Assembly (NCBI RefSeq): GCF_008365385.1
Contig: NZ_QOVF01000001.1
Coordinates: 1,054,001 to 1,118,000, forward strand
From: Halopseudomonas laoshanensis
Lineage (GTDB): Bacteria > Pseudomonadota > Gammaproteobacteria > Pseudomonadales > Pseudomonadaceae
Direction: 5' to 3'
DNA: 64,000 nucleotides
The notes below the pieces were generated by a model. It was not told where the DNA came from. It worked only from the letters and a program-made list of their open reading frames with translations, and searched no databases. Every line of letters begins with the position of its first letter. The stretch's first letter is position 1. Both the position numbers and the translations under genes were made by a program. Shown here in pieces: positions 1 through 64,000 of this stretch.

Positions 1-1392
1 AGTCTCGGCGAACTGCAGCAGATGGCTACGCGTATCGCAGCTTTCTACCATGAAAAAGGTTATTTCGTTGCTCAGGCATATCTCCCTGCCCAGGAGATCC
101 AGCAGGGCGCCGTCACTATCGCGGTGGTGGAAGGTCGTTATGGCGACATCAGTTTGCGCAACCAAAGTAACCTGTCCGATCGCCAGGTAAATAGCTCCCT
201 TGCGGGTCTTAATAGTGGTGAGGTGATCGAATCATCCGCACTGGAGAGCCGTTTGCTACTCCTGTCGGATACCCCCGGCGTGAACGTCAGATCAACGTTG
301 GTTCCCGGCGCATCTGTCGGTGCAGCTGATCTGGTAGTCGATGTCGTTCCCGGGCAGCGAGTGAACGGCAGCATCGATGCCGACAATGCCGGCAACTACT
401 ACACCGGCGAATATCGCCTGGGTGCCACGCTAAACATCAATAATCTGGCAGGCCAGGGCGATGTTGCCACGTTACGCGTGCTACACGGCTTCGATGGCTT
501 GAACTATGGCCGTGCCGCCTACCAGATGCAGTTTGGTCGGGCCACTGCGGGCGTGGCCTACAGCCGGATGGAATACGAGCTGGGTAAGGATTTCAGTGAC
601 CTGGATGCCAACGGCACGGCGGACATTGCCAGCGTCTTTGCCAGTTATCCGCTGATTCGTTCGCGCCGCAGCAACCTCTATGCTCAGGTGGGCTATGACT
701 ACAAGACTTTTGAAGACCGCATCGACGCGTTATCGCCGCCTATAGTTGTCGACAAGAATATCCATGTGCTGATGACGACCCTGCGCGGCGACCATCGCGA
801 TGACCTCGGCCGTGGCGGTGTGACGGCGGGTGGGGTGACCTGGTCAACTGGCGTGCTGGATATAGAAACGCCAGAAGCTCGTGCTGCGGACGACATCTCA
901 GCGCGCAGAAATGGCAATTACAACAAGCTCGGCATGTATGCCATGCGCCTGCAGAACATTACCGAACGCGTCTCGCTTTATGGCGCGATCAGCGGTCAGC
1001 TCGCTTCCAAGAACCTCGACAGCTCCGAGCAGATGTCCCTGGGCGGCATGTACGGTGTGCGCGCTTATCCCCAGGGCGAAGCTTTTGGTGATGAGGGTTA
1101 TCTGGCCACGCTAGAGGCCAGGTACCTGCTGGCCCAGCTGTCCAGCCAGCAACTTGGCCAAGTGCATCTGGTCGGCTTTGTTGACGGCGGCTCTGTCACC
1201 GTCAACAAGGATCCCTGGGACGGTTCGGATAACTCGCGCACCCTGACCGGTGCGGGTGTGGGCGTTAACTGGGTGGATACCAATAATTTCTCTGTGAAGG
1301 CTTCCTACGCGCGAAAGCTCGGTAGTGAAGATGCTACGGCGGCGCCGGATTCGAATGGGCGCTTCTGGGTGCAACTGGTCAAATACTTTTGA
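1..1392 (+). CDS. TpsB outer-membrane transporter (ShlB/FhaC type), 5' partial
   Basis: Outer-membrane pore that secretes the TpsA exoprotein encoded next to it. The reading frame is open from base 1, so the signal peptide, the first POTRA domain and probably part of the second lie outside the window. What remains starts in a POTRA-like segment (EKGYFVAQAYLP, VVEGRYG) and continues as a 16-strand-type barrel rich in alternating aromatic residues, ending in the outer-membrane signature Val-Lys-Tyr-Phe. Near visible residue 350 the motif GVRAYPQGEA matches the VRGY/F loop of the Omp85/TpsB superfamily. The stop is about 80 bases before the tpsA start, so the two are probably one transcription unit. 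An ATG at base 22 is internal and not the true start. Confidence 0.9.
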   Translation, partial: SLGELQQMATRIAAFYHEKGYFVAQAYLPAQEIQQGAVTIAVVEGRYGDISLRNQSNLSDRQVNSSLAGLNSGEVIESSALESRLLLLSDTPGVNVRSTLVPGASVGAADLVVDVVPGQRVNGSIDADNAGNYYTGEYRLGATLNINNLAGQGDVATLRVLHGFDGLNYGRAAYQMQFGRATAGVAYSRMEYELGKDFSDLDANGTADIASVFASYPLIRSRRSNLYAQVGYDYKTFEDRIDALSPPIVVDKNIHVLMTTLRGDHRDDLGRGGVTAGGVTWSTGVLDIETPEARAADDISARRNGNYNKLGMYAMRLQNITERVSLYGAISGQLASKNLDSSEQMSLGGMYGVRAYPQGEAFGDEGYLATLEARYLLAQLSSQQLGQVHLVGFVDGGSVTVNKDPWDGSDNSRTLTGAGVGVNWVDTNNFSVKASYARKLGSEDATAAPDSNGRFWVQLVKYF

Positions 1393-1470
1393 TGGCCGAC
1401 TTGGCTCAGTACAAAGAACACGGGCCTGAAAGGCTCGCAAAAAATGCCTGCAACAGGGTAGGAACACATA

Positions 1471-4434
1471 ATGAATAATATCTACCAGTCGATCTGGAAC
1501 GCCAAAAGCGGTACGTATATCGCCGCATCCGAACACGCTAAAGTCGGTGGCAAGAGAAGTGCCGGCGCCGTTAAAGGCGGCATAAGCCGAGCGGTAGGTT
1601 TTGCCCTGCAATCGCTTGCCGCTGCAGTCATGTTGGCAACTGGATTCAGTGCCCACGCCCTGCCAGTTGATGGTTCGGTAGCGGCAGGCGCTGCCAGTAT
1701 TGCTAACGGTGAAGGTAGCATGACCGTTAACCAAGCATCGCAGAATGTCAGTATCAACTGGCAGAGCTTCAATATCGGCCAGGGCGAATCGGTCACGTTT
1801 GTGCAACCCAACAGCAGCGCAGTGGCGCTCAATCGGGTGCTGGGTTCTGACCCATCGAGCATTCTGGGTAGCCTGGATGCTAACGGGCAGGTGTTCCTGA
1901 TCAACCCCAATGGCGTGCTCTTCGGCCAAAGCGCTTCGGTCAATGTCGGCGGTCTGGTGGCCTCGACGCTGAATCTTAGCGACAGCGATTTCATGGCAGG
2001 CGACTACAACTTCGCCGGTGCCAGTGATGGCAGTGTCGTCAACCAGGGTGCGATCAATGCCGATGGCGGCTATGTCGCGCTGCTTGGCGCGAATGTCAGC
2101 AACCAGGGCGTTATCCAGGCCAATCTGGGCACCGTTGCGCTGGCGGCCGGTGACGCAATAACCCTCGATGTCGCAGGCGACGGCCTGTTAAATGTCGCCG
2201 TTGACCAAGGTTCAGTAGCGGCATTGGTGCAGAACGGCGGGATGATCCAAGCCGATGGCGGCAAGGTATTGATGACGGCCAGGTCCGCGGGAAACTTGTT
2301 CCAGTCTGCGGTGAACAACACCGGCGTGGTCCGTGCCCAGAGCATCCACAACCGCAATGGCACCATTACCCTGCTGGGCGATATGCACAGTGGCACGGTA
2401 GATCTAGGCGGTGAGCTGGATGTGTCGGGCGACGGGGCAGGGCAGACGGGTGGTAGCGTTGTTGCCACAGCTAACCAGGTCGGCTTGGTTAAGGCCAACA
2501 TCGATGCCTCCGGTGACGCGGGCGGCGGTACTGTGTTGCTGGGCGGCGGCTATCAGGGCAAGGACGCGGCAGTACAGAACGCCAAAGCAACCCATATGAG
2601 TGCTGACTCCAGCATCACCGCTGACGCGCTGAGTTCCGGCGACGGCGGCACCGTTGTGCTGTGGGGTAATGAATCGACCCGCGCCTATGGCAGCATTACA
2701 GCCCGCGGCGGCGCCGAGTCCGGCAACGGCGGCATGATCGAGACCTCCGGCGGTTGGCTGGACGTTTCCGGGATACGGGTGAATACCAGTGCACCCAACG
2801 GCCAGTTCGGCATGTGGCTGCTTGACCCCGCAGATATCACCATCTCCAGCGCGCCAGCATCAGGTGCCACGTCCACAGGCAATGTATTCGCCCCCGATTC
2901 CGGAATGAATGTGGCGAACATCAATGTAAACGACCTGGTCATGGCCTTGGGTGGTAGCAATATCACCGTAACGACCGAGAATACGGGCGCCAGTGGTAGC
3001 GGTAACGGCGATATAACGGTTATGAACGCCGTTACCTGGGTGGCGCCGACGACACTGACGCTTAACGCAGACCGGGATGTCAACGTGAACCTGGGCGCCG
3101 ATATCACCGGCACCCTGGGTAGCCTTGAAGCAAATGCCGGTCGGGATATCAACGTTAATGCGGATATCACCACCACCACAGGTGGTCTTAGCTTTATCGC
3201 CGTCAACGACGTTACCGTTAACGCGGCCACGACCATTACCACAGGTAACCTCACCGCGGTCGCTGGGCAGAACGTCAATCTCAACGCAGCAATGACGGTC
3301 ACTACGGGCGATGTCATCCTGCGTGCGGATAACGACGGTACCGGGCCGGGAGCCATCCTAGGTGGCACGGTGCTCATTACCTGCGGCAGCAACTGCATCA
3401 CTATAGGTACGGGCGATCTGAGCATTCGCTTCAACCCGGTGAATTACGCGCAGACCAATGCTGAAATTCTTGCCTATGGACTGAACCTGACTGGCGGCGG
3501 CGCACTTGATGCCAAGGCCTGGGTGTTCGGCTTGGGCGACAACAAGGTTTACGACGGTTTGCGCGATGCCACTGTCAGCGGCCTTGAGACGGATATCACC
3601 AACACACCGCCTCCTGTCGCTCTGGGCGCCGTTACCAACGCGTTATTCGATACCAAGGATGTGGGTGTTGAAAAACTGATCACCTATGAAAGCACCTTTG
3701 CTGATCCGGTCTTTGATCTTTTTTCTCCTTTCGGTACGGCGGTGGGTACCTATGTCACGCGCGCCGATATAACTCCGGCACCGTTGACCATCACCGCCAA
3801 TAACGCCACCAAGGTATTTGGTGAAACGCTGGTGTTGGGAACATCGGCCTTCACCTCGGTAGGCCTGGTAGCGGGCGAGACCATTGGCGGTGTGACCCTG
3901 ACCAGCCCTGGAGCAGTGGGTACGGCTACAGTGGATGGTAATCCCTACGCCATTACTCCGAGTGATGCGGTTCCCGGCACCTTTGATCAGAACAATTACG
4001 CCATTAATTATGTCGATGGCACCTTGTTGATCAGCCAGGTGGTACCAGATCCCGTGATTCCAGTAGATCCAGTAGATCCGGTGATTCCAGTAGATCCGGT
4101 GGACCCAGTGGATCCCCCAGGCTCAACTCCTCCGGGCTCCACGCCCCCGGGCTCGACGCCAGACCCGACTGAACCAGACTTGCCAACCGAGACCCTGCCG
4201 GGTGTCACTAACCCGAATACCAGCAGCCCCTATGACGACAGTACCGGCCGACAATTCGTCGCTGGATCAACCCATCGTGCAGCTGGTGTGAACTACGCAA
4301 CTGAAGGTACCGGTATCAACCTGGAGGTAGCGCAACTTACCCAGCTGTCAGCTGACCCCGTCGCTATCGTAGAAGAGGAACCCAGAGCGATTTATGTGCC
4401 ACCGGTATATGCGCCGAGGCAGGATCGTAACTGA
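1471..4434 (+). CDS. TpsA exoprotein, filamentous-haemagglutinin-like with YDG/MBG repeats
   Basis: Secreted beta-helical protein exported by the upstream TpsB; probably an adhesin or surface protein. The N-terminus is an extended signal peptide region (YQSIWNAKSGTYIAASEHAK) followed by a hydrophobic stretch ending in Ala-His-Ala. The TPS secretion domain follows at about residues 65-300, with the hallmark NPNGVLFG near residue 147. The middle is an irregular repeat region rich in Gly, Asn, Thr and Val with recurring INVNADI/VNLNA-type turns. Near residues 690-850 there are a YDG-like unit (KVYDGLRDATVSGL) and an MBG-like unit (LTITANNATKVFGETL). A proline-rich linker of DPV and PPGST repeats (about 860-905) precedes a short C-terminal tail. 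At 987 residues it is small for the family. An AGGA ribosome site precedes the ATG. Confidence 0.9.
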   Translation: MNNIYQSIWNAKSGTYIAASEHAKVGGKRSAGAVKGGISRAVGFALQSLAAAVMLATGFSAHALPVDGSVAAGAASIANGEGSMTVNQASQNVSINWQSFNIGQGESVTFVQPNSSAVALNRVLGSDPSSILGSLDANGQVFLINPNGVLFGQSASVNVGGLVASTLNLSDSDFMAGDYNFAGASDGSVVNQGAINADGGYVALLGANVSNQGVIQANLGTVALAAGDAITLDVAGDGLLNVAVDQGSVAALVQNGGMIQADGGKVLMTARSAGNLFQSAVNNTGVVRAQSIHNRNGTITLLGDMHSGTVDLGGELDVSGDGAGQTGGSVVATANQVGLVKANIDASGDAGGGTVLLGGGYQGKDAAVQNAKATHMSADSSITADALSSGDGGTVVLWGNESTRAYGSITARGGAESGNGGMIETSGGWLDVSGIRVNTSAPNGQFGMWLLDPADITISSAPASGATSTGNVFAPDSGMNVANINVNDLVMALGGSNITVTTENTGASGSGNGDITVMNAVTWVAPTTLTLNADRDVNVNLGADITGTLGSLEANAGRDINVNADITTTTGGLSFIAVNDVTVNAATTITTGNLTAVAGQNVNLNAAMTVTTGDVILRADNDGTGPGAILGGTVLITCGSNCITIGTGDLSIRFNPVNYAQTNAEILAYGLNLTGGGALDAKAWVFGLGDNKVYDGLRDATVSGLETDITNTPPPVALGAVTNALFDTKDVGVEKLITYESTFADPVFDLFSPFGTAVGTYVTRADITPAPLTITANNATKVFGETLVLGTSAFTSVGLVAGETIGGVTLTSPGAVGTATVDGNPYAITPSDAVPGTFDQNNYAINYVDGTLLISQVVPDPVIPVDPVDPVIPVDPVDPVDPPGSTPPGSTPPGSTPDPTEPDLPTETLPGVTNPNTSSPYDDSTGRQFVAGSTHRAAGVNYATEGTGINLEVAQLTQLSADPVAIVEEEPRAIYVPPVYAPRQDRN

Positions 4435-4443
4435 GCCAAACCC

Positions 4444-5223
4444 ATGAGAACGGAGGAGATCAGCAACAACACTGCCAGGATCGTGGGCAATGCCCGTGCG
4501 AAGGGGCTTTACACGGGTATCCTGCTGCTTGCCGGAATGACTACTAATCACCTGGCGTGGGCGGATGGCGCCTGGGAAACGGGGGCGCTGGGTAAACCCG
4601 TTGTCTGGCAGCAGGTTGTTCCAACAGCAATAGCCCCAGCACCGGTTCCTATTCGCAAGGTTGCAAATTTCAAGGGTGAAAATGTCTCCGAGGCTGCACG
4701 GCAGGTCGTCAACTGGGTCGTAGACTCAGGCGACAACGCCGGCCTGCCATTTCTGATTGTCGACAAGGTGCAAGCAAGAGTGTTGATGTTTGATGCCCAA
4801 GGGCAGCTAACGGGTTCAGCGTCGGCTCTATTGGGTATGGCGGTGGGGGATGACACCGTGCCCGGCATTGGTCAGCGCAGACTGTCCAGTATTCTGCCGA
4901 ACGAACGCACCACGCCTGCAGGTCGGTTTGAAGCATCGGTAGGCCGCAATCTAGCGGGCAAGGAGATTCTCTGGGTGGACTACGACGCAGCCATCTCACT
5001 GCACCGGGTCGTCACTAGTAATGCCAAGGAGCGCCGAGCCGAACGCTTGGCCTCACCGCTCATTGAAGACAACCGGATTTCCTATGGTTGTATTAACGTG
5101 CCAGTGGCGTTTTTCGATGAGGTCGTGCTTCCCGCATTTGCCGGCACCAATGGCATTGTGTACACGTTGCCGGAAACTCGGGAAAATCAGTCGGTGTTCA
5201 GTTCTTATTACGAACTTGAATAA
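4444..5223 (+). CDS. L,D-transpeptidase (YkuD)-like exported protein
   Basis: Likely envelope protein with a YkuD-type fold; L,D-transpeptidases cross-link peptidoglycan or attach proteins to it. A membrane or signal segment lies at about residues 22-40 (GILLLAGMTTNHLAWA). The C-terminal half has FLIVDKVQARVLMFDAQG, TPAGRF, His187 in SLHRV, and the catalytic-type motif SYGCIN with Cys216. The classic motif has His before Gly-Cys, but here it is Tyr, and the His-Cys distance is longer than usual, so activity is not certain. The gene begins 9 bases after the tpsA stop, so it is probably co-transcribed and may serve the secreted protein or its anchoring. The link to TpsA is inference. Confidence 0.75.
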   Translation: MRTEEISNNTARIVGNARAKGLYTGILLLAGMTTNHLAWADGAWETGALGKPVVWQQVVPTAIAPAPVPIRKVANFKGENVSEAARQVVNWVVDSGDNAGLPFLIVDKVQARVLMFDAQGQLTGSASALLGMAVGDDTVPGIGQRRLSSILPNERTTPAGRFEASVGRNLAGKEILWVDYDAAISLHRVVTSNAKERRAERLASPLIEDNRISYGCINVPVAFFDEVVLPAFAGTNGIVYTLPETRENQSVFSSYYELE

Positions 5224-5377
5224 CCCGCTCTAGGTCTCCGTTTACTATACTTTTTATAAGCTACTAGAAAGTTGATGAATGAATATCCTGCATCGAATCT
5301 CCTGAAAAATCAGCATTCGCCACATAGGACTATCCGCGCTACTGTCTTCCAAGCTATCCCCGAACCTGGAGGTTCTG

Positions 5378-5899
5378 ATGAAAAACCTGGAAGACCAACT
5401 GTCGCAATACGCGGCTTACCACCGCGACGCCCGTAATATCGCCACGCATTTTATCGGCATTCCGATGATCGTGGTGGGCGTTGCCGTTCTGTTATCCCGG
5501 CCCGCCATTGAGCTGGCTGGTATTGCCGTATCGCCTGCGCTGCTGGCAGGGCTGGCGGCGTCTTTCTACTACCTCAAGCTTGACTGGTTTCTGGGCGCGA
5601 TCATGAGCGTGCTTATGGCGCTGTCTGTCTGGGCGGGTGCGCTGCTGGCGGCTGAATCGACTGCGCTCTGGCTGTCTGCCGGCGTCGGGCTCTTTGTGGT
5701 GGGCTGGGTATTCCAGTTTATCGGTCACTTCTGGGAAGGCAAAAAGCCGGCCTTTATTGATGACGTTGCCGGCCTGATTATCGGCCCGCTGTTCGTTGTT
5801 GCCGAAGCGCTGTTCATGCTTGGCGCTTTGCCAAAGCTGCGCGCGACGATTGAGGGCAGGGCAGGTCATATTCGCTCGGGCAAAACCTCAGCCGCCTGA
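5378..5899 (+). CDS. Mpo1-like (DUF962) membrane protein
   Basis: Small integral membrane protein of the DUF962/Mpo1 family. The yeast member is a 2-hydroxy fatty acid dioxygenase; the role of bacterial members is poorly defined. The N-terminus has the family signature around YHRDARNIATHFIGIP, whose conserved histidines are thought to bind iron, and a second pair follows later at FIGHFWEGKKPAF. Four hydrophobic segments can be seen at about residues 28-50, 55-72, 75-95 and 98-118, with a fifth near 130-150. A very good ribosome site (GGAGG, 6 bases before ATG) fixes the start. It stands alone between the TPS operon and the aldehyde dehydrogenase gene. Confidence 0.85.
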   Translation: MKNLEDQLSQYAAYHRDARNIATHFIGIPMIVVGVAVLLSRPAIELAGIAVSPALLAGLAASFYYLKLDWFLGAIMSVLMALSVWAGALLAAESTALWLSAGVGLFVVGWVFQFIGHFWEGKKPAFIDDVAGLIIGPLFVVAEALFMLGALPKLRATIEGRAGHIRSGKTSAA

Positions 5900-5973
5900 G
5901 TACCAACTGGCCGCATTCGCTTTCAGTAATACAAAGTAACCCAGATCAACTGGCTAAACAGGCGTACCCGGCA

Positions 5974-6040
5974 ACCCTCTGCTGTAATCAGTACTGTCCC
6001 ATGACCTGGCTCGTGACGGGCCAGGCAACGCGCAGAGGGT
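5974..6040 (+). promoter_or_regulatory. nested inverted repeat over the aldB/exaC-type ribosome site
   Basis: Two nested inverted repeats precede the aldehyde dehydrogenase gene. The outer arms are ACCCTCTGC (5974-5982) and GCAGAGGGT (6032-6040), nine paired bases. The inner arms are CCTGGC (6005-6010) and GCCAGG (6020-6025). The right outer arm contains the GAGGG that serves as ribosome binding site for the ATG at 6048, so folding of the leader would hide it. A role in translational control is inference; I recognise no known riboswitch class. Confidence 0.5.
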
Positions 6041-6047
6041 AACCATC

Positions 6048-7568
6048 ATGATTTATGCAAATCCGGGAGCCGATGGCTCCGTCGTCTCGTTCAAGGAACG
6101 TTACGGCAACTTCATCAACGGCGAGTTCGTCGCGCCGGTCAAAGGGCAGTACTTCAGCAATATTTCCCCCGTCACCGGCGACGCGGTCTGTGAAATTCCC
6201 CGGTCCGGCGCTGAAGATATCGAGAAGGCACTGGACGCAGCCCACGCCGCCAGGGCCGCCTGGGGCAAAACCTCTGTGCAGGAGCGGGGCAATATCCTGC
6301 TGCAGATCGCCGACCGCATCGAACAGAATCTGGAAAAACTCGCCGTTACCGAAACCTGGGATAACGGCAAAGCCGTGCGTGAAACGCTGAATGCGGATAT
6401 CCCGTTGGCGGCCGATCACTTCCGCTACTTCGCTGGTTGCATCCGTGCTCAGGAAGGCACCCTGGCGGAGATTGACGAGTTCACCACCGCCTATCACTTT
6501 CATGAACCGCTGGGCGTCGTGGGCCAGATCATTCCCTGGAATTTCCCGCTACTGATGGCCGCCTGGAAGCTGGCGCCGGCGTTGGCAGCAGGCAATTGCG
6601 TGGTACTCAAACCAGCTGAACAGACCCCGCTGGGCATCCTGGTACTGATGGAGATCATTGGGGATCTATTGCCACCCGGCGTACTCAATGTGGTCAATGG
6701 CTACGGCCGTGAAGCCGGTGAAGCCCTGGCGACCAGCAAACGCATCGCCAAGATCGCCTTTACCGGCTCAACCCCGGTCGGCCGACACATCATGCATGCC
6801 GCCGCGGAAAACATTATCCCCTCCACCGTAGAGCTGGGTGGCAAGTCGCCGAACATCTTTTTTGCCGACATCATGCAGGCTGAAGAGGCCTTTATCAGCA
6901 AAGCCGTCGAAGGCCTGGTGCTGGCGTTCTTCAATCAGGGCGAAGTCTGCACCTGCCCGTCGCGGGCGCTGATTCAAGACAGCATGTACGACGATTTCAT
7001 CGCCCTGGCGATCAAACGTACGCAGAGCATCACACGCGGTAACCCGCTGGATACCGACACCATGGTCGGCGCGCAGGCCTCTGAGCAGCAGTTCGACAAG
7101 ATCCTGTCCTACATGGAAATCGCCCGGCAGGAAGGCGCAGAGTTTTTGATTGGTGGCAGTGCCGAACAGCTGGAAGGCAATATGAACAAAGGCTTTTACA
7201 TCCAGCCGACCCTGCTCAAGGGCAACAACCAGATGCGTATCTTCCAGGAAGAAATCTTTGGCCCGGTGGTCAGCGTCACCACCTTCAAGGATGAAGAAGA
7301 AGCCTTGGCCATCGCCAATGACAGCCAGTTCGGTCTCGGAGCAGGGCTATGGACCCGCGACACCAACCGCGCTTACCGCATGGGCCGGGCAATTCAGGCT
7401 GGCCGGGTGTGGACCAACTGTTATCACCTGTATCCCGCGCACGCCGCCTTCGGCGGTTACAAGCAATCTGGCGTAGGCCGGGAAACGCACAAGATGATTC
7501 TCGACAGCTATCAACAGACCAAAAACCTGCTGGTCAGCTACGACGTGAATCCCCTGGGCTTTTTCTGA
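6048..7568 (+). CDS. aldehyde dehydrogenase (ExaC/AldB type)
   Basis: NAD(P)-dependent oxidation of short aliphatic aldehydes such as acetaldehyde to the acid, in the cytoplasm. Length (506 residues) and the opening [20 protein letters not shown] match the AldB/ExaC group. Visible motifs are [17 protein letters not shown], the cofactor-binding FTGSTPVGR, the base glutamate in [11 protein letters not shown], and the catalytic cysteine in [11 protein letters not shown], whose CTCPSR form is typical of this group. The C-terminal oligomerisation segment ends in NPLGFF. The start has GAGGG eight bases upstream, lying inside an inverted repeat. In Pseudomonas this enzyme acts in ethanol oxidation, but no alcohol dehydrogenase is adjacent here. 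Confidence 0.93.
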
Positions 7569-7573
7569 CCGTT

Positions 7574-7596
7574 GGCGGCGCAAAGCCTTCGCCGCC
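7574..7596 (+). terminator. GC-rich hairpin after the aldehyde dehydrogenase gene
   Basis: A perfect seven-base inverted repeat, GGCGGCG and CGCCGCC with a nine-base loop, begins six bases after the stop codon. There is no T-run, so it may be a weak terminator or an mRNA 3' stabiliser. Confidence 0.4.
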
Positions 7597-7644
7597 TGAG
7601 TCCTGTATCATCGGTCGCTTCAATGTTCTGACTATGAAGCGACC

Positions 7645-8136
7645 GTGGCCACGCTCAAATACCTCAACGGATACAGCCCCAGCCTGCAACAGCAGGTACA
7701 GGCACTGATCGACAAGAACCAGCTAGGCAGTTGGCTGGAACAGCGCTACCCGCCGCAAACCCAGCACCTGATCCAATCCGACGCTGCGCTCTACGACTAC
7801 ACCCAGCGCCTCAAACAACAGCATATGCGCAGCAGCGATCCGGTCAGCAAGGTGTTCTACGACACCCGCATGCACGTCATCGACAACGCTCTGGGCCAGC
7901 ACCAGTTCGTCAGCCGCGTGCAGGGCAGCAAGCTCAAGCGCAAGAACGAGATCAAGGTCTCCGCGATCCTCAAAACCCTACCCGAACCGTTACTGCGCAT
8001 GGTCGTGGTGCATGAGCTCGCGCATCTGCGCGAGAAAGAACACAACAAAAGCTTCTACCAGCTGTGCCAGCATATGGAAGCGGACTATCACCAGTTGGAG
8101 CTGGACCTGCGCTTGTTTCTGACCTTGCGCGGATAG
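7645..8136 (+). CDS. YgjP/SprT-like metallopeptidase-type protein (DUF45)
   Basis: Predicted zinc metalloprotein of the YgjP (DUF45) type, 163 residues. The zinc site is clear: HELAH at residues 123-127 with a third ligand in EHNKSFYQL (His133), the pattern HExxH-x5-H. The N-terminal half carries basic segments (LKRKNEIKVSAIL) and no signal peptide, so it is cytoplasmic. The start is a GTG at 7645; the ATG at 7634 is out of frame. No substrate is known for this short form. It sits alone, tail to tail with the thioesterase gene. Confidence 0.75.
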   Translation: MATLKYLNGYSPSLQQQVQALIDKNQLGSWLEQRYPPQTQHLIQSDAALYDYTQRLKQQHMRSSDPVSKVFYDTRMHVIDNALGQHQFVSRVQGSKLKRKNEIKVSAILKTLPEPLLRMVVVHELAHLREKEHNKSFYQLCQHMEADYHQLELDLRLFLTLRG

Positions 8137-8152
8137 GGCAGTATTTCCCAGG

Positions 8153-8572
8153 TCATTTCAGCGGCTGCACCTTGAACACCGCCTTGGCCGTCGCGCAGAG
8201 CTGATCATTGGAATAGATATTCGCGTCAGCAAAGCACAGTGATTTACCCACCCGCGACGGCGTCGCACGCACTTCCACCCAATGGCCTACGTGCGCCGTA
8301 CCCAAAAAATCGATCGTCATACTCACGGTCACCAGCCCCCCGATATTCTCCAACTGCCTGGCACAACTCAGCCCCATGGCATTGTCCGCCAACGCGGAGA
8401 GCAGCCCGCCATGCACAAAGCCGCGGCTGTTTACGTGCGGCGCATCGGCGAGCAAGCCCAGGCAGAAGGTGCTTTCAACGCTGGCAGCGTAGATTGGCTC
8501 CCAGGGATCGGTCAGGCCGCTCTTGCGGGTGTGGGGTTTGAAACCGGCGGGTATTGCTTGAGCGTTTTCCAT
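8153..8572 (-). CDS. PaaI-family hotdog-fold thioesterase
   Basis: Acyl-CoA thioesterase of the PaaI/hotdog family, 139 residues, a usual length for a single-domain tetrameric enzyme. The core motif is RGFVHGGLLSALADNAMG, with the conserved HGG and the Asp of the active site helix, followed by VSMTIDFLGTAHVGHWVEV, the central strand of the fold. The substrate cannot be read from sequence. It is convergent with the YgjP-like gene (16 bases apart) and transcribed toward it. Confidence 0.85.
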   Translation of the reverse strand: MENAQAIPAGFKPHTRKSGLTDPWEPIYAASVESTFCLGLLADAPHVNSRGFVHGGLLSALADNAMGLSCARQLENIGGLVTVSMTIDFLGTAHVGHWVEVRATPSRVGKSLCFADANIYSNDQLCATAKAVFKVQPLK

Positions 8573-8669
8573 GACGTGCCCTCAATTGAGATTTATACAA
8601 CCATATAGACCAGTCTTTATAATTATCCAATTGGTAACGCACTTCAATAGGCCAATGAGCGGGGCAGCG

Positions 8670-9443
8670 CTAGATCAATTCGAGTGAATGCTGTTCGCTC
8701 AGGGGCAGGGGAGGAGACACCGCCTTCTCTGCCATAGGTTTAATCAGGTCTGCGCCGTGACTAGTCACGTTACCCACTTCCTTGCCCACCTTGAACCACT
8801 CAAAGGACTCCACGGGTTCGGCGTAATACCTGGCCAGCTCCTCAGCGCGCTCAGAGGTCAAGCCTGGCTCAAGCCATTCCCGCGCAACCTCAGGTGGCAA
8901 TACCACAGGCGTGCGGTCATGAATGTCGATCATCCCGCGTTCGCTGGCCGTAGTGATCACCGCAAAGCCGTCCAGCTCGCTTGGCTTGCCATCAGGGCCC
9001 CGCGGAAATTGACCAATAGCGGCCCAGAACATCGGCTCGCCAGACTGGAGGCGAATGTAATATGGCTGCTTGCGGGTTTTGTCTTCAGGATCCTTGACCC
9101 ACTCGTACCAGCCGTCTGCGACTACCAGACAACGGTTCGTCCATGCCGCGCCCCAATAGGGGTTGGTCGGAGCTTCTTCGATGGTCGCGTTGATCACCGG
9201 TTTTCTAGGCTTTGTGGCTTTGCCAGCGCTTTTAGCTTGAGCCCAGTGCGGCGCGTAATGCCATGGTACGGCGCTCATCCGTAACCCGTCTTCATCCCAG
9301 TGCAACAGCTGAACCCGAGTAGTAGGCGCGACGTTGTAGCGCTCAAGTGGCTGATCGCTGGGCGCAAAAGCCAACGCGGCCTGCCAGTTAAGGCGCTCCA
9401 GGTAGCGCACTTCAGACTGATATTGGGTATAGCGACCGCACAT
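8670..9443 (-). CDS. yedK: SRAP-domain protein YedK (HMCES family)
   Basis: SOS-response-associated peptidase domain protein that forms a thiazolidine cross-link with abasic sites in single-stranded DNA and so protects them. The start MCGRY provides the invariant Cys2 after methionine removal. Other conserved features are RYNVAPTT, the glutamate in VADGWYEWV, and the histidine in MIDIHDRTPVVLP. Length is 257 residues, slightly longer than the E. coli protein because of the C-terminal tail. It is divergent from umuD, and the LexA box lies in the 97-base gap, so shared SOS control is possible. A stop-proximal gene order with umuDC makes a DNA damage role natural. Confidence 0.92.
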   Translation of the reverse strand: MCGRYTQYQSEVRYLERLNWQAALAFAPSDQPLERYNVAPTTRVQLLHWDEDGLRMSAVPWHYAPHWAQAKSAGKATKPRKPVINATIEEAPTNPYWGAAWTNRCLVVADGWYEWVKDPEDKTRKQPYYIRLQSGEPMFWAAIGQFPRGPDGKPSELDGFAVITTASERGMIDIHDRTPVVLPPEVAREWLEPGLTSERAEELARYYAEPVESFEWFKVGKEVGNVTSHGADLIKPMAEKAVSPPLPLSEQHSLELI

Positions 9444-9501
9444 AGATTCCGCCCGTCTGCTGGTTACACATTTCTTTTGACCCTGAATGGGTAATCTCGT
9501 T

Positions 9502-9521
9502 TACTGTATGCACGTACAGTA
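9502..9521 (+). promoter_or_regulatory. LexA box (SOS operator) of umuDC
   Basis: TACTGTATGCACGTACAGTA is a near-perfect palindrome fitting CTGT-N8-ACAG, the gammaproteobacterial LexA site. It ends 19 bases before the umuD ATG and lies 58 bases from the yedK start on the other strand, so it could control both genes. Confidence 0.9.
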
Positions 9522-9540
9522 TTTATCAAGGTTACCTGAT

Positions 9541-9978
9541 ATGAACGTCATTACCAACTTAGGCCCCTTGGGCAGCTCGCTGATTGAGCTGCCTTTTTTT
9601 TCCTCGCGTGTTTCTGCCGGCTTTGCCAGCCCCGCGCTGGACCATATGGAGCAGGCTCTGTCCCTTGATGAACTGCTGGATATCGACGCGCCGCACACCT
9701 ACCTGGTGCGCTCAGCCGGCGACAGCATGGAAGGCGCCGGCATCTTTGATGGCGATATTCTGGTGGTCAACCGCGCGGTCAAGGAACAGAACGGCAATAT
9801 CGTGATTGCCGCCATCAACGGCGAAGCACTGGTGAAGCGGTTGTGCATTCGCGGTGATGAGGTAGTGCTCAGAGCCGAAAACCCCAAGTATCCGCCGGTA
9901 TACGTGATGGAAGGCGATGAGCTGCTGATCTGGGGTGTGGTGAAATTCAACATACACGGGCATCTGTGTCATGGCTGA
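9541..9978 (+). CDS. umuD: UmuD, self-cleaving subunit of DNA polymerase V
   Basis: LexA-like serine/lysine peptidase that cuts itself on RecA filaments to give UmuD', the accessory subunit of translesion polymerase V. The cleavage site is the Ala-Gly in [11 protein letters not shown] near residue 23. The catalytic serine is in GDSMEGAGI and the lysine in EALVKRL. Length is 145 residues, usual for UmuD. I chose the ATG at 9541 because an in-frame start further upstream (9487) would place the LexA box inside the gene. The 3' end overlaps umuC by eight bases, so translation is coupled. Confidence 0.95.
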
Positions 9979-11242
9979 CCCGGTGTTTGCGTTGATCGAC
10001 TGCAACTCTTTTTATGCCAGTTGCGAGCGGGTGTTTCGCCCTGATCTGGCACGCACGCCCATTGTGGTGCTGAGCAACAACGACGGCTGCGTCATCGCCC
10101 GCTCGGCCGATGCCAAACCCTACGTCAAAATGGGCGCCCCCTACCATCAGGTGCATGAAGTGTTGAGGCAGCACGGCATCCTCGCCTTCAGCAGTAATTA
10201 TTCGTTGTACGGCGATATCAGCGAGCGCGTCATGACCGTGATCGAAGGCCTGGTACCGGGCCTGGAGGTGTACTCAATCGATGAAGCCTTCGCCGATATG
10301 AGCGGCATCCAGGACCGGGACCAGCTAGGCCGCCAGATACGCGCCAAGGTACTCAAGACCACCGGCATACCCACCTGCGTCGGCATAGCTCAAACCAAAA
10401 CATTGGCCAAGCTGGCGAACCACGCAGCTAAACGCTGGCAAAAGCACTACGGCGGCGTAATGGACATCTGCGATCCCGAGCGCCGCGACAAGGTGCTGAA
10501 GGCAGTAAAGGTCAATGAAGTATGGGGTGTGGGCCGGCGCATGAACGAACACCTCACGGCCATGGGTATAAACACCGCGTGGGACCTGGCCCAGGCCGAC
10601 GCCTGGACCCTGCGCCAGAAGTTCAGCATCGTAGTGGAAAAGACCGCCCGCGAACTGCGCGGCGTATCCTGCCTCGCGCTGGAAGAAGCAGCCCCGGCCA
10701 AACAGGAAATCTGCAGCAGCCGTTCATTCGGTCACCGCCTGAAAGAAATAGAGCCGATCCGCGAAGCGGTGGCCACTTACGCATCCCGCGCATGCGAGAA
10801 ACTAAGGGCGCAAGGCTCGCTGTGCAAAAAGGTCCGGGTCGCTATCCGCACCGGCATGTTCAACCCCACCGAAGCCAAGTTTGCCAAGGGCATCGTCTGC
10901 GAACTGCCATACCCCACGGACGATACGCGGCTGATCATCCGCGCCGCGCTACAAGGGCTGGACGCCGTATTCAGGAAAGGGCACGCCTACGCCAAGGCAG
11001 AAGTCATGCTGCTGGATCTGCGCCAACAGGGCGAGTTCACCGATGATCTGTTCGCCGAGACTCAGCCCGTCGCCGCCGAAAAGGTCATGAGCGTGCTGGA
11101 CAGCATCAATAACCGCTGGGGCAGGGGCACCATGCGCCCGGCCCGCGTGCCGGTCACGCCCGAATGGGGCATGAAGCAGGACCTGAAAAGCCCCAACTAC
11201 ACCACCCGCTGGGATCAGTTGTGGACGGCGCGGTGTAAATGA
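9971..11242 (+). CDS. umuC: UmuC, catalytic subunit of DNA polymerase V
   Basis: Y-family DNA polymerase for error-prone translesion synthesis under SOS control. The palm domain has [16 protein letters not shown] with the first metal-binding aspartate and steric gate region, and YSIDEAF with the second catalytic acidic pair near residue 100. Helix-hairpin-helix segments follow ([10 protein letters not shown]), then the little-finger domain and a C-terminal UmuC-specific part ending in TTRWDQLW. At 423 residues it is full length. It overlaps umuD by eight bases and is the last gene of the operon. Confidence 0.96.
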
Positions 11243-11413
11243 GTTCTATCTAGTTGCGAAGTCTTCGGTTAGCGACAGCTAACGGCCAGAAGCGGTCCTT
11301 GAGTAACTTCGAAGCCGGGGCCAATTCAGAGGGCGCTGCGGGACGGAAAAGCCGAATGACCCAACCCCCAAAAGCAGTAGGACTCTCGTGGTGAGAGCCC
11401 GGGTTCTGGATAT

Positions 11414-11785
11414 TTATTCTGGGTGTTTAACGCTCGAAACTAAAAATTTATATCCGCTGCCATAGCCGGGAATCGTCAGGCTATGTCCCGGCAGGCACGC
11501 CAGCAGAGCACAACCGAGGGGGGAGAAAATCGAAATTTGAGATCCTTTGCTGTAATTTTTGGCGGTTAAGGTCAGCGTTTGGAACTCCAAAGTTTCTCTA
11601 TCCAATAAAACAACGGTGCTGTTGATTCGTGCTCGAGGATCATTAAGTGCTTTTGCCCCATCGAGACCTAAAGACTCCAGTTTTCCCACTACAGTGGCCA
11701 GTTCGCGCGGACCAATCATAAGGCAAGTCGAGCCACTGATCTTTTTTCCGCGCACATGCGCGCGAGCGCCAATAACGGACGACAT
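11414..11785 (-). CDS. Rnk/GreA-GreB C-terminal-domain-like protein
   Basis: Small protein (123 residues) whose second half looks like the FKBP-type C-terminal domain of GreA/GreB and the nucleoside-diphosphate-kinase regulator Rnk: TVVLLDRETLEFQTLTL, then ISIFSPLGCALLACLPGHSL, the strand-turn-strand with the conserved Ser-Pro-Leu-Gly. The coiled-coil arm of true Gre factors is missing; only a short N-terminal helix is present. Rnk-like proteins bind RNA polymerase. The end GYGSGYKFLVSSVKHPE is longer than in Rnk. It stands alone downstream of umuC on the opposite strand. Family membership is likely, the exact role open. Confidence 0.65.
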   Translation of the reverse strand: MSSVIGARAHVRGKKISGSTCLMIGPRELATVVGKLESLGLDGAKALNDPRARINSTVVLLDRETLEFQTLTLTAKNYSKGSQISIFSPLGCALLACLPGHSLTIPGYGSGYKFLVSSVKHPE

Positions 11786-11818
11786 TTCAAAATCCTATGT
11801 GATGTTTGAGATAAACGA

Positions 11819-11850
11819 TAAGCCGGGTACGGTGGCCCCGTCCCGGCTTA
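11819..11850 (+). repeat. strong inverted repeat, terminator-like
   Basis: TAAGCCGGG (11819-11827) and CCCGGCTTA (11842-11850) pair perfectly over nine bases. Inside, ACGG and CCGT extend the stem by four pairs with one bulged T. There is no T-run on either side. It lies in the promoter region of the Rnk-like gene and before the GFA remnant and may be a terminator left from a lost gene. Confidence 0.45.
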
Positions 11851-12168
11851 ATTCAGGAAGGCGAAAGGTCTTGCGGTATTTCTATCAGTCATGGGCATGG
11901 CAAATTGGTCTTTCTCGTGTTCTACACTGGCTACCATAAGCTACCTAGAAATAAAGACAACTCCGGGGCCATACATATTGTAAAAAGAGAGCATCTGCCC
12001 ACGTGGGAAATTGAAGTGAACCTGGGCTTGCTGGATGTGCCGGATCAGTTTGTGCCGGCTTATGAGCTTTGGGTTAAACGGCGTGAGGGGTGGTTGCCGG
12101 AGTTTGTGGGGCTAGGCGATATGAGGGATCGGGAGGGGTTGGGTCTGGGTGAGGATAAAATTCTTTGA
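11848..12168 (+). pseudogene. remnant of a GFA-family (glutathione-dependent formaldehyde-activating-like) protein
   Basis: The open frame ends in a stretch that resembles the C-terminus of GFA-domain proteins: REHLPTWEIEVNLGLLDVP, then YELWVKRREGWLPEF and DMRDRE. In GFA proteins this tail follows several zinc-binding cysteines (CxC, CxxC), but none of those is present here, and the residues before about base 11980 do not look like the family. The only plausible start is a TTG at 11905. I read this as a 3' fragment of a gene whose 5' part was lost. A short functional protein is less likely. Confidence 0.45.
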
Positions 12169-12388
12169 AGGGCAGTTTTCGGCCAAAAAAAGCGGTTGCT
12201 CACCATGAGCAGTTTCCACCTCATAAACGTCACTGTAGGTCTGGCTGCACCTCTTCCGTGGGGCGTTGACCCAGAGTGAATTACCTGCGGGGGTAATATT
12301 CATCTGACCCCGATTACTCAGGTGGTGAAGACACCAACCCGGAGAAGTTGTTCGCTGCACGACCTATCATCTTTTTAAGGCTGTGGCG
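12169..12388. other. intergenic stretch downstream of hsdR
   Basis: About 220 bases between the GFA remnant and the end of hsdR. I see no convincing coding frame. A short inverted repeat (TGCTC/GAGCA, 12197-12211) followed on the minus strand by a run of T could be a weak terminator for the hsd operon. Confidence 0.3.
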
Positions 12389-14950
12389 TCAGGTCCGCCG
12401 GTTTTTATCCTGGCTCTGCGCTGCGTAAAGGAGCCGTTGAAAGCCCAGAAAGGTTTCGCGGATCGTTGCCGTTGAGCCCATTTCACTCGCTGCATCGCTG
12501 ATGGTGTTGTATTTCAGCTCGATCAGGCCGCGCATCTTTTTCGGTGATAACTCTGCCACACCGTCTTCGATGTATTTGCTCAGCACAAAATCGATGAATT
12601 CCTGTTGTTTGTAGTTGCTGTAGGCCTGAGCGATGGCGGGCTTGGCGCTGTGTACCCGCTCTGTGCGGGTGTGGGTTTCGGCGGCATAGGCAACGTAAGC
12701 CAGCACGTCGTAGACGTCGCTGTCTTTGGCGTCGATGAGTTCTTTCATGCTGTCCAGCTGCTCCTCGCCGTAACCGGCCTCACTCAGGTCTTCCAGCAGC
12801 TTTTCGCGGGTGGCGGGGTCGCTCCATATCTGGCGCAGCTGGTCTTCGTCGCTGAAGAACTGGGGAATCTGGCCAAACAAACGCTCGATAAACTCTTTGG
12901 CAGTAATCGGCTTGCCTTCGGGGCTCCAGTACAGCGCCGAGGCAATATGTTTGATGCTGCGCGCTTTGCCGTCGCTAAGGTGAATCACCAGCTTTTCAGG
13001 TTTTTTGCACGCGCAAGGGGATTCACCGCATACCGGGCATGGCTGGTCGGCACACACACAAGGGTTTTGCCCACATTCCGCGCAGCCTGCTGCTGGGCAG
13101 TTGCAGGGCACTTCCGCACAAACCGGGCAGGCCGTTACGCAGCCACAGGGATTAAAGCCGCAAACCGGGCAGGGCTCTTTGGAGCAGGTGCAGGGGTTGT
13201 GGCCGCAGGTTGCGCAGTCTTTATCCTCTGGCGGCAGCGGCTCGCCATCCCACGCTGGGTCGGCAAAGTTGTAGTGCGCTTTGACGAAGTCGTAGATGGT
13301 GAAATAGTCTTTGCCATCGTACAGGCGGGTGCCGCGACCGATGATTTGCTTGAACTCGATCATGTTGTTGCAGGGCCGCATCAGCACGATATTGCGCACA
13401 TTGCGGGCATCCACCCCGGTGGAGAGTTTGCGCGAGGTAGTGAGAATGGTGGGGATGGTCTTTTCGTTGTCCTGAAATACCTTCAGGTCACTCTCCCCGG
13501 CGCTGCCATCGTTGGCGGTCACACGCACGCAGTAGCCGGGGTTGCTGGTCCATTTCCTCTCTACTGCGTACTGGTTGATAAAGTCCCGCACCATGCCGGC
13601 GTGTTCCTGGGTGGCGCAGAAAACGATAGTTTTGTCATGGGGGTTGATGCGATCCATCCAGTAGCGCACGCGCATCTGCTCGCGCTGGGGGATGGTGATA
13701 ATGCGGTTGAAGTCCGCCTCTTTGTAGACGCGGCCTGGTTCCGACTCGCCTTTGATCACCACACCATCGCCGGGGGTGTAGACGTACTCGTCCAGGGTGC
13801 CGACGATGGGCAGCACTTTAAACGGGGTGAGGAAGCCGTCGTTAATGCCTTCCTTCAGGGCGTAGCTGTAAACCGGCTCGCCAAAGTAGCTGTAGGTGTT
13901 GGCATTCACCGTGCGCTTGGGCGTGGCGGTGAGGCCCAGCTGCACTGCCGGTGAGAAGTAATCAAGAATATCGCGCCAGCTGCTCTCGTCGTTGGCGCCG
14001 CCGCGGTGACACTCATCGATGATAATGAAGTCGAAGAAGTCTTCCGGGTAGTCGCCGAAGTAGGGCGTCTTGTTGCCGTGCTCGTCTTCTGGCCCGCTCA
14101 TAAAGGTCTGGAAGATGGTGAAGAAGACGCTGGCATTCTTAGGCACCGCCCCCAGTTTTCTAACCTCCCCCGGTTCAATGCGCACAATGGCGTCTTCACC
14201 AAAGGGGCCAAAATCGTTAAAGGCCTGATTGGCCAGTACGTTGCGGTCGGCCAGAAATAGAATGCGCGGGCGCTTTTTGGCGGCAGCGGGGTGGGTTTGC
14301 GCATGCAGGCTCCAGCGGCTGTGGAACAGCTTCCAGGCGGCTTGAAAGGCAATGCAGGTTTTGCCGGTGCCGGTGGCGAGCGTCAACAGAATGCGCTGCC
14401 GGCCCTGAGCGATGGCCTCCAACGCGCTATTGATGGCGTTTTCCTGATAGTAGCGGGGCTGCCAATCGCCTTTGCACTCAAAGGGAATCTGGGCAAAGCG
14501 CTCGCGCCACACGGCGGCAAAGCCCGGCTCGGGCAGGGCGCCGGGCTTATGGCTGGGGTCAAAGGTCAGCTGCCACAACTCAGCGGGGCTTAAAAAGCGC
14601 TCTACCAGCTTTTCTTCACCGGTGAGCATATCCATCTGGTAGATATCGTGGCCATTGGTGGCGTAGCCAAAGCGGCACTGCAGGCGCTGGGCGTAGTCCT
14701 TGGCCTGACGCACGCCCTCGGTATAACTCAGACTCTCCTTTTTGGCCTCAATGGCCGCCAGCTTGCGGCCCTGATACTCCATTACATAGTCACTGTTCAG
14801 GCTGGCCGCGCGTTTGCCGCCACCGATGATCCGGCCCTGGGTAATCGACCACTCGCGGCGGATATAGCTGTGCTCCACCACGCCCCAGCCCGCCTCGACC
14901 AGTTTGGGGTCGATCAGGTTGGCTCTGGTATCCGCTTCGTTCATGGTCAT
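12389..14950 (-). CDS. hsdR: type I restriction enzyme R subunit HsdR, EcoEI-like, with cysteine-repeat insert
   Basis: Motor and nuclease subunit of a type I restriction-modification complex. The N-terminal nuclease domain has the PD-(D/E)xK-type pattern DYVMEYQGRKLAAIEAKKES. The SF2 translocase motor follows: Walker A LATGTGKTCIAFQ near residue 190, the DEAD-type box IIDECHRGG near 310, LTATPKRT near 340, and IGRGTRLYDGKDYF in the second RecA-like lobe. Between this and the C-terminal domain (residues about 577-647) lies an insert of five C-x2-C-x4-C-x-C repeats, 20 cysteines in all, likely zinc-binding. The C-terminal part (EFIERLFGQIPQF to the end) contacts the methylase core. It lies 85 bases after hsdS and is the last gene of hsdM-hsdS-hsdR. 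Confidence 0.94.
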   Translation of the reverse strand: MTMNEADTRANLIDPKLVEAGWGVVEHSYIRREWSITQGRIIGGGKRAASLNSDYVMEYQGRKLAAIEAKKESLSYTEGVRQAKDYAQRLQCRFGYATNGHDIYQMDMLTGEEKLVERFLSPAELWQLTFDPSHKPGALPEPGFAAVWRERFAQIPFECKGDWQPRYYQENAINSALEAIAQGRQRILLTLATGTGKTCIAFQAAWKLFHSRWSLHAQTHPAAAKKRPRILFLADRNVLANQAFNDFGPFGEDAIVRIEPGEVRKLGAVPKNASVFFTIFQTFMSGPEDEHGNKTPYFGDYPEDFFDFIIIDECHRGGANDESSWRDILDYFSPAVQLGLTATPKRTVNANTYSYFGEPVYSYALKEGINDGFLTPFKVLPIVGTLDEYVYTPGDGVVIKGESEPGRVYKEADFNRIITIPQREQMRVRYWMDRINPHDKTIVFCATQEHAGMVRDFINQYAVERKWTSNPGYCVRVTANDGSAGESDLKVFQDNEKTIPTILTTSRKLSTGVDARNVRNIVLMRPCNNMIEFKQIIGRGTRLYDGKDYFTIYDFVKAHYNFADPAWDGEPLPPEDKDCATCGHNPCTCSKEPCPVCGFNPCGCVTACPVCAEVPCNCPAAGCAECGQNPCVCADQPCPVCGESPCACKKPEKLVIHLSDGKARSIKHIASALYWSPEGKPITAKEFIERLFGQIPQFFSDEDQLRQIWSDPATREKLLEDLSEAGYGEEQLDSMKELIDAKDSDVYDVLAYVAYAAETHTRTERVHSAKPAIAQAYSNYKQQEFIDFVLSKYIEDGVAELSPKKMRGLIELKYNTISDAASEMGSTATIRETFLGFQRLLYAAQSQDKNRRT

Positions 14951-15035
14951 GGGTTGTCCGTTCCCTGCAATTCTAAATATCTAATATGAAATCCAGCTGG
15001 CCTGTTCTGTTCTTAGCAAAGAGACAAATGCCAGA

Positions 15036-16214
15036 TCAGGCAGCTACCTCATTGCAACGCTTTGTCAGCTCTCCTGAAAAGGCTTTTTGTAACAGAGATT
15101 TTTTTAGCTCATCTAATCGATCGAGCTTAGCTTTGTATATTCTTTGAACCTGATTTAATTCATCTTCTAGAGCAGAAATCCTTTCTACAATATCTTTGGC
15201 TATCACACTATCGACCGAGGGGACGGAGATGCTGTTGAGGGCCTTTTGGTTCAGTTTTGGCTGAGCCATTCCGGAGACATAAGGCTCCAGAGAAATGGAG
15301 TTCAGATAGTACTCTATGAACTTTTGAATAAACGAATCCTTAAACCTCAATACGTGGGCATGATTGTTAACCCAGTATTTGCCAGTGGCTGTAAATGCAA
15401 TTGGATAGGTTCTAGCCAATAGATTCGCACCATCTTCTGAAACTAATAGCAACTCTTCATCAAAAATATAATCATTTACGTAATCAACGATTCCAGAGGC
15501 CCCATAATAAGGGTGTTCACCCTCAACTCTATCCTTCTTTGTGATTGGGATTCTTTTGCTATCAAGGTTTTCTGCGATGTCCGCAAGCGTAGAGTCAACC
15601 CACCCATCCCCACTCAGGCTAAACACCTGCTGCAAATAGCTTTCAAACAGTTCGCGGGCGTTTTTGAGGTTTTGTTCGGTTAAGGCGCGGGCTTTGTCGA
15701 TGTCGGCAAAGGCCTGGTCGAGGATGGCGACGATGCGTTTTTGTTCTTCTACGAGGGGGAGTGGAATTTCTGAATCTTCAATAAATTCCTTAGGTACTCG
15801 TTTATGTCCAACTGCACCAGTCATTACGGCCTGACCCTGCTCTCGGAACGATGGGCGCAGAAGGTAGTAGTACAGGTACTCTGGAATTAACTGGTTCGAG
15901 GTCCGAAATACGATGAACTCGCTCGATCCAAAGCCGACCCCATTCGTCAGGCCTTTTGCAATGCCTAGCTTTCCATTTTCAAAGCATGGTGTGATTTTGG
16001 CCAGCAGAACATCATTTTCAGCAAAGTAAGTATAGCTGCCAGTTACTTCGGAAAGTGCTTTGTCTTCCTCCAGTGCTAGATGAGGGGTACCAATGCCCAA
16101 GTTGTTCATTGGGACAAACGAAACCAAATCACTTTCTTTCAATGTCTTTTTGGCTTCTGATTTTGGTGGTTTGATCTCGCAGCATTCTGCCAGCCTGACA
16201 TTCTTCCAAGTCAT
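15036..16214 (-). CDS. hsdS: type I restriction enzyme specificity subunit HsdS
   Basis: DNA-recognition subunit of the type I system. Two target recognition domains can be seen: TRD1 at about residues 1-150 and TRD2 at about 205-335. Each is followed by a helical spacer with the family pattern: IPLPLVEEQKRIVAILDQAF after TRD1, and RLDELKKSLLQKAFSGEL after TRD2. The ATG overlaps the hsdM stop by one base, so translation is coupled. The part encoding TRD2 and the distal spacer (about 15060-15600) is distinctly richer in A and T than the central spacer and hsdM, as expected when recognition domains are exchanged between strains. The target sequence cannot be read from the protein. Confidence 0.92.
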   Translation of the reverse strand: MTWKNVRLAECCEIKPPKSEAKKTLKESDLVSFVPMNNLGIGTPHLALEEDKALSEVTGSYTYFAENDVLLAKITPCFENGKLGIAKGLTNGVGFGSSEFIVFRTSNQLIPEYLYYYLLRPSFREQGQAVMTGAVGHKRVPKEFIEDSEIPLPLVEEQKRIVAILDQAFADIDKARALTEQNLKNARELFESYLQQVFSLSGDGWVDSTLADIAENLDSKRIPITKKDRVEGEHPYYGASGIVDYVNDYIFDEELLLVSEDGANLLARTYPIAFTATGKYWVNNHAHVLRFKDSFIQKFIEYYLNSISLEPYVSGMAQPKLNQKALNSISVPSVDSVIAKDIVERISALEDELNQVQRIYKAKLDRLDELKKSLLQKAFSGELTKRCNEVAA

Positions 16215-17695
16215 CAGCCTGTAACCCTCTGAATCTTCGCCAATATCGCCTCACTCTCTTTATCCAGCGCAATAATCTCGGCAATGATCTCTTTCGGCTC
16301 CCGCAGCTCGGATTCTTCCTTCGCATTGGGGTTTTTGACCGATAGGTCCCAGGTGGCCCGATCAAGGTCAGCGACATTGAGTGACCAGGATTGGTCCGAA
16401 TCTGCCAAGCCTTTCTGCAGCTGCACAAACGCCTGCAGATCGTTGTCGTTGAGCGGGTTGGTTTTGCCCAGGCTGCGGCCGGGGTCGAGCTGGTAGTACC
16501 ACACCTTTTGCGTGGGTTCGCCTTTGGTAAAGAAGAGCACCACGGTTTTCACGCCAGCGCCGAGGAAGGTCTTGGCGGGGCAGTCGAGCACGGTGTGCAG
16601 GTTGTGGTTTTGCAGCAGCTCTTTGCGCAGGGCGACAGCGGCGTTGTCGGTGTTGCTTAAAAAGGTGTTTTTGATCACCACGGCGGCGCGGCCACCGGGT
16701 TTGAGTATCTTCATAAAGTGCTGCAGAAACAGAAAGGCGGTTTCGCCGGTTTTAATCGGGAAGTTCTGCTGCACCTCTTTGCGTTCTTTGCCGCCAAAGG
16801 GCGGGTTGGCGAGGATGATGTCGTGCTGATTGCTGGGTTGTATGTCCTGCAGGTTTTCCGCCAGCGTGTTGGTGTGGATCACGTTGGGGGTTTCGATGCC
16901 GTGCAGGATCATGTTCATGATGGCGATGACGTAGGCGAGGGATTTTTTCTCTTTGGCATAAAACGTTCGCTCTAGCAGTGTTTCCTTATCGCTGGTGGAT
17001 AAGCTGCGTTTTGGCTTGGTCTTCTGCTCATCTTCGTAATACAAATAATCGAATGCCTCACACAAGAAGCCTGCCGACCCAGCCGCGCCGTCGTAAATGG
17101 TTTCGCCGATGTGCGGTTGTACCACGTCGATCATGGCGCGAATCAGCGGGCGGGGCGTGTAGTACTCGCCACCGTTACGCCCGGCGTTGCCCATATTCTT
17201 GATCTTGGTTTCGTACAGGTGGCTGAGTTCGTGCTTTTCTTCCTGGGAACGGAAGCGCAGCTCGTCGACCTTTTCCAGGGCGTCTCTTAATGAATAGCCG
17301 CTCTGAATTTTGTTTTTGATCTCGCCAAAGATCTCGCCAATTTTGTATTCGATGGTGTCGGGGCCGTCGGCGCGCTTTTTAAAACCCTTGAGGTAGGGGA
17401 AGAGTTCGCCATCCACATAGTCCATCAGGTCATCGCCGGTGAGGGCGTTGTTGTGGTCAAAGTTGCCCGCGGCGTCCTTGGGCGCGGCCCAGCGGCTCCA
17501 GCGGTGGGCGTCGTCGATGATGTACTGGTAGCCTTCGCCCATCAGCTCGGCTGCAAGGCTACGCTCATGCTCCAAGTCGTCCAGGTATTTGAGAAACAGC
17601 ATCCAGCTGGTCTGCTCGGTGTAATCCAGCTCACTGGAGCAACCAGCGTCTTTCCACAGAACATCGTCAATGGCTTTGAAGGTTTGTTCAAACAT
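16214..17695 (-). CDS. hsdM: type I DNA methyltransferase subunit HsdM
   Basis: N6-adenine methyltransferase subunit of the type I system, 493 residues. The N-terminal helical domain (FEQTFKAIDDVLWKDAGC) is followed by the methylase domain with GEYYTPRPLIRAMI, the S-adenosylmethionine motif YDGAAGSAGFLCEAF near residue 203, and the catalytic motif IV LANPPFGGKE near residue 296. The C-terminal region (EIIAEIIALDKESEAILAKI) is the coiled segment that binds HsdS. It is the first gene of the operon. The promoter must lie in the stretch upstream of 17695. Confidence 0.95.
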   Translation of the reverse strand: MFEQTFKAIDDVLWKDAGCSSELDYTEQTSWMLFLKYLDDLEHERSLAAELMGEGYQYIIDDAHRWSRWAAPKDAAGNFDHNNALTGDDLMDYVDGELFPYLKGFKKRADGPDTIEYKIGEIFGEIKNKIQSGYSLRDALEKVDELRFRSQEEKHELSHLYETKIKNMGNAGRNGGEYYTPRPLIRAMIDVVQPHIGETIYDGAAGSAGFLCEAFDYLYYEDEQKTKPKRSLSTSDKETLLERTFYAKEKKSLAYVIAIMNMILHGIETPNVIHTNTLAENLQDIQPSNQHDIILANPPFGGKERKEVQQNFPIKTGETAFLFLQHFMKILKPGGRAAVVIKNTFLSNTDNAAVALRKELLQNHNLHTVLDCPAKTFLGAGVKTVVLFFTKGEPTQKVWYYQLDPGRSLGKTNPLNDNDLQAFVQLQKGLADSDQSWSLNVADLDRATWDLSVKNPNAKEESELREPKEIIAEIIALDKESEAILAKIQRVTG

Positions 17696-17830
17696 CTGGG
17701 GCGTGAATCCTTTTCAGTAGTGCCGTCTATCGCTGCAGTCGCAGCTGGCTTATGCCGTCAGATTTTGCCTTATTTGCTGCGGCGTGTCGTTGCTTTTGGG
17801 ATTAGTCGACCACTACAACATCGGGTAACG

Positions 17831-18043
17831 ATGGAGCAAGTGGAACGCTCAAGGCTAATGTTGGAGCTGAGCATTGTCAGCAACGCCACATTCGAAAATT
17901 CTACGAATCGGAACAAGTTCGCAAACTGGCCCAACCCCGTTTGTGGTGGTCGGACTCCGTTGGATATATTGGAAAATGATGACCCTGCGGCGCTCCGGCG
18001 TGCGGTTCACCAGCTTGGCTCTCAATCCCGTTGGTCTTGGTAA
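17831..18043 (+). pseudogene. antitoxin-like fragment (MbcA/ParS C-terminal domain similarity)
   Basis: A 70-residue open frame starting at ATG 17831, divergent from hsdM. Its middle part reads FANWPNPVCGGRTPLDILEN, followed by a helix (PAALRRAVHQLG). This resembles the C-terminal toxin-binding domain of Xre/MbcA/ParS antitoxins, whose consensus is roughly W-x-PNPALGGRTPLELL. No helix-turn-helix part and no toxin gene accompany it, and I see no good ribosome site. I think it is the remnant of a lost toxin-antitoxin pair; a short expressed protein remains possible. Confidence 0.4.
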
Positions 18044-18156
18044 GGCGGGGCGACCCTAGGTCGAATTCCGGCCGATCTCGCTTGCCGATTGAGACCGAAA
18101 GCCGACCAATCCGGCTGGAGAATGGTCCGACACACTGCTTGGTAAGCCTCATCTGA
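18044..18156. other. intergenic stretch, nothing recognised
   Basis: No convincing coding frame, hairpin or repeat seen between the antitoxin-like fragment and the DUF4345-like remnant. Confidence 0.3.
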
Positions 18157-18339
18157 AATGAAGGTGACTTTGTCCTTCCGGATGGTTTTCACGGCCTATT
18201 GTTGGGCATCGCTGCGGTGGGGAGGGTGCTGGCTTGGGCGGTGCATGATGCTACGCTGGCGCTTGATCTGATCGCCCCGGAGGTAATTATTGCCGCTGTG
18301 TTGCTGCTGGCGGCACGCCGGTTGGGTAAGACGGGTTAA
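18157..18339 (+). pseudogene. C-terminal remnant of a small membrane protein (DUF4345-like)
   Basis: The frame ending at TAA 18337-18339 encodes two hydrophobic segments: LLLGIAAVGRVLAWAVHDA and LIAPEVIIAAVLLLAARR, with a short basic tail. The spacing and the GRVLAWAVHD / PEVIIAAVLLL pattern recall the last two helices of DUF4345 proteins. The upstream part is missing: an in-frame stop sits at 18154, and the only nearby ATG (18158) is in another frame. Read as a truncated and probably dead gene. Family assignment is tentative. Confidence 0.35.
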
Positions 18340-18392
18340 GGCTACATAGTCAACCCACAGCTTCAGCTTTACGGCCACAAATGAGGCCGACG

Positions 18393-18728
18393 TCACTGCG
18401 CCTGTATCCAGCCATCCTTGGATTTGGCCATTAACATTTCCGAGCGTTGTACCGAGCGGCCGACGACCGGTGCTGTCGCATCCACTTCTACATCGCAGCG
18501 GTAGACATCCGTGCGTTCTTCTTCGCAACTATGGAGGGTGACGTCGTGGATCTCGACTTTCAGCATGCCGGACATGCTCTCACCGCCGAGCTCACCCAAC
18601 ATGGCGGACATCTGCTCCATTTGCGCTTCCAGCAGCGCTTTGACGTCCTTTTCCGACGGCCCGCTCGAGCATGCGCTGAGCAGTAGGGTTGAGCCCAGCA
18701 GGAGCGCTCCGTAAATGGCTTTTTTCAT
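18393..18728 (-). CDS. small hypothetical lipoprotein
   Basis: A 111-residue predicted lipoprotein. The signal peptide MKKAIYGALLLGSTLLLSAC has a clear lipobox (LSAC) with Cys20 as the lipid anchor, and the following Ser-Ser-Gly gives no inner-membrane retention signal, so the outer membrane is likely. The mature part has a short helical stretch (KDVKALLEAQMEQMSAMLGEL) and then a strand-rich region with two cysteines (LHSCEEERTDVYRCDVEV) that may form a disulfide bond, ending in SKDGWIQAQ. I do not recognise a named family. It stands alone. Confidence 0.75.
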   Translation of the reverse strand: MKKAIYGALLLGSTLLLSACSSGPSEKDVKALLEAQMEQMSAMLGELGGESMSGMLKVEIHDVTLHSCEEERTDVYRCDVEVDATAPVVGRSVQRSEMLMAKSKDGWIQAQ

Positions 18729-18959
18729 TCTGATCCCTGATGTTGGTTTTGTTGTAATGCATTAGCTGTCCGTCAGCGAGGTCATGTCAGATGCCAGGGC
18801 GGGGCAATACTAGACCTGATCCTGATTTCTCACGCGGCAGACTTATTATCAACTAATGGCACAAACTGAAGCTGGTACGTGTTCTGGGTGGCGTGTTGAT
18901 AGTCCTTGCGGTGCTGCCAGTGATCAACTGCAAGCGCTAGCGCGCACCGCATGAGGGCT

Positions 18960-20654
18960 CTATAGATTGGTATCCGTCACCGCACCTTCCGAGGCCGAGG
19001 CGACTGTTTTGGCGTACTTCGCCAGCACGCCGCGGGTATAGCGCGGTGCGGGTTCTTGCCAGTTACTCAGCCGTCGGGTGATTTCTTCGTCAGTCAGGTT
19101 GAGGACGATTTGCCGGGTTTCCGCGTCGATGGTGATCTCGTCGCCGTCCTGCACAATAGCTATCGGGCCGCCTGCCTGGGCTTCTGGTGTGACATGGCCC
19201 ACCACAAAGCCGTGGCTGCCGCCGGAGAAACGGCCGTCGGTAATCAGCGCAACCTTGTCACCCAGTTGCTGGCCCATGATGGCTGAGGTGGGGCTAAGCA
19301 TTTCGCGCATGCCGGGGCCGCCTTTGGGGCCTTCATAGCGGATAACCATTACATCACCGGCGACTATCTTGTTGGCAAGTATGGCGGCCATGGCTTCTTC
19401 TTCGGAGTGGAATACCCGGGCCTTGCCGGTGAACTGCAAGCCTTCCTTGCCGGTGATCTTGGCCACTGCGCCGCCAGGGGCGAGGTTGCCCTTGAGGATG
19501 ACCAGATGACTGTTGCGCTTGATCGGGTTATCGAAGCTGCGAATGATGTCCTGCCCTTGCGGGTAGGGCTGCACCTTGGCCAGGTTATCGGCCAGCGTCT
19601 GGCCGGTGACGGTCAGGCAGTCACCGTGCAGCAGGCCGCGCTCCAGCAGCATCTTCATCAGGGGCTGAATACCGCCAATCTGGATCAGCTCGGACATCAG
19701 GTATTGCCCACTGGGGCGCAGGTCGGCGAGTACCGGTACTTTCTGGCCGATGCGGGTGAAGTCGTCCAGGGTAATCCGCACGCCGATAGTCGAGGCCATG
19801 GCGATCAGATGCAGCACGGCATTGGTTGAGCCGCCCAGGGCGATCACTACGGTAATGGCGTTCTCAAAGGCTTCACGGGTCATGATGTCGCTGGGTTTGA
19901 TGTCCCGGCGCAGCAGCTCGAGGATGGCCTGGCCGGCGCGTTCACAGTCCTGGGTCTTGTCTGCGGATACGGCGTCCTGGGCCGAGCTGCCGGGCAGGCT
20001 CATGCCCATGGCTTCAATGGCCGAGGCCATGGTGTTGGCGGTGTACATGCCGCCGCAGGAGCCGGCGCCCGGAATCGCCGTTTCCTCGATCTGCTTGAGC
20101 TCGATATCGGATACCGTACCCTTGGCATGGCCACCCACCGCCTCGAACACGGAAATGATGTCGGTGTGGTTCTTGCCCGGGCGAATGGTGCCGCCGTAGA
20201 TAAAGATGGCGGGGCGGTTCAGCCGCGCCAGACCCATGATGCAGCCGGGCATGTTCTTGTCGCAGCCGCCAATGGCGATAATGCCGTCATGGCCCATGCA
20301 GCCGGAGACGGCTTCAATGGAATCGGCAATGATCTCGCGCGATACCAGCGAGTACTTCATGCCTTCGGTACCCATGGAAATGCCGTCCGAGATGGTGATG
20401 GTGTTGTAGATCACGCCTTTGCCGCCAGCGGCATTGATGCTGGCGTTGACGGTCTCGGCCAGGCCGTTGATGTGCATGTTGCAGGGCGTGACCATGCTCC
20501 AGGTGGAGGCTACGCCCACCTGAGGTTTGCGAAAGTCATCAGCGCTGAAGCCAACCGCATGCAACATGGCGCGGCTGGCGGCGCGTTCGACGCCTTCCAC
20601 GACTTGGCTGGAGTGTTTGCGCGACGGCTTGGCGGGGGTGTTGTCGTCAGTCAT
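18960..20654 (-). CDS. ilvD: dihydroxy-acid dehydratase IlvD
   Basis: Dehydrates 2,3-dihydroxy-3-methylvalerate and 2,3-dihydroxyisovalerate to the 2-keto acids, the third common step of isoleucine and valine synthesis, in the cytoplasm. Iron-sulfur ligands are in [11 protein letters not shown] and [14 protein letters not shown]. Other conserved stretches are [38 protein letters not shown] and [12 protein letters not shown]. The protein has 564 residues and belongs to the shorter (about 560-residue) group. I chose the ATG at 20654 because it follows a GAGG; an in-frame start at 20687 has no ribosome site. It is divergent from the TonB-dependent receptor. Confidence 0.95.
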
Positions 20655-20897
20655 GGCTGAGGGCCTCTGGTGTTCGGGGGATTTCAATGCGCTGTGGGGT
20701 GGCTATTGCCAGCCGAGCGCCTGTTCGCACTCTAGCACGCTAGACCCTGTACGCGGATTGTAGTGGAACGGCAGCTATTTAGCTGCAGACAGCGCCTGTG
20801 CAGGTTGATAAGTGCGCTGCTGCAAAGGTTCGCTTTAGGGCTACACCTGGTAGCAGACACCGAACGTGGCAGAAATATGATTCTTGTGGATCTAAAC

Positions 20898-20916
20898 GAT
20901 AAGTATTACCATTCGC
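20898..20916 (+). promoter_or_regulatory. probable Fur box
   Basis: GATAAGTATTACCATTCGC matches the 19-base Fur consensus (GATAATGATAATCATTATC) at 13 positions by eye, with both outer parts kept. It lies about 60 bases before the receptor start, where a promoter would be. Iron control is expected for a siderophore receptor. Confidence 0.6.
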
Positions 20917-20976
20917 GACCGAAGTTCGGGCGCGTTTGCTCTGAACATGGTTCGTTCTGACTATCGTGGAGACACC

Positions 20977-23154
20977 GTGAAACCTCACCCCAGCCAAGTT
21001 GCAGATCTGACACTTTTAACCTGCGCCATTCGCCGCGCCCGTTGGTTTGCCGCCGCAAGCACTCTGTGCCTGCTTACCCCGGTGGCAGTAGCGCAATCCG
21101 CCTCTGATGACAGGGACGCCGCGTATAAACTGGATGACACCGTTGTTGAGGCCTCAACCGGAGCTACGGTTCAATCAGCTGATAGCTACAAGGTAGAACG
21201 GAGCAGTACTGCGACGCGTTTGAGCCTGACGCCCAGGGAAACTCCGCAGTCGGTATCGGTTGTCACCGCGGCCCAGCTCAGGGATTTTCAGCTAACCGGC
21301 GCAATTGACGCCCTCGAGACGACGCCCGGGGTCAGCGTAGAGCGGGTTGAAACCGATCGCACTTACTTTACCGCCCGCGGTTTTGACATCACCAACTTCC
21401 AGTTCGACGGACTGGGCACTCCCATGATGTACAAGAACATCCAGGGCGATATCGACACGGCTGTCTACGAACGGGTCGAGGTTCTGCGCGGCGCCAATGG
21501 TTTGCTCTCTGGCACCGGTAATCCTTCTGCAACGGTCAACTTTGTGCGCAAGCGCCCAACGCGGGAGGCACAGACTTCGCTATCCGGAACTGTTGGCTCC
21601 TGGAACCACAAGCGACTGGAGGCAGATGTGTCGGGGCCATTGGGAGCCGCTGACAAGGTCCGTGGCAGATTGGTCGTTTCGGCGCAGGATGGCGAGTCGT
21701 ACCTGGACCGTATGGAGCGCGAACGACACACGGTGTATGGCGTCGTCGAAATCGACATGACTGACCGTACGCTGCTAACAGCGGGCCACAGCTGGCAGCA
21801 GAATAATACTGATAGCCCGCTGTGGGGCGCGTTGCCGCTGTACTACACCGACGGAAGCCCGACCGATTATGACGCGTCTACCAGCACCTCGGCGGACTGG
21901 GCTTACTGGGACAATACCGATAACCGCAGCTTCGTTGAGCTGTCCCATTTGTTGGCCAGTGGCTGGGAGGTCAAAGGGGCGCTGAACTATCTCGATCACG
22001 ACTCCAATTCCGAGCTGTTCTATCAGTACGGCACGCCCGATCGGCAGACCGGGCTGGGTCTGTTTGCCTATCCAAGCCAATATGAACTTAACATTGAAAA
22101 GCTGGTTGCCGATTTGCACGTGAAAGGACCATTTGCGTTTGCTGGTAGAGATCATGAGCTCGTAGCTGGTGTGCAGTGGTCGCGTTCTGAACTGGAAGAT
22201 ATGTCGAATTACGGTCAGGGCATCGGCACGCCGCTACCGCCCCTTGACCAGTGGAATGGCAATTATCCCAAGCCGCCATACAACTCGGGTGTGGACGGCA
22301 GCGAATGGATCGATAAGCAGGCCGGCCTCTATTCTACCGCGAGGCTGTCCCTGACCGACCGGCTGACGGGGCTGGTTGGCGGCCGTCTCAGCCGATTCGA
22401 GGGAGACGGCAACAGTTACGGTGTGACCCGCGATACCAGCTATAGCGGCGTCTTTACGCCGTTTGCCGGGCTGGTGTTCGACCTGAACGAGCGGATGTCG
22501 CTATATGCCAGCTATACCGAAATTTTCCAGCCGCAGACCGAGGTCGATGCCAATCGGGATCGGCTGGATCCGATCGAAGGCGTTCAATACGAGACCGGTA
22601 TCAAGGCAGAAATGCCGGGCGGCGCAGATGCCAGCCTGGCCCTTTTCCGCATCGAACAGGACAACGTTGCCGAAGCACGCGGCACCATCCCGGGGAGTGT
22701 CGATACTGCCTATGTAGGGAGGCAGGGTCTGACCAGCGAGGGTGTCGAGGCGACACTCGCGGGGGAGGTGCTACCGAATCTGCAGGCCAGCTTGGGTTAC
22801 ACCTATATTGACCTTCAGGACTCAGAAGGCGAAAGGGCGCGCGCTTTCATTCCCCAGCATATGGTGCGGGCGATGAGCACCTATCGTTTGCCCTTCTACG
22901 AGGCGGTCAAGGTAGGGGCGCAGGCAAGCTGGCAGGATGTCATCTATCGCGAGCAGGGAGCGGGTATTACTTCTCGCCAGGATGCTTATGCGCTGGTGGA
23001 CCTTATGGCCAGTTATGACCTCAGCGAGAATCTGACCGCGACGCTCAACGTCAACAACGTTACCGACGAGAAGTACCTGACAAGTCTCTATTTTGCGCAG
23101 AGCTACTACGGTGCTCCCCGTCACGCCATGCTGACACTGGCTTGGGACTACTGA
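20977..23154 (+). CDS. TonB-dependent siderophore receptor
   Basis: Outer-membrane receptor for ferric siderophore uptake. After a signal peptide ending in PVAVAQS, a TonB-box-like segment (DDTVVEAS) leads into the plug domain: TPRETPQSVSVVTAAQL, ALETTPGVSVERV, FTARGFDITNFQFDG and YERVEVLRGANGLLSGTGNP. The 22-strand barrel follows, with NVNNVTDEKYLTS near the end and the C-terminal APRHAMLTLAWDY with its terminal aromatic. There is no N-terminal signalling (STN) domain, so it does not drive a sigma/anti-sigma switch. I chose GTG 20977 (TGGAGA just upstream); an ATG 30 bases earlier is possible. Ligand unknown; FhuE/FpvA-like by plug type. Confidence 0.92.
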   Translation: MKPHPSQVADLTLLTCAIRRARWFAAASTLCLLTPVAVAQSASDDRDAAYKLDDTVVEASTGATVQSADSYKVERSSTATRLSLTPRETPQSVSVVTAAQLRDFQLTGAIDALETTPGVSVERVETDRTYFTARGFDITNFQFDGLGTPMMYKNIQGDIDTAVYERVEVLRGANGLLSGTGNPSATVNFVRKRPTREAQTSLSGTVGSWNHKRLEADVSGPLGAADKVRGRLVVSAQDGESYLDRMERERHTVYGVVEIDMTDRTLLTAGHSWQQNNTDSPLWGALPLYYTDGSPTDYDASTSTSADWAYWDNTDNRSFVELSHLLASGWEVKGALNYLDHDSNSELFYQYGTPDRQTGLGLFAYPSQYELNIEKLVADLHVKGPFAFAGRDHELVAGVQWSRSELEDMSNYGQGIGTPLPPLDQWNGNYPKPPYNSGVDGSEWIDKQAGLYSTARLSLTDRLTGLVGGRLSRFEGDGNSYGVTRDTSYSGVFTPFAGLVFDLNERMSLYASYTEIFQPQTEVDANRDRLDPIEGVQYETGIKAEMPGGADASLALFRIEQDNVAEARGTIPGSVDTAYVGRQGLTSEGVEATLAGEVLPNLQASLGYTYIDLQDSEGERARAFIPQHMVRAMSTYRLPFYEAVKVGAQASWQDVIYREQGAGITSRQDAYALVDLMASYDLSENLTATLNVNNVTDEKYLTSLYFAQSYYGAPRHAMLTLAWDY

Positions 23155-23419
23155 TCAGCGTCAAGTAAGAGGCGGGAGCATGCGGCATCGTTCCCCCTCT
23201 GAATGCATCTGCTTTCCCGCGCGAGGGAGCCGAGCTGCGCCTGCCGGAGTCGGAGTAGGCGTATAGCCCATGCGCGAGGGAACAGTCTCATGGCCACCCA
23301 CCCTCAACGCGAACGCGGGTGGTCCAATGCGCGGGACCAGGTATCGTTATTGCAGCGAGGGCAGACCGCTGATACCTGGCTGTTTAAACGCTGTACATTT
23401 CCGCAGCGTACACACGCAT
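23155..23419. other. intergenic stretch upstream of the SDR remnant
   Basis: No recognisable gene. Open frames here are short and have no family resemblance. It probably holds the decayed front of the SDR gene or the junction of the deletion. Confidence 0.3.
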
Positions 23420-23497
23420 GCGCTGTTCCTTGCCAGCCCGGCCGCACATTTCATGACCGGCTCGGTGATGACGGTGGATGCGGGATTCAATGCTTGA
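23420..23497 (+). pseudogene. 3' remnant of a short-chain dehydrogenase gene
   Basis: The last 25 codons before TGA 23495-23497 encode ALFLASPAAHFMTGSVMTVD followed by AGFNA. This is the standard C-terminal end of SDR oxidoreductases (LFLASDAASFITGSVLTVDGG). Nothing upstream in any frame looks like the rest of an SDR, so it is a decayed gene fragment. Confidence 0.75.
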
Positions 23498-23522
23498 AGC
23501 CATAACACCAGTGTTGGGCATT

Positions 23523-23556
23523 AAAAAGGGGCTGACGACAAGTCGGCCCCTTTTTT
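23523..23556 (+). terminator. bidirectional Rho-independent terminator
   Basis: A-run, GGGGCTGAC, short loop, GTCGGCCCC, T-run: a nine-pair stem (one T-G pair) flanked by A and T runs on both sides. It can end transcription from the receptor/SDR side and from ridA on the minus strand. Confidence 0.85.
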
Positions 23557-23572
23557 GTTGATCGGCTACACC

Positions 23573-23968
23573 TCACTCTGGCAGCTTGGCGATCACCTTT
23601 ATTTCAAAATCGAATCCGGCCAGCCAGGTCACGCCCACGCAGGTGATGTTAGGGTATGGCGCTTCGCCCCAGTGGTCTTTCACTACCACGGGCCAGATGG
23701 TTTCAAAGCGTGATTGTGGGTCGACGATAAATACGGTCACGTCTACCACATCTTCAAAGCTGCTGCCGGCGGCTTCCAGGATGCCATTGAGGTTCTTGAA
23801 TGCCAGCGCGACCTGAGCCAACAGGTCCGGCTCGGGGGTGCCATCGACTTTGCTTCCAACCTGCCCGGAGACGAACAGAAAACCATTTGACCGAATGGCC
23901 GGTGAGTAGTGGTGCTGTTCGTAAAGAGCATGGCGCCCAGGTGGGAAAACGACATCACGTTGTGACAT
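23573..23968 (-). CDS. RidA/YjgF-family protein
   Basis: RidA family members hydrolyse reactive enamine/imine intermediates; other subgroups have unknown substrates. The 131-residue protein has the family core: YSPAIRSNGFLFVSGQVG, VALAFKNLNGILEAAGSSFE, VVDVTVFIVD and the end YPNITCVGVTWLAGFDFEI. The conserved Arg of true RidA enzymes (in CRVQV-type motif) is not present: the corresponding strand reads NITCVGVTWLA, so this may be a non-deaminating subgroup. Start chosen at 23968 because GGAGG precedes it by six bases. It is divergent from the LysR gene, which may control it. Confidence 0.85.
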   Translation of the reverse strand: MSQRDVVFPPGRHALYEQHHYSPAIRSNGFLFVSGQVGSKVDGTPEPDLLAQVALAFKNLNGILEAAGSSFEDVVDVTVFIVDPQSRFETIWPVVVKDHWGEAPYPNITCVGVTWLAGFDFEIKVIAKLPE

Positions 23969-24106
23969 AACTACCTCCAACATCAATTTGGGGGCCGTGG
24001 AGGCCCGATGCAGCTACTCTAGAAGCTTGCGCCGGGGGGATAAACTGGCGAAAGTAATCAGCACTGTTTGTAAAATCCAAACAATCCATCGCCAGTGAGG
24101 CAGAAA

Positions 24107-25033
24107 ATGGACCGGTTTGATGCAATGCAGGCTTTCGTCCGGGTGGTTGAGGCGGGCAGCTTTACCAAGGCCGCCGAGACGTTGCACATGAGCAAAACCA
24201 CTGTCACGCACCTGGTGCAGCAACTGGAGACGCGGCTGCGGGTCAAGCTGCTTAATCGCACCACGCGCAAGGTCAATGTGACGGCCGATGGCGCCGTGTA
24301 TTACCAGCGGGTGATCCATTTGCTGGCCGAGATGCACGATGCCGAGACCAGCTTGTCCGGCGCATCGGCGACGCCCAGAGGTCGGCTGCGGGTAGATGTA
24401 CCTAGCCCGCTGGCACGGATGATTCTGATACCGGCACTGCCGCAGTTCTATGCGCGCTACCCGGAGATTCAGATCGACATGGGTGTGAGCGATCGCATTG
24501 TCGATATGATTGATGAAAACGTCGATTGCGTGGTGCGCGGCGGCGAGTTGGTCGATCTGTCACTGATGGCGCGGCGGGTTGCTGATCTGCAGCTTGGCGT
24601 GTTTGCCGCGCCTGCCTACCTCGAGGCCAGCGGACGACCAGAGCACCCGCTGGAGCTGGAGCGCTCGGAGCATCACACCGTTGGATTTCTCTGGGCGCGC
24701 ACCGGGCGAGCCTTGCCCTACAGCCTGCACAAGGGCGATGAGCACCTGCAGGTCAAAGCGCAGTACCGCCTGGCGGTAGATGATGGCAATGCCTATCTCG
24801 CGGCCGGGTTGGCAGGACTGGGGATTATCTGGCTACCGACCTACATGTCTGCAGCCCACGTCGCCCGGGGCGAGCTGGTGGAATTGTTTGAGGACTGGAC
24901 GCTGGAATCGATGCCGCTGTATATCGCCTATCCGCCCAACCGCCATATCAGCCTCAAGCTGCGGGTGTTTATCGACTGGGTTGCGGAACTGATGGCGGAA
25001 CATGCGCCGGTCGCCCATCGTTCTATTACATAA
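24107..25033 (+). CDS. LysR-family transcriptional regulator
   Basis: 308-residue LTTR. The N-terminal winged helix-turn-helix (MDRFDAMQAFVRVVEAGSFT, then LHMSKTTVTHLVQQLE and LLNRTTRKVNVTADG) is followed by the effector domain from about residue 90 (RGRLRVDVPSPLARMILIPA). It belongs to the group near CrgA/DsdC-type regulators with TPRGRLRV. An AGG ribosome site precedes ATG 24107; an in-frame ATG at 24095 is less favoured. The gene is divergent from ridA with about 140 bases between, the usual arrangement for an LTTR and its target. Effector unknown. Confidence 0.9.
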   Translation: MDRFDAMQAFVRVVEAGSFTKAAETLHMSKTTVTHLVQQLETRLRVKLLNRTTRKVNVTADGAVYYQRVIHLLAEMHDAETSLSGASATPRGRLRVDVPSPLARMILIPALPQFYARYPEIQIDMGVSDRIVDMIDENVDCVVRGGELVDLSLMARRVADLQLGVFAAPAYLEASGRPEHPLELERSEHHTVGFLWARTGRALPYSLHKGDEHLQVKAQYRLAVDDGNAYLAAGLAGLGIIWLPTYMSAAHVARGELVELFEDWTLESMPLYIAYPPNRHISLKLRVFIDWVAELMAEHAPVAHRSIT

Positions 25034-25035
25034 TT

Positions 25036-25767
25036 TCAACGCACACGTTTATGGCTTAACGCGGGCGACCAAATGTCATTCCCGCAGCGGGGGCAGAGCG
25101 CTGTTTGCTGGCTTTCAATGTGCTGCGTATGCGCGCAGCGAACACAAGCATGTACAACGCTGGCGGGCATTCGCTTATAAACCGGGCGATGCTCGGGAGG
25201 TAGTACCGATAGCCCCGGCTTGACCTCTTCTGATGAGTGAAAATAGAGACTTACGTCGCCATCGGTCTCAAGAATGCCCAAACGCACCTGGCCGAGATGT
25301 TCTACGCCTAGTTGGCGGAGCTCCATGAAAAACTCGTCTGCGGATATATTCAGATGGTCCAGGCTTTTCAATTCGTACTTGCCTTCCTTGATGATGGTGA
25401 CCGGTTTGCCCTCGAGCCAGTTGGAAAAGTGTTTGCTGTGCCTGGTACCCAGAACAGTGAGACGATAAAGCACCAGTAGGGTGATAAACACCATTGCTAT
25501 AGGTAATAGCGGTACGTCCTCGTAAAAGGACACATCGCCCGCAGCTGACCCCAGCGTCAGGATCATGACCAGTTCGAATAGTGATAGTTGGCGAACGCCG
25601 CGGCGTCCGCTGACTTTCAAGAACAGGAAAACGATTAGAAATGCAAAAAGGGCGCGAAACGCCACCTCGCCCAGAAATGCCAAGGGGAAATCATCTAACA
25701 GCATGCGCTGCCAATCGAACGCGATCATAAGTTGGTCCATTGAGTTAACTACGATCATTGAGACCAT
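25036..25767 (-). CDS. DUF421 (YetF-like) membrane protein with C-terminal zinc-ribbon-like tail
   Basis: Membrane protein of the DUF421/YetF group, 243 residues. Three membrane helices can be seen (about residues 33-50, 62-80 and 85-105: RALFAFLIVFLFLKVSG, LFELVMILTLGSAAG, LLPIAMVFITLLVLYRL). The cytoplasmic DUF421 domain follows with KPVTIIKEGKYELKSL, LNISADEFFMELRQLGV and LGILETDGDVSLYFH. The last 40 residues add CVRCAH and CPRCGN, two CxxC pairs 20 residues apart, likely a zinc ribbon that the Bacillus proteins lack. Function unknown. Its stop lies 2 bases from the LysR stop, tail to tail. Confidence 0.8.
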   Translation of the reverse strand: MVSMIVVNSMDQLMIAFDWQRMLLDDFPLAFLGEVAFRALFAFLIVFLFLKVSGRRGVRQLSLFELVMILTLGSAAGDVSFYEDVPLLPIAMVFITLLVLYRLTVLGTRHSKHFSNWLEGKPVTIIKEGKYELKSLDHLNISADEFFMELRQLGVEHLGQVRLGILETDGDVSLYFHSSEEVKPGLSVLPPEHRPVYKRMPASVVHACVRCAHTQHIESQQTALCPRCGNDIWSPALSHKRVR

Positions 25768-25831
25768 AAGACCTGGGTTTAGATCAGTTCGCGACGCTAC
25801 CCGATGACCAAAAAGGCTAGAGAGAATGACA

Positions 25832-26893
25832 ATGAATGAGCTTTATAACCTGGAACGTTTTCTCGATGCGCAATCGCAAATCTACCCCAAAGCCCTGGAT
25901 GAGCTTGAAGCAGGGCGCAAAACGACGCACTGGATGTGGTTTGTGTTTCCGCAGGTGGCAGGGCTGGGGCGCAGTGACATGGCTCAGCGTTACGCGATTG
26001 CCGATATTGCCGAGGCTCAAGCCTATATTGGTCACCCGGTGCTTGGGCCCCGATTGGAAGCCTGTGCGCAGGCTTTGCTCCGCTGGCGCGAGCGTTCGGC
26101 AACAGAGATCATGGGATCACCGGATGATATGAAGCTGCGCTCCAGCATGACGCTTTTTGCGCTGGCAGCACCGCAAAAACGGATTTTCATTCAGGTGTTG
26201 CAGGCGTTCTTTGCCGGGCAGCCGGACGAGCGCACGTTGGAACTGCTGGGCGCAGCGGAATTGCCTGAACCACAGGACGAGTTAGCCGGCCTCGCGCGGC
26301 AAACGCTGGCGCATTACGAGCAAAACGCCGAGGGCTTTCGTGAGGGCACACGCGATCACGATGTAAGCCAGAACATTGATGCCTTGCTACGCAACATCCA
26401 TGCGCCGGCGCCACTGCAAATACTCGATATGGGCTGCGGGCCAGGGCGTGATTTACGCACCTTCAAGGCCATGGGGCATTTGCCGGTAGGGCTGGACGGT
26501 TGTGAACGCTTTGTCGAGATGGCCCGGCAAGACAGCGGCTGTGAAGTCTGGCTGCAGGATTTCCTCGCGCTGGATCTACCGGCTGAACGCTTTGATGGCA
26601 TCTTCGCCAACGCGACCCTGTTCCACATCCCCAGCAAGATGCTGCCCGCCGCGTTACGGCAGCTGCACCAGAGCCTCAAGCCCGGCGGCGTTCTGCTCAG
26701 TTCCAACCCGCGTGGCGAGGACCAGGAAGGCTGGACCGGGGATCGCTACGCTGCCTATTACCGACTGGAAACCTGGCGGGCATTCATGCAAGCGGCGGGG
26801 TTTGTCGAGATTGAGCATTACTACCGGCCTGCCGGTCTGCCGCGGGAGCAGCAGCCGTGGCTTGCGAGTGTGTGGCGGCGTAACCCTGACTGA
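25832..26893 (+). CDS. DUF1810-SAM methyltransferase fusion protein
   Basis: Two domains are joined in one 353-residue chain. Residues about 1-140 are a DUF1810 domain: NLERFLDAQSQIYPKALDEL, THWMWFVFPQVAGLG, IGHPVLGPRLEACAQALL and MTLFALAAP. Residues about 190-350 are a class I methyltransferase: ILDMGCGPGRDLRTFKAMGH is the SAM-binding loop, followed by GLDGCERFVEMARQ, FDGIFANATLFHIP and LRQLHQSLKPGGVLLSSNP. DUF1810 proteins usually stand alone. Substrates of both halves are unknown. Start chosen at ATG 25832, seven bases after GAG; ATG 25826 is an alternative. It is divergent from the DUF421 gene. Confidence 0.82.
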   Translation: MNELYNLERFLDAQSQIYPKALDELEAGRKTTHWMWFVFPQVAGLGRSDMAQRYAIADIAEAQAYIGHPVLGPRLEACAQALLRWRERSATEIMGSPDDMKLRSSMTLFALAAPQKRIFIQVLQAFFAGQPDERTLELLGAAELPEPQDELAGLARQTLAHYEQNAEGFREGTRDHDVSQNIDALLRNIHAPAPLQILDMGCGPGRDLRTFKAMGHLPVGLDGCERFVEMARQDSGCEVWLQDFLALDLPAERFDGIFANATLFHIPSKMLPAALRQLHQSLKPGGVLLSSNPRGEDQEGWTGDRYAAYYRLETWRAFMQAAGFVEIEHYYRPAGLPREQQPWLASVWRRNPD

Positions 26894-26966
26894 AAGCCCA
26901 TTGCCTCACCTTGCGCCTGTCTTACCGCCTGTCTGAGCACCCAAACACCTCTGGAACAAAATAAAG

Positions 26967-27020
26967 GTTAGCTTGCTAAATATATTCGCCGGTGTAGAAT
27001 ATATTGATTAGCAAGCTAAC
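26967..27020 (+). promoter_or_regulatory. double palindromic operator of the MarR-type efflux operon
   Basis: Two copies of a palindrome face each other: GTTAGCTTGCTAA (26967-26979) and TTAGCAAGCTAAC (27008-27020), each also nearly self-complementary. ATATATTC (26980-26987) and GAATATAT (26997-27004) extend the inverted repeat inward. It lies 22 bases before the marR ATG, so it is the likely autoregulatory site. Confidence 0.75.
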
Positions 27021-27041
27021 TAGTTATATCCGGAGACCAGA

Positions 27042-27530
27042 ATGACACCTCCCACGAAACCCGAACCTTCGCTACATGAAACGCTTAAACCCTCGATGGG
27101 CGCAGCGCTTGGCCGTGTGCATCGCCTGTGGCGCGCGGCAATCAATCAGGCGGTGGGGGAGCTGGGCATGACCGAGGCTCGCTGGGCGGTCATGATGCAT
27201 CTGGACAAGATGGGTGAGGGCTGCACCCAGCAGGTGCTGGCGACCGAATTGGCGATCGAGATGCCATCGCTGACTCGCACGCTGAACCAGCTTGAGCAAC
27301 AACAATTGATTGAGCGCCGCCGGGACAAGACGGACCGCCGCGTGCATTGCCTGTGGTTCACCGAACAGGGCCGTGAGCAGGTAGAGCTGCTGGCGGTGCA
27401 CATTGCCCAGGTACGCAAGGATATTTACCAGGGGCTGTCCGACCAGCAACTGGATGCCTTTGCCGAAGTGCTGCTGAGTATGGAGCACAACGTGCGGGAG
27501 CTGCTGAACAATTCGGAGGAAAGCGCATGA
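27042..27530 (+). CDS. MarR-family transcriptional regulator (SlyA-like)
   Basis: Homodimeric winged-helix regulator, 162 residues. The DNA-binding part contains VLATELAIEMPSLTRTLNQL (recognition helix) and the wing DKTDRRVHCLWFT with the conserved Asp-Arg-Arg. Helices at both ends form the dimer interface. The gene is the first of a three-gene unit with a membrane fusion protein and an FUSC-like permease and overlaps the next start by four bases (ATGA). The paired palindromes just upstream suggest it represses its own operon, and that a phenolic or similar toxic ligand releases it, as in related systems. Confidence 0.9.
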   Translation: MTPPTKPEPSLHETLKPSMGAALGRVHRLWRAAINQAVGELGMTEARWAVMMHLDKMGEGCTQQVLATELAIEMPSLTRTLNQLEQQQLIERRRDKTDRRVHCLWFTEQGREQVELLAVHIAQVRKDIYQGLSDQQLDAFAEVLLSMEHNVRELLNNSEESA

Positions 27531-28588
27531 CACCGGATCTGCTTTTTGCGCGCTGGGTGCGCGCTGCCCTGGTGATGTTTGCCGTGGCCTTCGGTTATTT
27601 TCTTGCAGCTGATCTATGGATGCCGTTGACGCCACAGGCGCGGGTCATGCATCCGGTTGTGCGGGTAGCGCCGCAGGTCAGCGGCCAGGTGCTCGATGTG
27701 CGGGTAACCAACAACCAGCACGTTGAGGCCGGCGAGGTGCTGTTCACCATTGACGCTCGTCCGTATCAGTTGGCGGTCGATCAGGCGCAACTGACATTGG
27801 AGGCAGCCGAGCGCGACAATACTGGTTACGACGCGTCATTGGCAGCGGCGGAGGCCGAGGTAAGGTCTGCGCGGGTCCAGGTCAATGAACTGGAGCGCGA
27901 ACACCAGCGTCTGGCCAAGCTGGTCGCCAGTCAGAACGTGTCACAGCAGCTGTATGAGCAAACCCAGTCCAAGTACCAGGCGGCACAAGCCAGCCTGGCC
28001 AGCGCCAAGGCCCGCGCCGAGCAGTTGCGGGTTCAGCGCGGCCTGACCGATGAAGACAACCTGCGGCTGCGGCAGGCGCGCAACGACCTGGAGCGCGCTG
28101 AGCTGCAACTCAGCTACACCGAGGTGCGTGCGCAAACCCCGGGCATTGTCTCCAACCTGCAGATCAAACCGGGCACCTTTGCGACTGCCGGCAGTTCTCT
28201 GGTGGCCCTGGTCAGTGACGACGCGGACGTCATTGCCGACTTCCGCGAAAAGTCATTGGTGCATCTGAGCCGTGGTGAAGCGGCGGCCATTGTGTTCGAC
28301 GCTTTGCCCGGCGAAGTCTTTGCGGCGCACGTCTCGGCGCTGGATGCCGGCACCCAGCAAGGCCAGTTGTTGCCTGACGGAAGCCTGGCTGCGCCGGAAG
28401 TCTCGGACCGCTGGGTGCGTGATGCTCAGCGCCAACGTATTCATCTGCAGCTGGAAACCCCGGAGATACTCTCGCAACTCCCTTCGGGCGCGCGGGCCAC
28501 CGTGCAGCTTCACCCGGTCGACGGCCTGGCTGAGCTGTTTGGGAGCGTGCAGATTCGGCTGATCAGCCTCATGCATTACGTGTACTGA
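27527..28588 (+). CDS. HlyD/AaeA-type membrane fusion protein
   Basis: Periplasmic adaptor of an efflux pump, 353 residues. One N-terminal membrane helix (ALVMFAVAFGYFLAADLWM) is followed by a biotinyl-lipoyl-like strand pair (VVRVAPQVSGQVLDVRVTNN), a long alpha-hairpin (residues about 95-180, rich in Ala, Glu and Gln), the second lipoyl half (VRAQTPGIVSNLQIKPGTFA) and a beta-barrel part. It is of the AaeA/EmrA kind that works with a FUSC-type or MFS permease; the permease is the next gene, eight bases on. An outer-membrane factor is not encoded nearby. Confidence 0.88.
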   Translation: MTPDLLFARWVRAALVMFAVAFGYFLAADLWMPLTPQARVMHPVVRVAPQVSGQVLDVRVTNNQHVEAGEVLFTIDARPYQLAVDQAQLTLEAAERDNTGYDASLAAAEAEVRSARVQVNELEREHQRLAKLVASQNVSQQLYEQTQSKYQAAQASLASAKARAEQLRVQRGLTDEDNLRLRQARNDLERAELQLSYTEVRAQTPGIVSNLQIKPGTFATAGSSLVALVSDDADVIADFREKSLVHLSRGEAAAIVFDALPGEVFAAHVSALDAGTQQGQLLPDGSLAAPEVSDRWVRDAQRQRIHLQLETPEILSQLPSGARATVQLHPVDGLAELFGSVQIRLISLMHYVY

Positions 28589-28596
28589 GGCCGGCG

Positions 28597-29649
28597 ATGA
28601 AACCCATACTGCTTTTCAGTAAAACCCGATTGGACGCCAACGATGTACGCCAATGCCTGCGAATTGCCTTTGGCGGCACGCTGGGCTTTCTGCTCTGCAA
28701 GGTGATGGGCTGGAATTACGGCGCCTTCTTTGTGGTTCAGCCGATATTGCTGTTGGCCATGGTGCCGACACTGAACGCCCATGTAATGCGCCAGTTTCTG
28801 GCCAACATGCTGTTGGTGAGCTTTGCCGTGTTGGTGATTCAGGGGTTGTTTGGCGACAAGCCGGTACCCATGACGCTGCTAGTGATCGCCATGTTCGCGT
28901 TCCTGTTTCGCGAGATGAGCCGCGGGCCCAATTTCCTGTTTGGTGCCATGGCCATAGTGAATATGTCGATGCAGCTGCATTTTGCCAGCTACCCGACGGC
29001 AGACGTCGGCGACATTGTCGCCTCGAACCTTGTGGCCTTGCTGACCACGCTGTTCATTGCCATGTTGATGCAGGTGCTGTTTGCCGATGTAGCCCCGCGC
29101 CAGCCGCGGCAGATGCAGAGCAAGCCGTTGACCAATCAACGCCATGAAGTGATTCTGGCCACCACGGTCGCGACGCTGTCGTTTATTGTGTTTCAAGTAT
29201 TCAATTTGCAAGGCGGACTCTCGGCCCAGGTCGCCAGCATTCTTGTGCTATTCCCCTTGAACTGGAAGGGCGCAGGCCCTGCGGGGTGGAACCGCGCGCT
29301 GGGCACACTGGTGGGCTGTAACGTCGGCTTGATCGTACAGTTTGTGCTGATGGATCACTTCGACATATTGCCCTTTGTCGCCGTCGGGCTCTGGCTCAGC
29401 CTGATGTTGTTCGCCCGGATACATCTGCTTGAGGGTGGTACCGGTGCGGGCATGGCGGCGATGACCACCATGGCCATCCTGTTCGGCCAATATCTGTCGC
29501 CTCGGCAAGACCTGTTTTACAGCGACCTCTACCGTTTCTTTTCATTAGGCATCGCCGTGACCCTGTCACTTATTGCGGTCTACTTGATGCATTTGCTGTT
29601 GAATCGATTTGCCGCTACGCGACTTCAGGTTCAGGAAGGCTGCAGATAA
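28597..29649 (+). CDS. FUSC/DUF2955-type membrane permease
   Basis: Integral membrane protein of the FUSC/aromatic-acid exporter-like group (DUF2955), 350 residues. About ten membrane segments occur in two similar halves (about residues 20-165 and 190-345). Each half opens with a conserved stretch: LRIAFGGTLGFLLCKVMGWN with FFVVQPILL, then VILATTVATLSFIVFQ with ASILVLFPLNWKG and RALGTLVGCNVGLIVQFVL. Such permeases work with an HlyD-type adaptor, which is the gene before it. It closes the MarR-controlled operon. Substrate unknown. Confidence 0.8.
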   Translation: MKPILLFSKTRLDANDVRQCLRIAFGGTLGFLLCKVMGWNYGAFFVVQPILLLAMVPTLNAHVMRQFLANMLLVSFAVLVIQGLFGDKPVPMTLLVIAMFAFLFREMSRGPNFLFGAMAIVNMSMQLHFASYPTADVGDIVASNLVALLTTLFIAMLMQVLFADVAPRQPRQMQSKPLTNQRHEVILATTVATLSFIVFQVFNLQGGLSAQVASILVLFPLNWKGAGPAGWNRALGTLVGCNVGLIVQFVLMDHFDILPFVAVGLWLSLMLFARIHLLEGGTGAGMAAMTTMAILFGQYLSPRQDLFYSDLYRFFSLGIAVTLSLIAVYLMHLLLNRFAATRLQVQEGCR

Positions 29650-29658
29650 GTTGCACAA

Positions 29659-29700
29659 GTATTTGCAAATACGTTATATGCAAACTAGTATCTGTAGATA
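29659..29700 (+). promoter_or_regulatory. palindromes upstream of the Xre/RES operon
   Basis: GTATTTGCAAATAC (29659-29672) is a perfect palindrome, a second TGCAAA half-site follows at 29678-29683, and TATCTGTAGATA (29689-29700) is a second palindrome close to the start at 29724. Xre-type antitoxins bind such repeats to repress their own operon, so these are candidate operators; binding is inference. Confidence 0.55.
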
Positions 29701-29723
29701 TAAATAGTTGTCAGGACAGTATT

Positions 29724-30125
29724 ATGCTCGCGAATCCCATTGCTACACCCGATAAAACCGCTTCTGCTACCGGCCTGCGGACCGCCGTCGCCATCCTGGA
29801 TAGATGGGGTGCGACCGGCGAGCAGGGCGAGGCGATCTTGCGCGTGTCGCATAGCACCTATGCCAGGGCCAAGCGCAAGGACGGGTTGGCGTCGATCAAT
29901 CTGGATCGCGACCAGCTGACGCGGGTCAGCTTTGTATTGAATATGCATGCGGCGCTGCGGACGATTTTTGATAACCCGGAAAACCTCTACGGCTTTATGC
30001 GCATGCCAAACGATAACGCGTTTTTCTTCGGCCGCTCGCCGCTGGAGGTGATGGGCGAGGGCGATATTGTCGCGGTGTATGAAACGTTCCGGCGCATCGA
30101 TGCGTTGCGGGGTGGCCAGTGGTAG
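29724..30125 (+). CDS. Xre/MbcA/ParS-family antitoxin of a RES toxin
   Basis: Antitoxin of a type II pair, 133 residues. The N-terminal helix-turn-helix (AVAILDRWGATGEQGEAILR, STYARAKRKDG) resembles the Xre-like domain of the MbcA/ParS family. The C-terminal toxin-binding domain reads IFDNPENLYGFMRMPNDNAF then FFGRSPLEVMGEG. A usable AGGA lies upstream of the ATG. The stop overlaps the toxin start by seven bases, so the two are translated together, as is typical for these pairs. Confidence 0.9.
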   Translation: MLANPIATPDKTASATGLRTAVAILDRWGATGEQGEAILRVSHSTYARAKRKDGLASINLDRDQLTRVSFVLNMHAALRTIFDNPENLYGFMRMPNDNAFFFGRSPLEVMGEGDIVAVYETFRRIDALRGGQW

Positions 30126-30817
30126 CGGTAACTGATCTGCCGGTGCTGCCAGCCAACACCGTACGGGCCTATCGCCTAGTGCATTCCAAGTTTCCGCCGA
30201 TTGCGATCTTTGATGATGTGGCGAACGAGGAAGAGTTCGAGCAGCTGTATGCGCTGCAATCCTTGACCAATCCGCGCATGCTCAGCCAGGCCGGTAGCCT
30301 TGAATTGCTGCCGCGTGGCGAGATCCCCTTCGGCATTCAGGGCTGCTCCTATGCCGCAGCACCTTTTACCCACGTGAATCCGGAAGGCTCGCGCTTCAGC
30401 GATGGCAGCTTCGGCGTGTTGTATCTGGCTGACTCGATGGATACCGCGATCGCCGAGGTGCGCTATCACCAGCAGGCTTACTGGTCGCGCGTGGCGGATC
30501 TGCGTTACGAGCGCTTTGTGTTCCGCGGATTGACTACGCGCTTTGATGAGGCGGGTGCGCTGGACGTATTGACGGTGCCGCGTAACGATCCGATCTATGC
30601 ACCTGAAAACTACAGCGCATCGCGCGTACTCGGCCGCAGCGCTCTGGATGCGGCAGCCACGGCGTTGCGCTACCACTCGGTGCGCCAGCCTGAAGGCGTG
30701 TGTTGGGGGCTATTCACGCCCCGCCAGGTCAAATCGGTAGTGCAGACGGCGCATTACGAGATGATCTGGAGTGGTGAGATTGCGGCGGTACATAAGCTGT
30801 CTACGCATATCGGCTGA
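30119..30817 (+). CDS. RES-domain toxin (NAD+ phosphorylase family)
   Basis: RES toxins degrade NAD+ (phosphorylase in the MbcT case, hydrolase in others) and halt growth when the antitoxin is lost. The 232-residue chain has the conserved Arg of the N-terminal AYRLVHSKFPP, the RFSDGSFGVLYLADSMDTAIAEV strand-helix with the catalytic Glu, and WGLFTPRQV with the family serine replaced by the surrounding motif. The start is GTG 30119, inside the antitoxin stop region. No other toxin gene is near. I cannot tell phosphorylase from hydrolase activity. Confidence 0.88.
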   Translation: MVAVTDLPVLPANTVRAYRLVHSKFPPIAIFDDVANEEEFEQLYALQSLTNPRMLSQAGSLELLPRGEIPFGIQGCSYAAAPFTHVNPEGSRFSDGSFGVLYLADSMDTAIAEVRYHQQAYWSRVADLRYERFVFRGLTTRFDEAGALDVLTVPRNDPIYAPENYSASRVLGRSALDAAATALRYHSVRQPEGVCWGLFTPRQVKSVVQTAHYEMIWSGEIAAVHKLSTHIG

Positions 30818-30843
30818 TTAGCTGGCCGGATTGTCGTTGTTGC

Positions 30844-32406
30844 TTATTTCTCCCGCCGCATCAGATCCACCAACGACCCCGCCGCCTGGCGCGCACGCTT
30901 CCATTCCCTTGATGCAGAAAACTTGCTGGCTTCACGCCTTTTGCGGTTCAGCTGCACGTTGATGGCCTTGTCATAGCGCTTGCTCAACACCGCGCGCAGG
31001 GTGTCGACGTTGTATTGCTCGCGCTCGGGCGAGACGCACAGTGGCAGGATGTCGTCGAGCTGCAGTACGTCCTGATTGAAATCCAGTGCTTCACGGATCA
31101 GCTCGGCCTTGCTGCCGGGCTCCGGGCTGTCCAGCTCGTAGGGCGGCTGCCATTCATTCTGAATGCCCAGGCGGTCAACCTGATTGAGCAGGCCAATCAG
31201 CGGCGGCGGCTGGTAGTCGATGCGTTTGCTGTGCCACTGGCGGAAGTGCTCGCCGAATTCCTGGTCGAGCTTGCGCGCGGGCTGATTGGCGCGCAGTACC
31301 CAGAGCACCATGTCGGCTTGGATCATCTCCTCGAACAGCACCTTCTCGATTTTGGCATCACCGTTCAGGCCGGGCAGATCGAGCAGGCGCAGGAAGGGAA
31401 TCCCGTCGACCTTGCATTCATAGACCAGTCCGCGGTCGGTTGAGGGCAGGGCGCTGGTCTCGGCTTGCCAGCCTTCGGTCAGCGCATTGATCACTGACGA
31501 TTTGCCGGCACCGGTCTGGCCGATCAGGCAGACGCGCACCGGTTCGGGGCGGCCAACGGTGCGCTCGTCATCCTTGCGTGTGGCGGCGGTGACCGTCAGC
31601 TCGTCATCATCAAAGCGGAAGTGGCCACCGTACAGATCAATTGCCGAGCGCAATACTTCGAGCATCAGCAGGCGCTTCATGCGTTGCTGCATTTCGTCGC
31701 TGAGCCCTTCAAAGGATTGCCCCAGGGCCTGGCTGCCGAGTTCGGCAAGCATGCCCTCGGGGGTGAGCATGCGTACCTTGCGGTAGACGTTAACCAGCGT
31801 CATGGCCGGCGCAAACTGGTCGGCTTTCTCTTCCAGCCAGAGTACGTGTGAGACTTTCAGATGATTGATGCCGGGGACGTTGTTTCTCAGCGTGCTGCGG
31901 TAGCGCTGGGTGAGCTGTTCGGTGATCGCCAGCAAGGCGATGGGCGAAAAAGCCCATTCGGAGTGGCGTTTGCCCTTGCCGTATTGCGCGGCGACGCTGC
32001 GGGCCAACACCAGGGCGCTTTCAGGTACGTCGCGCCAGGTTTCGGTGCCTTGCACCAGGGTAATTACCTCCGGCAACAGCTCCTGCTGCACATGTTTGTC
32101 CCAGGGTGTCCAGTAAGCCGGCGTCTCCACCTCTTTTTCCAGGCTGGCTTCAAGACTGGCTTCGATCTGCGGAGCGGTCTTGCGTCGCCGACGGGCGGCG
32201 AGGAAGTAGGGCACCATCGACGCCAGGGTCAATAGCCCGAGCAGGCCGACAAAGGTCAGAATGTAGTTGTAGCGAAAGATCGCATACAGGCCGAAGAACG
32301 CCAGCAGAGCGATGGGCAGCAGTATGGCGATCAGCAGGAAAGGCGTCAGCCTGTCAGAGAACCGGGCGGCCGCGCGTACCGCGCTAAGCGTCGTTTTTAA
32401 CGTCAT
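30844..32406 (-). CDS. membrane-anchored GTPase (YcjX/Era-like G domain)
   Basis: A 520-residue protein with two N-terminal membrane helices (residues about 20-67: TPFLLIAILLPIALLAFFG and ILTFVGLLGLLTLASMVPYF), a long helical middle region and a C-terminal G domain. G motifs visible: P-loop GQTGAGKSSVIN near residue 299, the switch/G3 stretch LLDLPGLNG, and LNQVDRLG for guanine contact (an unusual NxxD variant with Asn-Gln-Val-Asp). The start lies inside the end of the other GTPase gene, with a 23-base overlap, so the two are coupled. The membrane topology suggests a signalling or envelope role; specific function unknown. Confidence 0.8.
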   Translation of the reverse strand: MTLKTTLSAVRAAARFSDRLTPFLLIAILLPIALLAFFGLYAIFRYNYILTFVGLLGLLTLASMVPYFLAARRRRKTAPQIEASLEASLEKEVETPAYWTPWDKHVQQELLPEVITLVQGTETWRDVPESALVLARSVAAQYGKGKRHSEWAFSPIALLAITEQLTQRYRSTLRNNVPGINHLKVSHVLWLEEKADQFAPAMTLVNVYRKVRMLTPEGMLAELGSQALGQSFEGLSDEMQQRMKRLLMLEVLRSAIDLYGGHFRFDDDELTVTAATRKDDERTVGRPEPVRVCLIGQTGAGKSSVINALTEGWQAETSALPSTDRGLVYECKVDGIPFLRLLDLPGLNGDAKIEKVLFEEMIQADMVLWVLRANQPARKLDQEFGEHFRQWHSKRIDYQPPPLIGLLNQVDRLGIQNEWQPPYELDSPEPGSKAELIREALDFNQDVLQLDDILPLCVSPEREQYNVDTLRAVLSKRYDKAINVQLNRKRREASKFSASREWKRARQAAGSLVDLMRREK

Positions 32407-33496
32407 TTTTCGCCACTGGCATGATGTGTTCGAAGGCTTTGCGGTAGGTCGCCTTGAGCTCCTCCGCAGAGGTGGGCTCGCCGCGCTTCTTGTTGAAGAA
32501 GTAGATGCAACCGACTCGCCCCAGCGCGTAGGTAACGCAGTAGCTGGTCACCGCCGCGGAGGCTGCGCCAACGGTCTGACCGTACACCGGGATCAGCTTG
32601 ACCAACTGCTGAATACCCAAGCGTGAAGCGTATTGAACGCCAAAGCCCACACCCAGGGTACTGACCAGTTCGGTAATCAGGCGTTTGTCCCACTCCAGCC
32701 CGTATTTGTTCGCCAGACTGTGCAACATCTTGGTTTGAATGGTCGGCACTGTCACCAGGCCGAGCACCGGCACGGCGTCGGTGGCGCCAGCTGCGCCGGC
32801 GTACCACATGATTTCGGTTTTGAGCTTCTGGAAGTTGGCTTCTTCAGCGTTGCTGTTGCCTTTGCGTTCGAACAGCTCAGCGACAATCGGCAGGAAATTA
32901 CCCAGCTTTTCGATCAAATCGGGAATGCCTACTGGCGTGCCCTCGCGGCCTACCAGGTCCACAGCGGCATGCTCAATTTCGCCCCAGATCTTCTCCACTG
33001 CCTGTTGATTGTGCTGCACGCAGCGTCGCTGTTCATCCTGGGTGTCGAGCAGTTCGATACCGGTATGCACCACCAGAGCATTATTGATCTTGCCGGAGCG
33101 CTTGATCTGTTTGATCGCGTGGAGCAATTCCGATTGCTCGGGGTCATCGGCGCGCATGACGATGACCAGCGCGTGGCTGCTGCCTTCACAGGCTTTGATG
33201 TCAGCGGAGGCGTCGTACCCAGCTTCAGCCAGGCCGCGGGTATCCATGAAGGTCATCACCGGTGTGCTGGCAGGGAAGTCGTAGCGTACGGCGGTTTCGG
33301 TACAGGGTCGGAAGCCGCGTCCGACTTCGATGTCGCTGTGGCCGGTCACGGCGCGGATGAAGGATGACTTGCCCGCACCGGTCTTGCCGATCAACCACAG
33401 GGTCGGCAGATGTTCGGCGCTGTACCGGAAGGCAGGTTCCAGGTCAGCCTTTTTCTCCGGGTTGAGCCGGCGATAGGCCCGTTGCAAAAAACTCAT
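32384..33496 (-). CDS. GTPase with C-terminal DUF697-like membrane part
   Basis: A 370-residue protein. The N-terminal G domain begins with LWLIGKTGAGKSSFIRAVTG (P-loop near residue 39), then FMDTRGLAEAGYD (G3) and VVHTGIEL. The C-terminal part (residues about 225-340) is hydrophobic and helical: MWYAGAAGATDAVPVLGLVT, LVSTLGVGFGVQYASRLGI, IPVYGQTVGAASAAVTSYCV, resembling the DUF697/YcjF membrane domain. The ATG at 33496 follows AGGAGA by four bases; a longer frame up to 33553 exists without such a site. First gene of a two-gene operon with the other GTPase. Confidence 0.82.
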   Translation of the reverse strand: MSFLQRAYRRLNPEKKADLEPAFRYSAEHLPTLWLIGKTGAGKSSFIRAVTGHSDIEVGRGFRPCTETAVRYDFPASTPVMTFMDTRGLAEAGYDASADIKACEGSSHALVIVMRADDPEQSELLHAIKQIKRSGKINNALVVHTGIELLDTQDEQRRCVQHNQQAVEKIWGEIEHAAVDLVGREGTPVGIPDLIEKLGNFLPIVAELFERKGNSNAEEANFQKLKTEIMWYAGAAGATDAVPVLGLVTVPTIQTKMLHSLANKYGLEWDKRLITELVSTLGVGFGVQYASRLGIQQLVKLIPVYGQTVGAASAAVTSYCVTYALGRVGCIYFFNKKRGEPTSAEELKATYRKAFEHIMPVAKNDVKNDA

Positions 33497-33642
33497 CGAT
33501 TCTCCTGATTGCGGGTGACTCGCGGTGTTGCCTTGGGCTGATGATGCCATCAACCCAAGACTACCCTATGTATGACCGCGATAACCTGCAACATTTCCGT
33601 CCGAATGCGACAACAGAGCTGTTTGCAGCGTTTCAGTTCAGC

Positions 33643-35835
33643 TTATAGGCAGGTCAGCCCCAGGTTATCCTCGATGATCTGGCGGTCTGCCGCATCGGTC
33701 AGGCCGTCCAGATTGAAGTCGTACCAGCTGGAGCGCCCGCCGTTGAGTTGCGAGAAGTAGCTCCAGTCCTCCAGATCCTGCTCGTTGATAACACGGTCCA
33801 GATTGCCATCGCCGGGGCAGGTGGGTTCCGAGTCAATAATGCTGTCGAGCTCGGCCAGCAGCGTATCGTAATGCTGCTGTTGTTCCGGCGTCAGCGCAGG
33901 GCGGGTGAGCAGGTCTTGCGCATCCAGGTTATCCAGCCCCAGCGGCGAGCCGCTTTCGTTGATTTCATAGAACTCAAAGCTTTCGGTCAAACCGCCTGCA
34001 TCGCAGTTAGGCTCTTCCAGTTGCAGTAGCTTGAAACGGTCATCACGCACCGTGCGTTGGGTTTCGGCAAGGATGTCGAAAGGTGATTCGCCTTCGTTCA
34101 CCCGGTAGGTGTTCACCGCGCAGCAGGAACTGAACGACTGCCCGGGCACCACGCCGTCATCGCCGTACCAGGTGCCACCCTCGGAAATACAAAGCCCCTT
34201 TTGCGGGAACAACTGCAGGCAGATATTCACATCGGTGAGTACGCAAGGCTGGGGGATACTGCCCGCCAGGTTGCGACCCGACATGGAAAAGTTGCTGTCC
34301 CGCACGGGTAGGGCGTCGACGTTCACAAGGTATTCATCCATGGGTTGCGCATCCAGCCGGTCCGCAACTTTGGGCGCACTCAGGTCAGCACCGCCCAATG
34401 TTGCAAACAGGTGATAGAGGTCGGTGGAATTGACCATGGCGCCGACGGAACGCCCGGGCTGCTCAACGGTGGCGCCGGTAACGATCAAGGGCACCCAGAT
34501 CCCGCCCTGATAGACCGTGCCTTTGCTGCGCGCAGGCAGGAACGGCGCCTTGACTACCGGGCCGTAAGTGCCGTTATCACCGATAAAGGCTACGACGGTA
34601 TTACTTGCCGGGTTGTATTCCAGGTCGCCGTTGGCGTTCTCGATATAGACACCCGCTGCCAACAGCACGCGGCGAATCTCGGTATCCATCGCCTCCATAT
34701 TCTGGTCCATCAGTTGACGCGTATCGGCGCCATTGTCACAGGCGATGCCGGTATCCAGGGCACCGGTTACAGGTGCAAGGCTGGCCGGGGTCGGCTGTAG
34801 AGGGGCATGTGAGGCGGAATAGCCAAGCGACAGCATCCAGGGTTGCTCATCGGACTGTGCCTGGATCCAGTCGATAGCGAAATTGGACTCCAGCTGCGTG
34901 CGGTACAAACGCGTGGCGGGATTATCGACTTCCAGCTGTCGCGAGCCACTTTCCTCACTGATAACCACTTCGGCGGTGTAATAGGCGTTCTGCCGGGTGA
35001 AGTCGAGATAGGCCGGCAACGTCGACGCGCACTGCTGGTTGGGGTCAAACAAACCGCCACGCTCCAGGCACATCTTGCCCGGTACCGAGCTACCATCAGC
35101 AGTCAGCTCTTCACAGGCACCGCTGGGTTGATAGCAGGCGCCGGTATCGGCACCTTGCGGGTGGTCGGAGGCCAGCGGTACAAAACCGCAGGTGAAAGGC
35201 TGGGCACTGCTGTCCAGGTTATCCAGCCCGGCAGTCACATCAATCGGCCGTGGGCCGCCATCAAAGTAGCCGGCAAAATAATCAAAGCCTAGTGCGCGAA
35301 TGGCTTCATCGCCAAATGGGTGGTTGGCTGGATTCACATCCGAGCCGGTGACGTGAATCTTGCCGATATAGGCACTGACGTAACCTTGCTCCCCCAGTAC
35401 CGTGGGCAGCGAGCGCTCAAAGGGCGAGGTCTGCGAATTGGCGAAGTCTGTCGATACGATCGCGGTGTTCACATTGGTGCGCGGTGGATAACGCCCGCTG
35501 AGCAGGGCGGCGCGCGTCGTCGAGCAGGTCGGCATGGACCAGGTGTTGCTGAAGCTCACACCGGTAGCTGCCAGGCTATCGATAGTCGGTGTGGACGGCG
35601 GCTGCACTCCACCGAAACCAAAGCTGGAGAGCTGGTCCACACCGACGTCATCGGCGATGATCAGGATCAGATTGGGTTTGGTATTCGACGAGGGAGGTGC
35701 AGCGTCGTTGTCAGAAGAAGACGACCCGCTTCCATCAAGACAAGAAGTTAACAGCACAGAGCAAGCAATAACGACAAGAGAGGGCAGGAAGGAGATGTAT
35801 TTTTGTTTTTTTGAGGTGCCTGGCTGGCTGATCAA
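33643..35835 (-). CDS. sulfatase-family lipoprotein with dockerin-like C-terminus
   Basis: Sulfatase/alkaline phosphatase superfamily hydrolase anchored as a lipoprotein. The signal peptide ends in the lipobox LTSC (Cys32 in this start). The metal-binding NLILIIADDVGVDQL opens the catalytic domain, and CSTTRAALLSGRYPPRT carries the residue usually turned into formylglycine (Cys104). The normal motif is C-x-P-x-R (or Ala in place of Pro); Thr at that place is unusual. Further motifs: IGKIHVTGSDVNPA, FIGDNGTYGP, YQGGIWVPLIV. The last 55 residues hold two EF-hand-like loops (GDGNLDRVINEQDLEDW, DFNLDGLTDAADRQII), as in dockerins. I chose the TTG at 35835 because it puts the signal peptide at the start; a TTG at 35916 is also in frame. 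Confidence 0.82.
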   Translation of the reverse strand: MISQPGTSKKQKYISFLPSLVVIACSVLLTSCLDGSGSSSSDNDAAPPSSNTKPNLILIIADDVGVDQLSSFGFGGVQPPSTPTIDSLAATGVSFSNTWSMPTCSTTRAALLSGRYPPRTNVNTAIVSTDFANSQTSPFERSLPTVLGEQGYVSAYIGKIHVTGSDVNPANHPFGDEAIRALGFDYFAGYFDGGPRPIDVTAGLDNLDSSAQPFTCGFVPLASDHPQGADTGACYQPSGACEELTADGSSVPGKMCLERGGLFDPNQQCASTLPAYLDFTRQNAYYTAEVVISEESGSRQLEVDNPATRLYRTQLESNFAIDWIQAQSDEQPWMLSLGYSASHAPLQPTPASLAPVTGALDTGIACDNGADTRQLMDQNMEAMDTEIRRVLLAAGVYIENANGDLEYNPASNTVVAFIGDNGTYGPVVKAPFLPARSKGTVYQGGIWVPLIVTGATVEQPGRSVGAMVNSTDLYHLFATLGGADLSAPKVADRLDAQPMDEYLVNVDALPVRDSNFSMSGRNLAGSIPQPCVLTDVNICLQLFPQKGLCISEGGTWYGDDGVVPGQSFSSCCAVNTYRVNEGESPFDILAETQRTVRDDRFKLLQLEEPNCDAGGLTESFEFYEINESGSPLGLDNLDAQDLLTRPALTPEQQQHYDTLLAELDSIIDSEPTCPGDGNLDRVINEQDLEDWSYFSQLNGGRSSWYDFNLDGLTDAADRQIIEDNLGLTCL

Positions 35836-36004
35836 TTGAGCGCTGCTCCGTAGCGATGAAAGTTCTTTTATAGTAGCCCTTCGCCAGAATAATGTATTGA
35901 GATATCGACGTTCCAACCCCCCAAACTGTCAATTAAAATCGAACTTGCCGTCAGTTGTTGTATCTCATCAAGTAGGCCATCCCATTTTCGGCCTCGGAGA
36001 GATA

Positions 36005-36175
36005 ATGATGAGCAATGAACAGAAATTGCCTGGCGAAAAGGGCATCCCCGATGAGAAATTCCCCGGTAAGGATCAAGAGAAGGATCTGGAAGGCCCGGTG
36101 GAAGGTGATGATCTGGACGTGATCGACGCCGAGAAGATTGGCGAGAACATGGAGGAGGTCGAGCGCGGTAGATAA
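36005..36175 (+). CDS. small acidic hypothetical protein
   Basis: A 56-residue protein rich in Glu, Asp, Lys and Gly (LPGEKGIPDEKFPGKDQEKD, EKIGENMEEVERGR), probably unstructured. GGAGAGATA lies just before ATG 36005, so the start is well supported, and a clean terminator follows the stop. No family is recognised. It is divergent from the sulfatase gene. Confidence 0.65.
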   Translation: MMSNEQKLPGEKGIPDEKFPGKDQEKDLEGPVEGDDLDVIDAEKIGENMEEVERGR

Positions 36176-36199
36176 GCTGCTCAGCCGGTCCTGAAACGA

Positions 36200-36224
36200 G
36201 AAAACCCGCACTTGGCGGGTTTTC
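36200..36224 (+). terminator. Rho-independent terminator
   Basis: GAAAACCCGC (36200-36209) and GCGGGTTTTC (36215-36224) pair perfectly around a five-base loop, with T in the right arm. It ends the small acidic gene and, on the other strand, could end the lipoprotein gene that runs toward it. Confidence 0.85.
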
Positions 36225-36249
36225 TGCTATCTGGGCTTTGGCTTGCTGC

Positions 36250-36849
36250 TCAGTAGCGCTCTGAACGCTGCTGGCGAATGCCGCCGCCGTAGTTGCGGTT
36301 GTGATTCTCTCGCGGGCTCTTCTGGTAATACTGGCGCTTGGGTTGCTGGGTAATGCGCTCGCGGTTCTGGCTCCAGGTCTCACGCATCTGAATGCGCTGT
36401 GAACGATTCTGCCGATGCTGAGCACTGTAGTCCGGGCGCTGGTATTGCTCATAGCGCTGATGATTGGGGCGCTGATGCTGTGGCCGGGGATCACGGTACT
36501 TGTTGTAGTACTTGGGCTGCTGTGAGTATTTGGGATGCTGATAGTGCTGCGGCCGTTGCTGATGGTATTTTGGCTGCTGATGCTGATGGCCCGGATAATA
36601 ATTGTATTGCTGCACCTGGTGCGGCTGTGTGTAGATCCGCGAACCCTGGCTGTATATCTGGCGGTGCGGCTGTTGCACCACGATCACCCGCGGCTGCGAT
36701 TGATAGGCCTGTGGATGCTGGACGTACACACCCTGTTTATACCCACCGTGATGCGCAGACTCACGCGGGCTGGCGTAGGGGTTGTTGGCGCAAGCACTGA
36801 GCACCAAGGTTGAAATGCCCACAAGGGCGACACTACGGAGTATGTTCAT
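36250..36849 (-). CDS. Tyr/Gln/His/Arg-rich lipoprotein, low complexity
   Basis: A 199-residue predicted lipoprotein. The signal peptide MNILRSVALVGISTLVLSAC has a standard lipobox (LSAC). The rest is strongly biased: Gln, Tyr, His, Arg and Pro make up most of it, in loose repeats such as HQQPKYHQQRPQHYQHPKYS and QHQRPNHQRYEQYQRPDY. No folded domain is visible. It is positively charged and could bind polyanions, metals (His) or cell-wall material; this is inference. I do not recognise a named family. It is convergent with the small acidic gene. Confidence 0.7.
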   Translation of the reverse strand: MNILRSVALVGISTLVLSACANNPYASPRESAHHGGYKQGVYVQHPQAYQSQPRVIVVQQPHRQIYSQGSRIYTQPHQVQQYNYYPGHQHQQPKYHQQRPQHYQHPKYSQQPKYYNKYRDPRPQHQRPNHQRYEQYQRPDYSAQHRQNRSQRIQMRETWSQNRERITQQPKRQYYQKSPRENHNRNYGGGIRQQRSERY

Positions 36850-37011
36850 CTGGCTGTCTCGCTTCGGTCAGACCGCGTGATTACCGGCGTCTGATGCATC
36901 CTGCAGCGCGGGGATTATTCATATGACCGCAAAACGAACATAAAAACTGCATTGTAAATGTAACTTTACACAGATTTACTCTGCGTTTGCTTCCGCACCA
37001 CCGCCAGGTGA

Positions 37012-38934
37012 TTACACCTTGTAGTATGCCAACAGCGTACGCAATTGCTCGGCCAGCTGTGTCAGATTCTGGCTGGCATCCCGAGTCTGAGCGACCAGTT
37101 CCCCGTTCTTGAGCGCTTCATCACTGATGCGCAGCACATTGCGGTTGATCTCTTCGGCGACCTGACTTTGCTCCTCGGCCGCACTGGCAATCTCGGTATT
37201 GACCTGATTAATGCGCGAGACTGCGCTCATCACATCCGCGAACGCAGTGCCAGCGCCCTGAGCTGCAGAAGCGTTATTGACTGCCAGATTGCGATTTTCA
37301 GCCATCATGGAAGAAGAGCGCGCGACTCCCTGCTGCACGCGTTCGATCATGCCGCGAATCTGTTCGGTAGATGCCTGTGTGCGCTTGGCTAGTGACCGTA
37401 CTTCATCGGCGACAACCGCAAAACCACGACCCTGTTCGCCGGCACGAGCGGCTTCAATTGCCGCATTGAGCGCAAGTAGATTGGTCTGGCCGGCAATGTT
37501 CACAATCACCTCAAGCACCGAACCTATGTCATCGCTGGCTGATGCAAGCTCTTCCATGACGGCCATGGAAGCCGAAATTTCCTCGGCCTGATTCTGAATA
37601 CTGCTAATCGTTTTTGTCAGCGTATCCTTGCCGTCTAGCGCTTGAGCGCTGGCTTGATTGGCGGCGTCTTCTCCGGTTGCGGCGCTTTGCGCCACACTTT
37701 GCGCAGTAAGGCTCATCTCATGCATGGCCGTTGCGACCATTTCGGTTTCCCGGTTCTGCACGCTGATCGACTTGCTGGACTGCTCTGCAACCTGGGCCAA
37801 CTCATTGGCCTGCTGCAGAAGCGTGCTGGATGAGGCCAAAGCCTCGCGGATGGTATGTTGAATGCGATCGAGCAGTCGATCGAACGCCCGGGCCAAGATG
37901 CCGAACTCATCTTTGTTGAGACTGTTGAAGCGCACGGTCAGATCACCATTGCCATCGGCAATCTCCTCAATGGCTTTGATATTGGCGTTCAAGGGGCGCG
38001 CAACCATCAGGTTCATGAGCGCGCCGATGCAGATGGCAAGCACTATCCCGCCGAGGATGATCATGGCAGCAACGGAGAGAGAACTGGCTATGACCTGTTC
38101 GCGGATTTCCGCTATTGAATGGCCGGTGATGATTTCATAGCCCCAGGGAGCGAAAGATCGCTGCTCGATATGCCAGTCGCCACTGTTGCCTTGCAATGCG
38201 TCGCTGATCTGAACGTCAGTCAAATGGTCAGAATGCATTCTGATGTTGCCTTGCGGATCGCGCAGAGCGACAAATCCGGTTTCGAGAATGCGCGCCGTAG
38301 AGATGGCCTCGGAAAGCGCACTCAGGTCAGCCGAGTAGCCGACATACCAGATACCTATTGTGCGCCCGCGTGCATCCTTGATCGGCTCATAGCCGGTGAG
38401 GTAGGGCTGGCCCAATATGTCGACTTGACCGTAAAAGGCTTGGTCAGAGAGCACCGCCTTGATTGCGGCGCCGTTCGGATCAAGCTGGGTGCCGATTGCC
38501 CGCTGGCCATCGCGCAGCACATTGGTGGAGACGCGGATGAAATCATCGCCTTGCCTGGAAAACAGCGTAGCGGTGCCACCCATGATCGCCGTCACGCCGT
38601 CTACCAGATCGAAGTTGTTGGCCTGCTCAATACCACCCAGCAGCAATTGCGGGGCAGAAGCGGCGCCCACACTCAGGTTGCCGGCCAGCTCCGCCTCGCC
38701 AAGCTGGGTACCGCGTTGAATCAGCAGTTGCATGCTGTTCTTGACGCGTTCACTCATGATGGAATTGGTGAGGCTGAGAAGCCTGACCAATTCTTCCTGA
38801 CGGCTGGATGCTTCCGACTGCGCCAGACTGCTGATCTTGTCACTTTGCGTAGCGGAACTGAGAATGACTGCGCCGACGACAAAAACCAGCAGCAGGCAGG
38901 TCAGGGTAAGAACAAATTTCTTTTGAAGTGTCAT
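37012..38934 (-). CDS. methyl-accepting chemotaxis protein with periplasmic Cache domain
   Basis: A 640-residue chemoreceptor. One membrane helix at the N-terminus ([19 protein letters not shown]) and one near residues 290-310 ([20 protein letters not shown]) flank a periplasmic domain of about 260 residues with Cache-type features ([55 protein letters not shown]). A HAMP domain follows, then the signalling coiled coil with the conserved tip [20 protein letters not shown] and [16 protein letters not shown]. The C-terminus lacks a CheR-binding pentapeptide. Ligand unknown. Confidence 0.92.
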
Positions 38935-39084
38935 GAGTCATCCATGTCTGACAATGCACCAGGCATCATGAATATCGAGTATAGGCGGCAAAAGCCAGGG
39001 CATGCTTATACACGTAACGTGCCGATTTGAATAACAGGCTATGATTCAATCATTACAGCATGGTTTATAACCTGGGGAATAAAA

Positions 39085-39983
39085 ATGGATTGGCGTGGTC
39101 GGCGGCAGAGCCGCAATGTGGAAGATAGACGTGGCCAGCCAATGCGCGGAGCCGGTGGTGCCGGCGGCGTGCTGTTGCTACTCAGGTTCCTGCCCATGAT
39201 GTTGCGCAGCAAAATAGGGCGCGTGGTGCTGGTATTGGGCGTATTGGTGTTTTTTGGCGCACGCCTGCTCGGTATTGACCTGCTTCAGGTCATTGACGGT
39301 GGCGCGCCAACCCCGCTCAGCCCACTCAGGAATTTACCCCGCAGGAACAGGAGTTGGCCGAGTTTGTTTCCGTAGTGCTGGCGGATACCGAGGATACCTG
39401 GAACAACATTTTTGCCGCCTCCGGCGAGCGCTACCAGGAACCACGTCTGGTGCTGTTTTCCAACCGCGTAAATTCAGCCTGCGGTACGGCCAGTTCTGCC
39501 GTGGGGCCTTTCTATTGCCCGGCAGACAATCAGGTGTACCTGGACCTGGTGTTCTTCCGTGACCTCAAGTCTCAGCTAGGTGCGCCGGGCGATTTTGCCC
39601 AGGCCTATGTGATTGCCCATGAAGTGGGTCACCTTGTGCAGAATCTGATGGGTATCAGCCAGAAGGTGCGTGCTGCCGGTGCTGGCAAGAGCTCGGCTCA
39701 GGTCAATGAGCTGTCTGTGCGCCAGGAGTTGCAGGCCGATTGCTTTGCCGGTGTGTGGGGTCACAACGCAGATAACCAGCAGTTGCTTGACGAGGGCGAT
39801 CTGGAAGAGGCGTTGACTGCGGCGTCGGCGATTGGCGATGACCGCCTGCAACGCCGAGGTGGCGGCGATGTGGTGCCAGACAGCTTTACCCACGGCACGT
39901 CCGAGCAACGCATGACCTGGTTCAAGCGCGGATTTGCCAGCGGCGATGTGAGCCAGTGCGATAGCTTTAGTACGCAGATTTAG
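39085..39983 (+). pseudogene. ypfJ: YpfJ-type neutral zinc metallopeptidase, frameshifted
   Basis: The family is a membrane-anchored zinc metallopeptidase. Frame 1 (39085-39375) gives the N-terminus MDWRGRRQSRNVEDRRGQ and a membrane helix (RVVLVLGVLVFFGARLLGI). The rest lies in another frame ending at 39983: ELAEFVSVVLADTEDTWNNI, the zinc motif VIAHEVGHLVQN, ELQADCFAGVWG and FTHGTSEQRMTWFKRGF. The frames join if one C is added to the CCCC run at 39311-39314, giving a continuous GGAPTPAQPTQEF. A real one-base deletion or an assembly/sequencing error are both possible. The last four bases overlap the GGDEF-EAL gene on the other strand. Confidence 0.85.
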
Positions 39984-42223
39984 ATTAGATCTGCATCGGT
40001 AGAAGCAGGGTTTAGCTGGTTGATGAGCGAGCAAAGGTCAGTGAAATTCATGGGTTTTGCGAACAGGTAGCCTTGCAGCTCATCACACTGGTTTTTTACC
40101 AGGAAGTCGCGCTGGCCTTCTCTTTCTACACCTTCTGCGGTGATACGCAGGTTTAAATGGTGAGCCATTGAAATAATGCCCTGACAGATCGCCGCATCCT
40201 GCGCATTATGGTCGATTCCCTTTATGAAGCTTCGATCAATTTTGATCTTGTTGATGGGCAACACCTTCAGATAGTTCATGCTCGAGAACCCGACCCCAAA
40301 ATCGTCAATGGCCAGCTTCACGCCCATATTTTTCAACTGATGCAAGGTATCCAGCGCCCTATCGGCGTGATCCATTAGCACGGTCTCGGTAATTTCCAGC
40401 TCCAACTGATCAGCTCGCAACCGGTGCTTGTCCAGCGCAGCTTGAATGGTAGGTACGAAGCTGGCGCGCAGTAGATGAGTGGATGAAATGTTGACCGCAA
40501 TACAGGGAAGTGCGATTCCGGCATCAGTTAGCTCCCGTAGATGTCGGCAGGCGGTGTCGAGTACCCACAGCGTAAGCGGAATGATTTGTCCGGTTGTCTC
40601 TGCGATGGGGATGAAATAGGCCGGCGATACCGGGCCGCGAACAGGGTGCGACCAACGCAGTAGTGCTTCGGCTCCCGCTACTTTGCGCGTCCCACTGTCG
40701 ACTTGCGGTTGATAGTGCAGCTCCAGGGCATGCGTATCGATCGCGTGCTGCAGATCATTGCGCAGCTGGGTCATTTCATATTCCTGTTGCGACAGGCCTC
40801 GGGTATACCAGGATGCGTTATTACGACCCTCCTGTTTGGCTTGGTACATTGCCGCGTCGGCTTGCCGGATTAACTGCAGCGGTTGCTCAATGTCCCCGTC
40901 ACTCATCACAACGCCGACGCTGGCAGTCACGCGCAAATCGATTGTGTCGATCTGATAAGGATCCGCAATATCCGCAAGCAAACGTTCGGCAATAGTGGAT
41001 ACCGCGTGTTCGTTGGCCACCCCTGGAAGTATCACGATAAATTCGTCGCCGCCCATTCGCGCAACTGTATCTCCTGGTCGAACTATGGCGAGCATGCGTT
41101 TAGCGACCTCTACCAGCACTTGATCACCAAGGTAATGGCTGAAATTGTCATTGATCGGTTTGAAGCCATCGAGGTCAATTAGCATGACGGCCAAATGGCC
41201 CCCGGCTTGCTGAGCATCCAGGCAGGCCTGCTTCAACCTTTCTTCCAGCAATGGTCTGTTCGGCAAACCGGTCAGGCTGTCGTGCGTGGCCTGGAAAACC
41301 AGTTCCGCCTGAAAGCGCCGAGCCTCGTTATGGCTGGCATCCGCTTTCCGGGCAGCGGCGAGGGTTGCGCGGAGATTGAAGCGAGTGATGTAAGCAAACA
41401 CCAGCAAGCCAAGAATGAGTATTGGAAATAACCACATCAGCATGGTGTCACCGGGCTGCGGAGGCTCCCAGCGCAGGGTGATAGGTTCACCATTCATGAC
41501 ATCAAGCCGGAGCGCTGGTGGTGCATTGGCATCATCGCTATCGTTTGCCACGCGCAGTTGGCTTATACCGAAGCTTTCTCCTGCAGCCGCCAACTTCGCG
41601 GGCCCGAGCCGGTCGACCATTACCAGAACAGAACCTGGACCGGGCATTTCTTTGACATAAGGGTCGCCGCCGCTGGTAAATGCTGCTGTGGCAATCATCA
41701 TCGGATGGCCCTGATCAGCAATTACAGCAAACGCGACTTCCTCATCCTCGGCCAGCTGGCGGGCTTCCGCCAGCAGACTAACCACATCTTGCTTGAGCCA
41801 ATTGTCGAGCGTAAGGTCCTGCCGTAGTTCGCCGTCAATGACCGCATAAGTAGTGATGTTGTTGCCGTTGACTACGAACAGGCCTTCATATTCGAAACTC
41901 TCAAACATGTGAGCGCCGAGGTTGTTACGGGTATAAGCCCAATCCACATCGATGTCGCCGTTCATGCGCTCATAGGCATCGCCCCAGAACGCATAGTCAC
42001 CCATCACTGTCATTATGGAGTCGGAGCGCAGTTCAACAGCCTTTTCGACATAAAAAAGGGTTTGCTCGCGGCTGCTGCTGTTGAGCTGTAGCGCAACCAC
42101 TACCAATGCCAAGCCACCGATGAAAAACAGCCCGAATAACAAACCAGACATACACATAATTGACTGGCGGATATATCGCTGATGGGTAGTAAGAGGTTCT
42201 GGGTAGGAAGGGGATAGTGGCAT
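39980..42223 (-). CDS. CHASE4-GGDEF-EAL cyclic-di-GMP protein
   Basis: A 747-residue inner-membrane protein for cyclic-di-GMP turnover. A helix near residues 25-47 and another near 265-283 flank a periplasmic CHASE4-like sensor (DYAFWGDAYERMNGDIDVDW). The GGDEF domain has ARMGGDEFIVILPG, and the inhibition site RPGD lies five residues before GGDEF, so it is probably a feedback-controlled cyclase. The EAL domain has YQPQV, AEALLRWSHP, LELEITETVLM, and LAIDDFGVGFSSMNYL. All catalytic motifs of both domains seem kept, so it could make or break cyclic-di-GMP. Two overlapping convergent genes. Confidence 0.93.
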   Translation of the reverse strand: MPLSPSYPEPLTTHQRYIRQSIMCMSGLLFGLFFIGGLALVVVALQLNSSSREQTLFYVEKAVELRSDSIMTVMGDYAFWGDAYERMNGDIDVDWAYTRNNLGAHMFESFEYEGLFVVNGNNITTYAVIDGELRQDLTLDNWLKQDVVSLLAEARQLAEDEEVAFAVIADQGHPMMIATAAFTSGGDPYVKEMPGPGSVLVMVDRLGPAKLAAAGESFGISQLRVANDSDDANAPPALRLDVMNGEPITLRWEPPQPGDTMLMWLFPILILGLLVFAYITRFNLRATLAAARKADASHNEARRFQAELVFQATHDSLTGLPNRPLLEERLKQACLDAQQAGGHLAVMLIDLDGFKPINDNFSHYLGDQVLVEVAKRMLAIVRPGDTVARMGGDEFIVILPGVANEHAVSTIAERLLADIADPYQIDTIDLRVTASVGVVMSDGDIEQPLQLIRQADAAMYQAKQEGRNNASWYTRGLSQQEYEMTQLRNDLQHAIDTHALELHYQPQVDSGTRKVAGAEALLRWSHPVRGPVSPAYFIPIAETTGQIIPLTLWVLDTACRHLRELTDAGIALPCIAVNISSTHLLRASFVPTIQAALDKHRLRADQLELEITETVLMDHADRALDTLHQLKNMGVKLAIDDFGVGFSSMNYLKVLPINKIKIDRSFIKGIDHNAQDAAICQGIISMAHHLNLRITAEGVEREGQRDFLVKNQCDELQGYLFAKPMNFTDLCSLINQLNPASTDADLI

Positions 42224-42299
42224 TGACAGTTCCTGACAGCTTCAAATGGTGGAATACCGCTGAACTGCCTATCACTACTGCAGTGATGTCATTATGACA

Positions 42300-44612
42300 C
42301 TATAGCTTTTTATTTTCTGTATGCATCGGACGAACTGCAGGTTTTGACAGTCTGTGCACTTCCGGTTGCCACCATCGCGGCAGCAACTCCCGAACCGCCC
42401 TTTGGTTATACCTATCGTCGAGTAGGTACACCACGCCTTGATCCTCGGTGGTACGAATTACCCGACCAGCAGCCTGCACGACCTTTTGCAGGCCGGGGTA
42501 CAGGTAGGTGTAGTCATAACCGTTGCCAAACATCGCCTCCATGCGATTGCGGATCTCTTCGTTGATCGGATTGATCTGGGGCAGCCCCAAGGTCGCTATA
42601 AAGGCGCCAATCAGCCGGTCCCCGGGCAGGTCGATACCTTCACCAAAGGCGCCGCCCAGCACGGCAAAACCAATGCCCTGCGAAGCCAGATGGAAGCGCG
42701 AAAGGAAATACGAGCGCTCGACTTCATTCATGCTGCGCGACTGCGCCCACACTGGAATATGCGGGTAGTCCCTGGCGAACTGGTCCATTGCTTGCTGCAG
42801 GTAAGCGTAGCTGCTGAAAAACGCCAGATAATTCCCCGGTCGGCGCTGGAACTGGTCGGCCATCAACTGAGCAATAGGTTGCAGGCTGGATTGGCGATGC
42901 AGGTAGCGGGTAGACAGGTTGCTGACGCTGAGCACTTCCAGCTGCTCGGCGGCAAAGGGCGATTCCACATCAATCCATTGAGTGCCCTCGGGCAGACCCA
43001 GCAGGTCGGCGTAGTAATTGGCCGGGCTCAGAGTGGCGGAAAACAGTGTGGTGCTGTGCGCTGCATTGAAACGCTGAGCCAGGAAGGGCGCAGGCACTAC
43101 GTTGCGCAGGCACAGAATCGAGGTGGTGCACAGGCTGCTTTCTTCATCGCGAGTAATGTCGAACAGCGAGTGCGGGCCGTAGGCCTCGGCCAGCCGGCAG
43201 AACAGCATGGCCTGCAGATAGAATTCCAGCAGCAGCGTATGGTTGCCGGTGGGCTGGTCGGTCAGGTGATCGGTGATGGCGCTGACGCATTTCTGCAGCG
43301 CCACAACAAACAGATCGGCCACCGCCGGATACACCTGGTAGGGCATGATCTGATCCCGGTGCAACTGCTCCCAGTGCCGGCTGACCCGCTCCAGCGCACC
43401 CTTGACCCGGCCCGGTACGATGCGGCTCAGAGCGTGCAAGTCTTCCTGTACCAGTTCCGCGGTATACATGCTGCGGCCACGTTCGATCAGGTTATGCGCT
43501 TCATCCACCAGCAGCGTCACGCGCCAACCGTTCAGTTGGGTCAGGCCGTAGAGCAGGGCGTTCATGTCGAAGTAGTAGTTGTAATCGCAGACCACCACAT
43601 CGGACCAGCGGCACAGCTCCTGGCTCAGATAATAGGGGCAGATCTGATGCGCGAGCGCCACCTGCCGCACCGCTGACTGGTCCAGCCAGTTCAGCTCCAC
43701 GGCGGCCTGCCGTGCTGCCGGCAGCCGATCAAAAAAGCCCTGGGCCAGTGGGCAGGAATCACCGTGGCAGGACCTGTCCGGATACTCGCAAGCCTTGCTG
43801 CGCGCTACATGTTCAAGTACCCGCAACGGCATCGCCGGCTCCTGACTGCGCAGTACCTCCAGGGCATCCAGCCCCAGTTTGCGGCCCGGCGTTTTCGCGG
43901 TGAGAAAGAATAGCCGATCGAGTTTCTGCTCCGGGAAGCTTTTCAGTTGAGGAAATAAGGTGCCCAGCGTTTTGCCTATCCCGGTGGTGGCCTGGGCCAT
44001 CAGGCTGTAACCGTCGCGGGCGGCGCGGTATACATTTTCTGCCAGTTGGCGCTGGCCGCGGCGAAAGTCGGGGTAGGGAAAGCGCAACTTTTCCAGGCTC
44101 TGATCGCGAGCGCTGCGATGTGCCGTTTCCTGCTCGGCCCAGGCGACGAAGCGGCTGCACAGCAGGTCGAAGAAAGCTTTCAGGTCCGCGGCGCTGTGCT
44201 CTTCGTGAAACACGCTTTCCTGTTGGGTGATGACGTTGAAATACACCACCGCCAGGTTAATCTCGGTCAGCTCCTGGGCGCTGCACAGCAACCAGCCGTA
44301 TACCTTGGCCTGGGCCCAATGCAACAGCCGGTGGTTTTGCGGAATGCGCGAAATGTCGCCGCGGTGGGTTTTGATCTCCTCCAGCAGATTCTGCTCGGGA
44401 TCATAACCATCAGCACGGCCTGCCACCAGCAATCCGGGGTATTCACCGCTCAGGGGCAATTCGGCTATATAGCCGGCCGCGCGTCGGGACACTACCGTAT
44501 GGTGCCCGGTAATCCCTTCCTGGGCCGTGGGCGACGGGGTGAATCGCAGGTCCAGGTCACCTTCCTTGGCCGTGAATTCGCACAGGGCGCGCACCGCAAC
44601 GCGATAACTCAT
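42300..44612 (-). CDS. XPD/DinG-type superfamily 2 DNA helicase
   Basis: Iron-sulfur-type Rad3/XPD-like DNA helicase, 770 residues. An N-terminal PD-(D/E)xK-like region (LLVAGRADGYDPEQNLLEEI) is followed by Walker A ATTGIGKTLGTLFPQLKSF near residue 207. Cysteines in CEYPDRSCHGDSC (about 273-286) and CPYYLSQELCRW make the Fe-S cluster site. The DEAH box is TLLVDEAHNLIERGRS near residue 369, and motif VI is VVQAAGRVIRTTEDQG. The start ATG (44612) overlaps the stop of the VRR-NUC gene by four bases. The pairing with the FAN1-type nuclease suggests a common DNA repair role; this is inference from context. Confidence 0.9.
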   Translation of the reverse strand: MSYRVAVRALCEFTAKEGDLDLRFTPSPTAQEGITGHHTVVSRRAAGYIAELPLSGEYPGLLVAGRADGYDPEQNLLEEIKTHRGDISRIPQNHRLLHWAQAKVYGWLLCSAQELTEINLAVVYFNVITQQESVFHEEHSAADLKAFFDLLCSRFVAWAEQETAHRSARDQSLEKLRFPYPDFRRGQRQLAENVYRAARDGYSLMAQATTGIGKTLGTLFPQLKSFPEQKLDRLFFLTAKTPGRKLGLDALEVLRSQEPAMPLRVLEHVARSKACEYPDRSCHGDSCPLAQGFFDRLPAARQAAVELNWLDQSAVRQVALAHQICPYYLSQELCRWSDVVVCDYNYYFDMNALLYGLTQLNGWRVTLLVDEAHNLIERGRSMYTAELVQEDLHALSRIVPGRVKGALERVSRHWEQLHRDQIMPYQVYPAVADLFVVALQKCVSAITDHLTDQPTGNHTLLLEFYLQAMLFCRLAEAYGPHSLFDITRDEESSLCTTSILCLRNVVPAPFLAQRFNAAHSTTLFSATLSPANYYADLLGLPEGTQWIDVESPFAAEQLEVLSVSNLSTRYLHRQSSLQPIAQLMADQFQRRPGNYLAFFSSYAYLQQAMDQFARDYPHIPVWAQSRSMNEVERSYFLSRFHLASQGIGFAVLGGAFGEGIDLPGDRLIGAFIATLGLPQINPINEEIRNRMEAMFGNGYDYTYLYPGLQKVVQAAGRVIRTTEDQGVVYLLDDRYNQRAVRELLPRWWQPEVHRLSKPAVRPMHTENKKL

Positions 44613-46255
44613 GTGTTGGCCCATTGCACGTAGCAGACGTCCACCGGCATGGCGTGCTGAGCGCATACCGCCAGCCAGCGGCGCTGGTTGTCCTGTAGCC
44701 GATCACCGGGGCCTTTGACCTCGATCATGCGGTAGCGCTGCTCTGCGGGCCAGAACTGGATCAGATCCGGCATGCCGGTGCGATTGGCGCGAATGTCTGC
44801 CAGCAGCCGGTCGAACCAGATGTGCAGATGCGCTGCTGGCAGGCAATGCAGGGCCTGATCCAACAGTGCCTGATCAAGCAAGCCCCAGAACACGAAGGGT
44901 GATTGAATGCCGTACTTGTCCTGCCAGGTGCGACGGATCACGTTGTGATAGTCGCCGGAGCTTAACTGCGCGAAGCAGTTATCGAACAGCTCGGCACGTC
45001 GCAGCCGAAATTCCGGCTCGTGCAGGTCTACCGGGCCGCTGTGAAACGGATGGAAAAAGGCGCCGGGCAAAGGAGCAAAAATGGCTTCCCAGCAGAGCAG
45101 GCCGAACAGACTGTTGATCAGCCCGTTCTCTACATAGTGCACCGGGGCGTCGTCGCTATGCAGATGTTCGCGCACGCGGTATTCAACGCTGGACGCTTGG
45201 CTCTGCTCGCGTGGTAACAGCAGATCGATTCTGCCGGCAGGCGGTTCAGGCCTCGCTGCCGGCCTTGGCTGTCCGGTTTTGGCGGCCAGGCGCTTGATCG
45301 CCCGCTCGACCAGTTGCAGCTCGGTATCGCTTTCCGGCGTTTGCCTGGCGGCCAGCGCGAGCGCATGGGCGGCGTGGTAGTCGTGCTGCTTTTCCAGGGT
45401 GCGAATCAGCCGTTGCCGGGCGCCCGGATGACCACAGCGCTGGTAGGCCGCGACAGCTTCGGGCAAACGCTCCTCTCGCTCCAGCTGCCGAGCTAGCTTG
45501 AACAGCAGCCGATTGTGGCGCGAGTTCAAGTAGGCGCTGGTCGGCTCGAAGCCACTCAATTGCGCCAGAATCGCCTCTATCGGCTCATCAGCGTCAAAAG
45601 CTGCCCGGCATTGCCATAGATACAGGTATTGCTCCACCTCGGCGCGGCTAGCAAAGCCCCGCGATTCCTCAGCAATCGGCACCTGCTCATAGCGGAATAT
45701 GCCCAGGTCAGCCAAGACGAACTCTGCCCAGCTTTGCTCCAGATTACCGAAGAACAGCAGACGCAGGCGCTCGCAGAGCGCATTGATAGTCAGGCTGTAG
45801 ACGAGGTCGTCGACCAGCGGACACCACTGCTGGAAGGTTTTCGGTGCGGGCTGATCGCTGCTCAGTAACGGCAGCAGATCGGCCTTACTCGGGCTGCGCG
45901 GCCCAGCCGGCAGATCGAAGGCACGCAGGGCCTCGGCTTTACGCAGCAGCGCGAGCACCTCATACAGGTGCAGTTCAACGTCCGGGCGCACCCAGCCAGT
46001 ATTGCAAAGCGGTGTTGCTGCCTGGTGTATATCACCGATCTCGGCGTAGTGGAGTTTACTGGCACGAAAGTGCTCACCCTTGCGCATGACCATTCTCACC
46101 AGCAACGCCTGGCTTGGCTGCGGCAACTGCTGAAATTCGCGAATAAACCCCAGCTCTTCGGCGCTCAGCAGATCGGCATAGCGCGCCTGCACCCAGAGCA
46201 GGGCGGTGAGAAAGTTCTGCAGGTAATAAAACGAAGGGATGTTGGGTTCGGCCAT
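44609..46255 (-). CDS. FAN1-type nuclease with VRR-NUC domain
   Basis: 548-residue bacterial FAN1 homologue, a structure-specific 5' flap nuclease and exonuclease that can unhook interstrand crosslinks. The middle part is helical repeats (EAVAAYQRCGHPGARQRLIR, EKQHDYHAAHALAL). The C-terminal VRR-NUC domain has HIWFDRLLADIRANRTGMPD then LIQFWP and RMIEVKGPGDRLQDNQRRW, with the catalytic Asp of GMPDLIQF and the Glu-Val-Lys of IEVKGPG. There is no SAP domain or UBZ finger, as usual in bacteria. The stop overlaps the helicase start, so the two are made together. Confidence 0.9.
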   Translation of the reverse strand: MAEPNIPSFYYLQNFLTALLWVQARYADLLSAEELGFIREFQQLPQPSQALLVRMVMRKGEHFRASKLHYAEIGDIHQAATPLCNTGWVRPDVELHLYEVLALLRKAEALRAFDLPAGPRSPSKADLLPLLSSDQPAPKTFQQWCPLVDDLVYSLTINALCERLRLLFFGNLEQSWAEFVLADLGIFRYEQVPIAEESRGFASRAEVEQYLYLWQCRAAFDADEPIEAILAQLSGFEPTSAYLNSRHNRLLFKLARQLEREERLPEAVAAYQRCGHPGARQRLIRTLEKQHDYHAAHALALAARQTPESDTELQLVERAIKRLAAKTGQPRPAARPEPPAGRIDLLLPREQSQASSVEYRVREHLHSDDAPVHYVENGLINSLFGLLCWEAIFAPLPGAFFHPFHSGPVDLHEPEFRLRRAELFDNCFAQLSSGDYHNVIRRTWQDKYGIQSPFVFWGLLDQALLDQALHCLPAAHLHIWFDRLLADIRANRTGMPDLIQFWPAEQRYRMIEVKGPGDRLQDNQRRWLAVCAQHAMPVDVCYVQWANT

Positions 46256-46431
46256 GGCGTGTATTCTACTAGCTATTCATACAGTAGTCTGCCTGGCTGT
46301 TCTACGAGCTTCAAGCACGGTAGTGCGAATACCGGAAACTCGCCCGTGCATGGCAATCAGAGTAAAGTGACTGAATAACATTTGTTCACCCAACCCGAGC
46401 ACCATTTGCTGAATTGCCTGAGGTAACCCCA

Positions 46432-47454
46432 TTGCTCACCCTGTTGTTTCTGACCAGCCTGGCGATTCTCCTGAGCAGCCTCTGGGCTGTACTGGCGCTC
46501 TGGTTTCAGGCGCCAGGGAGCACAGTGGCGCGGCAGGGGCTGATGATCGGTTGGAGCGTTGCGGTCGTGGCGTTGCTGATACTGCTATGGCAGGGCTGGA
46601 TATGGCAAAGCCTGGTGATTTATGTGGTGATGTTCGTGTTGCTGCGCAGGTGGTGGGCCAGCCTCAAGCCCTCGAATGACCGCGATTGGGCCGACGATCT
46701 GGCGCGCACCACGCATGGCACCATTCAGGGTGATCTGGTCACGCTACACAATGTACGCAACTTCAATTGGCGAACCGAAGACGATTACGACATTTGCTGG
46801 GAAACCCGCGAGTACGATCTGAGCCGCCTGCATTCCGTGGATATGACGACCTCCTACTGGGGCTTGCCGGCGATTGCCCACGTGCTGCTGTCCTTCGGAT
46901 TCGACAATGGTGACTTCGTCGTGTTTTCCGTTGAGATACGCAAGGAACGCAAGGAGCTGTTTTCGGAAATTGGCGGTTTTTTCAAAAAGTTCGAGCTGAG
47001 TATCGTCGCTACCGACGAGCGCGATGCCCTGCGGGTACGTACCAATGTGCGCGGTGAAGATGCCTACCTCTATCATACGCGGCTGACTGACGTGACCGCC
47101 CGGCAGCTGTTCGTCTCCTTTGTGGAGGAGGCCAACAAGCTTGCCACTACGCCGCGTTTTTATCACAGCATCACTGCCAATTGCACCACGCTGGTTTTCA
47201 ATATGCTGCGGCGCATCATCGGTGGGTTGCCACTCGATGTGCGGCTGCTGCTCTCAGGCTATTTGCCGGCCTACGTACAAAAACATCGGGGTTTGCAGCT
47301 GGATTACAGCTTGAAGACGCTCAAGCAGCGCGGGCGCATCACCCAGAGCGCGATCGCGGCTGACCAGGCCGAAGACTTTTCATGGCGTATCCGCCAGGGC
47401 ATCCCCGGGTGGGAGCCGGAAACTTTGCCCAGTGGGCAGGCTCCAATCAAATAA
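46432..47454 (+). CDS. DUF4105 membrane protein
   Basis: A 340-residue protein with two N-terminal membrane helices (LLTLLFLTSLAILLSSLWAV and the SVAVVALLILLWQGWIW region) and a DUF4105 domain: DVTARQLFVSFVEEANKL, the TTSYWGLPAIAHVLLSFGFD region, FVVFSVEIRKERKE and RFYHSITANCTTLVFNML. The NCTT cysteine is typical for the family. I chose the TTG at 46432 because GAGGT lies seven bases before it; another TTG at 46414 has no such site. Function is unknown. It is followed by a small secreted protein gene 38 bases on. Confidence 0.78.
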   Translation: MLTLLFLTSLAILLSSLWAVLALWFQAPGSTVARQGLMIGWSVAVVALLILLWQGWIWQSLVIYVVMFVLLRRWWASLKPSNDRDWADDLARTTHGTIQGDLVTLHNVRNFNWRTEDDYDICWETREYDLSRLHSVDMTTSYWGLPAIAHVLLSFGFDNGDFVVFSVEIRKERKELFSEIGGFFKKFELSIVATDERDALRVRTNVRGEDAYLYHTRLTDVTARQLFVSFVEEANKLATTPRFYHSITANCTTLVFNMLRRIIGGLPLDVRLLLSGYLPAYVQKHRGLQLDYSLKTLKQRGRITQSAIAADQAEDFSWRIRQGIPGWEPETLPSGQAPIK

Positions 47455-47492
47455 CTGCACTGAACAGCAACCTGAATAGAGAGCTACTGCCC

Positions 47493-47870
47493 ATGTCTAA
47501 AATGTCACTCTGGCTGCTGGCGGGCTTTATGCTGCTGCCTGTCAATGGCAGTGCCCAGGAGGCGCCCCAGGTGTCTGATGATCCCATGCAGATCGTTGGC
47601 GATCCTGAGCTTGAAGCGGGTGAACGAATCAGGCGCGCCATTGCACTACTCAATGGCATGGCCGACAGCCGTGAAAACGGTGGCGCTCAGGAGGATGCAG
47701 ATCAGTTGCGTAGCGCGGCTTATATTCTCGGCCAGGCGCCAGACAATGGTGAAGCTTCAGAGCTGGCCGCGCAGGCGGTGATGGCGGCCGAACAGGGGGC
47801 GCTGGAAGAGGCACTGATATTGGCGGAAAGTGCCGCTGCGCTGTCTCCCTCCTGGGCCCCACCCAACTAG
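47493..47870 (+). CDS. small exported hypothetical protein
   Basis: A 125-residue protein with a signal peptide (MSKMSLWLLAGFMLLPVNGS, cleavage after GSA). The mature part is helical and acidic, with two hairpin-like repeats (ELEAGERIRRAIALLNGMAD, SELAAQAVMAAEQGALEEAL), and reminiscent of TPR-like helices but too short to call. ATG 47493 is preceded by GAGAG; longer in-frame starts lack a signal peptide. It lies 38 bases after the DUF4105 gene, so co-transcription is likely. Confidence 0.65.
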   Translation: MSKMSLWLLAGFMLLPVNGSAQEAPQVSDDPMQIVGDPELEAGERIRRAIALLNGMADSRENGGAQEDADQLRSAAYILGQAPDNGEASELAAQAVMAAEQGALEEALILAESAAALSPSWAPPN

Positions 47871-47895
47871 GATTTCTCAGTTACCCGCGGCTCGC

Positions 47896-48957
47896 TCAGT
47901 CGTGCAGGCGCTTGACGGAATCACTCATGAGGATGCCGGCCCAGCGCGTCTCGGGTGAGGAGTCCAGTGCCAGCTTGGCGATCATCGTCAATGGCACGGC
48001 CAACAACATGCCTATTGGTCCGAACACGTAACCCCAGATCAGCAGCGACACCAGTACGATGAGCGGAGAAATTCCCAGACTGGTACCCATCAAGCGCGGC
48101 TCGATAATACTGCCAATGGCGGTGTTGACGGCGACATACAGGGCGAGCACCAGCAGGCCCTCGACAATGCCCATGCCCATAAAGGCGATGATCACCGCTG
48201 GGATAGCCGCGATGATTGAGCCGATGGTCGGGATGAAGTTCAGTAGCCCGGCGACAATCCCCCAGAGCACCGCAAAGTCCACGCCCATAAAGGCCAGACC
48301 ACCCCCGATGATGACCCCGGTGGCGGTGCTGGCGGCGGTTTTTATCAACAGATAACGGTACACCGAGCGCAGAAAGCGACGTGCCCTGACCCGGGCTCGC
48401 CGGCGGCTGGGGAAGGCCGCGTTGAGTTTGTCCGACAGGTAGCGCTCTTCGAGCAACAGGAACATGAACGCCAGCAGCACCAGCAGCGTGCTGGCAGTAA
48501 ATTGCCCAAGTCCGCCGGCGACGCCCCGCGCTATTCCGGTAATGGTCGCGGTCGCAGGTAAGGGCAGGGTGCTGGGTAACAATTCCCGGGGCAGGCCACG
48601 CGCGGCAAGCATCTCGCGCAGCTCAATCAGCCAGCCGTTGAACCGGGCCTGGTACAGGGGCGCCTGGGAGGCCATGCTTTCGGCTGCGTCCTTCAGGGCC
48701 AGAAACAGCAGGAAGAAGGTCAAACCTACGACCGAGAACAACACGAGTACTGCCACCGGTCCTGGCAACTTGTGCCGTTGCATCCAATTTAACGGCGGCG
48801 CACAAATAATTGCCAGAAAGGCGGCAAGCAAAAAGGGTGTGACGATATGCCCGATCGCCTTGAGCCCGCCCAGTACAATAACCAAAGCGGCGGCACCAAG
48901 GAGCCATTGGACGCCGGAGGAAACGCCTTTAAGGGGAGCAGGGGTCAAGGAATGCAT
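47896..48957 (-). CDS. AI-2E-family transporter (PerM/TqsA type)
   Basis: A 353-residue inner-membrane protein of the AI-2E exporter superfamily, which includes TqsA and PerM. Eight membrane helices are visible in the usual grouping: two at the N-terminus (QWLLGAAALVIVLGGLKAI, PFLLAAFLAIICAPPLNWM), one at VAVLVLFSVVGLTFFLLFL, and five in the C-terminal half from about residue 160 (STLLVLLAFMFLLLEERY, DFAVLWGIVAGLLNFIPTIG). The NFIPTIGS segment is family-typical. The substrate cannot be told from sequence. Single gene, convergent with the small exported protein gene. Confidence 0.87.
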   Translation of the reverse strand: MHSLTPAPLKGVSSGVQWLLGAAALVIVLGGLKAIGHIVTPFLLAAFLAIICAPPLNWMQRHKLPGPVAVLVLFSVVGLTFFLLFLALKDAAESMASQAPLYQARFNGWLIELREMLAARGLPRELLPSTLPLPATATITGIARGVAGGLGQFTASTLLVLLAFMFLLLEERYLSDKLNAAFPSRRRARVRARRFLRSVYRYLLIKTAASTATGVIIGGGLAFMGVDFAVLWGIVAGLLNFIPTIGSIIAAIPAVIIAFMGMGIVEGLLVLALYVAVNTAIGSIIEPRLMGTSLGISPLIVLVSLLIWGYVFGPIGMLLAVPLTMIAKLALDSSPETRWAGILMSDSVKRLHD

Positions 48958-48984
48958 GGGTGGCCTGTAGACAAGGTAACGTGC

Positions 48985-49008
48985 GCTACCGGCACAAGGG
49001 CCGGTAGC
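48985..49008 (-). repeat. inverted repeat between acyl-CoA synthetase and AI-2E genes
   Basis: GCTACCGGC (48985-48993) and GCCGGTAGC (49000-49008) pair perfectly over nine bases with a six-base loop. It lies 63 bases after the stop of the acyl-CoA synthetase gene on the minus strand, without a T-run; a transcription attenuator or mRNA-end structure is likely. Confidence 0.5.
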
Positions 49009-49071
49009 AATGCGTCATCATAATGGGTATCGGCGCCGGACTGTAGCGCCTGGAAGGGAAATTAAGCGCTT

Positions 49072-50727
49072 TTAACTATCCGCCCATTCCTGTTCCTGTA
49101 GCGTGCGCCAGAGAATCTTGCCGGTAGGCGACTTGGGCAAGGCGTCGGTGAAGGTTACCTGCTTGGGGCACTTGTAGGCCGACATGTTGGCCTGACACCA
49201 ATTGATGATTTCTTCCTCGGTGGCCTGCTGCCCTGCGGCCAGCACAATAACCGCCTTGGTGGTCTCACCACGCCGGGTGTCCGGGGCTGAAATCACGCAG
49301 ACTTCCTGTACCGCCGGGTGGCCGTAGAGCAGGGATTCAACTTCCGCCGGCCAGACCTTGAAGCCGGCAGCGTTGATCATGCGTTTGACCCGGTCAACCA
49401 GAAAGAAATAGCCCTCTTCGTCGTAGTAGCCCAGATCGCCGGTGCGGAAAAAGCGCTTGCCCTGCAGCTCGACAAAAGCTTCTTCGGTGGCCTCGGGGCG
49501 CTTCCAGTAACCCTGGAACAGTTGCTCGCCCTGAACCACGATCTCGCCGGTAACATCCGGGCCGACTTCTTCCAGCGTATCGAGATTGATCACGCGCGAA
49601 TCCACGCCGATGATCGGGATGCCCAGGCACTGCGGTTTGGGCGCATGGTATGGGTTCATATGGGTGGCGCTGATGGTTTCCGACAGGCCGTAACCTTCGG
49701 CATATTCCAGCCCGGTTTTGAGCCTGAGCTTCTCTGCAACCGCCAGGGGCATGGCTGCACCGCCGCCGCCGATGGCTTTGAGGCTAGTGATGTTGTATTG
49801 ATCGATATCCGGATCCGAGAGCAGGTCCACGACCATGGTAGAAATATTACGCCAGCTGGTGATGCCGTGGTTCTCGATCAGCTGCGCCGCGACCTTGCGA
49901 TCCCAGCGGGTCATGACCACCTGAGTGCCACCGATAAAGATCGAGCTGTTCATGCACACCTGCATGCCGGTGACGTGGAACATCGGCACGGAGACCAATT
50001 GCACACTGTTGTGCTGAGCGTTACCCCAGACCGAGCAATAAACCGTGGTCGCCATCACACTGTGATGTGTATGCACGCAGCCTTTAGGGTTGCCGGTGGT
50101 GCCGGAGCTGTAAGGAATTACACAAAGATCATCCGGGCCGGCGGTCAAGGGGCCGGGGGCATGATTGGCAGCCAGCGCCTGTTGCCAGTCGGTCACTCCC
50201 GGTAGCGCGGGTATGGACGGGGGCAGCTTGACTGCGTCGGGCAAATCAATGCTGGTTGGCTCACGGACATATTCGCTGTAGGCGCTGGTAATCACTTCAC
50301 GCAGGCCACGCTGGCCGACAAGCGGGGCAATATTGTCCAGCAGCTCAAGACCACAGAGCGCGACCTCAGACTCGGTATCTTCCAGAAGGTATTCCAGCTC
50401 GGCTTTGCGGTTCATCGGGTTGACCGGGATGACCACGGCGTTGGCGCGCAGGATGGCGTAAAAGCCGATGACAAACTGCGGGCTGTTCTGCATATACAGC
50501 AACACCCGATCACCGGCCTTGACGCCTGCCTGCTGGAGGTAGCCTGCCAGGGCCTGCGCCTGCTGGTCTAACTCTCTATAGGTCAGGGTAGAGCCGTAAT
50601 AGATGATCGCAGGGTGATCCGGGTAACGCAGCGCCGATACGGTGAGGTTACTGTAGAGGGAGGTTTGCGGCAGTTCCAGATCATGCGGAACGGAAACGGG
50701 CCATACGGCGTAATGGCGGTCGAACAT
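49072..50727 (-). CDS. AMP-dependent acyl-CoA synthetase (long-chain-fatty-acid-CoA ligase-like)
   Basis: ANL-superfamily enzyme that adenylates a carboxylic acid and transfers it to CoA, 551 residues. The ATP-binding loop is VIPYSSGTTGNPKGCVHTHH, then AEGYGLSETISATHMNPYH, the hinge RTGDLGYYDEEGYFFLVDR, INAAGFKVWPAEVE and the catalytic lysine in PKSPTGKILWRTL. The motif set and length suit a medium- or long-chain fatty acyl-CoA synthetase; aromatic acids cannot be ruled out. No operon partner on either side. The promoter must lie upstream of 50727 in the 137-base gap to the divergent small gene. Confidence 0.9.
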   Translation of the reverse strand: MFDRHYAVWPVSVPHDLELPQTSLYSNLTVSALRYPDHPAIIYYGSTLTYRELDQQAQALAGYLQQAGVKAGDRVLLYMQNSPQFVIGFYAILRANAVVIPVNPMNRKAELEYLLEDTESEVALCGLELLDNIAPLVGQRGLREVITSAYSEYVREPTSIDLPDAVKLPPSIPALPGVTDWQQALAANHAPGPLTAGPDDLCVIPYSSGTTGNPKGCVHTHHSVMATTVYCSVWGNAQHNSVQLVSVPMFHVTGMQVCMNSSIFIGGTQVVMTRWDRKVAAQLIENHGITSWRNISTMVVDLLSDPDIDQYNITSLKAIGGGGAAMPLAVAEKLRLKTGLEYAEGYGLSETISATHMNPYHAPKPQCLGIPIIGVDSRVINLDTLEEVGPDVTGEIVVQGEQLFQGYWKRPEATEEAFVELQGKRFFRTGDLGYYDEEGYFFLVDRVKRMINAAGFKVWPAEVESLLYGHPAVQEVCVISAPDTRRGETTKAVIVLAAGQQATEEEIINWCQANMSAYKCPKQVTFTDALPKSPTGKILWRTLQEQEWADS

Positions 50728-50864
50728 GGAGTGAGGTTCCTCTCTTGTTGTGGCTGCAGCCGCTCTCGGGCTCTGCTGAATATGCGCTGAAAAAAGATTC
50801 TGTGAAAGATTTCTGGCTGACGCGGATCAATCCTTGCGCAGCCAATCAGCGTTATACTTGATTC

Positions 50865-51209
50865 ATGACTCGCCGACTGTCGCTACCATTACTCTTTCTG
50901 TTGTTAATTGTTACTCCGATCCTGCCCGGATGGATGGCGGTTGCCCACGAAGCTGCTCAACCACTACCCGTGCAGGGTGAGCATCCTGCCGATCATCTGG
51001 CACACACTAACCCCCAGTCAGCCCTCCAGTCGCACGGCGAATGCGCGATGCAGATGGACGGCGCCTGTGTGCAGTTATGCGCGTTCAGTGCGGTGCTGAG
51101 CAATCTCGCGCTACCGGCCCTGACGGGCGCACGCGGTTATAATGCCGGCGCTGTTCCGGCGCCCGATACTCCCTACCTGGCACCCCCTTTCCAGCCGCCG
51201 AAGGCCTGA
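50865..51209 (+). CDS. small exported hypothetical protein with Cys/His motif
   Basis: A 114-residue protein with a signal peptide (RLSLPLLFLLLIVTPILPGW), then a His-rich stretch (HEAAQPLPVQGEHPADHLAH) and a Cys cluster HGECAMQMDGACVQLC. The Pro-rich tail ends in PPFQPPKA. The His/Cys/Met content hints at metal binding, as in small copper-resistance-associated proteins, but I do not recognise a named family. It precedes the DUF305 gene by 52 bases, so they may be one unit. Confidence 0.65.
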   Translation: MTRRLSLPLLFLLLIVTPILPGWMAVAHEAAQPLPVQGEHPADHLAHTNPQSALQSHGECAMQMDGACVQLCAFSAVLSNLALPALTGARGYNAGAVPAPDTPYLAPPFQPPKA

Positions 51210-51261
51210 TGTCTCATCCGATTTAATGTGATGTAATTAATCAGATAGCTGGAGCAAGCCC

Positions 51262-51933
51262 ATGAATATAAAGATGGTTTATATGCTGACAATATTGTTG
51301 CCTGGGATGGTTGCTGGCCAAATGGTAAGCGCTGATACCTCGCGTGAGCACGCCGACCACGGTGCACACTCGGAGCAAATCAATCCAAACCCCTTTGCCG
51401 CGGCAAATGCCGATATGATGCTGGCGATGCATAACCTGGTGCCCACGGGTGACGTCGATTACGACTTTATGCGCGGCATGATTCCGCATCATCAGGGCGC
51501 CATCGATATGGCCAAGGCGATGCTGGAGCAGGGCGGCGATGAGCAGATGCTTGCACTCGCACGGCAAATTCTCGACGCTCAGGAAGCCGAGATCACGCAG
51601 ATGCAGACCTGGTTGAAAGAGCATGGAGAACCTCGCCCCGGCGAGCAGGCACAGGACATTATTGCCGCCTGGCAGCGCATTGATCAGCGGATGATGGCGG
51701 AGATGCAGCTGACCACATCCGGCAGTACCGCAGGCGATTTCGCCCAGGGCATGATCCCGCATCATGTGGCCGCAGTGGATATGGCCTATGTGCTTCTCGC
51801 TCACAGCAACCACCCCGGTTTGCGGTCCATGGCCAAGGCGGTGATTCGCGAACAGGAGCGGGAAATCAGAGAGCTCAAAGCCTGGGAGGACAGGGCCGGC
51901 CACCCGCCGCTAGACGCGCATTCAGAGCACTAA
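51262..51933 (+). CDS. DUF305 exported protein
   Basis: A 223-residue periplasmic protein with two DUF305 (ferritin-like, four-helix-type) units. Each carries the signature: DYDFMRGMIPHHQGAIDMAK in the first and DFAQGMIPHHVAAVDMAYVL in the second, with the HH pair of the family. Helices rich in Glu and Met follow each motif. The signal peptide is short (MVYMLTILLPGMVAGQMVSA). DUF305 genes are often next to copper-handling genes; the exported His/Cys gene just upstream fits this. The start has GGAG ten bases upstream. Metal link is inference. Confidence 0.85.
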   Translation: MNIKMVYMLTILLPGMVAGQMVSADTSREHADHGAHSEQINPNPFAAANADMMLAMHNLVPTGDVDYDFMRGMIPHHQGAIDMAKAMLEQGGDEQMLALARQILDAQEAEITQMQTWLKEHGEPRPGEQAQDIIAAWQRIDQRMMAEMQLTTSGSTAGDFAQGMIPHHVAAVDMAYVLLAHSNHPGLRSMAKAVIREQEREIRELKAWEDRAGHPPLDAHSEH

Positions 51934-52032
51934 CTCACATCACCAGGACAACGGCCCCGGTACTGCTGGACAAGGGTATTGCCGGGGCTTAGTTTTGACC
52001 TGCCGCTTCCCTCAACCTGGAGAATCAGAAAC

Positions 52033-52476
52033 ATGGATCCTTTTATGCGCGCGACCATCGATGAGGCCCGTGCGGGCTTGGCCGAGGGCGGAATACCGAT
52101 CGGCTCGGTGCTGGTTCACAACGGCAAGATCATCGGCCATGGGCATAACCGCCGGGTTCAGCATGGCAGTGCCATTTTGCATGGCGAAATGGATGCGCTG
52201 GAGAACGCCGGGCGGTTGCCGGCCTCGGTTTATAGCGAATCGGTGCTCTATACCACCCTGTCGCCCTGCGCGATGTGCAGTGGCGCTATTCTGCTGTATG
52301 GCATTCCCAAGGTGGTTATTGGCGAGAACCAAACTTTTATGGGTGAAGAACAGCTGCTGCGTGAGCGCGGCGTGGTTGTCGAGGTAAAGCAGGACGCCGA
52401 ATGCATAGCACTGATGCGCGAGTTTATTCAGGCGAGCCCGGAACTCTGGAATGAGGACATAGGCGAGGAGGGATAG
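52033..52476 (+). CDS. cytosine/nucleoside deaminase of the yeast Fcy1 type
   Basis: Zinc-dependent deaminase of the CDA superfamily, 147 residues. The zinc site is the HGEMDALEN motif (catalytic Glu) and PCAMCSGAIL (two Cys ligands). The surrounding sequence is unusually close in pattern to the fungal cytosine deaminase Fcy1: GGIPIGSVLVHNGKIIGHGH, LYTTLSPCAMCSG, LLYGIPKVVIGENQTF and a C-terminus ending in ELWNEDIGEE. This suggests cytosine to uracil deamination, a pyrimidine salvage step, rather than tRNA or dCMP deamination. ATG 52033 is preceded by GGAGA. It lies 69 bases before the TRAP operon; a link is not proven. Confidence 0.82.
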   Translation: MDPFMRATIDEARAGLAEGGIPIGSVLVHNGKIIGHGHNRRVQHGSAILHGEMDALENAGRLPASVYSESVLYTTLSPCAMCSGAILLYGIPKVVIGENQTFMGEEQLLRERGVVVEVKQDAECIALMREFIQASPELWNEDIGEEG

Positions 52477-52544
52477 GTATTTATTAGCGTTAACTGAAAG
52501 CTCGTCTATATTTTTGTAATACGTTCTTTACGACGAGTTGCTTC

Positions 52545-53054
52545 ATGCCCAGGACGATTCGGATGTTCGTGCAAGCAGTGGATGCTATGAACCGGTTTAT
52601 TGGCCGGTGCGCGATGTATCTTATTTTCGTCATGATGGCCGTGTTGTTGTACTCCTCGATCAGCAAAACCTTCTTCAATCCCTCGATCTGGACCCTGGAA
52701 GTCGCGCAATTTTTGATGGTCGCCTACTTCCTGCTGGGCGGCGCCTATTCAATGCAGCTGGATGGCCATGTGCGCATGGACCTGCTGTACAGCAAATGGT
52801 CACCCCGGACCAAAGGCGCGGTGGATGCGGTCACCGTGCTGCTGCTGATCTTCTACCTGTTCTGGCTGCTGTATGGCGGCATTTCTTCCACCCAGTATGC
52901 GTTGCAATACAACGAAACCAGCTATTCAGCCTGGTCGCCACGCATGGCGCCGATCAAGATCATCATGTGCATTGGTGTCGCGATGATGATCCTGCAGGCG
53001 CTGGCCACGCTGTGTCGCGATATTGCCGAGGCGCGGGGGGCTCCGCTGGAATGA
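52545..53054 (+). CDS. TRAP transporter small permease (DctQ)
   Basis: Small membrane subunit of a tripartite ATP-independent periplasmic transporter, 169 residues with four membrane helices (for example AMYLIFVMMAVLLYSSIS, FLMVAYFLLGGAYSMQL, VTVLLLIFYLFWLLYGG and IIMCIGVAMMILQALATL). The conserved loop LDGHVRMDLLYSKW between helices 2 and 3 is typical of DctQ. First gene of the Q-M-P transporter, coupled to dctM by ATGA overlap at 53051. An AT-rich stretch just upstream is a plausible promoter. Confidence 0.88.
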   Translation: MPRTIRMFVQAVDAMNRFIGRCAMYLIFVMMAVLLYSSISKTFFNPSIWTLEVAQFLMVAYFLLGGAYSMQLDGHVRMDLLYSKWSPRTKGAVDAVTVLLLIFYLFWLLYGGISSTQYALQYNETSYSAWSPRMAPIKIIMCIGVAMMILQALATLCRDIAEARGAPLE

Positions 53055-54376
53055 GCTACAACGTCATAGCGCTGTTGATGTTCTCCAGCATGATGCTGCT
53101 GTTGTTGACCGGTAAGCGGGTATTCGGCGCTATCGGTTTTGTCGCAGTGGCCGCGGCCTTGTTGCTGTGGGGCGATGGTGGCTCGGAAATCGCCTTCAGT
53201 GCGGCTATGAAGTTGATGAAATGGTACCCGCTGCTGACGCTACCGTTGTTCGTTTATATGGGCTACATGCTCTCCGAATCAGGGTTGGCCGAGGACCTGT
53301 ATCGCATGTTTCATGTGTGGATGGGTCCGGTTCACGGCGGCCTGGCGATCGGCACCATCGGTTTGATGGTGGCTATCTCGGCGATGAACGGCTTGAGCGT
53401 GGCAGGCATGGCGATTGGCGCCAGTATTGCGTTACCCGAGCTCCTGCGCCGCGGCTACGACAAGATCATGGTCACCGGGGTGATCCAGGCCGGCAGCTCG
53501 CTGGGGATTCTGATTCCACCCAGTGTGGTGCTGGTGCTCTACGGCATGATTGCCCGCCAGCCGGTCGGCCAGTTGTGGTTGGCGGGGGTGTTTCCCGGGC
53601 TGATGATGGCCGGCCTGTTTGTACTGTATATCGCCATTCGCTGCCGCCTGCAGCCGCAGCTGGGGCCGGCGCTGCCGGAAGAAGAGCGGCGGCAGATTAC
53701 CCGCGCAGACAAGTTCAAGTTGCTGCAGGCGGGCATCATTCCGGTGTTCATCTTTTTCTCCATGACCGGGCTGTTTCTGCTCGGCTACACAAGTCTGGTC
53801 GAGAGCTCTGCTGTGGGTGCTGCCGCGGCCACTTTGGCGGCTTTGCTGAAAGGTCGGCTGACGCGCAAGGTTATGGAAGAGACACTGCGCAAAACGCTGG
53901 CGATCAGTTGCATGTTTATGTGGATCATCCTGGCGGCGCTGTGTTTTGGCGCCGTGTTCGACGGTCTGGGCGCGGTGCGCGCAATCGAGTCGCTGTTTCT
54001 CGACAATCTGGGTTTAGGCCCCTGGCAGGTGCTGATATTGATGCAGCTGTCCTTCATCGTCATGGGCATGTTCCTGGACGATACGGCGATGTTGGTGATT
54101 GTCGCGCCGCTGTATATCCCGTTGGTGGGCGCGCTGGGTTTCGACCTGATCTGGTACGGCGTGCTTTATACCATCACCTGTCAGATCGCCTATATGACAC
54201 CACCTTTTGGTTACAACCTGTTCCTGATGCGGGCCATGGCGCCGCCAGAGGTGACGCTGCGTGACATATACGTATCGGTTACGCCCTTCGTGCTGATCAT
54301 GGTCCTGGCCTTGATCCTGGTGATGATATTCCCGCAGATTGCGCTGTGGTTGCCGGAGCTGCACTACGCCCAGTAG
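53051..54376 (+). CDS. TRAP transporter large permease (DctM)
   Basis: Ion-coupled permease subunit, 441 residues, about twelve membrane helices. Motifs: MAIGASIALPELLRRGYDKI, the reentrant-loop stretch IQAGSSLGILIPPSVVLVLY and QLSFIVMGMFLDDTAMLVIV. It takes up the substrate delivered by the DctP receptor. I used ATG 53051 (ATGAGC), overlapping the dctQ stop, and not the longer frame that begins within dctQ. The substrate must be judged from the downstream genes. Confidence 0.9.
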   Translation: MSYNVIALLMFSSMMLLLLTGKRVFGAIGFVAVAAALLLWGDGGSEIAFSAAMKLMKWYPLLTLPLFVYMGYMLSESGLAEDLYRMFHVWMGPVHGGLAIGTIGLMVAISAMNGLSVAGMAIGASIALPELLRRGYDKIMVTGVIQAGSSLGILIPPSVVLVLYGMIARQPVGQLWLAGVFPGLMMAGLFVLYIAIRCRLQPQLGPALPEEERRQITRADKFKLLQAGIIPVFIFFSMTGLFLLGYTSLVESSAVGAAAATLAALLKGRLTRKVMEETLRKTLAISCMFMWIILAALCFGAVFDGLGAVRAIESLFLDNLGLGPWQVLILMQLSFIVMGMFLDDTAMLVIVAPLYIPLVGALGFDLIWYGVLYTITCQIAYMTPPFGYNLFLMRAMAPPEVTLRDIYVSVTPFVLIMVLALILVMIFPQIALWLPELHYAQ

Positions 54377-54505
54377 CCAGGTTTATCGAACTAAGAGCTG
54401 GCTCCGCTTGAGTCGGCTTCAAGGAACACTGCTCCGACCATGCTGGCCGTTGCAGGGTAATGCGGTTGTTGGAATACAAAATCGACATTAAAGGGAGTGA
54501 CCAGC

Positions 54506-55555
54506 ATGAGTTCAAGACGCAACTTTCTAAAGAACGCGGCTATCGGAGCGGTAGGCGCCTCAACGCTGGGCAGTGCACATATCTACGCCCAGGAAAGCAA
54601 AAAGATCACCTGGCGGCTGCAGACTTATGCCGGTCCGGCGTTGGCCGAGCACGTGATCAAACCGTCAATTGACGCCTTCAACAAGGCCGCCAATGGCGAA
54701 ATGGAAATCGAACTGTATTTTGCCGATCAGCTAGTGCCCACCGGCGAGCTGTTCCGAGCGATGCAGCGTGGCACTATCGATGCGGTGCAGAGCGATGATG
54801 ATTCGATTGCCGCGCCGGTGGATGTGTCGGTATTTGGCGGCTATTTTCCTTTCGCTTCGCGTTACAGCCTGGATATTCCGGTGCTGTTCGAGAAGTATGG
54901 CCTGAAGGAAATCTGGGAAGAGGCTTATGGTGAAGTGGAAGGTGTGACCTGGTTGGGCGCCGGGGCCTGGGACCCGTGCAACTTCGCCACGGTGAAGCCA
55001 ATCAACTCGCTGGAGGATCTCAAGGGCAAGCGCATCTTTACCTTCCCGACGGCAGGCAAATTTCTCTCGCGTTTCGGCGTGGTGCCGGTGACTTTGCCAT
55101 GGGAAGACGTGGAAGTGGCGATGCAAACCGGTGAGCTCGACGGGATCGCCTGGTCCGGCATTACCGAGGACTACACCGTAGGCTGGGCGAATGTGACCAA
55201 CTACTTCCTGACCAATAATATCTCCGGCGCCTGGTGTGGCTCCTACTTCGCCAACGAAGAAAAATGGAACGAGGTGCCGGAGCATCTGAAAACCCTGTTC
55301 CGCCTGTGCATGGACAGCTCGAACTATTACCGGCAGCACTGGTATTGGGGCGGCGAAGCTGATCTGCGGGTGAACGGCAGCAAGTTGCAGCTGACCACAA
55401 TACCCGATGCCGAATGGGCTACAGTTGAACAGGAGGCCATGAAGTTCTGGGACGAAATCGCCAAGACCAGCCCCCGCTGCGCCAAGGTGGTAGAGATTTT
55501 CAAGCAGTACAACGCGCTGATGGCCAAAGCGGGCACGCCTTACCGCTGTGCTTGA
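54506..55555 (+). CDS. TRAP transporter substrate-binding protein (DctP), Tat-exported
   Basis: Periplasmic receptor, 349 residues. The N-terminus MSSRRNFLKNAAIGAVGAST is a twin-arginine signal, so export is probably by Tat. The domain reads ADQLVPTGELFRAMQRGTID early, VKPINSLEDLKGKRIFTFPT in the middle with the conserved Arg that usually holds a carboxylate, and AMQTGELDGIAW later. Tat-exported DctP proteins often bind organic acids, but some bind other ligands. GGGAGT precedes the ATG. It is 129 bases downstream of dctM and begins the second part of the operon. Confidence 0.88.
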   Translation: MSSRRNFLKNAAIGAVGASTLGSAHIYAQESKKITWRLQTYAGPALAEHVIKPSIDAFNKAANGEMEIELYFADQLVPTGELFRAMQRGTIDAVQSDDDSIAAPVDVSVFGGYFPFASRYSLDIPVLFEKYGLKEIWEEAYGEVEGVTWLGAGAWDPCNFATVKPINSLEDLKGKRIFTFPTAGKFLSRFGVVPVTLPWEDVEVAMQTGELDGIAWSGITEDYTVGWANVTNYFLTNNISGAWCGSYFANEEKWNEVPEHLKTLFRLCMDSSNYYRQHWYWGGEADLRVNGSKLQLTTIPDAEWATVEQEAMKFWDEIAKTSPRCAKVVEIFKQYNALMAKAGTPYRCA

Positions 55556-55573
55556 GTGGTTTGCTTTGGGATG

Positions 55574-55599
55574 TGGGAGCGTCCACCGGCGCTCCCACA
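55574..55599 (+). repeat. REP-like hairpin between dctP and the GS-like gene
   Basis: GTGGGAGCG (55574-55582) and CGCTCCCAC (55591-55599) form a nine-pair stem with an eight-base loop. Such hairpins are typical Pseudomonas intergenic palindromes. It may stop decay of the transporter mRNA and so raise transporter over enzyme levels; no T-run. Confidence 0.55.
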
Positions 55600-55641
55600 A
55601 GCTGGACACGATACCGGATAAAAGCTGCGCTGGAGATTCAA

Positions 55642-57015
55642 ATGCTCAAACCGCGGGAAGTAAAAACCGTCGAGGATGCCAGACGCATTGTCGAGGAGCG
55701 TGGCATCAGCCACGTCAAGGTCGGGCTGTTCGATAATGATGGTGTGATGCGCGGCAAATATATGAGCCGCGAGAAGTTCTTTTCTTCGCTTGATGATGGC
55801 TTTGCTTTTTGCGACGTGGTGCTGGGCTGGGACGTCAAGGATCAGCTGTACGACAACGCCAGTTACACCGGCTGGCACACCGGTTACCCGGACGCGCCGG
55901 TACGCATTCTTCCCGCCAGTTGCCGGGATATTCCCTTTGAAGACGGCATGCTGCTGTTTCTTGCTGAATTTGACAAGCAAGCCGAAGCGGTCTGCCCGCG
56001 CGGTACCTTGCGCCGCGTGATCGAGCGCTGCCAGGAGATGGGTTTCGAACCCTATGCGGCGCTGGAATACGAGTTTTTCATGTTCAACGAAACACCTGAA
56101 TCGGCCCGGGCCAAGGGTTTTCGCGACCTGATTCCCTATACCCCGGACTGGTTCGGTTATTCGATGATCCGCAACTCGGTACACGCTGAGCTGTATCACC
56201 AGATTCTCGACATGTCCGAGGCCATGGACTTTCCGATCGAAGGCCTGCACACCGAAACCGGCCCCGGCGTATTGGAAGCAGCAATAGCGGTGGATCGAGC
56301 CGAAGCGGCTGCAGACAAGGCGGCGCTGTTCAAGACGTTCATGAAAGTCCTGGCCCAGCGTCAAGGCATGATGGCGACTTTCATGGCCAAATGGTCTGGC
56401 AAGTATCCGGGCCAGAGCGGCCATATTCACGTTTCATTGAGAGATAAAAAGACAGATAAATCAGCGTTCTATGACGCAAATGAAAAGCACTGCATGAGCA
56501 AGATACAGCGGCATTTTCTCGCCGGCCAGCAGCGCTTGATGCCGGAAATGCTGTGCATGGTGGCGCCGACGTTGAATAGCTACCGGCGGATGATCCCGGG
56601 TTTCTGGGCGCCGACGGATGCGACCTGGGGCGTGGAAAATCGCACCGCCGCGTTGCGCGTGATCCCCGGTAGTGACAAATCTCAGCGCCAGGAGTATCGC
56701 TTGGGCGCTGCGGACGGTAACCCGTATCTGGCTCTCTCGGTGGCGTTGGCGTCGGGCCTGTACGGGATCATGCATGAATGGGAACCCGGTGAGCCGGTGG
56801 AGGGCAACGCCTATGACATCAAACATCCACCTGAACTGGCCCTGCCCAGAACGCTGTGGGACGCGGCGCAGCGGTTGCGTGCATCGGATGCGGCGCGCGA
56901 GCTGTTTGGCGATGCCTTTGTCGAACATTTCGCTGCCAGCCGCGAGTGGGAAGAGCGCGAATATCGCCGGCATGTAAGCGATTGGGAGCTGGATCGGTAT
57001 TTTGAAATTATCTGA
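55642..57015 (+). CDS. glutamine-synthetase-like gamma-glutamyl-amine ligase
   Basis: GS-fold ligase, 457 residues. These enzymes (PuuA, IpuC, AtdA1 and others) activate glutamate with ATP and join it to an amine. The beta-grasp N-terminus (VKVGLFDNDGVMRGKYMS) is present, then LEYEFFMFNETPESARAKG, GQSGHIHVSLRDK, the ATP/glutamate stretch LNSYRRMIPGFWAPTDATWG and ENRTAALRVIPGSDKSQRQE. No adenylylation-type tyrosine motif is seen. Its place between a TRAP receptor and two dehydrogenases and near a GATase speaks for an amine catabolic route and not nitrogen assimilation. ATG 55642 chosen; no strong ribosome site (GGAGA at distance eight). Confidence 0.9.
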   Translation: MLKPREVKTVEDARRIVEERGISHVKVGLFDNDGVMRGKYMSREKFFSSLDDGFAFCDVVLGWDVKDQLYDNASYTGWHTGYPDAPVRILPASCRDIPFEDGMLLFLAEFDKQAEAVCPRGTLRRVIERCQEMGFEPYAALEYEFFMFNETPESARAKGFRDLIPYTPDWFGYSMIRNSVHAELYHQILDMSEAMDFPIEGLHTETGPGVLEAAIAVDRAEAAADKAALFKTFMKVLAQRQGMMATFMAKWSGKYPGQSGHIHVSLRDKKTDKSAFYDANEKHCMSKIQRHFLAGQQRLMPEMLCMVAPTLNSYRRMIPGFWAPTDATWGVENRTAALRVIPGSDKSQRQEYRLGAADGNPYLALSVALASGLYGIMHEWEPGEPVEGNAYDIKHPPELALPRTLWDAAQRLRASDAARELFGDAFVEHFAASREWEEREYRRHVSDWELDRYFEII

Positions 57016-57040
57016 TTTACAGCCTGTCCGGGAGCATCAA

Positions 57041-58429
57041 ATGAGCAAAACCCTGCAAACCATCTCTCCAATCGACGGCTCGGTCTACGTAGAGCGACCT
57101 CTGGCGACCGAAGAGCAGATCAATGAAGCCCTGGATCTTGCCATTAAGGCGCAGCGCCGCTGGAAAACCACGCCATTGCGTGAGCGACTGGAGGTAGTCC
57201 GCCAGGCCATAGCCGCTTTCAGCACCAGAGAATCGGTGCTTGCAGAGGAGCTGTGCTGGATGATGGGCCGGCCAATTCGGTATGCGGCGGGCGAGATCAA
57301 AGGCTATGTGGAGCGCGCCATCTATATGGCCGACATCGCCGAAACGGCCCTGGCGGATATCGAATTGCCAGAGAAGGCCGGGTTCAAACGCTTTATTCGC
57401 CGTGAGCCACTCGGCGTGTCGCTGATCATTGCGCCGTGGAATTTTCCTTACCTGACCGCCGTCAACGCGGTGGTGCCAGCGATTTTGGCGGGTAATGCGG
57501 TGCTGCTCAAGCATTCGGCACAAACGCCGCTGTGCGCCGAGCGGATGGTCGCGTCCTTTGCCGAAGCAGGCCTGCTTGAAGGGGTTTTTCAATACCTGCA
57601 TATGAGTCACGCGGACACGGAGGCACTGATATCACGGTCGGGCATTGCTCACGTGGCTTTCACCGGCTCAGTGGCCGGCGGTGAGATGGTGGAAAAGGCG
57701 GCGGCGGGGCGCTTTATCGCCAGCGGTCTGGAACTGGGCGGCAAAGACCCGGCCTATGTGCGCGCTGACGCGGATCTGGCCCACGCGGTGGAAACACTGG
57801 TAGATGGCGCCTTTTTCAATTCAGGGCAGTCCTGTTGTGGTATCGAGCGCATCTACGTGCACGAGGATCTGCACGATGAGTTTGTCGAGCTGGTGGTCGC
57901 GTTAGTGCGCCAGTACAAGCTGGGCCGCTCGGACGATCCGGAAACCACCCTGGGGCCAGTGGTGCGCCCTGAAGCGGCGGCGTTCATTCGTGCGCAAATC
58001 GCCGAAGCGGTTGCCCAGGGCGCTGAAGCGCATATTGATGCCGACGACTTTCCGCTAAGCCGATCCGGTAGTGCCTACCTGGCCCCGCAGGTGCTGACTG
58101 GGGTCAATCATGGCATGCGGGTCATGACCGAGGAATCCTTTGGCCCGGTGGTGGGTATACAGAAGGTCAGCAGCGACGCAGAAGCGGTGGCCTTCATGAA
58201 CGATAGCGAATACGGCCTGACTGCCGCGATTTTCAGCCAGGACGTAGATGCGTCTCTGGCGATAGCGGACCGGCTGCAGACGGGTACGGTTTTCCTTAAT
58301 CGTTGCGACTATCTGGACCCAGCGCTGGCCTGGACCGGGGTGAAAAACTCTGGCCGGGGCTGTACCTTGTCCAGTGTCGGCTATGAATATGTCACCCGAC
58401 CAAAATCCTTTCACTTCAAGATTCTGTAG
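57041..58429 (+). CDS. aldehyde dehydrogenase of the TRAP/ligase operon
   Basis: NAD(P)-dependent aldehyde dehydrogenase, 462 residues. Cofactor and active site motifs: APWNFPYLTAVNAVVPAILA, HVAFTGSVAGGEMVEKAA, LELGGKDPAYVRADADLA with the base Glu, and NSGQSCCGIERIYV with the catalytic Cys. Shorter than the 490-residue classical type, and closest in style to succinate-semialdehyde or gamma-aminobutyraldehyde-type enzymes. GGGAG lies six bases before ATG 57041. In the operon it should oxidise an aldehyde made by the alcohol dehydrogenase next to it, probably still bearing a gamma-glutamyl group. Confidence 0.9.
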   Translation: MSKTLQTISPIDGSVYVERPLATEEQINEALDLAIKAQRRWKTTPLRERLEVVRQAIAAFSTRESVLAEELCWMMGRPIRYAAGEIKGYVERAIYMADIAETALADIELPEKAGFKRFIRREPLGVSLIIAPWNFPYLTAVNAVVPAILAGNAVLLKHSAQTPLCAERMVASFAEAGLLEGVFQYLHMSHADTEALISRSGIAHVAFTGSVAGGEMVEKAAAGRFIASGLELGGKDPAYVRADADLAHAVETLVDGAFFNSGQSCCGIERIYVHEDLHDEFVELVVALVRQYKLGRSDDPETTLGPVVRPEAAAFIRAQIAEAVAQGAEAHIDADDFPLSRSGSAYLAPQVLTGVNHGMRVMTEESFGPVVGIQKVSSDAEAVAFMNDSEYGLTAAIFSQDVDASLAIADRLQTGTVFLNRCDYLDPALAWTGVKNSGRGCTLSSVGYEYVTRPKSFHFKIL

Positions 58430-58438
58430 GAGCTGAGC

Positions 58439-59602
58439 ATGCAGGCGTATCGCATGAACTGGAATTATCCGACGTCGGTACGGGTTGGGGCAGGGCGAAT
58501 CGCTGAGCTGGCCGATGCCTGCAAGCAGTTGGGCATGCAGGCGCCGTTGTTGGTGACCGACCCCGGTCTGGCTGCATTGCCTATGATCGACAGCGCACTG
58601 AAACAATGCCGCGATGCCGGTTTGAACGCCGATGTGTTTTCCTCTATCAAAGGCAACCCGACCGGGCAGAACGTGATGGACGGCGTTGTCGTGTACCGCG
58701 TGGGTCATCACGATGGTGTTATCGCCTTTGGTGGTGGCTCGGCTTTGGACGCGGCCAAGGCGATAGCCTTGATGGCCGGACAGGATCGACCGCTGTGGGA
58801 TTTCGAAGATATTGGCGATAACCATCTGCGCGTCAATGTTGCGGGAATGGCGCCGGTGGTGGCTGTCCCGACTACAGCGGGTACGGGCTCTGAAGTGGGT
58901 CGTGCTTCGGTGATTACCGATGACGAAGCGCATATCAAACGCATCATCTTTCATGCACGCATGTTGCCGGCGCTGGTGATCCTTGATCCGGAACTGACTG
59001 TGGGTCTGCCGCCGCGTATTACTGCGGCGACCGGTATGGACGCCTTGTCGCATAATCTCGAAGCTTACTGCTCGCCGGTATTTCACCCAATGGCCGAAGG
59101 CATCGCGCTGGAGGGCATGCGCCTGGTCAAGGAGTATCTACCCAGAGCCACCGCCCAGGGCGACGACCTGGAGGCGCGGCTGAAAATGCTCGTGGCATCG
59201 AGCATGGGTGCGACCGCCTTCCAGCGAGGACTGGGTGGCATGCATGCGCTCGCGCATCCGCTAGGCGCGCTCTACGACGCGCATCACGGCACCTTGAATG
59301 CGATTCTGATGCCCTACGTGTTACAGGCCAATCGCAGCAGCATAGAACCACAGATGGAGCGTCTTGGACGCTACCTGGATCTGCCGCGACATGATTTTAC
59401 CGGGGTGCTGGACTGGGTACTGGAGCTGCGCAGCGAGCTGGACATTGCGCATAATCTGGCCGAGATTGGTATCGATGACTTGCAGGTCGAGCGAGTGGGT
59501 CAGATGGCGGTAGAAGATGCCACCTCGGGCACCAACCCGATTCAGTTTGATGCCGGCCAGTACAGTGCTATTTTTACCCGAGCGTTGCACGGGCAACTCT
59601 AG
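58439..59602 (+). CDS. iron-containing (group III) alcohol dehydrogenase
   Basis: NAD(P)-dependent Fe-type alcohol dehydrogenase, 387 residues. NAD-binding loop GVIAFGGGSALDAAKAIALM and GTGSEVGRASVITDD; metal site HNLEAYCSPVFHPMAEG with the preceding Asp of GMDALSH, and GGMHALAHPLGALYDAHHG with the three histidines. The family oxidises small alcohols and diols or reduces the aldehydes. AGGAGC lies six bases before the ATG, and it starts nine bases after the aldehyde dehydrogenase gene. With the ligase before it, a gamma-glutamyl amino alcohol is a plausible substrate (inference). Confidence 0.92.
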   Translation: MQAYRMNWNYPTSVRVGAGRIAELADACKQLGMQAPLLVTDPGLAALPMIDSALKQCRDAGLNADVFSSIKGNPTGQNVMDGVVVYRVGHHDGVIAFGGGSALDAAKAIALMAGQDRPLWDFEDIGDNHLRVNVAGMAPVVAVPTTAGTGSEVGRASVITDDEAHIKRIIFHARMLPALVILDPELTVGLPPRITAATGMDALSHNLEAYCSPVFHPMAEGIALEGMRLVKEYLPRATAQGDDLEARLKMLVASSMGATAFQRGLGGMHALAHPLGALYDAHHGTLNAILMPYVLQANRSSIEPQMERLGRYLDLPRHDFTGVLDWVLELRSELDIAHNLAEIGIDDLQVERVGQMAVEDATSGTNPIQFDAGQYSAIFTRALHGQL

Positions 59603-59630
59603 ACTCACTGTTTGAATGAAAGGGCGGGTT

Positions 59631-60344
59631 ATGAAAATCGGGCTGCTGCAATGTGATGATGTAATGGAAAGCCTGCAGGTCGCGCATGGCAATTACCCTG
59701 AGATGTTCAACGAACTGCTGTTGGCGCGTCACCCCGACGCTCAGATTCGTGTTTATCGCTGCATGGACGGCGAGTTACCGCAGGACCTTAACGAATGCGA
59801 TGCGTATATCACCAGCGGCAGTAAATTCGGCGTCAATGATGGTTTGCCGTGGATTGATGCGTTGCAGGAGTGTATTGCGCGCATGTGGGAGCAAGGCACA
59901 CCGCTGGTGGGCGTCTGTTTCGGCCATCAACTGATGGCCAAGGCATTGGGCGGCGAAGTGATCAAATCGCCCAAGGGCTGGGGCGTGGGTATGTCGTTCA
60001 ACCAGGTGCTGGTGCGCAAAAGCTGGATGAAACCCTGGCAGGACAAGCTCGACCTGGTCGTTAGCCATCAGGATCAGGTCAGCCTGCTACCGCCGCAAGC
60101 CGAGATTCTCGCCAGTAGTGAGTTCTGCCCCTATTACCTGGTGCAGTACGGCCAGCATTTTATGAGCGTGCAAGGGCATCCGGAGTTCTGCAAATCCTAT
60201 TCCCGGGATTTGATGGACGCGCGTCGCGGTGTGATTGCCCATGCCCGCTTGCGTGAGGGGCAGGCCTCGTTGTCGGCGGAAGTAGACGCGCCGGTGATGA
60301 GCAGCTGGATTATCAACTTTATGCAGGAAGCGCTCGCGGGTTAA
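59631..60344 (+). CDS. class I glutamine amidotransferase-like gamma-glutamyl hydrolase
   Basis: GATase1-fold hydrolase, 237 residues. The nucleophile is in VGVCFGHQLMAKALGG (Cys of GVCFGH), with the His and Glu of the triad in SVQGHPEF. Such stand-alone GATase1 proteins (as in AtdA2 or PuuD-like roles) can free glutamate from gamma-glutamyl amides. The ATG at 59631 follows AGGGCGGG by three bases; a slightly longer frame lacks that. It closes the operon. Whether it acts on the product of the ligase before it is inferred from gene order. Confidence 0.87.
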   Translation: MKIGLLQCDDVMESLQVAHGNYPEMFNELLLARHPDAQIRVYRCMDGELPQDLNECDAYITSGSKFGVNDGLPWIDALQECIARMWEQGTPLVGVCFGHQLMAKALGGEVIKSPKGWGVGMSFNQVLVRKSWMKPWQDKLDLVVSHQDQVSLLPPQAEILASSEFCPYYLVQYGQHFMSVQGHPEFCKSYSRDLMDARRGVIAHARLREGQASLSAEVDAPVMSSWIINFMQEALAG

Positions 60345-60353
60345 ACTGCGGGC

Positions 60354-60767
60354 ATGATCAAGCTATCCAACAATGTCGAGCTGGGTGACTGGGAGGTGGA
60401 GATATCCGCCATCCGCTCCCAGGGTGCGGGCGGGCAGAACGTCAACAAGGTCTCCAGCGCCATCCATCTCAGGTTCGATATCAATACCTCAAGCCTGCCG
60501 CCGTTCTATAAGGAGCGGCTGTTGGCGCTGTCTGATCAGCGCATCAGCAAGGACGGCGTGATCATCATCAAGGCGCAGTCCTACCGCAACCAGGAACAGA
60601 ACCGCGAAGATGCCATCCGGCGCCTGCAGGAATTGATCAACGGCGCCGTAGTAGTACAAAAACGCCGCCGCCCAACCAAACCCACCAAAGGCTCACAAAC
60701 CCGGCGCATGGACAGCAAGACCAAACGAGGTCAGGCCAAGTCTTTGCGGGGTAGGGTGGATATCTGA
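60354..60767 (+). CDS. arfB: ArfB (YaeJ) ribosome-rescue peptidyl-tRNA hydrolase
   Basis: Codon-independent release factor that frees stalled ribosomes. Class I release factor motif RSQGAGGQNVNKV (GGQ) near residues 22-34, followed by SSAIHLRFDIN. The basic C-terminal tail (RPTKPTKGSQTRRMDSKTKR and the following GQAKSLRG) enters the empty mRNA channel. Length 137 residues, full. It begins nine bases after the GATase gene and may be read from the same transcript or its own promoter. Confidence 0.94.
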   Translation: MIKLSNNVELGDWEVEISAIRSQGAGGQNVNKVSSAIHLRFDINTSSLPPFYKERLLALSDQRISKDGVIIIKAQSYRNQEQNREDAIRRLQELINGAVVVQKRRRPTKPTKGSQTRRMDSKTKRGQAKSLRGRVDI

Positions 60768-61311
60768 GCTACCTTTGTTGCCTGCCAATCAGCTCGAATG
60801 GATTCCCGCTTTCGCGGGAATGACGGGTGAGGTTGGGCATCCAGGTGGTCCTGGAATCGCCCTTAGGCGCGTAGTATCGATAAGCCCCAATTATTGATTG
60901 GCCGATGCACCACGCCTACCCACCGTCATCCTCGCGAACGCGGGGATCCATTTGGCATTCTCCTTCTGCTAGTCAGTGTGTGTGCGCAAATCCGCTTGGA
61001 TTCCCGCCTGCGCGGGAATGACGGCGTGGGTTTGGGATGTCGAAGTTAGGCTGGGAGGCGGTGTACTCCCACCCGGAAAGGGGGCGTGGGTTCAGGAGTG
61101 GGGAGCGTGCGGAGAGCGCGTAAAGTTGACGCCACCCCACCGTCATCCCCGCGAAGGCGGGGATCCAAGCGGTGGTCTGCTTCGCCTGGGTGGTGAGTGT
61201 GTACTGCAAATCCGCTTGGATTCCCGCCTTCGCGGGAGTGACGGGTTGGCTGGGGCTATCGAGGCGATCGTGGAATAGGGCTTAGGCGCGATCAAAGCCG
61301 AAGCTTTGAAA
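60768..61311. repeat. REP cluster, five elements
   Basis: About 540 bases without a gene hold five copies of a roughly 28-base REP: forward at 60799-60827, 60996-61024 and 61216-61246, reverse at 60921-60950 and 61138-61167. The core (GGATTCCCGC, loop, GCGGGAATGACGG) is a hairpin and translates on one strand as WIPAFAGMT. The forward copies at 60996 and 61216 also share the preceding GCAAATCCGCTT, so the unit is larger than the core and has been duplicated. Alternating orientation fits a BIME-type array, typical between Pseudomonas genes. No other coding frame is convincing. Confidence 0.85.
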
Positions 61312-62169
61312 TCAGTCCTCTTCCTCAGCCTCTCGCAGGCGTTCCTGGCGGGCCTGCTCCTCAGCCATGACCGCTTTGATCTCTTCCACCACCGAATCTA
61401 CATCGGCCGCAACGTCGCTCTCTTCAAAGTAGCCGGTTAGCTCGGTCTCAGGCGTCAGTTCGCCGTCTTCATACAACGCCCACATTTCCTTTGCGTAACG
61501 CGTTTGCAACAGCTCGGGAGCGTATTGGCCGTAGTAGTCGGTCATGTTGTTGACGTCACGGTCCAGCATCGAGCGGGCATTGTTATTGGCCGCGGCGTCA
61601 ACCGCCTGGGGCAGGTCGATGATGACCGGGCCGTAGGCGTCGACCAACACGTTGAATTCAGACAGATCGCCATGCACGAGACCGGCGCAGAGCATCAGCT
61701 TGACGTAATGCATCACGGTCGCATGGTCTTCGATAGCCTGCTCGGCATCCATGGACACATCATTCAAACGTGGGGCTACGCCGCCTTCGTCGTCGGTGAC
61801 CAGTTCCATCAGCAGCACGCCCTCAAAACACCCATAAGGTTTAGGCACGCGAACGCCAGCGGCATCCAGCCGGTAGAGTGCATCTACTTCCGCGTTTTGC
61901 CAGGCTTCTTCCTGCTGATTGCGACCAAATTTCGAGCCCTTTTCCATCGCCCGCGAGCGACGAGTGTTTCTGACCTTGCGGCCTTCCTGGTAGAGCACGG
62001 CCTGTTTGAAGCTGCGCTTGGCTGCTTCCTTATAGACCTTGGCGCAGCGGATCTCCGAACCGCAGCGCACCAGAAAGACAGCCGCTTCCTTGCCGCTCAT
62101 CAGCGGGCGGATGACTTCATCGATCAGGCCATCTTCGACCAGGGGTTCCAAGCGTTTTGGGATTTTCAT
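61312..62169 (-). CDS. RIO1-family protein kinase
   Basis: Atypical serine/threonine kinase of the RIO family, 285 residues, of the sort found widely in Pseudomonas. Motifs: a P-loop-like LMSGKEAAVFLVRCGSEI with the ATP lysine in CAKVYKEA, the hinge MELVTDDEGG, catalytic loop LVHGDLSEFNVLVDAYGPV (HGDLSEFN) and metal-binding VIIDLPQAVD. The C-terminus is acidic (EEIKAVMAEEQARQERLREA and then EEED). The start was set at 62169 (MKIPKRLEPLV). In eukaryotes and archaea RIO1 acts in ribosome maturation; the bacterial role is not firmly known. Confidence 0.9.
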   Translation of the reverse strand: MKIPKRLEPLVEDGLIDEVIRPLMSGKEAAVFLVRCGSEIRCAKVYKEAAKRSFKQAVLYQEGRKVRNTRRSRAMEKGSKFGRNQQEEAWQNAEVDALYRLDAAGVRVPKPYGCFEGVLLMELVTDDEGGVAPRLNDVSMDAEQAIEDHATVMHYVKLMLCAGLVHGDLSEFNVLVDAYGPVIIDLPQAVDAAANNNARSMLDRDVNNMTDYYGQYAPELLQTRYAKEMWALYEDGELTPETELTGYFEESDVAADVDSVVEEIKAVMAEEQARQERLREAEEED

Positions 62170-62278
62170 AGCGCCCTTATACCGCAAAACGGGGTGCGTT
62201 GGGTAATCTGCTGCGGGGTTTTTATGATGAAAAACAGAACCTCAGCGGCTGTGCCAACAGCGACTCATCGGGAGGTTA

Positions 62279-63319
62279 TCATTTCGCAAACCATTCCTCG
62301 ATAGCCGCCTGAGTCAAAGCCGGGCGCTGCGCTGGTTTGGGCGTCCAGTTTCGCCAAGCCTGGGTGGCATTCATCAGAAACTCGAACAGCGGCAGGTGCT
62401 GACGCAGCACCCGACGCTTGCGATGGTCGATTATCGGATTGAAATAGCCGAAATAATCGAACATCTGCCGCGGGTTTTTTCTGACCCAGAGCCAGGAACC
62501 CATTTCCAGGGTGAACGGCAGGAAAATATTCTCCGGATAATCGTCCACTGACTCGTCATAGAGGTAGTCCCACAGATCTCCATGGGTGGTGTAATTGATC
62601 GATTGGGGTTCGATAATATAAGGATGGTGATTGGGGTAGGCGTTTTGATAAAGCCGCTTCAGCGCCAGTACCTCGGCGATGTTGTGCATCGGCTTGTGTG
62701 TGCGGGCATAGCTGCACCATAAGCGATCCTGCCGACCGAACCCGCTGTGGCAATCCACGCTGAGGGAAAAAGGCGCATTGAGCAGACGTTTGCGTACCGT
62801 GTCCACCAGCGCGGCTGCCTCCGCTTCCATCGGATCATCACGCTTGCCGCGGTACCAGGGCAGGCGAGGGCTTATACGATGGCCACTGACCAGCCAGGGC
62901 ACCGGGCCCATGGCGTCGACCGGCGCGTTGCGCATCAGGTCCACGCCGTTGAGATTGCTGCGCCGATGCTGCCAGATGCCGCCCGGATTGATCATTGGCA
63001 TAAATACCAGACGCACGCGTTCAAGCTGGTGGCGTAGTTGCTCGTCCCAGTCCAGGCGATGAATCAGGCTGTGCATCCAGGACAACAGCACTTGAGTACC
63101 GATGCGCTCGACGCCATGTACGCCGCCGAAAAAGCCGATCACTGGCGCCTGCTCCGACCGAGTCCCGAGCTCTATTACCCGCACGGGGATCTCGATGTTG
63201 TCTATGGCCACAGTGTGCACGGTCTGACAACGCAGGTGCCGGGAGCCCTGTTCCAGCAAGCGGTCCAACTGTACATGTTCGGGCAGGTGACGCTGAATCA
63301 ATTGCTGGGTTTCTGGCAT
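62279..63319 (-). CDS. M14/DUF2817-type zinc carboxypeptidase-like protein
   Basis: Predicted zinc peptidase of the M14 family, 346 residues. The metal site begins with GFFGGVHGVERIGTQVLL (HxxE) and continues at LSVDCHSGFGRQDRLW (third ligand His); the stretch MINPGGIWQHRRSNLNGVDL matches substrate-binding residues in the family. Such enzymes often cut peptide or amide bonds at a free C-terminus. ATG 63319 chosen; an in-frame TTG at 63334 is possible. It is divergent from the CstA-type gene with about 200 bases between. Confidence 0.78.
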   Translation of the reverse strand: MPETQQLIQRHLPEHVQLDRLLEQGSRHLRCQTVHTVAIDNIEIPVRVIELGTRSEQAPVIGFFGGVHGVERIGTQVLLSWMHSLIHRLDWDEQLRHQLERVRLVFMPMINPGGIWQHRRSNLNGVDLMRNAPVDAMGPVPWLVSGHRISPRLPWYRGKRDDPMEAEAAALVDTVRKRLLNAPFSLSVDCHSGFGRQDRLWCSYARTHKPMHNIAEVLALKRLYQNAYPNHHPYIIEPQSINYTTHGDLWDYLYDESVDDYPENIFLPFTLEMGSWLWVRKNPRQMFDYFGYFNPIIDHRKRRVLRQHLPLFEFLMNATQAWRNWTPKPAQRPALTQAAIEEWFAK

Positions 63320-63519
63320 GCCAAGGCTTCGCAAGTGGATCTATGACAGAACGGTGACATGAGCATATTGCAGTTGGATGACAGGCGAGGCAGGGCGGGC
63401 CAATCCAGGGGCGTCAAATGAAAAGCGGGTCAACAATAAGACCTTGGTCTATATTGATCCCAGGCGGCTCGCGCTAGATGCTGACCCATTAAACAAAAAT
63501 AGAACATCAGGAGCCTTAC

Positions 63520-64000
63520 ATGAGTGCCGTAATCTTGCTCTTCGTAGGTCTTGGCATGATGGCGTTGGGGTATTTTGTCTACTCCAAATTCATTGCCGAA
63601 AAGATCTTCAAGCTTGACCCGGACTTCCGTACACCCGCCCACGAATTTGAAGATGGTGTGGACTTTGTACCCACCAACAAATTTGTTCTCTGGGGCCACC
63701 ATTTTACCTCCGTCGCGGGCGCTGCGCCCATCGTTGGGCCGGCTATTGCGGTGATCTGGGGCTGGGCTCCGGCGTTTGCCTGGGTAGTGCTGGGCACCAT
63801 GTTCTTTGCCGGTATCCATGACGCCGGCGCCATCTGGGCCAGCGTGCGCAACCGTGCCAAGTCGGTCGGCTCGCTGACCGGTGATGTTGTCGGCAAGCGT
63901 GCCCGTAGCATCTTCATGATCGTTATCTTCCTGGTGCTGTTGATGGTCAACGCTGTGTTTGCGGTGGTGATCGCACGCCTGATGATGACCTTCCCGACCG
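63520..64000 (+). CDS. cstA: CstA-type carbon starvation protein / peptide transporter, 3' partial
   Basis: Inner-membrane transporter of the CstA family; members take up peptides or pyruvate. The gene runs off the right edge, so only the first 160 codons are here. The start has AGGAG eight bases upstream. Visible: two membrane helices, the conserved LDPDFRTPAHEFEDGVDFVP and FVLWGHHFTSVAGAAPIVGP, a third at VIWGWAPAFAWVVLGTMFFA, and GIHDAGAIWASVRNRAKS, with a further helix (FMIVIFLVLLMVNAVFAVVI). These are typical of the family's N-terminus. Confidence 0.9.
   Translation, partial: MSAVILLFVGLGMMALGYFVYSKFIAEKIFKLDPDFRTPAHEFEDGVDFVPTNKFVLWGHHFTSVAGAAPIVGPAIAVIWGWAPAFAWVVLGTMFFAGIHDAGAIWASVRNRAKSVGSLTGDVVGKRARSIFMIVIFLVLLMVNAVFAVVIARLMMTFPT

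Follow-up and report, generated by a model that had tools for sequence, protein, structure and literature searches.

A TRAP transporter operon of Halopseudomonas laoshanensis with a proposed role in ethanolamine uptake and breakdown by a gamma-glutamyl route

Gene content and organization of the locus

The window, that is, the whole stretch of 64,000 nucleotides of Halopseudomonas laoshanensis DNA that was analyzed, contains seven neighbouring genes, all on the + strand, in the order DctQ, DctM, DctP, GS-like ligase, aldehyde dehydrogenase, Fe-type alcohol dehydrogenase and class I GATase. This order and strand had been given in a first-pass annotation and were borne out, every Pfam match lying above its own cut-off. 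The features of the locus are the following:

52545-53054, + strand: DctQ, small TRAP permease subunit, EtoV-like (Pfam PF04290, 83 bits)
53051-54376, + strand: DctM, large TRAP permease subunit, EtoW-like (Pfam PF06808, 231 bits)
54506-55555, + strand: DctP, TRAP solute-binding protein of the EtoX/Csal_0678 type (PDB 4uab/4xf5 match)
55572-55599, + strand: inverted repeat, a 12-pair hairpin, between the DctP and ligase genes
55642-57015, + strand: GS-like gamma-glutamyl-amine ligase, clade A (Pfam PF00120, 318 bits; tree; residues)
57041-58429, + strand: aldehyde dehydrogenase, proposed producer of gamma-glutamylglycine (Pfam PF00171, 411 bits)
58439-59602, + strand: Fe-type alcohol dehydrogenase, proposed gamma-glutamylethanolamide dehydrogenase (Pfam PF00465 and PF25137; tree)
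59631-60344, + strand: class I GATase, proposed gamma-glutamylglycine hydrolase (Pfam PF00117, 55.2 bits)

The start of DctM overlaps the stop of DctQ by 4 bases, and the intergenic gaps from DctQ to GATase are, in order, -4, 129, 86, 25, 9 and 28 bases. The promoter and terminator scan returned nothing usable, with no sigma-70-like site in 52000-61300 (shuffled sequences gave a mean of 5.3); we therefore infer co-transcription of the seven genes from their spacing and conservation only. Two flanking genes were weighed as possible members and left out, a deaminase gene upstream (52033-52476) and ArfB (60354-60767); among the 90 DctP loci described below (matches above 35%), each appears in locus L037 alone.

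The solute-binding protein and its likely ligand

DctP, which carries a Tat-type signal, matches the PDB sequences 4uab/4xf5 with an E value of 4.3e-166, the next PDB sequence following at 1.2e-14. Its Phe178 occupies the position where 2hzk has Arg (Phe in 88/91 rows, Tyr in 3/91), and Glu221 is kept in all 91 rows; a carboxylate-binding DctP was rejected on the 4uab-type match together with this replacement of the 2hzk Arg. In the relevant passages of PMC12410723 and PMC4646407, 4uab is described as Csal_0678 with ethanolamine, Csal_0678 being a Chromohalobacter TRAP protein that binds this compound. The same TRAP transporter adjoins genes for the ethanolamine ammonia-lyase EutBC in two loci (L108 and L123, with DctP at 76 and 72%). 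Membership of the present operon in the Eut ethanolamine ammonia-lyase pathway was rejected, as EutB was not found in its own genome by a search whose control was positive in E. coli.

Relationship to the published gamma-glutamyl-ethanolamine route

The first-pass annotation had not recognized this combination as a described pathway. That it is undescribed is wrong: a gamma-glutamyl-ethanolamine route with the same families, comprising a TRAP importer, a PF00120 ligase and PF00465 and PF00171 dehydrogenases, is presented for Chromohalobacter, Agrobacterium and Phaeobacter in parts of two publications (PMC10132767, PMC9397018). The sections concerned give the order TRAP, GS-like ligase, aldehyde dehydrogenase, Fe-alcohol dehydrogenase (PMC10132767 section 9; PMC9397018 Table 2), which is that of the window, and the window shares with this EtoVWX pathway a TRAP transporter of the 4uab type, with a binding protein of the Csal_0678/EtoX type, and both the PF00465 and PF00171 dehydrogenases (PMC9397018 Table 2). 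The two layouts differ in the hydrolase, the published PF05013 gamma-glutamylglycine amidohydrolase being encoded by the first gene whereas PF00117 takes its place in the last gene of the window, and in the clade of the ligase; unlike the EtoVWX layout, the window also holds no RpiR relative. The pathway is thus known, and what departs from its published layout is the ligase clade and the hydrolase family.

Drawing on the gene families, the residue changes of the ligase, the kinship of DctP with the ethanolamine-binding protein and the conserved contexts observed here, we consider it very probable that the operon serves ethanolamine uptake and breakdown via the gamma-glutamyl route. Ethanolamine is a breakdown product of membrane lipids. 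DctQMP would import it, and the GS-like ligase would use ATP to join it to glutamate, giving gamma-glutamylethanolamide, whose hydroxyl would be oxidized to an aldehyde by the Fe-alcohol dehydrogenase. The aldehyde dehydrogenase would then form gamma-glutamylglycine, which the GATase-type hydrolase may split into glycine and glutamate, the latter being reused. These catalytic steps are all predicted, and the assignment of each dehydrogenase to its step is borrowed from the published pathway. The first-pass annotation had already proposed amino alcohol import, gamma-glutamylation, two oxidations and release by the GATase, with ethanolamine among its listed candidates; that outline agrees with our findings and is probably right.

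A further system, the Streptomyces GlnA4 cluster, is alike in ethanolamine gamma-glutamylation, in its aldehyde dehydrogenase and in a gene labelled glutamine amidotransferase in the Fig. 2 legend, but it has a short-chain dehydrogenase where the window has one of Fe type, and the text assigns its hydrolase to the formylglutamate amidohydrolase family (PMC6529630, in the portions describing the cluster). In the window GATase, Cys96, His183 and Glu185 are present, as they are in 26/26 rows, and the best PDB match is gamma-glutamyl peptidase 1. No PF05013 protein was found in the whole genome of the organism, the control being positive in Caulobacter.

Clade and active-site residues of the ligase

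Two clades of GS-like ligases, A and B, lie each on one side of a branch with 100/100 support in a tree that carries a warning that long branches meet. The window ligase belongs to clade A, whereas the ligases of the Ruegeria and Marinovum operons in the published order belong to clade B, the clade of the published layout being judged from these two Roseobacteraceae relatives; the median identity of the window ligase to type B is 33%. PDB entry 5dm3, which we take to be Csal_0679, is of type B and scores 660 bits with a type-B ligase versus 220 bits with that of the window. The metal, ATP and glutamate residues are kept in the window ligase, and, as in the published pathway, this PF00120 protein is altered at the ammonium site: Glu327 is replaced by Trp, as in 38/38 type-A rows, and Tyr179 by Phe, with Asp retained at the Asp50 position (38/38 type-A rows, in a loop that aligns poorly). 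The amine pocket has Trp and mostly Phe in type A versus Phe and mostly Glu in type B. According to the residue descriptions in PMC6529630, PauA7 also has Trp at the Glu327 position, as type A, while GlnA4, known here from its description, has Phe, as type B.

Two versions of the route among relatives

In all, 90 DctP loci were examined; as these were ranked by how closely they resemble DctP proteins of Pseudomonadaceae, the survey leans towards gammaproteobacteria (at least 592 TRAP relatives were confirmed and 80 kept). The gene set proved to be conserved beyond chance: a type-A ligase is encoded in 37/90 loci, 35 of them with both dehydrogenases, 19 with the GATase and none with FGase. The type-B ligase, present in 25/90 loci, is accompanied by FGase in 17/25 and by the GATase in 0/25. 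Fisher tests gave 8e-6 for GATase and 1.5e-9 for FGase, values to be read as association and not as probability, since related loci were taken as independent and three records were counted twice (L039=L063, L040=L060, L045=L068); with the duplicates removed, 35 loci are of type A, 25 of type B and 27 of neither. In the full set, both ligase types are missing from the neighbourhood of DctP in 28/90 loci, some of which lie beside unrelated genes. Type A is commoner than type B among the surveyed gammaproteobacteria.

Within the 99 genomes of the host's family, an Fe-alcohol dehydrogenase at 72% or above occurs in 13, six of which have ligase A without B and seven ligase B without A; as the tree also indicates, the dehydrogenase lineage beside them is the same, one ligase standing in for the other. 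Three of the seven genomes with ligase B (G011, G062 and G094) gave no DctP match at all. It is likely, in our view, that there are two versions of the route, one with type-A ligase and GATase and the other with type-B ligase and FGase, between which the enzymes at entry and exit are exchanged and the importer and dehydrogenases kept; the relatives of Pseudomonas resinovorans, with type-A dehydrogenases and a type-B ligase encoded elsewhere, would be a natural case of replacement. The two ligase clades are a modest, testable example of differing amine pockets with seemingly one substrate.

Several loci bear on how strictly the versions are kept apart. The GATase is missing from the stretch examined in 18/37 type-A loci, so a GATase of the window type cannot be the only hydrolase used, and in two GATase-less type-A genomes the best GATase relative reaches only 34-35%. 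On a Rhodobacteraceae plasmid outside the survey (L131), an FGase gene neighbours the gene of a ligase-A relative (54%), with no Fe-alcohol dehydrogenase or TRAP matches, which counts against a strict rule of type A without FGase. An Fe-alcohol dehydrogenase match was likewise missing for the relatives from Burkholderia, Rhizobium and Paracoccus (54-59%).

Alternative substrates and functions

The operon might instead serve other or a wider range of small amino alcohols, such as L-alaninol or 1-amino-2-propanol, with ethanolamine just one of them and the type-A ligase recruited for that purpose. The difference between types A and B at the amine pocket would fit this, as would 4xf5, which holds the same Csal_0678 sequence as 4uab and whose ligand is presumably 2-amino-1-propanol. 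We nevertheless regard it as improbable, in view of the EutBC contexts, the interchange of ligases A and B beside one dehydrogenase lineage, and two loci in which the type-A cassette adjoins a permease that scores above the cut-off of the ethanolamine-permease model TIGR00908: Litchfieldella L126, which also has the TRAP transporter, and Photobacterium L135, with no TRAP match in 17 kb.

A route of the Puu/Ipu kind, for polyamines or isopropylamine, is very unlikely, and the likeness to PuuA/PuuD and IpuC drawn in the first-pass annotation turned out to be loose. IpuC (two records), annotated as gamma-glutamylisopropylamide synthetase, is the only amine-specific name among the 25 matches listed for the ligase, and near ipuC on Paenarthrobacter pTC1 there is likewise a GS-like ligase together with GATase and aldehyde dehydrogenase genes; the annotated IpuC is 38% identical to the window ligase, so that other or more amines may be accepted, but it is also 38% identical to a type-B ligase. 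In the tree it stands next to clade B at 97/78 (not starred) on a long branch, which makes its position unsure. Unlike the window, the pTC1 stretch has P450 and ferredoxin genes and no annotated TRAP or Fe-alcohol dehydrogenase, and no oxygenase, P450 included, is found among the seven genes; the Ipu isopropylamine pathway was accordingly rejected. The E. coli PuuABCD putrescine pathway, rejected as well, shares the logic of gamma-glutamylation, oxidation and hydrolysis, but uses the oxidase PuuB, of a type missing from the seven genes, where the window has an alcohol dehydrogenase. The window ligase falls outside the E. coli PuuA branch, which includes another gene of the same genome, and the GATase shares 21% of its aligned positions with PuuD, matching the C26 model at only 21.9 bits (cut-off 20.5) versus 55.2 for the GATase model. 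A DctP of the ethanolamine type also argues against such a route.

An ordinary glutamine synthetase among unrelated neighbours is a hardly credible reading of the ligase: its best curated NCBIfam model is indeed GlnA, though at 203.5 bits, far below the 429-bit cut-off, and against this stand the changes at Glu327 and Tyr179, another gene of the same genome that groups with E. coli GlnA, and the conservation of the gene set across loci. If the ethanolamine route were sought through the published ligase type and the PF05013 hydrolase, type A would be overlooked, and the public-record names glutamine synthetase, GMP synthase and mannitol/chloroaromatic TRAP transporter are probably misleading for such genes.

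A probable operon for the gamma-glutamyl-ethanolamine route

The first-pass annotation had placed seven genes on one strand with short gaps, and both its positions and its family calls held, with each family confirmed by Pfam:

52545–60344, + strand: DctQ, DctM, DctP, glutamine synthetase (GS)-like ligase, aldehyde dehydrogenase, Fe-type alcohol dehydrogenase (FeADH), class I GATase

DctQ gave no NCBIfam match, and the ligase, both dehydrogenases and the GATase reached no curated cut-off among the models listed (25 of 45 models for the aldehyde dehydrogenase), so NCBIfam names no substrate. The gamma-glutamyl-ethanolamine pathway is already known, and the operon most likely encodes this route with different first and last enzymes. 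In Phaeobacter sp. MED193, the published operon comprises an RpiR regulator, a gamma-glutamylglycine amidohydrolase, the TRAP transporter EtoVWX, an ethanolamine gamma-glutamylase, an aldehyde dehydrogenase and a gamma-glutamylethanolamide dehydrogenase; phosphorylethanolamine raises the levels of proteins from this operon, EtoX binds ethanolamine (7.9 uM), and the source points back to earlier work in C. salexigens and A. tumefaciens (PMC10132767). The families of the published route are PF00120, PF00465, PF00171 and PF05013 (PMC9397018), and the Streptomyces ligase GlnA4 acts on ethanolamine (PMC6529630). No print record of the version with the window's ligase clade (type A) appeared among the matches listed from the open-licence papers searched, outside which most subscription journals lie, and it may be in print elsewhere.

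Two versions of the gene set

We surveyed 90 loci, consisting of the best 80 of at least 592 confirmed relatives in a species-genome collection and 10 stretches from the same family; three of the 90 are the same records counted twice. A ligase was assigned to type A or type B when it reached 50% identity with the ligase of the window or of reference locus L046, respectively.

Gene content by ligase type in the 90 loci (best 80 of at least 592, plus 10). FGase, N-formylglutamate amidohydrolase (PF05013).
Gene	Type A (37)	Type B (25)	Neither (28)
GATase	19/37	0/25	0/28
FGase	0/37	17/25	3/28
Both dehydrogenases	35/37	22/25	5/28
RpiR relative	6/37	16/25	3/28

Type B is the published layout. The ligases of Ruegeria and Marinovum, two genera of the same family as Phaeobacter, are type B (65 and 62% identical to that of L046), as are the ligases of PDB 5dm3 and 11zs. 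Their genes (regulator, FGase, three TRAP genes, ligase, aldehyde dehydrogenase, FeADH) follow, in Ruegeria and Marinovum, the order printed for Phaeobacter (PMC10132767).

EutB occurs in two of the 28 loci with neither ligase. At L108 (11639–14030) and L123 (12339–14634), the same TRAP genes are followed by EutB and EutC, both Pfam-confirmed in both loci. The same DctP type stands beside a hydantoinase-B gene in L109, a DUF4202 gene in L064 and, by eye, other transporter genes in L087, with no ligase found at these three places. At L131 (7143–9356), a 54% relative of ligase A has an FGase gene and one for an aminotransferase next to it, and no FeADH or TRAP match was obtained there.

Divergence of the ligases

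Ligase A is more than a divergent form of ligase B. Median identities to the window were calculated for 19 type-A loci outside Pseudomonadaceae and for 25 type-B loci, and rest on full-length matches, which depending on the gene were available in 16–19 of the 19 type-A and 20–25 of the 25 type-B loci. The medians for A versus B were 78.2% versus 78.9% for DctP, 71.5% versus 33.3% for the ligase, 63.9% versus 54.4% for the aldehyde dehydrogenase and 64.9% versus 53.8% for FeADH; the ligase is more conserved than the dehydrogenases within type A, and far more dissimilar than they are between types. In a tree built from 78 ligases, the 38 A rows and the 25 B rows were each set off by a branch with 100/100 support; E. 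coli PuuA and GlnA fell outside both groups, as did five further ligases from the window's own genome.

Types A and B share eleven invariant residues (numbered as in E. coli/Salmonella): Glu129, Glu131, Glu212, Glu220, His269, Arg321, Arg339, Arg344, Arg355, Glu357 and Arg359. The Glu327 position is Trp in 38/38 A and Phe in 25/25 B, residues also found there in PauA7 (Trp) and GlnA4 (Phe) (PMC6529630). At the Tyr179 position, A has Phe (30), Met (6) or Tyr (2), and B has Glu (23), Ala (1) or Gln (1); the Asn264 position is Pro in all 38 A ligases. Asp at the Asp50 position, kept in 38/38 A and 4/25 B, counts against a changed ligase chemistry.

Evidence for ethanolamine

The closest PDB match of DctP was 4uab/4xf5 (one sequence; E 4.3e-166), the runner-up reaching 1.2e-14. 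4UAB is Csal_0678 of Chromohalobacter salexigens solved with ethanolamine, the ligand being held by the platform glutamate Glu220 (PMC12410723), and this protein lacks an equivalent of Arg-147, the carboxylate binder of most TRAP proteins (PMC4646407). When DctP is aligned to 2hzk, Phe178 faces an Arg that would occupy the Arg-147 position; of 91 DctP rows, 88 have Phe here and 3 have Tyr. Glu221, kept in 91/91 rows, is likely the counterpart of Csal_0678 Glu220, judging from an alignment with an assumed numbering offset.

Outside context again indicates ethanolamine, as permease genes stand beside type-A cassettes. Litchfieldella (L126) carries an ethanolamine-permease gene (TIGR00908, 550 bits, cut-off 382) between DctP and ligase A, and in Photobacterium (L135) one (553 bits) immediately precedes a cassette of ligase A, aldehyde dehydrogenase, FeADH and GATase, the 17 kb giving no TRAP match; these were the only two among 104 searched loci. 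In Legionella lytica the four enzyme genes are consecutive, with no TRAP match in 15 kb.

Possible exchange of ligases and hydrolases

Ligases A and B appear to replace one another, given that genomes of the family combine either one with the same FeADH lineage. Among 99 family genomes (E up to 1e-100), 6 carry ligase A at 75% or more (a seventh, G002, holds a relative at 46%) and 12 carry ligase B; no genome combines the two at these levels. FeADH at 72% or more occurs in 13: each of the 6 ligase-A genomes, plus 7 that belong to a single genus (g11). Those 7 all have ligase B, and 3 of them gave no DctP match. Four of the g11 genomes were inspected at both sites; in these, ligase B is encoded away from the TRAP and dehydrogenase genes, and their FeADH nests within the type-A sequences in an FeADH tree.

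The window's genome holds a second, 67–68% identical FeADH (L142, C10, 6301–7557), with no ligase or aldehyde-dehydrogenase match in 19 kb; in five more members of the genus, this second type was the only FeADH at E up to 1e-100. At L143 (G063, 4322–4636), DctQ (1–44) and DctP (244–303) are reduced to pieces, while ligase A, aldehyde dehydrogenase and FeADH downstream are intact.

The best PDB match of the GATase was gamma-glutamyl peptidase 1 (E 1.1e-18), and Cys96, His183 and Glu185 are kept in 26/26 aligned rows including PuuD. A Pfam-family search found no PF05013 in the window's own genome. The GATase is missing from the stretch in 18/37 type-A loci, which counts against a unique role. 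Eight genomes without the window-type GATase each carry a nearly full-length 34–37% relative (E about 1e-47), which may substitute for it; this relative was not seen in three genomes with the window-type GATase.

Other features of the region

51262–51933: probably exported protein with two similar His-/Met-rich halves, DUF305-like by eye
52033–52476: cytidine-deaminase-family protein (PF00383), 68 bases upstream of DctQ
55572–55599: inverted repeat between DctP and ligase, with exact 10-base ends and a 12-pair hairpin

Among the 90 loci, a relative of the deaminase-family protein above 35% was found in L037 only. The inverted repeat resembles a Pseudomonas REP element; the gap containing it folds at -32.9 (z -2.1), and this gap holds longer DNA in L052, L053, L056, L062 and L126.
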